From: a virus
Length of the DNA: 31,599 nucleotides
Reading direction: 5' to 3' (one strand)
IMG/VR virus record: IMGVR_UViG_3300005513_000017
Coordinates: 1-31,599 of that record
Below the pieces are notes generated by a model that did no database searches, was not told the DNA's origin, and saw only the letters and a program-made list of their open reading frames with translations. The position numbers were made by a program, and so were the translations under genes. Within the stretch, counting starts at the first letter, position 1. Every line of letters begins with the position of its first letter. Of this stretch, positions 1-31,599 are shown piece by piece.

Positions 1-3000
1 TGCTCGCCCGCGCCCGCAGGGCGATCGTGCTGTCGGCACCGCCGATCCCAGCCTCTTCCTCGATCTTCAGCAAGCCGCTGGCCAGGCTGTCGCCAAAGGC
101 GGCCTCGACGTCCTCGATCAACCCCGCCAGGGCATTGTAGTCGTCGACCTGCGCCTTACGGTTCTCGGCCACCACGGCCGCCGCAGTACCCGCCTGCGCG
201 ATGAGCGCCGACGTCTGCTCCTGGGTGGTGGCCATGCCGTCGAGGTTGGCCGCGGCCTGCGCCGCAATCTTGGCCCGCAGCGCCTCGAGCTGGGCCGCGA
301 TGCTGCCGGTGCCATCGCCGAACACGATCGAGTTGATGTTCTGCAGCTCCTGGCTGAGCTTGGCGAGGGTGATCGAGCCGTCCTCGACCTCGCCGCTCGC
401 CACCGTGCCGCCAAGCATCGTCTGCGAGGCCAGCACCGCCCAGTCCGAAACACCGCCATTGGCGAACCGCGAACGCACGCGCCAGCCCCAGGTGCCGGCG
501 TGATAGTCGGTGATGAACACTTCCTGCTTCGTCGCCGGGTCCGGCGAGGCGGCGGCCTTCCAGATGCCGTCGCCATCCTCGTCGCGATAATGCGCATCGA
601 AGCCGGTCGGATACTGGCCGGCCAGGATGTCCCAGCTGAAGAAGGCGCCGGTGATGTTATTCGAGCCGGTGCCCGAATAGGTCTCCCTCACCTTGAGGTT
701 CACGGGCTTCGCCGAAAAGGTTGGCGCCGGCACAGTGATCTGGCTGTCGAAGGGGGGGATAGTGCCCGTGTCGGCATCGAGGATCGCCAGCGCATCGTCG
801 ACCAGCGTCAGCTTGGCCGAGACATCGTCCGACCCGGTGATGCTGCGGATGCGGAGCACCACCGACTCGGCACCGCTTTCCCCGGCCATGAACAGATCAC
901 CCGGCGAGGGCATATCGCCGACGCCGAGGGTGATGACCGTCTGGTCACCGGCGACTGTGACGGCAGTCTTCAGGAGCGTTGCGCCATCGGCCAGCCGAAA
1001 GCGCAGCTGATAGGTGTGGCCAGCGACCATGGTCAGCGGCTCGTCGAGCGTCACCACATTGCTGGCAACCGCCTTCACCCGGCCGCTGGCGAGGCCCCAC
1101 ATCGGCACGTCATGGGTGACCCGCACCCGGTCGCCGCGGGTGGCGACGATGTGCTCGAAGTCGGCATTGAGGCTGTAGACTTCGGGCCGCAGCTTGGCCT
1201 GGGCCAGCTGGTAGCGGCCGAGTTTCCAGATGGTCGTAGGATCGGTGACGCCGGGGAACTCAACCTGCTCGAACAGCGTGGCGTTCGTGGCATCATAACC
1301 GTCGTCGTAGACGATCAGCTCGTCTTCGGCATAGCCGGCGTTCTGGTTGACGAAGCGCACCCGCAGGGCGTGCGGGGTCTGCACATAGGCCCGCTGCCCG
1401 GAAAACCCCCAGCTGTTGCGCGGGGTAAAATGCTGCACGATCGGATCGTCGGCGACTTCCCACGCCACCGACCATTTTCCGTCGCGGAACAGCACCGTAG
1501 CCCGGCCTGCCGAAGCGATCGCCGTCAGCGTGTCGAAGACCGAGGCGCTCATATCGCGCACCATGTCGAAGTGGTAGCCATTGGCATCGCAGAACGACCA
1601 CCAGGCCGCGAGCGTCGACAGGTCGACGCGGCTATCGGGCTGCGGCTTGGCATTTGCCGGGCCCTGCAGCACGTGCCGGAACAGGTCGGCCGGGTTGCGG
1701 CTCGTGGTGTCGGCGTGCCAGGCCGACCCGTGAAAGGCCACTACCCTCGACGAGCAGATGGCATTGAGGTTGTCGATCACGCCATTGAGCTGCGAGGTGG
1801 CCCGGATGCGGATCGCGGTCAGCGCCAGCGGCTTTGCAAAGGCAATCGGCGGGGTGTTCCGGAAGCCTCGCAGGGCCGTCCACACCACCTGCTCCTGCAC
1901 CTGGTCGGAGCCGGTGTAGTCGGTGGAAGTCTTCTTGACCCGCACATCGTACTGGCCATTGGCGACAGCGAGCCTCAGGCCCTGCCGGATGGCGTCGGTC
2001 GACTTCGAGGTCAGGGTGAGGGTGCCGAGCAGCGTCCAGCTACCGGTACCGGTCGGGGCATATTCGGCGCGGATGCTGACGGTGTAGTTGGTCGAGTTGC
2101 CCGAGCTGTCGATATGAACGATGCCGCCCGGCGCCACGACATCGAGCGATATCTCGTCGATGCCGGTGTCGGTGGTGCGCGTCTGCCAGCCGGCGGCAGC
2201 GGTGAGGTCGATGGAGAGGTCGTCCTGCAGCACCTCGTTGGGGAACAGGGTAAGCGGGGCGTCGGCGTCGTAGCCATTGCGGGTCTCGACCTCGACGTCG
2301 TCGAAATCGGACAGCAGCGTCTCGCCGATCTTGATCGCACCGATGTCGAGCGGGCCATAGCCCCAGACGACGAGCATGCGCAGGTATTGATCGGCACCGG
2401 AGAACTCGGTGTAGGATTTTGCGCCGAGCTTGGGATAGACGCGGTTCGTGCCGAGGATCGACGGCACGACGCCGAACGGGTCGGCGACATTCTGGCCGCC
2501 CGAGATCGAATAGGTCTGCGAGGCGCTGTCGCTGGCAAGCTGCGACGGCGCCACCGGAAAGAGCGCGTTGATGAGCAACTGGCCGCCAATGGTGATGGCC
2601 GCGCCGATCAGCCCGGCGGCGCCGGCGACGCCGGGCAGCAGGATCGGCGCCAGCACCGGCGCGAGGAAGATCGCCGCCGCCGCGACCGCGATGCCGAGCA
2701 CGCCCCTGAGGACACCACCGACATCACCGCCTTCGGCGACGGCCTTGATCAGCACCACGGTGCCCGGCTTCGGTCGCACCCTGCCCCACCACTCGGCCGG
2801 CACGTGCTGGCCATCGACATAGGTTTCCAAGCGGCTGCGCAGCCGGGTTGAGGCCCGGCCCCGCGCCTGCTCGACCAGGTCGGCCAGGGTCAGGCCGGCC
2901 GGCGCCGTGACCCGGTCGGCGTCGAGCTTCAGAGGGTGCAGCGCCAGGATCAGGGTTAGCCCTTCGCCGGGTGGCAGCAGTTCCAGCCTGTCGGTGATGG

Positions 3001-3016
3001 GCGCCAGGGCGTTCAT
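1..3016 (-). CDS. J-like tail-tip / host-specificity protein, partial (C-terminus outside window)
   Basis: This is the first 1005 codons of a large tail-tip protein that runs off the left edge. It begins at the ATG at 3014-3016, which overlaps the stop of the NlpC/P60 gene as ATGA. Residues 1-95 are a small folded domain. Residues 101-150 are a Gly/Ala-rich hydrophobic stretch ending in GGQLLINALFP, typical of the N-terminus of lambda gpJ/TipJ-type proteins. Beta-rich tip domains follow, including LGTNRVYPKLGAKSYTE and PNEVLQDDLSIDLT. A fibronectin-like region follows, and near the window edge there is an Ala-rich helical segment. Family knowledge: such proteins close the tail tube and carry the receptor-binding region, which would be the missing C-terminus. 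The long open frame on the opposite strand here is an antisense shadow. The family call is firm; receptor specificity cannot be read. Confidence 0.9.
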   Translation of the reverse strand, partial: MNALAPITDRLELLPPGEGLTLILALHPLKLDADRVTAPAGLTLADLVEQARGRASTRLRSRLETYVDGQHVPAEWWGRVRPKPGTVVLIKAVAEGGDVGGVLRGVLGIAVAAAAIFLAPVLAPILLPGVAGAAGLIGAAITIGGQLLINALFPVAPSQLASDSASQTYSISGGQNVADPFGVVPSILGTNRVYPKLGAKSYTEFSGADQYLRMLVVWGYGPLDIGAIKIGETLLSDFDDVEVETRNGYDADAPLTLFPNEVLQDDLSIDLTAAAGWQTRTTDTGIDEISLDVVAPGGIVHIDSSGNSTNYTVSIRAEYAPTGTGSWTLLGTLTLTSKSTDAIRQGLRLAVANGQYDVRVKKTSTDYTGSDQVQEQVVWTALRGFRNTPPIAFAKPLALTAIRIRATSQLNGVIDNLNAICSSRVVAFHGSAWHADTTSRNPADLFRHVLQGPANAKPQPDSRVDLSTLAAWWSFCDANGYHFDMVRDMSASVFDTLTAIASAGRATVLFRDGKWSVAWEVADDPIVQHFTPRNSWGFSGQRAYVQTPHALRVRFVNQNAGYAEDELIVYDDGYDATNATLFEQVEFPGVTDPTTIWKLGRYQLAQAKLRPEVYSLNADFEHIVATRGDRVRVTHDVPMWGLASGRVKAVASNVVTLDEPLTMVAGHTYQLRFRLADGATLLKTAVTVAGDQTVITLGVGDMPSPGDLFMAGESGAESVVLRIRSITGSDDVSAKLTLVDDALAILDADTGTIPPFDSQITVPAPTFSAKPVNLKVRETYSGTGSNNITGAFFSWDILAGQYPTGFDAHYRDEDGDGIWKAAASPDPATKQEVFITDYHAGTWGWRVRSRFANGGVSDWAVLASQTMLGGTVASGEVEDGSITLAKLSQELQNINSIVFGDGTGSIAAQLEALRAKIAAQAAANLDGMATTQEQTSALIAQAGTAAAVVAENRKAQVDDYNALAGLIEDVEAAFGDSLASGLLKIEEEAGIGGADSTIALRARAS

Positions 3017-3405
3017 ATCAGTTCCCGGTGACGGTAGAGGCCGAGCAGCACCGGCGCATAGCGCTCGAGCCGCTCGATCACGCTGGTGCGGTGCGGCTGC
3101 ACGTGCAGCAGCCGGTTCGGCTTGACGATCAGCCCGATGTGGAGGCCGCCCGCTATGCGCAACGCCACCCCATCGAAGGCCTGCTGCCGGTCGACTGGCA
3201 CTTCCGCCCAGTCGCCCAGCTCACCGTGATAAAGCTGCTCGACCTCGCGCCGATCGGCGGCCGTCGCATAGCCATCGGCATAGGATGGCAGGGTAATGCC
3301 CGTGCCGGCGAAGAACGCGGCACGGAACAGCCCATAACAGTCATAGCCGGTCCGATCCCGGCCGCGATCCGCCCAGGGCAAGCCGACAAAACTCGAAAAA
3401 TCCAT
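3013..3405 (-). CDS. NlpC/P60 family tail-associated cell-wall hydrolase
   Basis: The protein is 130 aa, starting at MDFSSFVGLPW. An upstream ATG in the same frame would only add a low-complexity, overlapping N-terminus, so the shorter start is chosen. The NlpC/P60 signature is visible: Cys23 in GYDCYGLF (nucleophile), His89 in GGLHIGLI, and a third polar residue near His101 in LLHVQPH. In siphophages this small protein sits between the DUF1833 protein and the J-like tip protein, as here. Family knowledge: it is thought to cut peptidoglycan peptides during tail-tip assembly or DNA entry (lambda gpK role). It shares an ATGA overlap with the tip gene, so the two are probably translationally coupled. 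The whole protein is the catalytic domain, without the extra JAB domain seen in lambda gpK. Confidence 0.9.
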   Translation of the reverse strand: MDFSSFVGLPWADRGRDRTGYDCYGLFRAAFFAGTGITLPSYADGYATAADRREVEQLYHGELGDWAEVPVDRQQAFDGVALRIAGGLHIGLIVKPNRLLHVQPHRTSVIERLERYAPVLLGLYRHRELI

Positions 3406-3409
3406 CGGC

Positions 3410-3913
3410 TCAGAACATCCCCGGAAAGCCGGATGGCGTGAACGATCCGGCGGGATAGGGTTCGGTTGCGAGTGCGTTGACGGCGAGGTCGATCGAGACC
3501 TGCCCGGCATCGTAGCTCGCGTTGACCAGGTCGAAGTCCGGCCAGGCCACCTCGACCGTGTCAGGGTCGGAGGCGAGGACCAGCTCGACCGTCACCGTCG
3601 CCGGTGTCGAGACCGAGCGCAGCAGCGGGATCATGTCGCGGCTGACATTGTCGATCGTCAGCTTGATCGCCGGCGGCGTGCCGTCGCTGTCGTCGGGCAG
3701 CACCAGGCCGAGCGGCAGGAAGCTGTACGTGTCGCCGCGGCTGCTAGTGCCATAGACCAGCGGGTCGACCGACAGCCGCTCGGTCGGGTCACTCGAAAAG
3801 CGCAATGGCGTCTCGAGCAGCTCGTGCGTGACCGTGACGAGGAAGATCAGGATTTCGCCCGTCGCCTCGGCATTGGCGGCCGTCCGCAGCGTCAACGACA
3901 CCGTCCGGCTCAT
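3410..3913 (-). CDS. DUF1833 family tail protein
   Basis: The protein is 167 aa, beta-rich, with no signal peptide. The central block containing YSFLPLGLVLPDDSDGTPP, followed by KLTIDNVSRDMIPLLRS, is the recognisable DUF1833 core. Family knowledge: DUF1833 proteins are found in siphophage tail-tip clusters next to NlpC/P60 proteins and are assumed to be minor tail (distal tail or baseplate-like) components. The biochemical role is not established. The start overlaps the stop of the preceding minor tail gene as ATGA, and the stop lies 4 bases before the NlpC/P60 start, so the four tail-tip genes form one translational unit. Confidence 0.85.
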   Translation of the reverse strand: MSRTVSLTLRTAANAEATGEILIFLVTVTHELLETPLRFSSDPTERLSVDPLVYGTSSRGDTYSFLPLGLVLPDDSDGTPPAIKLTIDNVSRDMIPLLRSVSTPATVTVELVLASDPDTVEVAWPDFDLVNASYDAGQVSIDLAVNALATEPYPAGSFTPSGFPGMF

Positions 3914-4266
3914 GGCAGGATTTCCAGGGACAGGGTGACGTTGTAGCGATCGCCGCCGACATTGACCCAGCTCGGCAGGCTGTCGGCGAACCGTACCAGC
4001 CAGGTGCCACCACCCCGCGCCGCCGGCACAGTGAAGGGCAGCGTGCCCCTGGCGAGGTCGGACGCCACGAACGACGACAGGATATCGATCTGGGCCGAGG
4101 TCATCCGCATGGTGGCTGAGAACGGCCGGCCGAGCGCCGACGTGCGCGGCCGCAGCTTGCCGGGACCGGTGTCGGTCTGGCTCTTGAGCCGGCCGTCCGG
4201 AATGCCTTCCTGATTGCCGTCGACGCGGTAGTGCTGCGGCAGCGTGCCGGGCCAGCTGGCGGTCAT
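3910..4266 (-). CDS. Minor tail-tip protein (lambda gpM-position), function unassigned
   Basis: The protein is 118 aa. Its layout is a short N-terminus with WPGTLPQHYRVDG, an RPRTSALGRPFSATMRMT segment, then GTLPFTVPAARGG and a beta-rich end closing with LSLEILP. This pattern is common in a small conserved tail protein found between the tape measure gene and DUF1833/NlpC genes of many alphaproteobacterial phages. Position suggests a lambda gpM-like minor tail role. That is inferred from synteny, not from a named catalytic motif. The start codon lies one base after the tape-measure stop, and the end overlaps the DUF1833 gene start by 4 bases. Confidence 0.75.
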   Translation of the reverse strand: MTASWPGTLPQHYRVDGNQEGIPDGRLKSQTDTGPGKLRPRTSALGRPFSATMRMTSAQIDILSSFVASDLARGTLPFTVPAARGGGTWLVRFADSLPSWVNVGGDRYNVTLSLEILP

Positions 4267-4267
4267 C

Positions 4268-6307
4268 CTAGCGCCTCGTCAGCTGGCGCTTGAGGCCGAA
4301 CTGCGTCCGCAGCGCCCGATCGGTGGCCGAGCCCGGCTTCACCTGCTGCGACAGCAACAGGTCGATGTTGATCGCGCCGTCCGCCCCGCGCGACACCTTG
4401 ACGTTCGAGGCATCGATCGGCTGGCCGGTATTGTTGTGCACGTTGACGGTCACCTTCGGCGCGCCGCCACCGCCAGCGCCGAACACGCCCAGCCGGCCAT
4501 TGCTGTCGCGGCCGATCGGGAAAATGCCCTCAGTCCCCGCCTCGCCGAATTGGCCGAGATTGGGCACCCCGCCCTTCGAAAACCGGAACATCGTCGGCGT
4601 GTCGATCAGCTGGTCGCTATAGCTGGCCAGGTCAGGCGAGCCATAGACACCGCCGAGAGCATTCTTCCCGATGCCGAGGCCCGACAGGATACTCCCGAGA
4701 ATACCACCAGTGCCGCCGGGGGTTTGTGCGGCGCCACCGAAGATGTTGCCTAGAGGGCCCTCGCCGAGCAGGGCTGCCTGCAACACGGCCTGCTCAAGTG
4801 CTTTGGCGACGTCTCCAAGCGCGTCAGTCAGCGACTTCGACCCGTCGATCAGCCCTTCTATGCCCTGCTCGGCCGTCTGGGCGAAAAACGAGGCCGCCTG
4901 GTTCGCCTCATCGATCGCTTTCTTTTGGTCGTAGTACGCATCTGCCGCGGCGATGATCCCTGCCGCGCGCTTGTCCGACCGGTCGATGCCGGCCTGTTCG
5001 AGTGCCTTGTTCTCTTCCAGTTCCTTGTCGGTGGCCGTGAGGTTGGCAGTCTGGTTACGCAGCGCAGCGGTGACCTTGTCGATCTTGTCGGACTGGTCGA
5101 ATTGGGCGGCATGGCCGCTCAAGTAGTCGCGAAGTTCCTGGGCGCGGTCGCCTATCGCCGTGTCATCGACGGCGGGCGGGGTCTTGCCGCTCCCCATCAG
5201 TTGATTGATGCGGTCCTGGTACTGGGCGGCCTGCTGGTAAAGCTGCTCTAGGTACCGCTTCTTGCCGGCGAGCTGCGACTGATTGAAGCCTTTGAGCGGC
5301 GACCAATCAGGCATGGCGTCGGTGGAGGTCTGCTGGCTCTTGATATCGGCATTGAGGTCGTGGATCTGGTTTTCCAGCATCACAAGCTGGTTTTGCAGCG
5401 GTGCAAGATGCACGCGGTCCCCGACCGCCTGGAACTGGTCGACAAGTGCGCCGACATTGACCGCCAACGCTGCCACCAAGTTCGCGGTGGAAACGAGCCC
5501 CGGCGCCAGGTCGAGGAGGGCAGCCTTGAACTGCACCTCGATGATCTTGGAGGCGATGTCGAATTTGTCTCCGAGGTCATCGGCTCTGCTGATGAGATCA
5601 TCCGGCACAATGATGCCGATGTCGCGCGCCTGAGCCTGCATTGCGGCGATCTTCACGCGACCACCGTCAAAAGCATCGCCAAGCTTGAGCATGTCGGCGC
5701 CGAAGGTGGCGGCGATGATGCTGGCCTTCTTCGACGCATCGGCCTCCTGGTCGATGGCGTCGGCCACGAGACGAATTCTCTCCTCCTGCGAGGTGGCCGT
5801 CTGCAGCTGAGCGAGCAACTCCGGGTCGACTGCCCGCAACTGCGCGAGCATCTTGCCGGTTCCAGCCTGAGCCTGCCCTACGTTCTTGTTGAACGTTTCG
5901 AGCGCTCCCGAAACCTGATCGATCCCGATGCCGCTGAGTTGGGCCTGATAGGCAATGCCTTGAAAAAACTCGGCATCAATGCCTGCCGCCTTTGCCTCAT
6001 CGTTGACTTTGGAGAAGCCCTCGAGGGCCGATTTCACTCCCTCCACGGCGCCCTCGAGGCTGAGAAACGCAGCAACCGGGCCAAGAACGCCGAGGGTAAG
6101 GGACCGGAAGAACTCCGTGCCCTTTTCCTTGCTCTGGTCGATTGTCCCAGCCAGGGCCGTCATGCCTGCGGACGCGGGCTTGCTGGAGGCCTCCAGCCGC
6201 TTGAGCGCGGCCTCACCCTCCTGGCCGAATTGAGCGAGAGCGCGTTTGGCGATATCGGCATCTTTTACCGCCAGCCGGATGCCAACTTCCTTAGTCTTTT
6301 CCGCCAT
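4268..6307 (-). CDS. Tail tape measure protein
   Basis: The protein is 679 aa from MAEKTKEVGIRLAV. The upstream in-frame ATG at 6382 would lie inside the preceding gene's coding sequence and is not favoured. The N-terminal 90 residues are helical and charged. Hydrophobic stretches lie near residues 75-100 (GVLGPVAAFLSLEGAVEG) and in the middle (STANLVAALAVNVGALV). Long Gln- and Ala-rich helical regions separate them. The C-terminus has the usual tape-measure ending: FGEAGTEGIFPIGRDSNG, a Gly-rich linker and VTVNVHNNTG. Family knowledge: the protein sets tail length and helps DNA enter the cell. Using the common rule of roughly 0.15 nm per residue, the tail would be about 100 nm, which is an estimate. 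The first 17 bases overlap the end of the frameshift extension. Confidence 0.9.
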   Translation of the reverse strand: MAEKTKEVGIRLAVKDADIAKRALAQFGQEGEAALKRLEASSKPASAGMTALAGTIDQSKEKGTEFFRSLTLGVLGPVAAFLSLEGAVEGVKSALEGFSKVNDEAKAAGIDAEFFQGIAYQAQLSGIGIDQVSGALETFNKNVGQAQAGTGKMLAQLRAVDPELLAQLQTATSQEERIRLVADAIDQEADASKKASIIAATFGADMLKLGDAFDGGRVKIAAMQAQARDIGIIVPDDLISRADDLGDKFDIASKIIEVQFKAALLDLAPGLVSTANLVAALAVNVGALVDQFQAVGDRVHLAPLQNQLVMLENQIHDLNADIKSQQTSTDAMPDWSPLKGFNQSQLAGKKRYLEQLYQQAAQYQDRINQLMGSGKTPPAVDDTAIGDRAQELRDYLSGHAAQFDQSDKIDKVTAALRNQTANLTATDKELEENKALEQAGIDRSDKRAAGIIAAADAYYDQKKAIDEANQAASFFAQTAEQGIEGLIDGSKSLTDALGDVAKALEQAVLQAALLGEGPLGNIFGGAAQTPGGTGGILGSILSGLGIGKNALGGVYGSPDLASYSDQLIDTPTMFRFSKGGVPNLGQFGEAGTEGIFPIGRDSNGRLGVFGAGGGGAPKVTVNVHNNTGQPIDASNVKVSRGADGAINIDLLLSQQVKPGSATDRALRTQFGLKRQLTRR

Positions 6308-6650
6308 CTTCTTCACCAGTGGTTCGGGGGCGTAGCGCGGCGACCAGGCCCCGCTCGCACGCAGCCAGGAGGTCTTCCGCAATTTCTTGGGGCGTTCCGG
6401 CGTCCGTCAGACGCTGGACCAGCCGCGACCAGTCAGCGCCAACGACGGTGCCCATTCCGCCGTAGAGGAGGCGCACCGGGCCGACCTTGAAGAGGCCCCA
6501 CGCAGCCTGCCCGTCTGCGCTCAGCGGGGCGTTGTCGTTGTACGGGCAGTCTCTCGGGTGTGTCGTTGCGCAGGCCGCCTGAGCGGCCTTGCACCCGTCG
6601 CAATACTTAGGGCCATCGCCGAAGTGCCACTCAGCGATGGCCCTTAGCCG
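6291..6650 (-). CDS. Tail assembly chaperone C-terminal extension, read by -1 frameshift (GT-like)
   Basis: This frame is open from the slippery site (6650-6656) to TAA at 6291-6293 and adds 119 codons to the chaperone, giving a fusion of about 258 aa. The start of the extension reads RLRAIAEWHFGDG and is then Cys-rich: YCDGCKAAQAAC followed by THPRDCPYND. That gives four Cys in about 20 residues and could bind a metal. After that comes VGPVRLLYGGMGTVVGADW and an acidic helical tail. There is no upstream ATG with a ribosome-binding site. Only a GTG at 6476 could start it alone, and that would discard the Cys motif. Family knowledge: in lambda and many siphophages the G and GT proteins chaperone the tape measure. 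Position directly before the tape measure gene fits. The frameshift itself is inferred from sequence signals. Confidence 0.75.
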   Translation of the reverse strand, partial: RLRAIAEWHFGDGPKYCDGCKAAQAACATTHPRDCPYNDNAPLSADGQAAWGLFKVGPVRLLYGGMGTVVGADWSRLVQRLTDAGTPQEIAEDLLAACERGLVAALRPRTTGEEDGGKD

Positions 6651-6656
6651 TTTCCC
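6610..6656 (-). promoter_or_regulatory. Programmed -1 ribosomal frameshift signal (slippery heptamer, spacer, stem-loop)
   Basis: Reading the minus strand, the chaperone frame ends GAG GGA AAC GGC TAA. The heptamer G GGA AAC (6656 to 6650) fits X XXY YYZ exactly in the zero frame and lets both tRNAs re-pair as GGG AAA. A 6-nt spacer (6649-6644, which includes the zero-frame stop) follows. Then comes a perfect 10-bp stem, GGGCCATCGC (6643-6634) with GCGATGGCCC (6619-6610), with a 14-nt loop that can pair further. After slipping, the new frame is open for 119 codons. Confidence 0.85.
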
Positions 6657-7066
6657 TCGGAATTGACCTGCTCGACCTGGTCGAAGTATCGCGCGCGGAA
6701 GTTCCGTGACACTTCCGCGTTTTCGAACAGATGGACGATCAGCGTCGGGTCGAATTCCAGCGGCGCGCCATCTTCATCGAGGACGTTCCGCCAGTCGTTT
6801 ACCACCAGCTCAGCCGTGCTGATCAGTAGAAGCGAGTTGTAAAGACCCTGCGCATTGTTGGGGTCAGACAGGTCCGGCAAACCCTCAATCGATCCGCCAA
6901 GCCGGGTGACCGCAGTCCCCACCTGCTTGAGATCGACAAGCAATTGGCCGGCCGCGGCGATCGCTGAATAGACGATCACCGACGTCAGCGGCATGCACCA
7001 AAGAGCGGCGCCGTTGCCGACTTCAATCCACTGAGGCGACCTATCCCGTCTGAGGCGTAGCGCCAT
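6644..7066 (-). CDS. Tail assembly chaperone (G-like)
   Basis: The protein is 140 aa, starting MALRLRRDRSPQWIEV at the ATG 7064-7066. AAAGGA lies 8 bases upstream. Longer in-frame starts would run through the palindromic region and the plus-strand small gene and are rejected. The chain is mostly helical, with SVIVYSAIAAAGQLLVDL in the middle and an acidic end. It lies between the tail tube gene and the tape measure gene, the usual place for the tail assembly chaperone, and ends in a -1 frameshift signal as in lambda G/GT. Family knowledge: the short form is made in excess and coats the tape measure with the frameshifted form. The call rests on position and the frameshift signal more than on sequence family. 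Confidence 0.8.
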   Translation of the reverse strand: MALRLRRDRSPQWIEVGNGAALWCMPLTSVIVYSAIAAAGQLLVDLKQVGTAVTRLGGSIEGLPDLSDPNNAQGLYNSLLLISTAELVVNDWRNVLDEDGAPLEFDPTLIVHLFENAEVSRNFRARYFDQVEQVNSEGNG

Positions 7067-7093
7067 TTCTATGGTCCTTTGCGAATGGACAAG

Positions 7094-7129
7094 CGCCAGC
7101 TGGCGTCCCACATTCCCACGCGTGGAATG
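7094..7129. promoter_or_regulatory. Pair of palindromes between divergent genes (possible operator)
   Basis: CGCCAGCTGGCG at 7094-7105 is a perfect 12-bp palindrome. CATT-C-CCACGCGTGG-AATG at 7111-7129 is a 10-bp perfect palindrome with matching flanks. They lie between the divergent starts of the minus-strand chaperone (7066) and the plus-strand small gene (7141). This is a reasonable operator site, but no clear promoter boxes are seen. Confidence 0.3.
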
Positions 7130-7140
7130 GAGGTCGACGT

Positions 7141-7341
7141 ATGGCGCGGTGGTGGTTGCGGAAGCCGTCCTGGCGAAAGTCGCTGGCGGCGCGGACATCG
7201 CCGAAGCGTGCGCTTCGACGGGCGTTAGGGCTGAATGCGCCGCGCGGGTGGAGCTGGCTGACCAATCCAAAGCGCGCGGCCTACAATCGGGTCTATGGCC
7301 GCACCAGCGTCAGCTGGCGCAAGCTGTTCCGGCTGTTCTAG
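7141..7341 (+). CDS. Small basic protein with NPKRAAYNRVYGRTS motif, opposite strand to tail operon
   Basis: The protein is 66 aa and very basic. It starts MARWWLRKPSWRKSL and ends SWRKLFRLF. A strong ribosome-binding site, GGAGG at 7129-7133, lies 7 bases before the ATG. The second half carries APRGWSWLTNPKRAAYNRVY and GRTS. I recall small conserved proteins with a similar NPK(K/R)AAYNKVY core from other phages and bacteria, with unknown role; this is from memory and not checked. The stop TAG (7339-7341) interlocks with the tail-tube stop on the other strand, so the two genes converge on the 4 bases CTAG. Only a handful of genes here are on the plus strand, so it must have its own promoter. 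It could be a moron, a DNA- or RNA-binding protein, or a regulator. No function is assigned. Confidence 0.65.
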   Translation: MARWWLRKPSWRKSLAARTSPKRALRRALGLNAPRGWSWLTNPKRAAYNRVYGRTSVSWRKLFRLF

Positions 7342-8321
7342 TAGCTCGCGACGTCATTGCGCAGCGTCGCCTGCAGCATATAGGTCGCGGTGGCATCGTA
7401 GGCGGCGCGCCAGTTGATGGTCGTCTGGATACCTGCGACCCCCGAAATCTGCGTCTTCGGCCGCTCGAAGAACACCCGCGGCAGCGCGAACTTGAGCTGC
7501 CAGTTTGCGGCCGAACGCAGCGTGAAGCTGAGTTCGATCGCCGCCGGCGTGCCGGCATCGAGCAGATCGTCGATGGTGTGATCGGTGCCGAGCCGGAGAT
7601 CGAAGGAGCCGGTGAGGGTCCGGAGCCCTTCGTCAGCGCCGTCGATCATCATGTCGGACCGGATGGTCTGCACCGCCTCGAGGCTGCTCGAATAGGTCAC
7701 CTGTGCACCGGTGACATTGGCGAGGGCCACCCCGCCGATCTTCACGGCACCGGTCGCGTTGTCAAAAGGCTTGTAGGCGACGACGATCGGCGCGGCATCG
7801 CGGGCGCCGGTCGTGTCCTTGACCTCGGACTGGCCGATCATCGGCACGGTGATCAGCGCCCGGCCGTTGCGCTGCATTGGGAACGAAAAGCCGCCGGCCT
7901 TGGCGCCGAGCACGGTGCGCCACTTCGGCGTCGTGAGCTTGGGGTGCCCGGTCTGCACCGTCCAGGTGGCGAGGTCCTTGGTCGAGTTCCAGGTGTGGGT
8001 ATAGGTACCGTCGCCATTGTCGGTCGGGGTGCTCTCAGCGCCGAGCGCCATGCTGAGGTCCCAGCCGACGGCGCGGCTGCACATCGGGTGCACGATATCG
8101 CCCGACACATCGAAGGCGCCGACCGAGGGATCGCTGTCTTCCGGCGTTGCCTTGTTCCAGAGTTCATCCGCCTCGAGCGGCTGCGAGCCGGCGAGGCTCG
8201 ACGACTTGGTCAACAGGCGATGATAGACGCCGCCGCCCGATCCGTCCGGGGCCGAGTAGGGCGTCCCCTCTTTGGCGACGAGCTGAATGACATCGACGCC
8301 ACTGGCGCGAGGTTTGCTCAT
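7338..8321 (-). CDS. Major tail protein / tail tube protein
   Basis: The protein is 327 aa, beta-rich, with no signal peptide. The start MSKPRASGVDVIQLV is preceded by AAGGAG with a 6-base spacer, a strong site fitting an abundant structural protein. Features include LLTKSSSLAGSQPLEADEL near residues 36-55, and a GTYTHTWNSTKDLATWTVQ segment in the first half. The second half repeats the beta pattern: MMIDGADEGLRTLTGSFDL, then NWQLKFALPRVFFE. This two-domain layout is that of siphophage tail tube proteins. It lies between the tail-terminator-like gene and the tail chaperone, in standard tail order. Naming as tail tube is by family style plus position. Confidence 0.85.
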   Translation of the reverse strand: MSKPRASGVDVIQLVAKEGTPYSAPDGSGGGVYHRLLTKSSSLAGSQPLEADELWNKATPEDSDPSVGAFDVSGDIVHPMCSRAVGWDLSMALGAESTPTDNGDGTYTHTWNSTKDLATWTVQTGHPKLTTPKWRTVLGAKAGGFSFPMQRNGRALITVPMIGQSEVKDTTGARDAAPIVVAYKPFDNATGAVKIGGVALANVTGAQVTYSSSLEAVQTIRSDMMIDGADEGLRTLTGSFDLRLGTDHTIDDLLDAGTPAAIELSFTLRSAANWQLKFALPRVFFERPKTQISGVAGIQTTINWRAAYDATATYMLQATLRNDVASY

Positions 8322-8342
8322 GAAGTGCTCCTTGGGAAGGTC

Positions 8343-8789
8343 TCAGCCGAGGCTGGAGGTGGACCAGTAGTCGAGTTCGATGGTGATCGAGGCCGACTTG
8401 CTGTTGGCCGCGCCGAAGAACTCGCGCGGGCTGTAGTCGGCCGGCTGCGGCCGGATATCGGTGACGAGATCGCCGAGACCGTCGCCGAGCATGGTGACGA
8501 TGCGTGCCTGCAGGTCGACCAGCATGGCGTCGACCGCCGCGTCGCGCTCGGCCTCGCTGCCACCGCACACGGCCAGCATCAGGCTGGGGGATGCCGTGAA
8601 CTCATAGACCGTGCCGTCCCGGCCATTGAGGAAGGCATCGGTCTGTTCCAGCCCGCCATCGTCGATGTTGGCGGCGGCGCCCTCGGCCTGCATGTCGACC
8701 AGCGGCACGTTGCGCGTGACCGCAACGCCATTGAGCGGCCCGATCGCCGCCGCCAACGCCAGAAGGACCTGTTCGCGCTTGGTGGTCAT
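8343..8789 (-). CDS. Tail completion / tail terminator-like protein
   Basis: The protein is 148 aa, starting MTTKREQVLLALAAAIG. This start is chosen because it overlaps the stop of the DUF6441 gene as ATGA. The N-terminus is a helix, followed by beta strands (VAVTRNVPLVDMQ) and helices (AERDAAVDAMLVDLQARIV), ending in a strand-rich segment (SASITIELDYWS). This alpha/beta outline matches lambda gpU or gp10-type tail terminator proteins, and the gene lies directly before the tail tube gene, as in many siphophages. No catalytic motif is expected. The role is inferred from position and secondary-structure pattern, and confidence in the family name is moderate. Confidence 0.65.
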   Translation of the reverse strand: MTTKREQVLLALAAAIGPLNGVAVTRNVPLVDMQAEGAAANIDDGGLEQTDAFLNGRDGTVYEFTASPSLMLAVCGGSEAERDAAVDAMLVDLQARIVTMLGDGLGDLVTDIRPQPADYSPREFFGAANSKSASITIELDYWSTSSLG

Positions 8790-9448
8790 TCGGCGTTCCA
8801 CTCATCGAGGATGTTGCTGACCAGCTGGTCGAGCGCCTTGGCATAGGCGCCCTCGGGATCGAGCTTCTTCTTGAGCTGGACGGCGGGCACGAGGAAGAAC
8901 ATCACCACGGAGGCGCTGCCCTTGCGGTAGCCGCCGGCCTTGGTCAGCAGCCGCTGGCCGGTGACCTTGCCGGTCTTCCCCACGCCGACATTGTCGACGA
9001 CAAGCAGCGAGGCCTTGCCGCTGCGGTAGACGAAGCGGAGTTTTCCGTACTTCTCGTCGTTCCAGTTGCTGGGCGTCACCCGCTTGTTGGCAAAGCTCTT
9101 CGGGCATTCAGGCGACGGGATCGCCAGCCAGAAGCCCTTAGAGCTGCGGATCGTGGTCGCCTGCTCGAAGGCGAGGATGATGTGCGGCGCCTTGGAGTAG
9201 ACGGTGCCGGCGACGCCGAGGCTGGTGCGCGGCAGGCGCGGATAGACGTTGGAGCGCCAGGTGTTGGCGAGGCGCTGCGAGCCGAAGGCCGCCATGATCT
9301 GGGCTCGCAGCTCACCCTTGAGCCAGATGACGGTCCTGTCGGTGCCGCGGCTCGCGGCCGCGGCGCCGCGATCGGCCTCCTCTTTCATCAGCTCGGGCAG
9401 GTTGCCGAAGACGGCCGCCTCGATCTGCAGCTTGAGGGCGGGCGGCAT
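8786..9448 (-). CDS. DUF6441 family head-tail / minor tail protein
   Basis: The protein is 220 aa. The recognisable core is GSQRLANTWRSNVYPRLP followed by YSKAPHIILAFEQATTIRS and GFWLAIPSPECP, a pattern I associate with DUF6441 phage proteins. The C-terminus is helical and charged (QLKKKLDPEGAYAKALDQL). Family knowledge: members sit in the head-tail connector region of alphaproteobacterial phages and are viewed as HK97 gp10-like or minor tail proteins, without direct biochemical proof. The start shares one base with the upstream stop (TGATG) and the end overlaps the next gene as ATGA, so expression is tightly coupled to both neighbours. Confidence 0.8.
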   Translation of the reverse strand: MPPALKLQIEAAVFGNLPELMKEEADRGAAAASRGTDRTVIWLKGELRAQIMAAFGSQRLANTWRSNVYPRLPRTSLGVAGTVYSKAPHIILAFEQATTIRSSKGFWLAIPSPECPKSFANKRVTPSNWNDEKYGKLRFVYRSGKASLLVVDNVGVGKTGKVTGQRLLTKAGGYRKGSASVVMFFLVPAVQLKKKLDPEGAYAKALDQLVSNILDEWNAE

Positions 9449-9786
9449 CAGGCCGGCTCGAGGCCGATCTCGATTTCGAGCCGGCCGTCACCCCATGGCC
9501 GGACCTCGAGCACCCGGTAGCTGCCGACGACATTGCCGGCGCCGTCGAGTTCGTCGAGCAGTGCGCCGCGACCGATATCGGGAAACAGTGCCGCGACACC
9601 GTGCGCGACATGCGTCCCTTGCCGAACGGTAGGGCCGCCGAAATCGGTATCGGTACTGCCGACCTCGACCCCATCGATCGCCGCGACGATGCGGCGCTTG
9701 CTGCCGGCAACCGGCGTGAAGTCCACATCGGCGAAGAGTGCCGCGGCGATGCCGGAGAGCGCCGCCGCGACAAGGTCGTGGCGCAT
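9448..9786 (-). CDS. Head-tail connector/joining protein (putative)
   Basis: The protein is 112 aa. It starts MRHDLVAAALSGIAAALF and ends LEIEIGLEPA. It has a short helical N-terminus, then beta strands (KRRIVAAIDGVEVG, GSYRVLEVRPWGDG). Size, beta-rich C-terminus and position between the DUF2190 capsid cement gene and the DUF6441 gene fit a lambda gpFII-like head-tail joining protein. No family signature is certain. The start shares one base with the stop of the upstream gene (TGATG at 9784-9788). Alternative: an unrelated small virion protein. Confidence 0.55.
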   Translation of the reverse strand: MRHDLVAAALSGIAAALFADVDFTPVAGSKRRIVAAIDGVEVGSTDTDFGGPTVRQGTHVAHGVAALFPDIGRGALLDELDGAGNVVGSYRVLEVRPWGDGRLEIEIGLEPA

Positions 9787-10115
9787 CAGACGTTGGGCAC
9801 CAGGCGGACGCGACAGGTCGCATCATTGGCCGCGGCTGCCTTGGTGGCATAGCCGATCTTCTTGTTGCTGCTGGCGGTCTTGGTGACGGTCTTGCCGGTG
9901 TCGTCCCAGTAGATCAGGTCGCCGACCGCGACGGCCGCATTGACGCCGTAGGTCAGGTCGAAGACGCCGGTGACCTTGATGGCGATCGTGTCGCCCGAGA
10001 CGCCGGATTTGCTGGCGACGCCGAACAAGCTGCCGACGAGGAGGCAGGCGCCGGAGACGATGGTGGCGGCCAGCGTCACGTCGATGCTGCCGCCTTCCTG
10101 CACGAAATTCTTCAT
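9786..10115 (-). CDS. DUF2190 family capsid cement/decoration protein
   Basis: The protein is 109 aa. The DUF2190 pattern is clear: MKNFVQEGGSIDV, then VSGACLLVGSLFGVASKSG, VTGVFDLTYG, AVAVGDLIYWDDTG, and an ending KKIGYATKAA with CRVRLVPNV. Family knowledge: these small beta-barrel proteins lie next to major capsid genes and are thought to be capsid decoration or cement proteins. Some are misnamed RecA/RadA recombinase in databases. The gene follows the capsid fusion after a hairpin terminator-like element. GGGAG lies upstream of the ATG at 10113-10115. Its own translation signal and the upstream partial terminator could set a copy number different from the capsid protein. Confidence 0.85.
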   Translation of the reverse strand: MKNFVQEGGSIDVTLAATIVSGACLLVGSLFGVASKSGVSGDTIAIKVTGVFDLTYGVNAAVAVGDLIYWDDTGKTVTKTASSNKKIGYATKAAAANDATCRVRLVPNV

Positions 10116-10161
10116 GGGATGCTCCCGAGGGGTGAATTGGGTTCAAGCTGCCAGAAACGAA

Positions 10162-10185
10162 GAGGCGCCCGGGACGGGGCGCCTC
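10162..10185 (-). terminator. Hairpin terminator after the capsid gene (probably partial)
   Basis: There is a perfect 9-bp stem, GAGGCGCCC/GGGCGCCTC, with a 6-base loop. On the minus strand it is followed by TTCGTTTCTGG, which is only moderately T-rich. It lies 31 bases past the capsid stop. Tail genes lie downstream, so it must be leaky or overridden; it could reduce tail transcripts relative to capsid. Confidence 0.55.
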
Positions 10186-10215
10186 ATTCGAAGGTTGCTA
10201 CGGAACTTGGTTGGC

Positions 10216-12372
10216 TTACTGGCCTTTGTAGAAGCCGCGGAAATCGAGCGGGTTGACGCCCGCATCCATCCGAATCTTCAGCTCGGTGCCGTCGATGTTC
10301 CAGCCGTTCTGGCTTTCGACCACCGGCTCCTGGATGCCGTCGAGGTAGGTCACCTCGAGCGTGTCCCACTGGCTGGGATCGGCGGCGAAGTACCAGGTGT
10401 TCGCCGTGATGCGCTGATCGGTGATCGGCGTCACGAGGTTCTGCACCGTGTTGATGACGCCGGCGGTCTTGGTGTTGTCGACCGAGCCAGTCGACTGCAG
10501 CAGCTGCTTGGCGGTGAACTGGTAGCTCGACGACAGGAAGTATTTCGGCGCGATGTTGAGCGCGACGGCGTTCTTGTCGTTGTCCTGCTGCTTGCCCATG
10601 GCGATGACGGCCGCCTGCCAGGTCGCTTCGGACGGCGCTGCCAGCGCGCCAGCCAGGTTGCCGTGGTTCGCATGGAAGAATGCGACGGTGTCCGACCAGG
10701 CCGGCGGCGAGTTGACGAAGGCGTAGACGAGGTTGCCGATGGTGCGCTTGGCGGCGCGGCCCATCTTGACCGGCAGCGACCCGAGCAGGCTCAGGTCGTC
10801 GTTGATGATCGCCTGCCGGTTGATGCCGATCATCTTGCCGTAGGTCGCGATGACGACCGTCACGCCGCGATCGCCGATCTTGGCATAGCTGTATTCGCCG
10901 CTCTCAGTGAGCTGCGAAAGCGCGGGGAACAGGCCGAGATCGACACGGCTGATCGGCTTGAAGTCGGAGGCCGAACCGACCGACGTCCACAGCTGAAAGG
11001 TCTCTTCGGCCTCCTGGAAACCCTTGAGCGCCGACTTGTGAGCGACGTTCTGCAGGATGTAGGCAAAGTCCGAGGTCGAGGCGAGGCCCGCGCCGGCCAT
11101 CGTGAAGGCGGTCCCGACCATCAGCATGCGGTCCATCCGGCGCACGTCGTGCGCGCTGCGGCCGCCGCCGAGCATCACTGCCTCGCGGGCCAACTCCACA
11201 AGGCTCATGCCCGAGAACTCGTTGCGCTGCCCTTCCTTGTGACCAGTCTTGGCCATCAGCCCGAGCACCGCACCGGCGCGGAATTTGTCGCGGGCATCCT
11301 CGGTCACCTGATGGGTGCCGTTCGGCGCCCGGCCGCCGCTGGCCGACATTTCGGCGACGCGATCGATGATGGCGGCGAAAGCGGCTTCGCGGTTCGCCGC
11401 GGTGGCAACGATCGTGTTGGTGTCGAGCAGCGTGATGCCGGCCGTGGCGGCGCGGCCATAGACCTCGCGGATGTCGGCCACGGTCATCGTGGCGGCCGGC
11501 GCGGGCGTGACAGGCGTCGGGGTCGGCAGGCCAACGAGTTCGGCGACCTTGCCGCGAAGCGTCGTCTTGGCGGCATCCATCGTGGTCGCGCCGGCGAACA
11601 GCGTCTCGATCGCCTTGACGTCGAGGCCGATGCCCGCCGCCTGGTTGCACATGATCGTCACGTCTTCCGCGGGCGCCTTGAGCCGCGCGGCCATCAAAGC
11701 AATGAGCTCAGCGAGCGTCATGCCATTCTCCTTGGGTTGCGCGGCGGGTGCCGCCTTGGGCTGAAACATCGTGGCGTTGGCGACGGCCAGGTCGACCAGC
11801 GACGTCGGCGAGTTCCGGTAGAGCCGGAAATCGTAGAGGGAGGTGGAGGCCGATACGGTCGGCGCCGCCTCGTCGGCGAAGCCGGCGGCGACGGCCTCCT
11901 GGGCGTCGTACCAGGTCTCGGCCTGCATGATCGCCCGGGCGGCTTCCGGCGTGATGCCGGCGCGCGCGGCATAGATCGCCGCGACCGTATCGGCCAGCCG
12001 GTTGAGCTGGTCGGCGGCGTTTTGGTGGTCTTCAGCGTTCCCGCCGATGGCGACCATCGGATCGTGGATCATCATCAACGAGCCGACGTTCATGATGATG
12101 GTATCGCCAGCCATGGCGATGAGGCTGCCCGCAGACAGGGCCACACCGTCGACGACGATCGTCACCTTGCCGGGATAAGCCTTGAGGGCGTTGTAGATGG
12201 CGATGCCTTCGGGGGTGAAGCCGCCGGGAGAATTGAGCCGCACGACGATATCGCCACTCAGCTGGGTCAGCGCCAGGATGACATCGACGGCAGCAAAGTA
12301 ATCGACGTCCCAGTCGATCTCGCCGACCGTGCCATAGAGCACCAGCTCGCCGTTGATGATCAGCGGGTTCAT
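10216..12372 (-). CDS. Prohead ClpP-like protease / major capsid protein (gpT-like) fusion
   Basis: The protein is 718 aa with two parts. Residues 1-195 are an S14/ClpP-like head maturation protease. They include VVRLNSPGGFTPEGIAIYN, the nucleophile Ser80 in VALSAGSLIAMAGD, His103 in MMIHDP, and the WYDAQEAVAAGFAD segment. Residues 200-330 are an Ala/Pro-rich linker and helical scaffold-like segment. Residues 330-718 are a Mu gpT-like major head protein, ending MDAGVNPLDFRGFYKG. Family knowledge: such fused protease/capsid proteins are known in some phages, where the protease self-cleaves and frees capsid. The start has GAGG 5 bases upstream. A strong internal ribosome-binding site precedes Met218, so capsid could also be made alone (see separate entry). 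It lies directly after the portal gene. Confidence 0.9.
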   Translation of the reverse strand: MNPLIINGELVLYGTVGEIDWDVDYFAAVDVILALTQLSGDIVVRLNSPGGFTPEGIAIYNALKAYPGKVTIVVDGVALSAGSLIAMAGDTIIMNVGSLMMIHDPMVAIGGNAEDHQNAADQLNRLADTVAAIYAARAGITPEAARAIMQAETWYDAQEAVAAGFADEAAPTVSASTSLYDFRLYRNSPTSLVDLAVANATMFQPKAAPAAQPKENGMTLAELIALMAARLKAPAEDVTIMCNQAAGIGLDVKAIETLFAGATTMDAAKTTLRGKVAELVGLPTPTPVTPAPAATMTVADIREVYGRAATAGITLLDTNTIVATAANREAAFAAIIDRVAEMSASGGRAPNGTHQVTEDARDKFRAGAVLGLMAKTGHKEGQRNEFSGMSLVELAREAVMLGGGRSAHDVRRMDRMLMVGTAFTMAGAGLASTSDFAYILQNVAHKSALKGFQEAEETFQLWTSVGSASDFKPISRVDLGLFPALSQLTESGEYSYAKIGDRGVTVVIATYGKMIGINRQAIINDDLSLLGSLPVKMGRAAKRTIGNLVYAFVNSPPAWSDTVAFFHANHGNLAGALAAPSEATWQAAVIAMGKQQDNDKNAVALNIAPKYFLSSSYQFTAKQLLQSTGSVDNTKTAGVINTVQNLVTPITDQRITANTWYFAADPSQWDTLEVTYLDGIQEPVVESQNGWNIDGTELKIRMDAGVNPLDFRGFYKGQ
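11719..11733 (-). promoter_or_regulatory. Internal ribosome-binding site and start codon inside the protease/capsid fusion
   Basis: AAGGAG at 11733-11728 on the minus strand lies 6 bases before an in-frame ATG (11721-11719) that is Met218 of the fusion, reading MTLAELIALMAARL. A product from here would be 501 aa: the scaffold-like helix plus the gpT-like capsid, without the protease. The site resembles the nested C/Nu3 starts of lambda. Use is inferred. Confidence 0.6.
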
Positions 12373-12397
12373 TCAGGCCTCGTTGTGCTTGAGTGAC

Positions 12398-13888
12398 TTA
12401 GGGCGTCGCCCGGATCGTCTCGGCGGCGCCGGCAACGCTCGGATTGTTGACGTCGACATTGGTGTCGAAGCGCAGGCCGAGGTCCTTCTCGCGCTTCAGT
12501 TCTTCGGCGCGTTCCTTGTCGATCGTCTCGGGATCGTAGCCCTGCCCTCGCAGCCAGCCTGTGCGGGTGCCGAGACCGTCGCGTGCCGCCTGCGCCGCAG
12601 CCTTCAGCTCGCTCGATGGGTCGATCATTTCGCGGCGCGGCGGCGTCCAGCCGATGCTGGCATTGGCCGGGACATTGGCGACGAGCCGCAGCCCGTCCAG
12701 GATCCATTGCCCGATCTTGTCGCAAAGTTGCGGGAGGACCATTTCCTCGGTCCAGCTGGCGATGTTGCGCTGGAATTCGAGCCAGCCCATGCGGCCGGAG
12801 GAGAAGTTGACGTTGCTCAGGTCGCCGGTGAGCGCCTCATAGGTCATGCCGAGCCCGACGGCGATATCGCGGGCGTTGACGCGAAAGAACGCCTCGAGAT
12901 CGGACACCACGGGCGGCGCGCCGAAGGTCACGCTTTCGCCGGGTCCCAGCCGCTCGATCATCCCCGGTTCGACCGTTTCGAGCGGCGTTCCGGCGCGGGT
13001 CGAGCCCTGGTCGGTCGGCGCACCTGCCGCGTCGACCTTGGTCACGAACGCGGCGAAGCAGGCGGCGATCTTCTGGCGGAGGATATAGGCATCCTTGGTG
13101 TCTTCGAAGTCGCCGAGCCGCACGATCACCGGTGCGATCCAGCTGACCCCGTGCGCCTGGCCGGGACGATCGATGCGAAACAGGTGCACCACGTCCTCGG
13201 CCGGGTAGCGCGTGCTGGTGAGCTGCGGCGCAAAGTACTGGTTTATGGCGCCGGGATGGTTGTCATAGAGGGTGTAGGCGACGACGCGGCCATTGATGTC
13301 GTACTCGATGCCGTCGATCGCCGTGTTGCCGTTGGCGAGCCGGCCATTGAGGCGAATGTCGAAGTGGTCCGCCTCGAGCACCGCGATCTGGAACGGCAGC
13401 GGCAGGCCTTCGGCGGCGCGAGCACGGCGCCGCACCATCACCGCCTCGCCGTCGCGCACCGCGGCCCGGAAGGCGAGTTTCTGCAGGCCGTAGAGGGTCT
13501 GCCTACCGGTGACGTCGATCATGCGCGTGTCGCAGTGCGCATTGACGATCGCCTGCAAGCCGTCGCGCCGACCGCCCTTGACGCCGCCGACGCTCGGGAT
13601 GATGCCGGCGCCGACGACGTTGCTGGCGAGCACCGAAAAGCCGCGCGAGGCGAGCGGGTTGTTGCGTTCGAGGTCGCGGGCGGCAAAGCGCAGCCGGGCG
13701 GCGCCGGAGTAGACCGCGGCATTCGCGTCACCGGGCCGATAGCGGCGGCTCGCATTGCGGTGCGAGCCCGAAGCGCCATCGTATGCCGAGTCCAGCATCT
13801 GGGCCCTCGCCCGGTTCGCGAGGCGCGCAGCACCTCGCTCCGGGGAGACCCAGAGGATCGCCCGGTCCAGCCAGTTGGCGTGCACCAT
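12398..13888 (-). CDS. Portal protein (lambda gpB family)
   Basis: The protein is 496 aa, close to lambda-type portal length. Hallmarks include the N-terminal basic helix, then NNPLASRGFSVLASNVVGAG (residues about 75-94), a segment FQIAVLEADHFD, and GIEYDINGRVVAYTLYDNHP. The stem/clip region runs through DVVHLFRIDRPGQAHGVSW. The C-terminal half carries MTYEALTGDLSNVNFSSGR, a very conserved portal motif. Family knowledge: twelve copies form the DNA channel at the capsid vertex and bind terminase. The gene follows the gpW-like connector gene by 6 bases and ends 25 bases before the protease/capsid fusion, the standard lambda-like head order. Confidence 0.95.
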   Translation of the reverse strand: MVHANWLDRAILWVSPERGAARLANRARAQMLDSAYDGASGSHRNASRRYRPGDANAAVYSGAARLRFAARDLERNNPLASRGFSVLASNVVGAGIIPSVGGVKGGRRDGLQAIVNAHCDTRMIDVTGRQTLYGLQKLAFRAAVRDGEAVMVRRRARAAEGLPLPFQIAVLEADHFDIRLNGRLANGNTAIDGIEYDINGRVVAYTLYDNHPGAINQYFAPQLTSTRYPAEDVVHLFRIDRPGQAHGVSWIAPVIVRLGDFEDTKDAYILRQKIAACFAAFVTKVDAAGAPTDQGSTRAGTPLETVEPGMIERLGPGESVTFGAPPVVSDLEAFFRVNARDIAVGLGMTYEALTGDLSNVNFSSGRMGWLEFQRNIASWTEEMVLPQLCDKIGQWILDGLRLVANVPANASIGWTPPRREMIDPSSELKAAAQAARDGLGTRTGWLRGQGYDPETIDKERAEELKREKDLGLRFDTNVDVNNPSVAGAAETIRATP

Positions 13889-13894
13889 GATGGT

Positions 13895-14092
13895 TCAGAA
13901 ACCTCTGTCGAACCGCGCCACCGAGCGCGTCTGCGTCGAGGCCGGATTGACCTCACGCTCCATGTCGGCGAGCAGCTTCCGCATGTCGTCGACCGACTGA
14001 TACTCGATCTCACCCGAGACGTAGCGAACGCGCTTGGTGCCCCTGGCCATGGCGGACTTCAGGGCATCGATGTCAGTCTGCGACCAGGGCAT
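13895..14092 (-). CDS. gpW-like head-tail joining protein
   Basis: The protein is 65 aa. It starts MPWSQTDIDALKSAMARGT, followed by a short beta hairpin (KRVRYVSGEIEYQSVDD) and a helix (MRKLLADMEREV), ending in a basic, disordered tail. This helix-hairpin-helix order is that of lambda gpW, a 68-residue protein that sits under the portal and lets the tail bind. It is placed directly before the portal gene, as in lambda. Unlike lambda, three other genes and a terminator separate it from the large terminase gene. Confidence 0.85.
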   Translation of the reverse strand: MPWSQTDIDALKSAMARGTKRVRYVSGEIEYQSVDDMRKLLADMEREVNPASTQTRSVARFDRGF

Positions 14093-14115
14093 GAGCTCGG
14101 TTCCCTTAAAGACTA

Positions 14116-14145
14116 AAGGCCCGCTTAGCCGGGCCTTCTTTTTAG
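14116..14145. terminator. Bidirectional-looking hairpin terminator between the accessory block and the head genes
   Basis: AAGGCCCG (14116-14123), a 6-base loop and CGGGCCTT (14130-14137) form an 8-bp GC-rich stem. On the plus strand it is followed by CTTCTTTTTAGG; on the minus strand by TAGTCTTTAAGG. The minus reading would end transcripts from the HNH/SGNH genes just before gpW. The plus reading has the better T tract, but no plus-strand gene lies close by. Confidence 0.6.
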
Positions 14146-14188
14146 GATATGTGGTGCGCGATCGGCCGTGAGCAGATCGTTTGGACCA

Positions 14189-15133
14189 TCACGGGGAGGG
14201 AATGGCCGCATGCTCCAAATGTTCAATTTCGACGACTACCGGATCGATCTTTCGCTCAGTTGATCCACCTATTGGCAAAAGGAACTCCGTCAACCTGAGA
14301 AGCAGAACGCTTTCAACACGTCTCCGTCGAGCGGCTACAACCAAAAATATTGGCCCACCGAAGCCCACGAACAGTTTAACTTCGCAGATCGCGTACTGAT
14401 ATACGTTGTCACCAGTCAATTGCGTCCAATGAATTCTTACTTCATGAAGCAACCCAGGTGCCTGCGGAATCTCTCGTTTATCGTTCTCGGATACCTCTTC
14501 ACCGCCAACGTAGTATTCAGCGAAATTTCCAGTCAGAATTACATTTTCCAGCAGCGGCTCGAACGGTTCTGTCTCATGAAAATATAACATTCCATGAGCT
14601 ATTTTGGCCGCAAGCCTCATGTGATTTACCGGGTCTATTTTCACACGAAAGCGACCGCTTACGCGTTTGGCCGCTTTCACCAGCCCACTAATGTTGGCAA
14701 TTTTCAAACGAAAATTGGAAATGCCTGCCATGGGGTCGCGCCCGGCCAGAAGGCCCGGCAACTCAAATATCCAGCTGACCAGCACAGCAGGCATCTCATG
14801 AAAGTCGACATGGCGCTTTCTCTCGACGCCGTCCTCGTCCGGCACCCATATTTCCATCTTCTTCGGACCGCGCTTTGTCCTCGACTGGACATTCAAACGG
14901 CGGCGAAAGCCAAAGAACGATGAGTACGCAATATCGTTTTCGAAGCCGCGTGTTATCTTGGAACAACGGCCACAGCTAGACTGCGGCAGTACATAGGCCC
15001 CCGCCATAAAATACGGAATGATATGCTCATCTGAGAGATTTGCGCGGGCCCCGCAATAGATACAGAACCCCTGTGCCTTGCCGTAGTGCGTCTGTAAAGG
15101 ACGAAGATACTCTTGGACTGCTTTCTCGCTCAT
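14189..15133 (-). CDS. HNH endonuclease domain protein, AT-richer insert in late operon
   Basis: The protein is 314 aa from MSEKAVQEYLRPLQ; longer in-frame starts would run into the SGNH gene. The nuclease domain is N-terminal: Cys24-x2-Cys27 (FCIYCG), SDEHIIP with His37, Cys54-x2-Cys57 (CGRC), then GFEND with Asn66. This is a zinc-stabilised HNH (beta-beta-alpha metal) fold. The C-terminal 230 residues match no family I know; they could bind DNA or another partner. The coding sequence is visibly AT-richer than its neighbours, with many A- and T-ending codons, which suggests recent transfer. It lies between the SGNH gene and a terminator. Possible roles are a homing endonuclease, a superinfection or host-defence nuclease, or a late packaging helper; the packaging role is less likely because HNH packaging proteins are usually short and lie beside terminase. 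Confidence 0.8.
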   Translation of the reverse strand: MSEKAVQEYLRPLQTHYGKAQGFCIYCGARANLSDEHIIPYFMAGAYVLPQSSCGRCSKITRGFENDIAYSSFFGFRRRLNVQSRTKRGPKKMEIWVPDEDGVERKRHVDFHEMPAVLVSWIFELPGLLAGRDPMAGISNFRLKIANISGLVKAAKRVSGRFRVKIDPVNHMRLAAKIAHGMLYFHETEPFEPLLENVILTGNFAEYYVGGEEVSENDKREIPQAPGLLHEVRIHWTQLTGDNVYQYAICEVKLFVGFGGPIFLVVAARRRRVESVLLLRLTEFLLPIGGSTERKIDPVVVEIEHLEHAAIPSP

Positions 15134-15180
15134 CGCCCAAGAATAGACGCTTGCTGCGAAATTTCCAAGGCGGCGGAACG

Positions 15181-16920
15181 CTACCTCACGTCTAGCCCCC
15201 ATACGGCGACGGTCGAAGCACCGTCGCCGGCATAGTTGTCGTTGCCGGAGGCATCGGCCATGCGGAAGTACAGATAGGGATTTGCGGCCATGCCTGCCGC
15301 CATCGTCAAAGTAAGGGCGATCTTCCACCAACTGCCAACCGCCGTGATCGTCCGCGCCCCGACCGTGAAGCCCGTGCCACCGGACGAATAGATTTCGGCG
15401 CCGGTCCCGAGGTTGACCGCCAGTCGACCGTCCGTGAAGGTATCGGAGCGCTGCACCATGAGCATTATGTTGCGGGAGCCAACCCCTCGCTTGGCATAGA
15501 AGGTGAAGGTCTTGGTGGTGCTCGCGAGGGCAAGGGTCAGCTGCTTATAGGAGTCGTGGCTGTTGGTGCTGCCATCCTCCTTGAGCGTTGCGGCCGGGCT
15601 GGCGAAGTTCGGCGAGAGCATCGACCACGGCGTGTGAGCCGCCTGTTGGCCAGACCAGCCGTCCAACAGCATGTAGGACGTGTATAGGCCACCGCTCGGA
15701 TACTCCGTCGCCAACTCCGCAGGGTCTGACGTCGGCAGGCCGGAGGCTGCATAGTCGAAACCGCAGCCGGCGATCAGGGCGACGTTGCCCGCGTTGCTTT
15801 CGTGGATGAGCGAGCCGTCACCCTCGGCCACACAATAGGTCGCGTTGACCCAGATATGCCCCGCCGTCTCGGCCACGATGGCAGGGTCGAACACGCCGAG
15901 GAACCCGCTCGGCACAGATCGCGCCAGCGCGTTGAACGCCTGCCGATACGTATCGTTAGCCGATAGGTTGACGTTGCCGCCGATTGTCCATGGATCAAGG
16001 GTCTTGACCACGGCAGGCACGCCGACCGCCGTGCGGACGGTCTGCACATCCTCCATGGCTTGGGCGCCAGTGCGACCGTTGGCGATCGTGTCGTTCACGC
16101 CAAAGCCGATGAAGAACCGGCTCGACCGCCGGGCTATCGCCGTACGTCGAGCCGATTTCGTGCTGTCGGCCCATTCCGCGGCCATCCCGCCGGGCGTTGC
16201 GAGATTGTGGTACGCGGCGCGCCGGCCGACCAGTCGGGCAATCTGACCGGTATGCCCGAGCACGTCGAAAGGGGCGTCTCGGAGCGCGCTATCGCGGCTG
16301 TCCGAGCCGATGGCCACCGTCTCGCGGGTGGTATTGGCCTCGATCGAGACCGGGAAATACCCGTCGCGGGTTCCCTGATAAGTGTCGCTGAAGGCGGTGG
16401 TCGTGCCAGTCAGGTCGGTGACGGCCGCGCCATATTGAAAAATGTCGCCGGCGAGATAGTCGCAGGCGTACTGGCTATAGATCACCCCGGCGCCGAAATT
16501 GCCCCAGAAGCGGACCAGGGCGCTCGTGTAGCGAAGGATGTTGATGGCCGGGTTGACGAAATCGAGTTCGCCACCATCCGCCGCGCTTGCCGTGTCCGAT
16601 CCGTCGGCGTGGGCGTAGAGGCGGGTGAGCTGCAGGACGCCCGATCGGTCCCAGTAAAGTATTGAGCCGCGCGCCGTCGCGCTCGCGCCGGGTAGGTGTT
16701 CACCGTCGGCCGCCGGATCGGCCCGGTAGTTCGGCCACCGGATGCGAAAAGACCCATCCTTCACATCGTCCATGAAGGTGTGGCGGGTTTGTGCCATGAC
16801 CTGCTTATTGGTCGACCCCGCCGACTGATACGCCAGGCGAGTCCGGCCCGCGACGGCTCCGAACCGCTTCGCGGTCTGGGCTAGGCCGACGCTGCGCCGA
16901 TGCGGCAGAGCGAGGCTCAA
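15181..16920 (-). CDS. SGNH-type hydrolase with C-terminal beta-sandwich domain (virion appendage candidate)
   Basis: The protein is 579 aa using the TTG start at 16920, which overlaps the upstream stop as TTGA; an ATG at 16797 (MAQTRHTF) is the alternative. SGNH blocks can be seen: AIGSDSRDSA (Asp207, Ser208 nucleophile), FFIGFGVNDTIANG (Gly274, Asn276, Asp277) and DGSLIHESNAGN (His373). Residues about 430-579 form a beta-rich domain ending YLYFRMADASGND and VAVWGLDVR, the style of carbohydrate-binding or fibre C-termini in phages. Family knowledge: SGNH enzymes in phage fibres often de-esterify surface polysaccharides. The neighbour is a putative virion surface protein, so an enzymatic decoration or side fibre is plausible. 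It is unusual that it sits after terminase rather than in the tail-fibre region. Confidence 0.8.
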   Translation of the reverse strand: MSLALPHRRSVGLAQTAKRFGAVAGRTRLAYQSAGSTNKQVMAQTRHTFMDDVKDGSFRIRWPNYRADPAADGEHLPGASATARGSILYWDRSGVLQLTRLYAHADGSDTASAADGGELDFVNPAINILRYTSALVRFWGNFGAGVIYSQYACDYLAGDIFQYGAAVTDLTGTTTAFSDTYQGTRDGYFPVSIEANTTRETVAIGSDSRDSALRDAPFDVLGHTGQIARLVGRRAAYHNLATPGGMAAEWADSTKSARRTAIARRSSRFFIGFGVNDTIANGRTGAQAMEDVQTVRTAVGVPAVVKTLDPWTIGGNVNLSANDTYRQAFNALARSVPSGFLGVFDPAIVAETAGHIWVNATYCVAEGDGSLIHESNAGNVALIAGCGFDYAASGLPTSDPAELATEYPSGGLYTSYMLLDGWSGQQAAHTPWSMLSPNFASPAATLKEDGSTNSHDSYKQLTLALASTTKTFTFYAKRGVGSRNIMLMVQRSDTFTDGRLAVNLGTGAEIYSSGGTGFTVGARTITAVGSWWKIALTLTMAAGMAANPYLYFRMADASGNDNYAGDGASTVAVWGLDVR

Positions 16921-17420
16921 TTCTGGAACACCTCGAGCACGGCTGTCAGCTTCTTTCCGGTTCCCGAGGTGATCGCCGATCGCGCCTCGAACACCAGGAA
17001 GATGTTCTGGGTACCCGGCGCCGGATCGAAGGTAAGTTCGGAACCGCGGCTGGGGACGTCCTCGCCCTTGACGAAATCCGAAAAGGTCAGGTCGAGGGTG
17101 ACATCGACATAGCCGATGTGGTCGCTCTCGGTGAGACCGCCGGCGAAGGCGCCACCATTGCCGTTGGCGAAGGTCGGCGCGTTCTTGAAGGCGTGTACCC
17201 TGACGATCTTGCCGGCAAGGCCGGAGATATCGTCACTCTTGAGCCGCACTCGACGGATGTGGCCGGTCTTGTCGGCCAGGCGGGCAGCTGCAACCGGAAT
17301 GGCCGAACAGCTCGCAGCTGTCGCGCTCTGGGCAATAATCTGACCCACCGAGTAGCTGATCGTCGAGGGCACCGTGAGCGCCGGCGCGCCGATCGGCCCC
17401 GCATTGCCCTGCACTTCCAT
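16917..17420 (-). CDS. Putative virion surface/structural protein upstream of SGNH hydrolase
   Basis: The protein is 167 aa and beta-rich. The central part carries HIRRVRLKSDDISGLAGK and IVRVHAFKNAPTFANGNGG, then HIGYVDVTLDLTFSD. The end is IFLVFEARSAITSGTGKK plus TAVLEVFQN. I have a sense of similar small proteins near capsid genes in other phages, but no named family. It starts 5 bases after the terminase stop and ends overlapped with the TTG start of the SGNH gene, so the pair is translationally coupled. The most likely role is a capsid or fibre-anchoring protein working with the SGNH hydrolase; this is inference from context. Confidence 0.6.
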   Translation of the reverse strand: MEVQGNAGPIGAPALTVPSTISYSVGQIIAQSATAASCSAIPVAAARLADKTGHIRRVRLKSDDISGLAGKIVRVHAFKNAPTFANGNGGAFAGGLTESDHIGYVDVTLDLTFSDFVKGEDVPSRGSELTFDPAPGTQNIFLVFEARSAITSGTGKKLTAVLEVFQN

Positions 17421-17424
17421 TGAC

Positions 17425-19575
17425 CTATCTCCCCAGGTAGCCGCGCCGGCGACCGCCCAGCCAGCTCTGGCGGGTCTGCGTCGAGGCTGGCGGTTGTTCG
17501 GCAGGCGGTTCTGGTGCCGGCTGAGGCGGGACGAAGTCCTCGCGGCGGACGGCGTTGACGTTGGTTTCGACCGGTGCGGCCCAGTCGACCGGATTGTCCC
17601 AGTCGATCTTTTCGCCGCCCTTCACGATGACGATGGCCTTGCCATAGACGGCCAGGTCGAGGGCTTCGTTGCGGACCACGCCGGGCCGCTTCTCCCAGCC
17701 CTTGTCGGTGCGGCGCTCGGCCGCCAGTTCTTCGAAGACCTGCTTCGGCAGCCGGTCGAGCACGTTGTAGGAACCGTTCCCCAACTCGTCGCGGGTCAGC
17801 GCGGCGCTGATCTCATCCTTGAGCGCGTCAGTACCTACCCAAATCAGCGGCACGTCGAGCTGGGTCTTGCGCCCGTTCTCCGTCGATTTTTCCGGGTGCC
17901 CGACATACGCCCGCCGCTGCGCCTCGACGAGGCCGGTCTTGACGTGGTTGCCGCGCATCAGCAGCAGCCGATGACCGAGGCCCTTGGCCCTAGCCCGGCG
18001 CCAGAAGGCGTAGGCGTTCGAGGTGACGCCCGGGGCGCCGGCGCTATCCACGCCGACGAAGGCCGGCGCCAGGTCGTAGCCCGTGCCCTCGACGTGGTAG
18101 CGGCGCTCGAGCAGCGGAAACAGCAGGTCCCAGTCCTTGGCGTAGCGGGCCGGATCGAGCATGCGTTCACTGGCATCGGCTGGCACAAAGATTTCGAAAC
18201 GATCAACCAGCGTCCGCTCGAGGAATGGTCCCCACGCATCCGCCTGGCAGACGAACCGGTTTGACTGCACGTCGGCCTGCACGGTGATGAACCGCGTGTT
18301 CGCCGGCACCCCGGACCCCGGCTGTTTGACAGCCCGCTTCCGCAGCTCGGTCTCGGTCATCAGCGAGGCGGTCCCCATGGCGCGCGGCCGATACGCGTCG
18401 CCCTGGTCGACGTTGACGGTCACCTGAAGCGCCTTTTCGTCGCCGGTGACGCGGTAGCTCTGTTCGGCGGCGACATAGGCCGCGACCAGCTTCGGCCAGG
18501 TCTGGAACGACGCGGCCGGGCCGAACATCCAGTAGCTGGCAAGGCTCGACCGGCGCACATTGCCGTCGATCGTCGTCAGCCCAACCAGGTCGCCACCCAG
18601 CCCCTCATCCGCCGCTTCATGCAGCCAGATCGAGGCGGCCAGCAGCTCGCTCTTGAGTTCGGGCGGCGTCGGGTAGTCGCAGCGCGGGCAGTGCAGCCGC
18701 GCCTGCTCGCCCGCCTCGGTCGCGGGCGCATCGGGAGGATAGCGCAGCAGGCCGAACTTCGGTTCGTAGTACCGGCCGCAATGCGGGCACGGCCAGTAGA
18801 GGCGCGCCCGCGTCCCCTGCGAATAGAGGCTCAGAATGCCGGTAGTCGGCGGCGGCTCATGCGGCGTCGCCGGCTTCCACTGGTCGTCGAGGATCGGACG
18901 GCCGGGCGAGCTTTCTGCCATCACCTTGGCCACCGAGCCCGCCGTCTCGATGCGCTTTCGGCCGAGGGCGAAGGGCTCGCCTTCGCCGTCGACGTCCTCC
19001 GGCATCCGGTCGTAGTCGGTGAACAGCACGTCGGAAAGGGTCGCGGCCGAGAGCTGGGCGATCACCGGCCACGCGATCGTCAGCCGCATGCCGCCCATGA
19101 ACTGCTTGTCGAAGATGTTGTCGGCCCGGCGGTTCTCAACCAGTCGGGCCCGGATCGCCGGCGAGTTGCGCAGCATCTTGTCGACGGTCGAGAGCGAGAA
19201 CTCGCGCGCCGTGTCGCGGCTCATGTGCACGACGCGGAGATCGCGCGGGTTGGTCATCACCCGATGCACGATGGTGTTGACCACCAGGGCGTCGGTTTTG
19301 ATGGTGCGCGCCGGGCCGACGAAGATCACGCCCTGGAAGCGGCGCGAGGTCATCTGTTCGGCCGGCTCGACCAGCTGCGGCGCCACGTCGTTGCGCCATG
19401 GGCCGCGATAGCCCGGCGCATCGACAATGCGGTGGCGGGCGGCGGCCTCAGGCACCGTGACACGCTGCGACGGCGCCACCGCCGGCAAGGCGTCGAGCAC
19501 GCAATCGAGCGCCGACGCGAAAGGCGGCAGGCGGCCGCGGTCGCGTCGATAGTCCGGCTCTCTGGGGCGGCTCAC
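17425..19575 (-). CDS. Terminase large subunit (GpA family)
   Basis: The protein is 716 aa. The ATPase part has a GpA-type Walker A, VGPARTIKTDAL (residues 86-97), and Walker B-like VLFTDYDRMPEDVDGEGEP (about 183-201). A zinc-ribbon insertion lies at Cys263/Cys266 (CPHC) and Cys296/Cys299 (CPRC), with the nuclease part in the second half, including FITVQADVQ and FVGVDSAGAPG. The C-terminus is Pro-rich and then basic (GGRRRGYLGR). Family knowledge: GpA-type enzymes cut at cos and drive DNA into the prohead. The start overlaps the small-subunit stop as ATGA. Compared with lambda, the expected next gene (gpW) is displaced by three accessory genes. Confidence 0.95.
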   Translation of the reverse strand: MSRPREPDYRRDRGRLPPFASALDCVLDALPAVAPSQRVTVPEAAARHRIVDAPGYRGPWRNDVAPQLVEPAEQMTSRRFQGVIFVGPARTIKTDALVVNTIVHRVMTNPRDLRVVHMSRDTAREFSLSTVDKMLRNSPAIRARLVENRRADNIFDKQFMGGMRLTIAWPVIAQLSAATLSDVLFTDYDRMPEDVDGEGEPFALGRKRIETAGSVAKVMAESSPGRPILDDQWKPATPHEPPPTTGILSLYSQGTRARLYWPCPHCGRYYEPKFGLLRYPPDAPATEAGEQARLHCPRCDYPTPPELKSELLAASIWLHEAADEGLGGDLVGLTTIDGNVRRSSLASYWMFGPAASFQTWPKLVAAYVAAEQSYRVTGDEKALQVTVNVDQGDAYRPRAMGTASLMTETELRKRAVKQPGSGVPANTRFITVQADVQSNRFVCQADAWGPFLERTLVDRFEIFVPADASERMLDPARYAKDWDLLFPLLERRYHVEGTGYDLAPAFVGVDSAGAPGVTSNAYAFWRRARAKGLGHRLLLMRGNHVKTGLVEAQRRAYVGHPEKSTENGRKTQLDVPLIWVGTDALKDEISAALTRDELGNGSYNVLDRLPKQVFEELAAERRTDKGWEKRPGVVRNEALDLAVYGKAIVIVKGGEKIDWDNPVDWAAPVETNVNAVRREDFVPPQPAPEPPAEQPPASTQTRQSWLGGRRRGYLGR

Positions 19576-20168
19576 TCGGCAGCCTGTTTCAGCTCGTCGC
19601 GGCCGGCGAGTTCGGAGGCGCGGTGTTCCATCTCGGCCAGCGTCCCGTCGCAGAGCCGCGTCGCCAGGTCGACAGCCTTGCCGGAAAGGCCGAGTTCGCG
19701 CTCGAACCGGTCCGGCAGCGCGGTCAGGCTCTCCTTCACCAGCTTGAAGACGTCCTCGAACGCGGTGACGACATCGCTGCGGCGCACCAGGTCGCCGCGC
19801 TGCAGGGCAGCGAGCATGAAGCTCCGCTCGGCGTCGTATGCTTCCTGCCGCTGCTTCGGCGACAGCTGCCGCTCTTCGTCGAGGACATCATTGCCGCCGA
19901 TCAGCGCCAGGCGCATCTGCTGCACGGCCTGCTGCGCCTTGCCCTTGCGGTCGGCGTCTTCCTTCTCGCGGGCCTTGAGCCACTCCCAGCAGGCCGAGAG
20001 CTGGAATTCCCACGCGCGCCCGTTGGTCCCCTCGACGAGGAAGGGCATGCCGTCCGCGATGTAGCGGTCGAGCGTCGGCTCGGACTTGTTCAGCGCCTGC
20101 GCGAGTTCGCCGCGGTTGAGGACGGCGTCATCCACGCCCGCCGGCAGGCCGGTGAGGATGGTTTCCAT
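19572..20168 (-). CDS. Terminase small subunit (Nu1 / DUF1441-like)
   Basis: The protein is 198 aa from METILTGLPAGVDDAV; GAGG lies 5 bases upstream and supports this start over a longer one. The N-terminus holds a winged-helix DNA-binding segment: LNRGELAQALNKSEPTLDRY, followed by IADGMPFLVEG and FQLSACWEWLKARE. This is the Nu1 pattern. The rest is helical and charged (SPKQRQEAYDAERSF, VVTAFEDVFKLVKESL), as expected for oligomerisation and large-subunit contact. Family knowledge: the small subunit recognises the packaging site, which in lambda lies just upstream of its own gene; here that is the gap at 20169-20575. Confidence 0.85.
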   Translation of the reverse strand: METILTGLPAGVDDAVLNRGELAQALNKSEPTLDRYIADGMPFLVEGTNGRAWEFQLSACWEWLKAREKEDADRKGKAQQAVQQMRLALIGGNDVLDEERQLSPKQRQEAYDAERSFMLAALQRGDLVRRSDVVTAFEDVFKLVKESLTALPDRFERELGLSGKAVDLATRLCDGTLAEMEHRASELAGRDELKQAAE

Positions 20169-20575
20169 CTTTGCCTCGGGAACAACAACATCAACCAAAA
20201 AGCCAGCTTCGGCGCGGGCCAAAAAGTCCCGCCCCCAGCGCCTCGACGTCCCGCATACGATTTGGGGTGGGCGAAGGACCCAAAGGGTGGTTCGGCGGGT
20301 CCGGGCGGCCGGGCTGACCCTGCCTTTTCGCAATGTTGCGGAAGGTCGAGACGGTCGCGTCGCTCGCGGGGCCAACCTCGATTGTCTAGCGCCGACGACC
20401 GCCTCACCATATGCAAAGCGCGCCGCTGAGGATCAGCCGCGCGCTTGGACATGCTTCGCCATCTGCGGCGCTCGTGGTGTCGGCGCCTGGGTCGCTCCGC
20501 TGCTCGGGCTCGTAAGCCTGCGGTCGGTCTCGGCACGGGTTCGTGCCTGTCGAGCGATCATCCTGATTTCGAGTG
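20169..20575. other. 407-bp non-coding region upstream of terminase; candidate cos/pac site
   Basis: No convincing gene is seen on either strand; open frames here have poor composition and no ribosome-binding sites. Position directly before a Nu1/GpA terminase pair makes it the likeliest packaging site. A GC-rich run with the palindrome CGGCCG lies at 20301-20314 (CCGGGCGGCCGGGC) and vaguely recalls GC-rich cohesive-end cores. This is weak evidence; no cos repeats could be confirmed by eye. Confidence 0.35.
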
Positions 20576-21220
20576 CTACGCTGCTTTGCCTAAGATCGCA
20601 AGAGGCAGACGCATCGTGATCAACCGGCCAAGCATCGGCGCCTCGAACTCCGCCAGATCACCGTCGATGCGCTTCACCGTCACAGTCCACCCCATGAGCG
20701 AACCGGACATCACTTCAACCCGGTCACCAGCCTTGAACTCCCTGCCCGTGCGCATGAACCGCTGCGCATTGTCTACGGTCCAAGTCGAGGTGCCGAGGAA
20801 CTTGACGAATTGGATCAGGTCAAAGCGCGACATCTGCTCATAACCACCACCGTCGCTGGCCACTGAGTGCACGAAAGAGAAACGACGAAGGTCATCGAAG
20901 CCCATCGGGTCATCGTGCCCGAAGCCGAGGATGATGTAGCGCGACATCAGCGCGAACTCGCGCTCGCTTTTGCGGCGCGCATATCGGTTGGCCAGCCGCC
21001 AGCATCGCACCACCGGCACGATGGCCTGGTGCCCATGGTTGCGCATCAGTTCGGCTACCATCGTTTCGCGTCCGCTCGGCACCTGCACCAAGTACCAGCG
21101 GTGCTCGAATATCGCCATCAGATCAGGGAGCGGCGGCTGCTCGAACTGCCGCCGCCGACTTTCCGTCGTCCTGCCCACCGGCACGACAGTCGGCCTAACC
21201 TCTTCTTCAACCATTTCCAT
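20576..21220 (-). CDS. NusG-like transcription factor (phage-encoded antitermination candidate)
   Basis: The protein is 214 aa. Residues 1-38 are a variable acidic/basic leader. Residues about 40-140 look like an NGN domain: HRWYLVQVPSGRETMVAELM, then MSRYIILGF. Residues 162-210 are a KOW domain: FKAGDRVEVMSGSLMGWTV, then FEAPMLGRLITMRLPLAIL. Family knowledge: NusG and its paralogues (RfaH, LoaP) bind RNA polymerase and change pausing or termination. A phage copy placed between replication genes and the terminase-led late block could promote read-through of the hairpin terminators seen at 14116 and 10162. The upstream leader (21221-21651) is full of hairpins. The start is taken at 21220; an ATG two codons later is equally possible. 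Confidence 0.8.
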   Translation of the reverse strand: MEMVEEEVRPTVVPVGRTTESRRRQFEQPPLPDLMAIFEHRWYLVQVPSGRETMVAELMRNHGHQAIVPVVRCWRLANRYARRKSEREFALMSRYIILGFGHDDPMGFDDLRRFSFVHSVASDGGGYEQMSRFDLIQFVKFLGTSTWTVDNAQRFMRTGREFKAGDRVEVMSGSLMGWTVTVKRIDGDLAEFEAPMLGRLITMRLPLAILGKAA

Positions 21221-21241
21221 TGCCCCAATTACCTTTGAGAG

Positions 21242-21274
21242 GTTTGAAAGACCCTCACTGAGAGGGTTTCAAAC
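21242..21274. other. Hairpin formed by repeat copies near the nusG-like start
   Basis: GTTTGAA-AG-ACCCTC pairs with GAGGGT-TTCAAAC around the loop ACTGA: 13 base pairs interrupted by a 2-base bulge. It ends 22 bases before the nusG-like start codon (minus direction), so it would lie in the 5' leader of that mRNA. Confidence 0.6.
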
Positions 21275-21280
21275 AGTGGA

Positions 21281-21304
21281 AAAGCACTGAGAGAACAGTG
21301 CTTT
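21281..21304 (-). terminator. Likely intrinsic terminator downstream of the replication genes
   Basis: AAAGCACTG and CAGTGCTTT form a 9-bp stem with a 6-base loop. On the minus strand the stem runs straight into TTTTCC. It lies before the nusG-like gene and could end early transcription or act as an attenuator in its leader. The stem is only moderately GC-rich. Confidence 0.5.
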
Positions 21305-21519
21305 GCATAAGGTAGCCGAGGGGTTTGAGAGGGCGCTCCACACATGATGTGGATCACCTTCGACAAACCGATCGGTGGGATGTGGGTTGAGGCCCCCGCA
21401 CCCCTCGAAAACACATTTACACGCGCGAGACCCTCTCGAACCTCACACTTTTCGCATAACACATTGATTTTGCTATTGAACACGCGCTGAGGATCGCGCA
21501 TTCAACCCTCGCATAACTC

Positions 21520-21565
21520 TCTCGAACCTCCCTGTCGCGCGCGTCAGCGCGAGGGAGGTTCGAGA
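21520..21565. other. Long perfect hairpin built from two repeat copies
   Basis: TCTCGAACCTCCC (21520-21532) pairs perfectly with GGGAGGTTCGAGA (21553-21565). Inside, after a 2-base TG bulge, TCGCGC pairs with GCGCGA around the loop GCGTCA, giving 19 base pairs in all. No T tract follows on the minus strand, so this is not a typical terminator. A cruciform, an operator pair or an origin structure is more likely. Confidence 0.65.
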
Positions 21566-21651
21566 CTTCCGTTTCTCTGTTTCCGTGGGAGGGGTGCGGG
21601 GCACGCGAGCGCGAAAAACGGCCGCTGCGCTATGCGACAGGCGTCAGCGAG

Positions 21652-23553
21652 CTAGCCCGTATCGCCGTCCGAGCCCGGCGGATCGTATTTCGGGTTCGGG
21701 TTGAGCCGAACGTCGAGGTAGTAGTAGACCGCCCCGGTCTTCTTCTCGTAGCCGAGGGTCGTCAGGCGATCGCCGAAGCTGCGCTGAGAGGCAGGCCGCA
21801 GGCCGTTTACCTCACACCAGTCGGTATAGCTCTTGTAGAGCACGCCGGCCTGCACCTTGGCCTTCGCCTCGCGAACGATCATCGCCTCGCAAAAACCCTC
21901 GACATTGTCGCGCTCGCGCCGATATCCCTCGGTGAAGGCACGCACCTTGGGCGGCACGAAATGCATCAGCCCGTGCTTGAGATAGAGCAGTGCGCCCTCG
22001 ATCAGCCAGTTGAGGATGCCGGACCGCTCGGCCTCGAACCGCGCCAGCATCTCGGGAAACTCGACCCGGTCCGGATCGTCTTCCTTGATCGTCTGCTCCC
22101 ACGGCACGATCAGAACGCGGCGCCAGATGCCGTTATCGGCGCCGGTGATGGTCGGCTTGGTGTTGCCCGATAGCACGGCGACGAAGATCGGCTGGAACTC
22201 GAAAATGTCCTTTTGCAGGAAGCGCGCCGTCATGCGACCGCCGCCCGAAAAGGCCTTCACCAAGTCCTCGCGCAGCGGCGTATTCTTCGGCAGTTCCTCG
22301 ACCAGCACCAGGCGCGTATTGAACAGCCGGGCGATGTCGGGCGAGGCCTGCTGGCCCTGCCGCTGCGTGTCGCCGGTGATGGTGTCGGGCGACACCGTGG
22401 TGCGGTACGTGCCGGCGACGCCGCCGATCGCCTCGAGGAAAGCTGACTTGCCGTTGCCGCCGGTGCCGAAGTGATAAAACACCTTCTGGGCACCGTTGCC
22501 GCCGATCAGCATGGCGTAGGCGGTCGAGACCTGCAGGAAGAGCTGCATCGCCTTTTCCGGCTGCATGCGATCGAGGAATTTCTGCAGGCCCGGGCATGTC
22601 GCTTCAGGATCATAGGCGACGTCCGCGAGCTTGGTGATCATGTCGTCGCGGTTGTGCGGCCGTAGCTCGACCTGGCCGACATAGCGCGGCTTGACGTCGT
22701 CGCCATCTAGGTCCTGTTCCGGATCGGCCTGGCGCGAAAATACTAGCGTGCCGGTCTGTGTGTTGAAACGAAAATGATCGGCATCAAGCAGCTTGGCAGG
22801 GCTCGATTTGAGGCTCATCGCCTGCTGCAGCATGGCCGAGGTGCGGCCTGCATTGCCCGATGTCACCGCAAAGGCGCGCCGCTTGCTGCGCCGGGCCGTC
22901 ACCGCCTTCTTGAGTTCTGCTGCCCGGTCGATGGTTTCGCTCTGACCAGGCGTGCGCTCTTCCGGCTTGATCTTGCGGAACTTCTCCGCGAGGTCGAGCA
23001 GCTTCTGCTGCTGCGGTGTCGCCTCGATATAGGGCACCTCGAGCTTGATCTTGTCGACCAGGTCCTGCGCCATCAGCCGCACCTGCAGCTCGCCCTCGTC
23101 GCGCTCCCAATGCGTGCCGCGCCACGTCAGCCAGCCGAGTCCGGTGACATATTGCAGGTTCGGGCCGAACCAGGCGACGAGGCGCCGGGCGTTGTCACGG
23201 TCATTCTGGTCCAGCTCGGCGCAGAAGCGCAGGATTTCGCCCATCACCTCGTCGACAGTGGGCGGCTTGGCATCTTCGTCGCCGAAGTAGTTCGAGAAGT
23301 CCGCGCCGTCGTCATCGCCCGGCTCTTCGCCGGCTTCGTTATGCGCTGACGTTTCGCTCTGCATGCCGGGCACGGCCGAGGGATCAAACGCGTCGTCTGC
23401 CGGTGGCTCGGCCTTGGCCTTGCGCGGCCTCGAGCGTTTCGGCTTGTCCTTGCCGCCCTCGATCACGGTCAGCTTGCGCTTGCCGCTGATCGTCGCCTTC
23501 ACCGCCTCCGGCCCGCTTTTCGGGTCGTCGGGCGGTTCCCCCTGGTCTGTCAA
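21652..23553 (-). CDS. D5/P4-family helicase-primase (SF3 helicase)
   Basis: The protein is 633 aa. Residues 1-100 are a charged, disordered leader with a Lys/Arg-rich patch (KPKRSRPRKAKAE). Residues 100-300 include the D5 N-terminal type segment (LGWLTWRGTHWERDEGELQ). The SF3 AAA+ helicase follows: Walker A GTGGNGKS at 363-370, Walker B-like RLVLVEELP near 414-422, and sensor-like VLSGNTKPTI with WRRVLIVPW. The C-terminus is a winged-helix-like segment. Family knowledge: P4/D5 proteins unwind DNA at the origin, often with a separate primase; here the CHC2/Toprim gene lies directly upstream, with 9 bases between. The region after its stop holds iteron-like repeats, a possible origin. Confidence 0.9.
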   Translation of the reverse strand: MTDQGEPPDDPKSGPEAVKATISGKRKLTVIEGGKDKPKRSRPRKAKAEPPADDAFDPSAVPGMQSETSAHNEAGEEPGDDDGADFSNYFGDEDAKPPTVDEVMGEILRFCAELDQNDRDNARRLVAWFGPNLQYVTGLGWLTWRGTHWERDEGELQVRLMAQDLVDKIKLEVPYIEATPQQQKLLDLAEKFRKIKPEERTPGQSETIDRAAELKKAVTARRSKRRAFAVTSGNAGRTSAMLQQAMSLKSSPAKLLDADHFRFNTQTGTLVFSRQADPEQDLDGDDVKPRYVGQVELRPHNRDDMITKLADVAYDPEATCPGLQKFLDRMQPEKAMQLFLQVSTAYAMLIGGNGAQKVFYHFGTGGNGKSAFLEAIGGVAGTYRTTVSPDTITGDTQRQGQQASPDIARLFNTRLVLVEELPKNTPLREDLVKAFSGGGRMTARFLQKDIFEFQPIFVAVLSGNTKPTITGADNGIWRRVLIVPWEQTIKEDDPDRVEFPEMLARFEAERSGILNWLIEGALLYLKHGLMHFVPPKVRAFTEGYRRERDNVEGFCEAMIVREAKAKVQAGVLYKSYTDWCEVNGLRPASQRSFGDRLTTLGYEKKTGAVYYYLDVRLNPNPKYDPPGSDGDTG

Positions 23554-23562
23554 AATCCGCCC

Positions 23563-24630
23563 CTATGCCTGCGCCGCCACCAGGCTGTTCAAATCGCGCC
23601 CGCCGGCGAGCGGCGGGGTTGCAAAGCATTCGAGTGCGGGCCTCGCCTCGCGGATGCGCGCAAAACCCTTGGCCAGCTTGGGCAGGGATTCGGCCTCGTC
23701 GGTCAGATAGACCAGCTCCTGGCAGCAGTCGGGCGGCACGAAGAAATCGGCCATGTTGCCGAGCGCGACGCCGGCCCAATAGGCGGTGTCCGGCTCGAAG
23801 GCATGCGCGTAGGCAGTAAGCGTCGTCTCGATCCCCTCGCCCATCACGATGCGGTGCGGCGCTTCGGGCGTGAATAGCCGGATGGCCCCGCCCTTCCAGC
23901 TGCCGCGCACCTTCTTGGCCGATCGCGGCCGGCCCTTGTCGTCGGGGAGCAGCACCAGCTTGCCCTTGGGCTGCTCGAGGTCGATCCAGGTCTGGTGCGC
24001 GCCGATGAACTTTCCATCCGGCTGTTGCACGCCGCAGATCATGGCCGGGCCGCTGTGCAGCACCTTGCCGTCGTCCCAATAGGGATGCTCGGGGATCCAT
24101 CGGATGTGGAGCTGTGCCGCCCAGTCGGGGGCGCGGAAGTCGATCCGGCCGCCATCGAGCCCGCGGACCAATGCGAGGTAGGCGCCGACGATACCGCCTG
24201 GCGCCACCGGCACCGTGCGCCTGAGGATGGCGCGGCCGTCCGCGATCGCCCGCTCCCGATACATGTTGGCCTGGCGCTCGCGCTCACGCTCGGCCGCCTC
24301 GGCCTGCGTCCGCAGCTCGGCCATGCGCGTCTCAGCGACCGGGTCGGCGGCCTTGCGGCCGGTGATCCGTTCGCAGGCGACGACGAACGTCACGCCCTCG
24401 GTTTGCATTACCAGGTCGATGACGCCCGAGCCCTTGATGTCGCAGCGACGGCAGAGGAAGACGTTCTCGCGCACGTTGATGGCGAATCGGTCTTTGCCGC
24501 CGCATTGCGGACATGGGCCAACCAGTTCGGTGGTGCCTGTGAGCTTCCAGCGCTTCTGGATTGCCCAGCTGCGGCAGCTCGTCTGCATCGCCTCGTCGCG
24601 CAGCGCCGTGAGTTCGGGCGACATGGTCAT
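23563..24630 (-). CDS. DNA primase with CHC2-type zinc finger and Toprim domain
   Basis: The protein is 355 aa. The zinc finger has Cys40/Cys43 (CPQCGGKDRF) and Cys60/Cys63 (CRRC), followed by GSGVIDLVMQTEGVTF as in DnaG-type CHC2 domains. Residues 95-135 are a charged helix. The Toprim part has the invariant Glu in VMGEGIETTLTA (Glu265) and an acidic site near VYLTDEAES. It ends DLNSLVAAQA. Family knowledge: such short Toprim primases make RNA primers and work with a D5-type helicase encoded next door. The start is taken at 24630; Met3 is an equally good alternative. The neighbouring plus-strand gene at 24702 diverges from it. Confidence 0.9.
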   Translation of the reverse strand: MTMSPELTALRDEAMQTSCRSWAIQKRWKLTGTTELVGPCPQCGGKDRFAINVRENVFLCRRCDIKGSGVIDLVMQTEGVTFVVACERITGRKAADPVAETRMAELRTQAEAAERERERQANMYRERAIADGRAILRRTVPVAPGGIVGAYLALVRGLDGGRIDFRAPDWAAQLHIRWIPEHPYWDDGKVLHSGPAMICGVQQPDGKFIGAHQTWIDLEQPKGKLVLLPDDKGRPRSAKKVRGSWKGGAIRLFTPEAPHRIVMGEGIETTLTAYAHAFEPDTAYWAGVALGNMADFFVPPDCCQELVYLTDEAESLPKLAKGFARIREARPALECFATPPLAGGRDLNSLVAAQA

Positions 24631-24701
24631 GTCGGCCCCTGTCCTTGACGGCGGTCGGAATCAAGCGGACGATTCAATTCCGCATTTGAGGGGATGCAAC
24701 G

Positions 24702-24902
24702 ATGGTTAGGGCTGATGACGTGGCGGCGGTGGAGCGCGAATTTGCGCTCGGCAGCCGCACCAAGGAACTTGCCGAACGGGCGGAGGCCTTGGCCGATGCC
24801 TTGGCGAAAGACCCGAATTCTTCCGACATTGCCGCGCCCGGCTTGATACGCTTCCGCTTGATGGCCATTGCCACGGCGATCCGAAGCGCGGCTATCGAGT
24901 AG
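24702..24902 (+). CDS. Small helical protein on the opposite strand, unknown function
   Basis: The protein is 66 aa, reading MVRADDVAAVEREFALGS at the start, then a heptad-like helix (ELAERAEALADALAKD), then PGLIRFRLMAIATAIRS. It looks like two helices with a short loop, with no membrane segment or signal peptide. GGGG lies 8 bases before the ATG, and third codon positions are mostly G or C in this frame, which supports real coding. Competing minus-strand frames over the same bases have no sensible composition. It diverges from the primase gene and converges with the TSCPD gene (stops 11 bases apart). I know no family for it. Confidence 0.6.
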   Translation: MVRADDVAAVEREFALGSRTKELAERAEALADALAKDPNSSDIAAPGLIRFRLMAIATAIRSAAIE

Positions 24903-24913
24903 CGGCTTCATTC

Positions 24914-25339
24914 TCACGCCTCGCTCGCCAGCGCGTCGAGCACAGTGCCGACGATCGTCGACGGCACCTCGACCACCCGGCCCATGAGGTTCGCGTCCTC
25001 GCGCGCCACGGCGTGGCGCATCGCATCGAGCGGCGCGCCGTATTGCAGGGCAAGCGAGATCAGGATCGCGATGTCGTGCCCCAGCGCCTTGGTCAGCGCG
25101 CTCTTCTTCCGCTCGCCGCTGCGGTCGGGATAATCGATGAACACCTCTGCGATGCGCCCGTCGTCATGGCGGCCGATGCTTACGAGCATCATTTCCTCAA
25201 CCTCGCCATGTGGGCCACGGTGCACGTGCGCGACCTCGATCGCGTCAGCAGCGCGCCGGTCAGCTAGCCGCTCGCGATAGCGTGGCAGCTCGGCCGCCAC
25301 GAGCTTCTGCTCCTCGCTGAGATCATCCCAGGACAGCAT
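24914..25339 (-). CDS. TSCPD-domain protein (similar to C-terminus of class II ribonucleotide reductase)
   Basis: The protein is 141 aa. The N-terminus ELPRYRERLADRRAADAIEV is followed by GRIAEVFIDYPDRSGE, then LGHDIAILISLALQYGAPLD and AMRHAVARED, ending PSTIVGTVLDAL. This matches the small C-terminal (TSCPD-like) segment of adenosylcobalamin-dependent ribonucleotide reductase. Stand-alone copies are common in Rhizobiales phages as I recall them. The catalytic barrel of the reductase is absent, so it cannot be a reductase alone; a regulatory or decoy role for nucleotide metabolism is possible but unproven. The start overlaps the end of the next small gene by 17 bases. Confidence 0.75.
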   Translation of the reverse strand: MLSWDDLSEEQKLVAAELPRYRERLADRRAADAIEVAHVHRGPHGEVEEMMLVSIGRHDDGRIAEVFIDYPDRSGERKKSALTKALGHDIAILISLALQYGAPLDAMRHAVAREDANLMGRVVEVPSTIVGTVLDALASEA

Positions 25340-25544
25340 GCTTCGCCTCCTCGATCCTGAGGAGCTTCACCGCCGAGATCAGGCCTTCCGCCAGCGTGAG
25401 GTTGCCGAGCGGCGGCGTCAGCGGCCGCTGCCGGCTGGCATCGCAGATTGCGCCAGTTGCATCGACATGCAGCGAAGGCACATCAAGGTCGAGATCGGCC
25501 AGCATCCGGGCGAAGCGCCGGCGATGGAACGCGGCTGTCATCAT
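25323..25544 (-). CDS. Small hypothetical protein in the early operon
   Basis: The protein is 73 aa from MMTAAFHRRRFARML, ending LRIEEAKHAVLG. The start at 25544 is chosen because it overlaps the upstream stop as ATGA; the second ATG directly after is also possible. It has a basic N-terminus, then ADLDLDVPSLHVDATG, and a helical C-terminus. No family is recognised. Overlap with both neighbours and codon style fit a real member of the early translational unit. Confidence 0.55.
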   Translation of the reverse strand: MMTAAFHRRRFARMLADLDLDVPSLHVDATGAICDASRQRPLTPPLGNLTLAEGLISAVKLLRIEEAKHAVLG

Positions 25545-25969
25545 GCCCAAGCCGCCAACTGGTCGATCACCTCGCCGATCGAGACGCAGATCGACGACGC
25601 CATCAGCGCCATCAGCTCCGGCTCTTCCCCGTCGCGGGTCAGAATGATGGTCTTCTTGCCGGCGCCGGCGCACCAACCGAGTTCGAGGTGGGCCGAGCGT
25701 CCGCATGGCAACACCAGCACGCATACATCGGCCCATTGCATGGCGCCAAAGTCGGAGGCGAAGCCTTCCTGCGCCCGCGGGTGCTGCAGCTTGGCCCGGT
25801 AGTCCGCCGCGCGCCACGACTTCCATTCCGGGTCGATTTCCGACCAGGCGAAGCCAGTCGACTGCGGCGGATTGCGGAAGTCATAAACCTCGTGACCGGC
25901 CTGCCGAAGCATTTCGACGGCGGCCGGCTGGTCCGGATTGCGCCAGCTTGAGGCGAGATAGATCTTCAT
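25541..25969 (-). CDS. Nucleoside 2-deoxyribosyltransferase-like protein
   Basis: The protein is 142 aa from MKIYLASSWRNPDQ; ATGA overlap with the upstream gene fixes this start. The fold pattern is that of the nucleoside deoxyribosyltransferase superfamily: first strand KIYLASSW, then GHEVYDFRNPP, MQWADVCVLVLPCG and RSAHLELGW with Glu96 at the usual nucleophile position, then GKKTIIL. Family knowledge: such enzymes swap or cleave bases on deoxynucleosides; similar phage proteins have been proposed in base modification or nucleotide salvage. The gene lies in a cluster with two DNA methyltransferase genes and a TSCPD protein, so nucleotide or DNA modification is a fair guess. The substrate cannot be read from sequence. 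Confidence 0.7.
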   Translation of the reverse strand: MKIYLASSWRNPDQPAAVEMLRQAGHEVYDFRNPPQSTGFAWSEIDPEWKSWRAADYRAKLQHPRAQEGFASDFGAMQWADVCVLVLPCGRSAHLELGWCAGAGKKTIILTRDGEEPELMALMASSICVSIGEVIDQLAAWA

Positions 25970-28647
25970 GCCTTTTCCCCTTCGTTCTCGATGCCCATGA
26001 GGTCGAAGAGGCTCGGCGTCGCCAGCTCGCGCGCCGCCTCCTCGACGTAGCCGACGCCGTCGGCGAAATAGGTGGGTGACAGCTCGATGCCGATGCCCTG
26101 CCGCTTGAGCTTCAGCGCGCGGTAGGGAACCGTCATGATGCCGCCGAACGGGTCGAGCACCGTCTCGCCGGGCATCGAGTATTGCGCGATCGCCCGGTCG
26201 ACGATGTCGAACTGCAGCGGGCAGAGGTGCATTTCCCGACCGGCGGCCTGCTGCTCGCCGTTGAGGGTGCGCATGCGCGTCACGTCCGACCAGATGTCGG
26301 GATGGCCCGAATGCGGCGGCAGCAGCATGAAGGTCGAGGGTAGCGCGCCGCGCTCTTCCAGTGCCTCGCACAACCCGACATGGTTGGCGAAGCTATAGAC
26401 GTTGGTCAGGTTGAACTGCCGCCACACCTTGTAGATGACGTTGGCATCGAGCCCGACCACCTCTTCGGGCGCCAGCAGCCGGTTGCCGTCCGAGCGCATG
26501 AAGCCGTGCGCATCGAGCTGCCAGCGCGCACGCGAGTAGCCATCCGGGTGCCGCCAGGCGCCGCCCTCCGGCTCAGCCGGGCCAACCTCCCAGCCCTTGG
26601 CGCTCCATTCCTTCTTGTCCTTGTGCACCGGCCGGTCGGCGTAGCCGTCGGAACTGTCGGACGGCGGCCGCCGGAAGATCAGCAGATATTCGGGCAATCC
26701 GGCGCCCATGCGCGAGCCATCCTTGCATTGCTCGCTCCACCCCAGCCGATAGGTCTGGTTGTTCTCGCGCACCACATCGGTGGCGATCGTCTTGCGGGCG
26801 AGGAAGGCGAAGCCATGTCGAGTGAAGGCCGCCGTGCACTGATCGGAGAACGGCGCCACGGTCTGGAAACCGAGGCCGGTCATGCCGCCCGGCACGATCC
26901 GGTCCTTGACATGGATAGCGGCGACCCGCCCGGGCTCGAGCACCCGCAGCAGTTGCGGGATCAGGAAATCCATCTGCGCCCAGAAATGCGCATCATTGTC
27001 GGTGTGGCCGAAGTCGGCGTAATTCGGCGAATACTCATACTGGGTCGAAAACGGGATCGAGGTGACGATCAGCTGCACGCTGGCATCGGCCATGCGCTGC
27101 GTCTCGGCCACGCAATCGTTATTGACCAGCCGATAGCCAGGCGCTGCGACTTCCCGCCGATCGATGCCCATGCCGCGCGTCAGGCTTTTCGCCATGGCCG
27201 CTTCGCTCAGTCCGTACTCGCGGATAATCCCGGCCATGATCGCCATCTGGTCGTCATGCCGGCGCCACTTGGCCTCGAGCGTGTCGCGCACCGGCCTCTC
27301 GGCCTCGGTGTAGATCAGGTCGATCCGCACCGGTCGCGCCTGCAGGAATCTGTAGGTCCGATGGATCGCCTGGATCAGGTCGTTGAACTTGAACCCGATG
27401 CCGAGAAACACTTCGCGGGCGCAGTGCCGTTGGAAATTGCTGCCAGAGCCGAGCATCGACGGCTTGCCGCCGATCTCGACAACGTGCCCATCGGCAAAGC
27501 CGCCGACGATCGCTTCCCGCTCGTCGAGGTCCTGAGAGCCATAGACGGTGGCAAGTCCGGGGATGGCGTCTTCCAGCGCCTCCCGTTCGGCCTCGAGGTC
27601 GTGCCAGATCACTCGGTGTTCGTCAGGTTCGGCCGCGCGCAACTCGAGGAGCTTGGTGATCCGGCTGTCGGTGCTCTCGCGCTTCTCCCGCGCCGCCTCT
27701 CGCAGCGATGCGGCGGCGTTGCGCAGCAACCGCTTCTGGCCGTTCTTCTCCTCGCCAGCCTTGGCGTGGTCCGAAGAGATTTCGTGCCACACCACCTCGA
27801 GCGGCGGCAGGGCGTAGCCCTCGTCGGAGAAGCCGAGGTCCGAGGGCCGCTGCACGAACAGGCCCCAGCTCGCGACCCACAGCCAGAACTCCCGTTCCTT
27901 GTGCGGATGGATCGTGAGCTTATCAGCCTGCTCGGAATTCCGCTTGAAGAACCGGGTCTTGGCCTGGCCGACGTCCATCACCTCAAGGAAAGCCGAATAG
28001 GCCAGCATTTCGATGTATTCGTTCGGCGAGGGTGTCGCGGTGGCGACGAACTTGTAGCGGATGCCGTCGAACAGCCGCATGAACTCGCGGAACGTCTTGG
28101 TGCCGCCGAAGCCGCGGAGACACGAGGCCTCGTCGAGCGATGTGGCAACGAAGGCGCGGGGATCTAGCTTGCCGTCCCGCACCGGCTCGTAATTGGTGAT
28201 GTGAAGCCAGCCGGGCCGCGCTTCTTCGATCGAGCGAATGAACTTCAGATCGATCCGCCGCTCCGGCCGATCGGCCAGCCAGGCGGCCAGCTCGGCCCGC
28301 TGCGCATCGGTGATGCTCGGATCGTCGCCGGTCATCAGCACGTGCGCATCGCGGAAGAATTCGCGGCGCACGCCGAGCGGCGCGCAGATCAATCCCATGG
28401 CGCCGGCCGTGCCGGGCAGTTCCCGCGCCACCACCAGGCGCAGCAGCTCGAGCTGCATGAACGTCTTGCCGAGACCGAAGGCGGCGAAGATGGCGCGCCG
28501 GCCACCGGCTGCCGCCCAGCGGACAATCGCCCGCTGATGCGGCTTCAGCAGCGGATTGATGTCGGCATCCTCGACGGCAAAGCCGCCGATCGGCGCCATC
28601 ACCACTTTGGCCGAGAGGAACTCTTGGTAGGCCACGGGGAGGTTCAA
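25966..28647 (-). CDS. SF2 (SNF2/DEAD-like) helicase fused to a DNA methyltransferase
   Basis: The protein is 893 aa in two parts. Residues about 30-440 are an SF2 helicase/ATPase: Walker A FGLGKTF (58-62 core), DEAS (172-175), motif III VATATPSPNE (201-210) and a motif VI-like QAIHRTYR (427-434). Residues about 505-893 are an amino-methyltransferase of circularly permuted (beta-like) order: motif IV TSIPF (530-534) comes first, and motif I VLDPFGG near 830-836 comes near the C-terminus, followed by KRQGIGIELSPTYF. Family knowledge: helicase-methylase fusions occur in phages and may protect phage DNA while moving along it. SIPF replaces the usual (D/N/S)PP(Y/F) motif, so activity needs testing. 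It overlaps the next gene as ATGA. A small plus-strand gene diverges from its start. Confidence 0.85.
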   Translation of the reverse strand: MNLPVAYQEFLSAKVVMAPIGGFAVEDADINPLLKPHQRAIVRWAAAGGRRAIFAAFGLGKTFMQLELLRLVVARELPGTAGAMGLICAPLGVRREFFRDAHVLMTGDDPSITDAQRAELAAWLADRPERRIDLKFIRSIEEARPGWLHITNYEPVRDGKLDPRAFVATSLDEASCLRGFGGTKTFREFMRLFDGIRYKFVATATPSPNEYIEMLAYSAFLEVMDVGQAKTRFFKRNSEQADKLTIHPHKEREFWLWVASWGLFVQRPSDLGFSDEGYALPPLEVVWHEISSDHAKAGEEKNGQKRLLRNAAASLREAAREKRESTDSRITKLLELRAAEPDEHRVIWHDLEAEREALEDAIPGLATVYGSQDLDEREAIVGGFADGHVVEIGGKPSMLGSGSNFQRHCAREVFLGIGFKFNDLIQAIHRTYRFLQARPVRIDLIYTEAERPVRDTLEAKWRRHDDQMAIMAGIIREYGLSEAAMAKSLTRGMGIDRREVAAPGYRLVNNDCVAETQRMADASVQLIVTSIPFSTQYEYSPNYADFGHTDNDAHFWAQMDFLIPQLLRVLEPGRVAAIHVKDRIVPGGMTGLGFQTVAPFSDQCTAAFTRHGFAFLARKTIATDVVRENNQTYRLGWSEQCKDGSRMGAGLPEYLLIFRRPPSDSSDGYADRPVHKDKKEWSAKGWEVGPAEPEGGAWRHPDGYSRARWQLDAHGFMRSDGNRLLAPEEVVGLDANVIYKVWRQFNLTNVYSFANHVGLCEALEERGALPSTFMLLPPHSGHPDIWSDVTRMRTLNGEQQAAGREMHLCPLQFDIVDRAIAQYSMPGETVLDPFGGIMTVPYRALKLKRQGIGIELSPTYFADGVGYVEEAARELATPSLFDLMGIENEGEKA

Positions 28648-28685
28648 CGCTTGCCTCCGGCCGTCGACGGCGCAATCTTGGTGAA

Positions 28686-28916
28686 ATGACCAAGCAAGAA
28701 GCCACCCGACGCGTAATCCTGTCGCGCCGAACCTATTTCGGCTGGAGAGACGTCCCTCCCATGGGACGCGTTGAGGACACGCTCCGAATGATCAATGAGG
28801 AGGTCGTGGTGTTGGGGAGCATCGCAACGGCCTTTCCCGAAAAGGCAGGGACCATCGGCCTGTTGATCCAAGACTGGAAGACCATGAGCGAGGAGCAGCG
28901 GCGCAAGGCGAACTGA
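28686..28916 (+). CDS. Small hypothetical protein on the opposite strand
   Basis: The protein is 76 aa. It starts MTKQEATRRVILSRRTYFG, then VPPMGRVEDTLRMINEEVVV, and ends LIQDWKTMSEEQRRKAN. Soluble and mixed-charge, it looks like a helical protein. The reading frame has balanced, protein-like composition, while the minus-strand frame over the same bases does not. The ribosome-binding site is weak (TTGGTGAA). It diverges from the helicase-methyltransferase gene (start 38 bases away) and converges on the cytosine methyltransferase gene (stops 6 bases apart). No family is recognised; a regulator of either neighbour is one possibility. Confidence 0.6.
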   Translation: MTKQEATRRVILSRRTYFGWRDVPPMGRVEDTLRMINEEVVVLGSIATAFPEKAGTIGLLIQDWKTMSEEQRRKAN

Positions 28917-28921
28917 GGGTT

Positions 28922-30112
28922 TCATCGTGAAGCGCTCTCCATCATGCGAACAAGCTCAGCTGCGCGGGTGGAACCGCGTGCGGCGAGGCGAGCGACGAGA
29001 GTGCGGAACGCATGCGCCGCTTCCAGACTGACAACCCCGTTCCCGAGCAGGCGAAGCCGGTCGACGCGGGCGGCGTGAGGGCCAGAGAGGTCCACCCGGG
29101 CGGCCACCCCATCAGCCATTCGACGAACAGCGGGTTCAAGGTCCGGCGAATGTGCGAGTGCTCCTCGCCATCCGTCGAGATCGGCCGGTCCGGGAGGGAA
29201 AAGGCCAAGGCCTGCCCTTCCATCGTCAGTCGCGTCTGGCTGGGATCGCCCCTGTCCCGGGTGTAGCCGCCGCTCACCGTCCGAGGCGTCTCCCACTTCA
29301 ACGCCTGCGCCACCAGCGGAGGATTGCCTCGACCGAAGGCCTGGTTCGGGCCGCCCTTGAGCGCGTCCGACGTCATTGGCGTCGCCCAGCGCTCCGCCAC
29401 CCAATCCAGCATGTCGTTTCGGAGTTTGCCGTCCGATCGAACTACTGCGTTGTGATCGCGTGTCGTCGGGGTCGGCCAGTGCTCCGCCATGTCGTAGAGA
29501 CTGACCGTGTGAAACGCCGCAGAACGCTTCTCCGGAGGTTGGCCCACACCGCTCGTGGGATTGGTCGGCGTCGGCCACGCCGAGGATGAAGACGCGCTGG
29601 CGCTCGTGGCTGGCGCCAACTTCCGCCGCGCTGAAAAGTCCGATCTCGACCGCAAAACCAAGTCGGCGAAGGTCTCGCCAAACCCGCTCGGCGCCAGCGA
29701 TTTCGTCAGCCCCAGCCGAGAGCATGCCGGCGACGTTCTCGATGAGCACGAGCCACGGCCGGGCATGGACGATGATGCGTCGGGCTGTTGACCAGAGGTC
29801 CCGGCTGTCGAGGCTGCCGCGCTTGCGGCCGGCCATGCTGTGCGGCTGACACGGGATGCCGCCAATGAGCCCATCCACGAGGCCACGCCAGGGGCGGCCA
29901 TCGAAGGTTCGGGCATCCGACCACACAGCTGCCGGAGCCAGGAGACCCTGTTCCATCGCTGCAACCAGGTGCGCGACGGCGAAGGCTTCCCTCTCCACCA
30001 TAACGACGCTGCGAGCGCCTGGCAGAGCGAGTTCGATGCCGAGGTCGAGCCCTCCGCCACCAGTGCAGATGCTGAGGAGGTCGAGTGTTTGGGCAGGTAG
30101 AGCCACATTCAT
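28922..30112 (-). CDS. C5-cytosine DNA methyltransferase (C-terminal half also open in +1 frame)
   Basis: The protein is 396 aa. Catalytic motifs are all present in the N-terminal half: motif I SICTGGGGLDLG (14-25), motif IV GGIPCQPHS with catalytic Cys88, motif VI ENVAG (125-129) and motif VIII ERQRVFILG (170-178). The C-terminus has a motif X-like RLLGNGVV (354-361). Between them lie repeats beginning ADA or ADP/GDA at intervals of about 30-33 codons, where the target-recognition region should be. Third-position G/C is high up to about 29580 but drops after that, while the +1 frame becomes rich in G/C-ending codons (see separate entry). Family knowledge: phage C5 methyltransferases mask phage DNA from restriction. 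The start overlaps the ParB-like stop as ATGA. Confidence 0.85.
   Translation of the reverse strand: MNVALPAQTLDLLSICTGGGGLDLGIELALPGARSVVMVEREAFAVAHLVAAMEQGLLAPAAVWSDARTFDGRPWRGLVDGLIGGIPCQPHSMAGRKRGSLDSRDLWSTARRIIVHARPWLVLIENVAGMLSAGADEIAGAERVWRDLRRLGFAVEIGLFSAAEVGASHERQRVFILGVADADQSHERCGPTSGEAFCGVSHGQSLRHGGALADPDDTRSQRSSSIGRQTPKRHAGLGGGALGDANDVGRAQGRPEPGLRSRQSSAGGAGVEVGDASDGERRLHPGQGRSQPDATDDGRAGLGLFPPGPADLDGWRGALAHSPDLEPAVRRMADGVAARVDLSGPHAARVDRLRLLGNGVVSLEAAHAFRTLVARLAARGSTRAAELVRMMESASR
28942..29590 (-). other. Alternative (+1) coding frame over the methyltransferase C-terminal half
   Basis: In the +1 frame the DNA is open to a stop at 28942 and reads like another known type of phage cytosine-methyltransferase C-terminus. 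It has WPTPT, WPTPT, WATPM and WETPR repeats, then LNPLFVEWLMGWPPGWT, and an ending PPAQLSLFA whose QLSLF resembles a beta-clamp-binding motif. At 29102-29176, 22 of 25 codons in this frame end in G or C, against 11 of 25 in the main frame. The catalytic half is not in this frame, so the reading would require a +1 shift near 29560-29590 or separate initiation. It could be frameshifting, an indel, or dual coding. Confidence 0.5.
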
Positions 30113-31275
30113 ACCGCCTCTGCCCTGCGCGGCCTCGGCGCCGCGAGGCCCTTGCCGAGCCCGGTGAGCTTCAGCCGGGCGGTCCAGCCCTGCACGGTGC
30201 CGATGGTGGTGCCGAGGTCGTCGGCCATCTGGCGGCGGGTGATGTTGCCGGCTTCGACCCCTGCCCTGAGGATCGGCTCGGCCGTGGCCATGGTGTGCTT
30301 GCCCTTGAGATCGGAGGCAGCGGCCAGCTGCTCCTCATAGGGCGTCAGCGCCGGCGGTGGCGGCGCCGGTTCGGCCTTCGGACCTTCCGGCGCATCACGC
30401 AGCTTGCCGAGCACGAGCAGCATCGGCCGCGTCAGCGAAAACACCTCGCCGGCCTCGACGATGCCGAGCTTGCGCGCCTCGTCGAGCACCATATCCGCCG
30501 ACATCGAAGCACCGCGCCCTCCATGTCTCTCGGCGACCCGGTGCGCTTCGCGCACCACGATCTCAGCAAAGTTGGCGAGGTCGGCCCGGCTCATCGGCGA
30601 GGGTAGTTCCGGCGCCGTCAGCTTCTGCCGCGCTGCCGTCCGAACGGACTTCTTGTCCGGATATTCGGCGATGATCCGCTGCTCGATGTGCGTCAGCTCG
30701 CGAGCAGCCTTTTCGGCGACATGCAGGGCAAGCTTGCCCTGCTCCACCGCCTCGACCAGCTCGGCTGCGCCGTGGTCGAGCACCACGTGTGCCGAGCTGA
30801 CCAGCCGCTCGGATACCCCTGCCCGCTCCGCAACTTCCCGCAAATTTGCGGCAGCCGTTTCGGGCTTGAGGTCGGTGCGGGCTCCCTGCCGGCGCTCGTG
30901 ATAGCGCGCGGCGGCCAGCGCCCGCTGCGGCTTGTCATCATGGCGCCGGTGGAAGTTGTGGTCCCACACGAACTCGAGCGGATCGAGCTGGTCCTTGGGC
31001 CACCCTATGCCGCCGAAGCCGATGAAGTGCGGGTCAAAGCGCCAGTCGACGTCGGCCGCGATCACCCCGGCCTTGACCGCCGCGAGGTACCGGTTGCGAC
31101 CGTCGAGGATTTGTCCTTCGTAGATCACGATCTGCTCGCGCAGGCCGCTGGCATCGATCGAGGCGGCCAGTTCGGCCAGCTCGTCGTCATCCATCAAACG
31201 GAAGATGCCGGCGATCGGGTGCGGGCGAATGCCGCTAACCGGCCAGCCCTGCGGCAATGGTTCGAGGTCGCTCAC
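30109..31275 (-). CDS. ParB/Srx-like N-terminal domain protein with C-terminal HTH
   Basis: The protein is 388 aa. The N-terminal 70 residues match the ParB/sulfiredoxin-like domain: HPIAGIFRLMDDDELAELA, ASIDASGLREQIVIYEG and LDGRNRYLAA (DGRNR at 58-62). The middle is helical (VAERAGVSERLVSSAHVVLD looks like a helix-turn-helix). The C-terminal end again has an HTH-like segment, ITRRQMADDLGTTIGTVQGW. Family knowledge: phage ParB-like proteins may be CTPases, nucleases or regulators rather than partition proteins; no parA gene lies nearby. It sits upstream of the cytosine methyltransferase gene with ATGA overlap and overlaps the next small gene the same way, so it is part of the early operon. 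Confidence 0.85.
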   Translation of the reverse strand: MSDLEPLPQGWPVSGIRPHPIAGIFRLMDDDELAELAASIDASGLREQIVIYEGQILDGRNRYLAAVKAGVIAADVDWRFDPHFIGFGGIGWPKDQLDPLEFVWDHNFHRRHDDKPQRALAAARYHERRQGARTDLKPETAAANLREVAERAGVSERLVSSAHVVLDHGAAELVEAVEQGKLALHVAEKAARELTHIEQRIIAEYPDKKSVRTAARQKLTAPELPSPMSRADLANFAEIVVREAHRVAERHGGRGASMSADMVLDEARKLGIVEAGEVFSLTRPMLLVLGKLRDAPEGPKAEPAPPPPALTPYEEQLAAASDLKGKHTMATAEPILRAGVEAGNITRRQMADDLGTTIGTVQGWTARLKLTGLGKGLAAPRPRRAEAV

Positions 31276-31490
31276 GAGAAATCCCCCTGCGAAAGCTTGA
31301 TGGCCTTGGTGTCGGGCGAGACCTCTTCGCGGACGATGCGGGCGAGTGCGTCGCCCAGCGCGTGGTGCAGCCGCTGCGCCTGCACACGGGTGAGCGAAAA
31401 GCTCTTGTGGGTGCCAATAAAGGTCACGGTGACGGTTGGCCGCGAGGACGGCGCGAGGTGCAGCCAGGTGGCGATCGGCGCCTCAGCCAA
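31272..31490 (-). CDS. Small hypothetical protein (TTG start)
   Basis: The protein is 72 aa if it starts at the TTG at 31490-31488, which has GGAGG 6 bases upstream. An ATG further upstream would extend through the preceding gene in another frame with poor composition and is rejected. The sequence includes PTVTVTFIGTHKSFSLTRV and QAQRLHHALGDALARIV, so strands then a helix. It ends KLSQGDFS, overlapping the ParB-like start as ATGA. No family is recognised. Confidence 0.6.
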   Translation of the reverse strand: MAEAPIATWLHLAPSSRPTVTVTFIGTHKSFSLTRVQAQRLHHALGDALARIVREEVSPDTKAIKLSQGDFS

Positions 31491-31599
31491 GGGAGGCCTC
31501 CGCGCGCAGCTGCCAGAGCAGCAGCACCAGCTTTTCGATCGCGGCGTGGATTTCCTTTTCGAGCCGGGCATATTCGACCGACGTGATGCGCCCGTCTTC
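31483..31599 (-). CDS. Partial small gene at the right edge, unknown function
   Basis: The last 38 codons of a gene that starts outside the window. It reads EDGRITSVEYARLEKEI, then HAAIEKLVLLLWQLRAE, ending ASLG at TGA (31483-31485). It is mostly helical with good codon bias. The end overlaps the TTG start of the next gene by 8 bases, which supports translational coupling. No function can be read. Confidence 0.6.
   Translation of the reverse strand, partial: EDGRITSVEYARLEKEIHAAIEKLVLLLWQLRAEASLG

Follow-up and report, generated by a model that had tools for sequence, protein, structure and literature searches.

Locus architecture and the predicted frameshift site

The window, that is the whole stretch of 31,599 nucleotides of viral DNA that was analysed, carries on its minus strand two reading frames which are designated here as the G half and the T half. 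The G half (6644–7066) is an open reading frame of 140 amino acids with its ATG at 7066, and the sequence AAAGGA, located 8 nt before this ATG (7075–7080), is the likely ribosome-binding site. A comparison of the G half with PHROG revealed similarity to phrog_313 (Tail assembly chaperone; E 7e-4), a family which was also matched by 21 of the 23 aligned G halves (best E 1.2e-17); a Pfam search with the G half gave nothing useful. The gene directly upstream encodes a tail tube protein (7338–8321, minus strand; PF18906 Phage_tube_2, E 5e-31). Directly downstream lies the gene of a tape measure protein (4268–6307, minus strand; phrog_10574, E 4e-31, and other PHROG tape measure families), which shares its first 17 nt with the end of the T half. 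The family assignment, the gene order tail tube – chaperone – tape measure and annotated homologues in Rhodobacter phages agree with the identification as a tail chaperone that an earlier note had made from the letters alone.

Structure prediction for the G half resulted in a model with a pLDDT of 92.5. Foldseek matches in BFVD that bear a name (E 1e-3 to 0.1) were frequently chaperones, either for tail assembly or of the pre-tape measure type, and no informative name was more frequent among the viral matches of this model than tail chaperone; the scores were modest. Superposition with the HK97 chaperone (2ob9) reached a Z of only 3.5, with an rmsd of 6.1 over 90 residues. Among the other genes on the minus strand, a ClpP-type protease and the major capsid protein share one open reading frame of 718 amino acids (10216–12372; PF00574, PF25209). 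An open reading frame with a weak match to HNH endonucleases (14189–15331; PF14279) stands among the structural genes and is possibly a homing-type insertion.

The G half ends with the codons GAG GGA AAC GGC TAA, which are followed on the minus strand by GGGCCATCGC, TGAGTGGCACTTCG and GCGATGGCCC. These codons contain the slippery heptamer G_GGA_AAC (6650–6656), placing the slip site at residue 139 of the G half. According to sequence and folding, the stem arms GGGCCATCGC (6634–6643) and GCGATGGCCC (6610–6619) form a perfect stem of 10 bp that begins 6 nt past the heptamer and is lengthened to 11 bp by an extra A-U pair between 6644 and 6609; the zero-frame stop TAA (6644–6646) lies in the spacer between heptamer and stem. 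The T half (6291–6650) extends the -1 frame by 119 codons and a stop, and a fusion of both halves would comprise 258 residues as compared to 140 for the short form. Heptamer, stem, stop in the spacer and the open -1 frame down to 6291 had all been described in the earlier note, and each was found again at exactly the positions given here. The same note had let the short form end two codons past the slippery site, which is correct if the stop is counted as the second codon; the only sense codon after the site is GGC.

The 60 nt after the heptamer showed a folding energy of -32.7 kcal/mol, compared to -19.9 ± 2.7 kcal/mol for dinucleotide shuffles (z -4.8). Canonical heptamers by themselves are frequent, with about 20 on the minus strand of the window, so it is the stem and, most of all, the conservation in relatives that carry the weight of the evidence. 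An Rfam search at E 5 returned matches at chance level only.

Conservation of heptamer and hairpin

The earlier note had proposed a comparison of related phages as a check on both parts of the signal. Relatives were collected by motif-only scans, in which solely the codons of the peptide WHFGxGxxYCxxC were searched in viral contigs and bacterial genome contigs; the matches listed are samples. An earlier DNA scan with a relaxed heptamer had yielded more than 100 homologues, which were not counted as proof because the pattern itself demanded AAA. Although the heptamer was not asked for in the motif-only scans, a canonical X_XXY_YYZ heptamer stood exactly 27 nt upstream of the WHFG Trp codon in 205 of the 209 distinct contexts among the matches listed, these contexts being distinct yet not phylogenetically independent. 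The four exceptions are a chance match (L158), a locus without heptamer (L161), a locus adjoining masked bases (L197) and L307. In L307, GTGAAAC replaces GGGAAAC at 6490–6496 of the reverse complement and creates a zero-frame TGA inside the slip site, which may reflect a loss of the signal or a base error.

Among the matches listed, the peptide encoded over the slip site is EGN or EKN and rarely EKK. The codons of EGN were GAG GGA AAC in 76 of 76 cases and those of EKN were GAA AAA AAC in 115 of 115, even though GGA accounts for just 5% of the Gly codons slightly further downstream. Judged by this codon usage, conservation of the amino acids cannot account for the frozen synonymous sites at the heptamer. 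A zero-frame stop one codon past the heptamer, mostly as GGC TGA or GGC TAA, was present in 152 distinct contexts including the window, which is about half of those among the matches listed; most of the other contexts run on for about 20–57 codons. As the hairpin is kept in both layouts, the early stop lies outside the essential signal. A conserved Shine-Dalgarno-like stimulator upstream of the slip site was looked for and was not found.

For the hairpin, 137 representatives, each more than 10% different from the others, were subjected to folding and recoding tests. The minimum-energy fold placed the Trp-His codons in a hairpin near the heptamer in 136 of them, that is at the position expected from the window. 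In the recoding test the -1-frame protein was fixed and synonymous codons were redrawn from family usage. None of 200 such recodings reached the stability of the window hairpin (z -3.4), which is hence more stable than protein coding demands. Over the 137 representatives the mean z was -1.84, with 48% of the values below -2; the result was strong for the window, moderate for many relatives and weak at A_AAA_AAA and A_AAA_AAG sites.

Covariation was probed with the coding constraints kept by exchanging stem arms between phages, and this mixing destroyed stability. Native hairpins of 44 diverse members had a mean of -23.7 kcal/mol, compared to -19.8 kcal/mol for arm-swapped chimeras (z -9.5; 0 of 10,000 permutations), and with 136 members native hairpins were again more stable than chimeras (z -13.9). 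Each arm of the window stem found its best partner in the other, above any other phage's arm. Thus, the stem arms co-vary between phages. Covariation counted in one fixed register was weak, with 63% of the cells paired as compared to 61% after shuffling (17/500), and RNAalifold returned no consensus structure for 33 diverse sequences, apparently owing to the use of two stem registers that differ by one base: slides 0 and +1 gave 63% and 59% paired cells, other slides about 40%. The signal in the window is more than a product of chance.

One may ask whether the hairpin mainly serves another role, as a terminator or mRNA stabiliser, while the heptamer alone drives frameshifting; a GC-rich hairpin of 10 bp that comes after the stop codon in the window would suit such a role. 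However, a U run is absent 3' of the window hairpin, the hairpin is itself part of a conserved coding region, and relatives with a zero frame running on for at least 30 codons have kept it as well. We therefore regard this explanation as very unlikely.

The cysteine-rich T half and the DUF7697 family

The T half of the window contains RLRAIAEWHFG.G..YC..C. Homologues were found in hundreds of loci; common to them are R(L/I) at the junction, the motif WHFG.G..YC..C after it and finally two further Cys residues. Four Cys residues were invariant in two T-half alignments (A2 and A4). They correspond to residues 156, 159, 166 and 174 of the fusion, are encoded between 6602 and 6546 on the minus strand and all fall inside the -1-frame T half, as expected for the Cys-rich extension of the earlier note. 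This C4 pattern was present in 258 of 262 distinct complete T sequences among the matches listed, the first two Cys having been fixed by the search motif itself. The four invariant residues suggest that the T half may hold a small metal site of the C4 type, the metal probably being zinc.

T halves of relatives matched PF24752 (DUF7697) in 14 of 19 cases with E <0.01 (best 1.7e-21) and phrog_11212 in 13 of 19 (best 4.2e-20), both listed as being of unknown function; two aligned T halves matched DUF1799. The T half of the window scored 14.8 bits against DUF7697 (E 0.03), which is below the curated cut-off of 27, but as 14 of the 19 T halves match the family, it can be considered on this basis a divergent DUF7697 homologue that is not filed as a member. 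The Pfam model comprises 52 positions, and the weak alignment of the window begins after the Cys region, as would be expected if public gene models begin at a later start codon. An NCBIfam search with the T half gave nothing, comparison of the T-half model (pLDDT 86) with PDB and BFVD gave no significant structural match, and a literature search covering DUF7697 and the occurrence of zinc in tail chaperones found nothing bearing on the T half. Tape measure chaperones make up several of the weak BFVD matches of this model, a suggestive finding at most.

Heptamer and stem would be incidental if T were a separate gene whose own translation start is coupled to where the G half ends. In favour of such an arrangement, the zero-frame stop is placed where a coupled restart could happen, and the homologues in a Synechococcus and a Nostoc phage are annotated as two open reading frames. 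In the window, however, the T frame runs for 58 codons past the slip site before its first ATG, GTG or TTG, namely GTG 6476, which lies beyond all four Cys residues, and upstream of the slip site this frame is open for 41 codons without any of these start codons. Among the matches listed, 164 of 277 loci have no start codon in the stretch from the last stop of the T frame to WHFG, and the T frame is closed five or fewer codons upstream of the slip site in at least 36 loci. A separate gene would moreover leave the codon-level freezing of the heptamer unexplained, and we hold this arrangement to be extremely unlikely. Since many T halves lack a start of their own and the frame of some is closed so near to the slip site, the heptamer or its immediate neighbourhood must, as far as the reading frames tell, be the point of entry. 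DUF7697 and phrog_11212 look like the part of tail assembly chaperones that frameshifting adds.

Probable programmed frameshifting and comparison with known systems

The conservation of heptamer and hairpin in relatives and the T half without its own start codon strongly support the frameshift proposed in the earlier note, and programmed -1 ribosomal frameshifting as in lambda G/GT is very probably how the gene in the window is expressed. On this reading, GGA AAC GGC TAA would be decoded by the majority of ribosomes, which would then release the chaperone of 140 residues. With the P- and A-site tRNAs on GGA AAC, a ribosome would be hindered by the hairpin six bases downstream, and in a minority of passes both tRNAs would move back one base onto GGG AAA, which would put the TAA out of frame and add 119 more codons to yield the fusion of 258 residues. 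By analogy with known tail chaperones, the short form may coat the tape measure protein, and the T half of the rarer long form may recruit tail tube subunits and start assembly of the tube.

Alternatively, an indel or a sequencing error might have split a single ancestral gene, whose frames would then only look programmed. Frame breaks are possible in the window, as a C5-cytosine methylase gene on the minus strand (28922–30112) seemingly changes frame, but the same -1 transition occurs at the same codon in more than 200 distinct loci from isolates and metagenomes, and two further contigs of the same virus are identical at the frameshift region; the probability of a broken gene is close to nil. 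Within the methylase gene, Pfam covers only residues 12–181 of the frame from 30112, and a part resembling a typical methylase C-terminus (TPTTRDHN..., LNPLFVEWLMGWPPGWT) is found in the +1 frame (open reading frame 28942–30108), which may be due to error, decay or a shift. Transcriptional instead of ribosomal slippage, conceivable in relatives with GAA AAA AAC where RNA polymerase might slip on a run of seven A, can practically be dismissed, because long homopolymers are absent from the GGGAAAC site that the window and much of the family have, and the hairpin is kept in both the GGGAAAC and the seven-A groups.

Ribosomal frameshifting at this site can be compared with several described systems. 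The lambda heptamer GGGAAAG has the GGGAAA core in common with the heptamer of the window, which ends with C instead of G. The window further differs from lambda by the perfect hairpin six bases downstream and the stop in the spacer, and its T half by the four invariant Cys residues; no sequence relation between this T half and lambda T emerged. Shared with lambda gpG/gpGT are the gene order, a heptamer close to where G ends, a T half in the -1 frame and the tape measure gene downstream (PMC5009743). In lambda, gpG and gpGT are produced at about 30:1, and the G part binds the tape measure whereas the T part binds the tail tube subunit (PMC5009743). At two chaperone genes of the HK97-like kind, frameshifting of 6–7% has been measured (PMC3711429). 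The g-t frameshift of the haloarchaeal virus HCTV-1 uses the identical heptamer G_GGA_AAC (PMC5009743); the host of this virus is archaeal, and the likeness noted concerns the heptamer.

The closest annotated phages were eleven Rhodobacter capsulatus phages with about 28–33% identity. In the three examined, RcKemmy, RcHotPocket and RcKvothe, a chaperone gene and a joined version in two pieces are annotated; the frameshift in the RcC phages is already recognised by annotators, and the RcC genome paper describes a programmed frameshift as usual for these chaperone genes (PMC8601537). The RcC phages have homologous G and T halves, GGGAAAC and the same spacing and hairpin geometry. They differ by a stem of other bases which are nevertheless paired (GCGCCCTTGC/GCAAGGGCGC), a zero-frame tail of about 30 codons past the heptamer and another spacing of the Cys residues in the T half.

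For the phage in the window the kind of mechanism has long been known; what is added is the evidence of conservation across the family and the link to DUF7697 and phrog_11212. A predicted recoding event thereby gains family-wide support in a large and mostly unannotated phage family, and families of unknown function obtain a likely role as the frameshift-encoded half of tail assembly chaperones. The Cys module is predicted to be reached only by frameshifting. The proposal can be widened to a mostly alphaproteobacterial lineage of tailed phages in which a C4 module for tail recruitment, probably binding zinc, would be accessible only via -1 frameshifting, DUF7697 and phrog_11212 would represent a truncated gene model of the product, and hairpin and WHFG-Cys peptide would be co-encoded in the same few dozen bases; we judge the chances of this wider proposal to be even. 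With their many natural variants of heptamer and hairpin, the relatives also lend themselves to the study of bacterial frameshifting.

For annotation, a joined gene is indicated where GAG-GGA-AAC or GAA-AAA-AAC occurs and the codons for WHFG begin 27 nt downstream, counted from the heptamer's first base. The same arrangement, with A_AAA_AAA as the heptamer, occurs in Synechococcus phage Sc-Yong805-1 and Nostoc phage Nsp-JY21, where two ordinary open reading frames are annotated. In both (L006 and L007, 1624–1857) the annotated T start overlaps the G stop and the WHFG-Cys region is omitted; the annotated T half is likely a mis-annotated frameshift product.

Follow-up and report, generated by a model that had tools for sequence, protein, structure and literature searches.

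Nested reading frames of a phage locus very probably encode the two subunits of one C5 cytosine methyltransferase

The small polypeptide of the methyltransferase M.EcoHK31I (YGGCCR) is itself read from another frame within the gene for the large one. This enzyme is naturally split (PMC3439449). According to PMC3404938, citing Lee, Kam and Shaw 1995, its large polypeptide carries motifs I–VIII and X, its small polypeptide carries motif IX, and both are needed; in the same paper, the predicted target-recognition domain (TRD) is assigned to the large polypeptide. In M.AquI, made of α and β polypeptides, motifs I–VIII lie on one chain, and part of the variable region plus motif IX lie on the other (PMC3404938). 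Inactive halves of C5 methyltransferases also reassemble when co-expressed, and the best break is between motif VIII and the recognition domain (PMC3404938). The ShiLan element, finally, places an HNH endonuclease out of frame within a phage methylase gene (PMC11855218). For the nested pair reported here, no description was found in the open-licence literature; a published one may exist.

The window analyzed is the whole 31,599-nt stretch of IMG/VR record IMGVR_UViG_3300005513_000017. On its minus strand, positions 28922–30112 encode a C5 cytosine methyltransferase catalytic subunit of 396 aa (F0, frame 0), in which motifs I–VIII and X were placed from a PF00145 match, an AlphaFold model and alignment to M.HhaI. 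Overlapping it in the +1 frame, at 28942–30108 (–), is a gene of 388 aa (F1), proposed to encode a target-recognition/motif IX subunit on the basis of its openness, phrogs matches, conserved frame, stop depletion and purifying selection. F1 is open from the ATG at 30108 to the stop at 28942–28944, almost the whole of the F0 gene (388 codons). An earlier note on this DNA had found that the C-terminal half of the methyltransferase gene reads sensibly in two frames. The double reading is real, but the span given for it was too short. Neither the whole-gene overlap nor the interpretation of the two frames as complementary halves of one enzyme was part of that note. We conclude that the locus is very probably a pair of overlapping genes for a two-subunit C5 methyltransferase, with motifs I–VIII and X on F0 and the W-x-T-P modules and motif IX on F1.

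M.EcoHK31I is the nearest precedent, its division of motifs matching that of F0 (I–VIII, X) and F1 (IX). Unlike in M.EcoHK31I, the overlap in the window spans almost the entire gene, and F0 is predicted to lack a folded recognition domain. On the best reading, F0 and F1 would work together as the M.EcoHK31I polypeptides do; this likeness is drawn from the published description rather than from sequence, and we claim no membership in the same family. M.AquI carries motif X on the small subunit, whereas in the window motif X is on F0 and not on F1. The division of work between F0 and F1 falls at the best break for reassembling enzyme halves, between motif VIII and the recognition domain. F1 resembles the ShiLan endonuclease in being a second protein, in another frame, within a phage methylase gene. 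Yet ShiLan is an inserted mobile endonuclease, whereas F1 overlies the conserved catalytic region, occurs in almost every relative and matches neither HNH nor any other Pfam family. When 72 F1 proteins were compared with Pfam and NCBIfam, no HNH family was among the hits, and a homing or HNH element was rejected as the identity of F1, which contains no such domain.

F0 is a C5 cytosine DNA methyltransferase catalytic subunit. Residues 12–181 match PF00145 (E 4.8e-24), and C88, Q89, E125, R171, R173, G357 and N358 are invariant (PCQ, ENV, RxR and GN motifs). The catalytic core with motifs I–VIII occupies 29573–30085 (–), with PCQ at 29846–29854, and shows an F0-dominated substitution pattern; in the AlphaFold model, core residues 10–180 have pLDDT values of 87–97. 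Motif X, RVDRLRLLGNGVVSLEAAHAFRTL, lies at 28988–29068 (–), where G357 and N358 are invariant in F0 alignments and pLDDT is 94–98, and the helices of this motif are confidently modeled (residues 355–395). The model aligns with M.HhaI over 223 residues (Z 22, rmsd 3.1). Residues 187–347 (29072–29554, –) occupy the place where a TRD is expected. Since pLDDT is about 40 here, this stretch is predicted to be disordered, and the AlphaFold model of the F0 chain contains no folded TRD. Substitutions in the stretch are F1-dominated, and in F1 this DNA is read as the W-x-T-P array and motif IX.

All features named in the earlier note are present, on the minus strand. The four W-x-T-P modules it had reported in the +1 frame begin at codons 178, 211, 241 and 272 (spacing 33, 30 and 31), corresponding to 29577–29566, 29478–29467, 29388–29377 and 29295–29284 (29284–29577 overall, –), and have LLPTP counterparts in mycobacteriophage Ramsey gp69 and Gordonia phage Leonard gp5. 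The motif IX-like segment LNPLFVEWLMGWPPGWT (29089–29139, –) is near-invariant in F1 alignments, has pLDDT values of 86–90 and finds an in-frame counterpart, AFPEWMMGWPAGW, in Ramsey gp69; read in F0, its DNA gives EPAVRRMADGVAARVD. Also where that note had placed them are the QLSLF ending of F1, which reads QLSLFA before the stop codon, and, in the main frame, RLLGNGVV. A C-terminal helix of F1, SVWKRRMRSALSSL (28990–29043, –; residues 356–373 of the F1 model), overlaps F0 motif X, and its R367 is nearly invariant. Third-position GC in the mid region is indeed higher in the +1 frame (0.80 versus 0.57 in the main frame); the corresponding N-region values are 0.75 and 0.73.

Searches of viral contigs, bacterial genomes and phage records with both F0 and F1 queries supplied the relatives, among which 324 distinct loci had a recognizable N-domain. 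The C-half of F1 was in the +1 frame relative to F0 in 307 of them. When retrieval relied on the F0 profile alone, blind to F1, the same relation held for 77 of 79 loci. By motif pattern, motif IX in the +1 frame was accompanied by motif X in frame 0 in 285 of the 324. Four odd loci (L205, L209, L231 and L099) have a mid-region indel that moves both frames together. A naturally fused form of the nested pair within the close family was considered and dropped, as the same-frame loci (L205, L209 and L033) proved to be indels. In a small clade (L116, L121, L123, L255, L257 and L260), F0 ends right after motif VIII (FILAYR, then a stop), and F1 is intact at ∼430–510 codons; a pattern search in any frame found no motif X in this clade. 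The earlier note had offered an indel, a programmed frameshift or an overlapping gene as explanations. A single frame relation in 307 of 324 distinct loci refutes the first, and, with both frames open and under selection, strongly supports the last.

One of the shifted copies, L205, contains a CA repeat at ∼2700–2800, encoding THTHTHTH in the mid region. It is a possible slippage site, assembly error or phase-variable repeat.

Taken by itself, the open F1 of the window is only modestly unusual: in synonymous shuffles with F0 held fixed, F1 stayed open with a probability of 0.13 over the N region and 0.009 over the entire overlap. It is comparison with relatives that puts F1 openness far beyond chance, the window alone being insufficient. 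Expected stop counts were obtained by shuffling synonymous codons within each gene. Across the N region (the F0 methyltransferase core) of 307 loci, 50 F1 stops were observed versus 559 expected, and F1 was fully open in 260 loci versus 62 expected. A first set of 105 loci had given 1 stop versus 194 expected in this region. Among 508 neighboring ORFs, +1 stops were not depleted (2360 versus 2334 expected), which shows the shuffling method to be unbiased for the +1 frame. The +2 frame was mildly depleted of stops, both at the locus (1184 versus 1338) and in neighbor genes (2757 versus 3301). In the mid region the constraint falls on F1, and there 33 stops were counted in F0 versus 350 expected; 31 of these 33 came from four loci. 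Stop depletion is also seen at a locus with GC3 down to 0.41 and in an Acinetobacter phage. An F1 left open by chance in GC-rich DNA, or an indel introduced by sequencing or assembly, would fit the shuffles of the window taken singly. Set against the roughly tenfold depletion over hundreds of loci, its absence from neighbor genes, its persistence at low GC3 and in the Acinetobacter phage, and the one frame relation throughout, such an explanation is refuted.

Patterns of substitution indicate which frame selection acts on. In 43 independent pairs, differences per codon position in the N region, counted in the F0 phase, were.123/.068/.251, an F0-like pattern. The mid region was F1-like (.343/.330/.472 in the F1 phase), and the tail around motif X was again F0-like (.177/.104/.234 in the F0 phase). 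In the N region, changes that are silent in F0 were conservative in F1 (BLOSUM difference +0.195, t 10, 86 of 105 pairs), whereas the same changes read in the +2 frame as a control were not (+0.023, t 0.9). With transversions at fourfold sites only, the +1 signal was +0.106 (t 5.6) and the +2 control also rose, to +0.082 (t 2.6). These comparisons point to purifying selection on F1 amino acids in both the mid and the N region, with a weaker signal for transversions only. Because this restricted +1 signal is weaker and the +2 control is raised, amino-acid selection on the N-half of F1 is less firm than its openness.

The two genes begin together. A shared start region, ATGAATGTGGCT (30099–30134, –), contains the F0 ATG at 30112 and the F1 ATG at 30108; the TGA that ends the upstream ORF adjoins both. 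Among relatives, NTGAATGTGGCT is the commonest start context and is kept in most. The F1 start is ATG, four bases downstream of an F0 NTG start that varies among ATG, GTG and TTG, and the F1 N-terminus reads M(x)WLY or similar. Mean Shine–Dalgarno pairing was –5.7 kcal/mol before F1 starts versus –2.9 at control ATGs in the same genes. The proximity of both starts to the TGA would be expected for coupled translation. In Paraburkholderia L273, the codons for the F1 N-terminus, MTWYFSRAMLEAF, lie upstream of the F0 start, and this N-terminus still keeps the family pattern. In gene 58 of Escherichia phage N15, an F1 frame of ∼240 codons starts at an ATG that follows GGGAGG, stays open to an LMGLP end and is unannotated.

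The surrounding genes of the window are closely packed. The upstream ORF (30109–31275), the pair and the next ORF (28644–28925) overlap by ∼3–4 bases at each junction (28644–31275, –), as in translationally coupled operons. Shortly downstream of the pair, an 893-aa ORF (25966–28647, –) matches PF01555, an N6/N4 DNA methylase domain, at residues 524–861 (E 3e-12), whereas its long N-terminal part matches nothing in Pfam; two methyltransferases thus lie close together. Antisense to this gene runs a 595-aa ORF (26380–28167, +), probably a by-product of GC-rich coding sequence.

What F1 contributes has to be read from its relatives, as its AlphaFold model (pLDDT 57, pTM 0.24) is confident only around LNPLFVEWLMGWP and in some helices, too poor to demonstrate a recognition-domain fold. 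F1 matches phrog_27243 (E 5e-25) and phrog_1008 (E 1e-15). It is not recognized by Pfam or NCBIfam, and its profile found nothing credible among solved structures. Actinophages carry enzymes with an F1-type C-half, including LPTP modules and EWMMGWP, like that of the window. But these enzymes are encoded by separate, partly overlapping genes or in a single frame, and motif X travels with the F1-type half. In mycobacteriophage Catdawg, gp6 has motifs I–VIII, and gp5, in the +1 frame with an overlap of ∼200 bases, has LLPTP, NPAFAEWMMGWPDGW and motif X; Arthrobacter phage ArV1 067a/067b and Kampy gp78/gp77 are split in the same way. Ramsey gp69 and Leonard gp5 contain motifs I–VIII, LLPTP modules and motif X in a single frame, with a motif IX-type segment directly before motif X (EWMMGWP and EWMMMLP, respectively). 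An HMM of the F1 C-half from the nested family matched Ramsey (E 3e-17), Kampy (3e-15), ArV1 (6e-15), Leonard (1.5e-11) and Catdawg (5e-11), with the search size set to 1000. In L273, F0 stops after motif VIII, and W-x-T-P, IX and X are all in F1. Catdawg, ArV1 and L273 are the AquI-like form of the nested-pair family. The split and single-chain homologues, the HMM matches and the L273 arrangement together argue that the C-half of F1 is the recognition/motif IX half of a C5 methyltransferase.

F1 might instead be a real overlapping protein that is not a methyltransferase subunit, such as a separate phage protein sharing the DNA. Its absence from curated families, an N-half without a known relative and a fold that is not confidently predicted would all suit such a protein. 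This reading is very improbable, however, given that the C-half shares homology with the in-frame C-half of single-chain methyltransferases and with the second gene in split enzymes, and that F0 lacks the very domain F1 would supply.

The single chains of Ramsey and Leonard bear on another alternative, the frameshift option of the earlier note. Here a programmed +1 ribosomal frameshift after motif VIII would join the F0 N-domain and the F1 C-half in one chain. Ramsey gp69 and Leonard gp5 have exactly that order, and one clade has an F0 that terminates right behind motif VIII. Yet no conserved slippery sequence was found at the junction in 304 loci. Frameshifting would not require F1 to be open, under selection and equipped with its own start ∼170 codons upstream, all of which are observed, and it would leave F0 motif X unused despite strong conservation. 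We therefore regard it as very improbable. Upstream of the fusion point, both single-chain genes also retain a stretch in the F1 frame that bears the F1 signature (SEPYSETLPTSGMTRSG..LLPTP in Ramsey), which tentatively suggests that they arose from an overlapping ancestor by an indel.

A two-subunit enzyme would be made as follows. One mRNA would yield two proteins from adjacent starts with a common ribosome-binding region. F0, in which a long unstructured linker connects the SAM-binding core (motifs I–VIII) to motif X, would bind SAM and catalyze methylation. F1, translated from its own ATG, would contact the target through its C-half (W-x-T-P modules and the LNP..EWLMGWP motif) and supply motif IX, and the two chains would associate into the active enzyme. 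That F1 is translated, binds F0 and sets the methylated sequence is what we infer from sequence comparison.

The nested pair is widespread. It also occurs in Salmonella S9-5, Acinetobacter ABMM1, Stenotrophomonas S72, Microcystis Mel-JY01, Pseudomonas Shamal, Lacticaseibacillus R23.9, Bacteroides BF1-TP2 (whose F1 has no recognizable LMGWP), Vibrio ZQ26, Paenibacillus Diva, N15 gp58 and epsilon15. Annotation mostly gives one frame. Both are listed in K1G (ORF30 within ORF31, Mte8-like), fKuEco01 (KE1_033), PhiXhv-28 and Paenibacillus Diva, where DIVA_50 is described as an internal gene. The record of Pseudomonas phage Shamal has F1 as its CDS, labeled a hypothetical protein, and omits the overlapping methyltransferase frame. 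A broader proposal, which we put forward tentatively and hold to be somewhat less probable than not, is that phage C5 methyltransferases include a large, ancient class in which two subunits are obligatory and the one for specificity is encoded nearly in full by the +1 frame of the catalytic gene. The W-x-T-P modules, whose number varies, might then form a new, array-like TRD that evolves by module gain and loss with both frames kept open.

If the two-subunit reading is correct, hundreds of phage and prophage methyltransferases are annotated with half the enzyme. F0 by itself would presumably be unable to choose a target; specificity would come from the frame that is mostly left out of annotation. 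The genes would be among the longest same-strand overlapping pairs with comparative evidence in both frames, and would span phages of Proteobacteria, Cyanobacteria, Firmicutes and Bacteroidetes, with those of Actinobacteria as partial overlaps. The split and fused relatives open the route between one-chain, split and nested forms to direct study.
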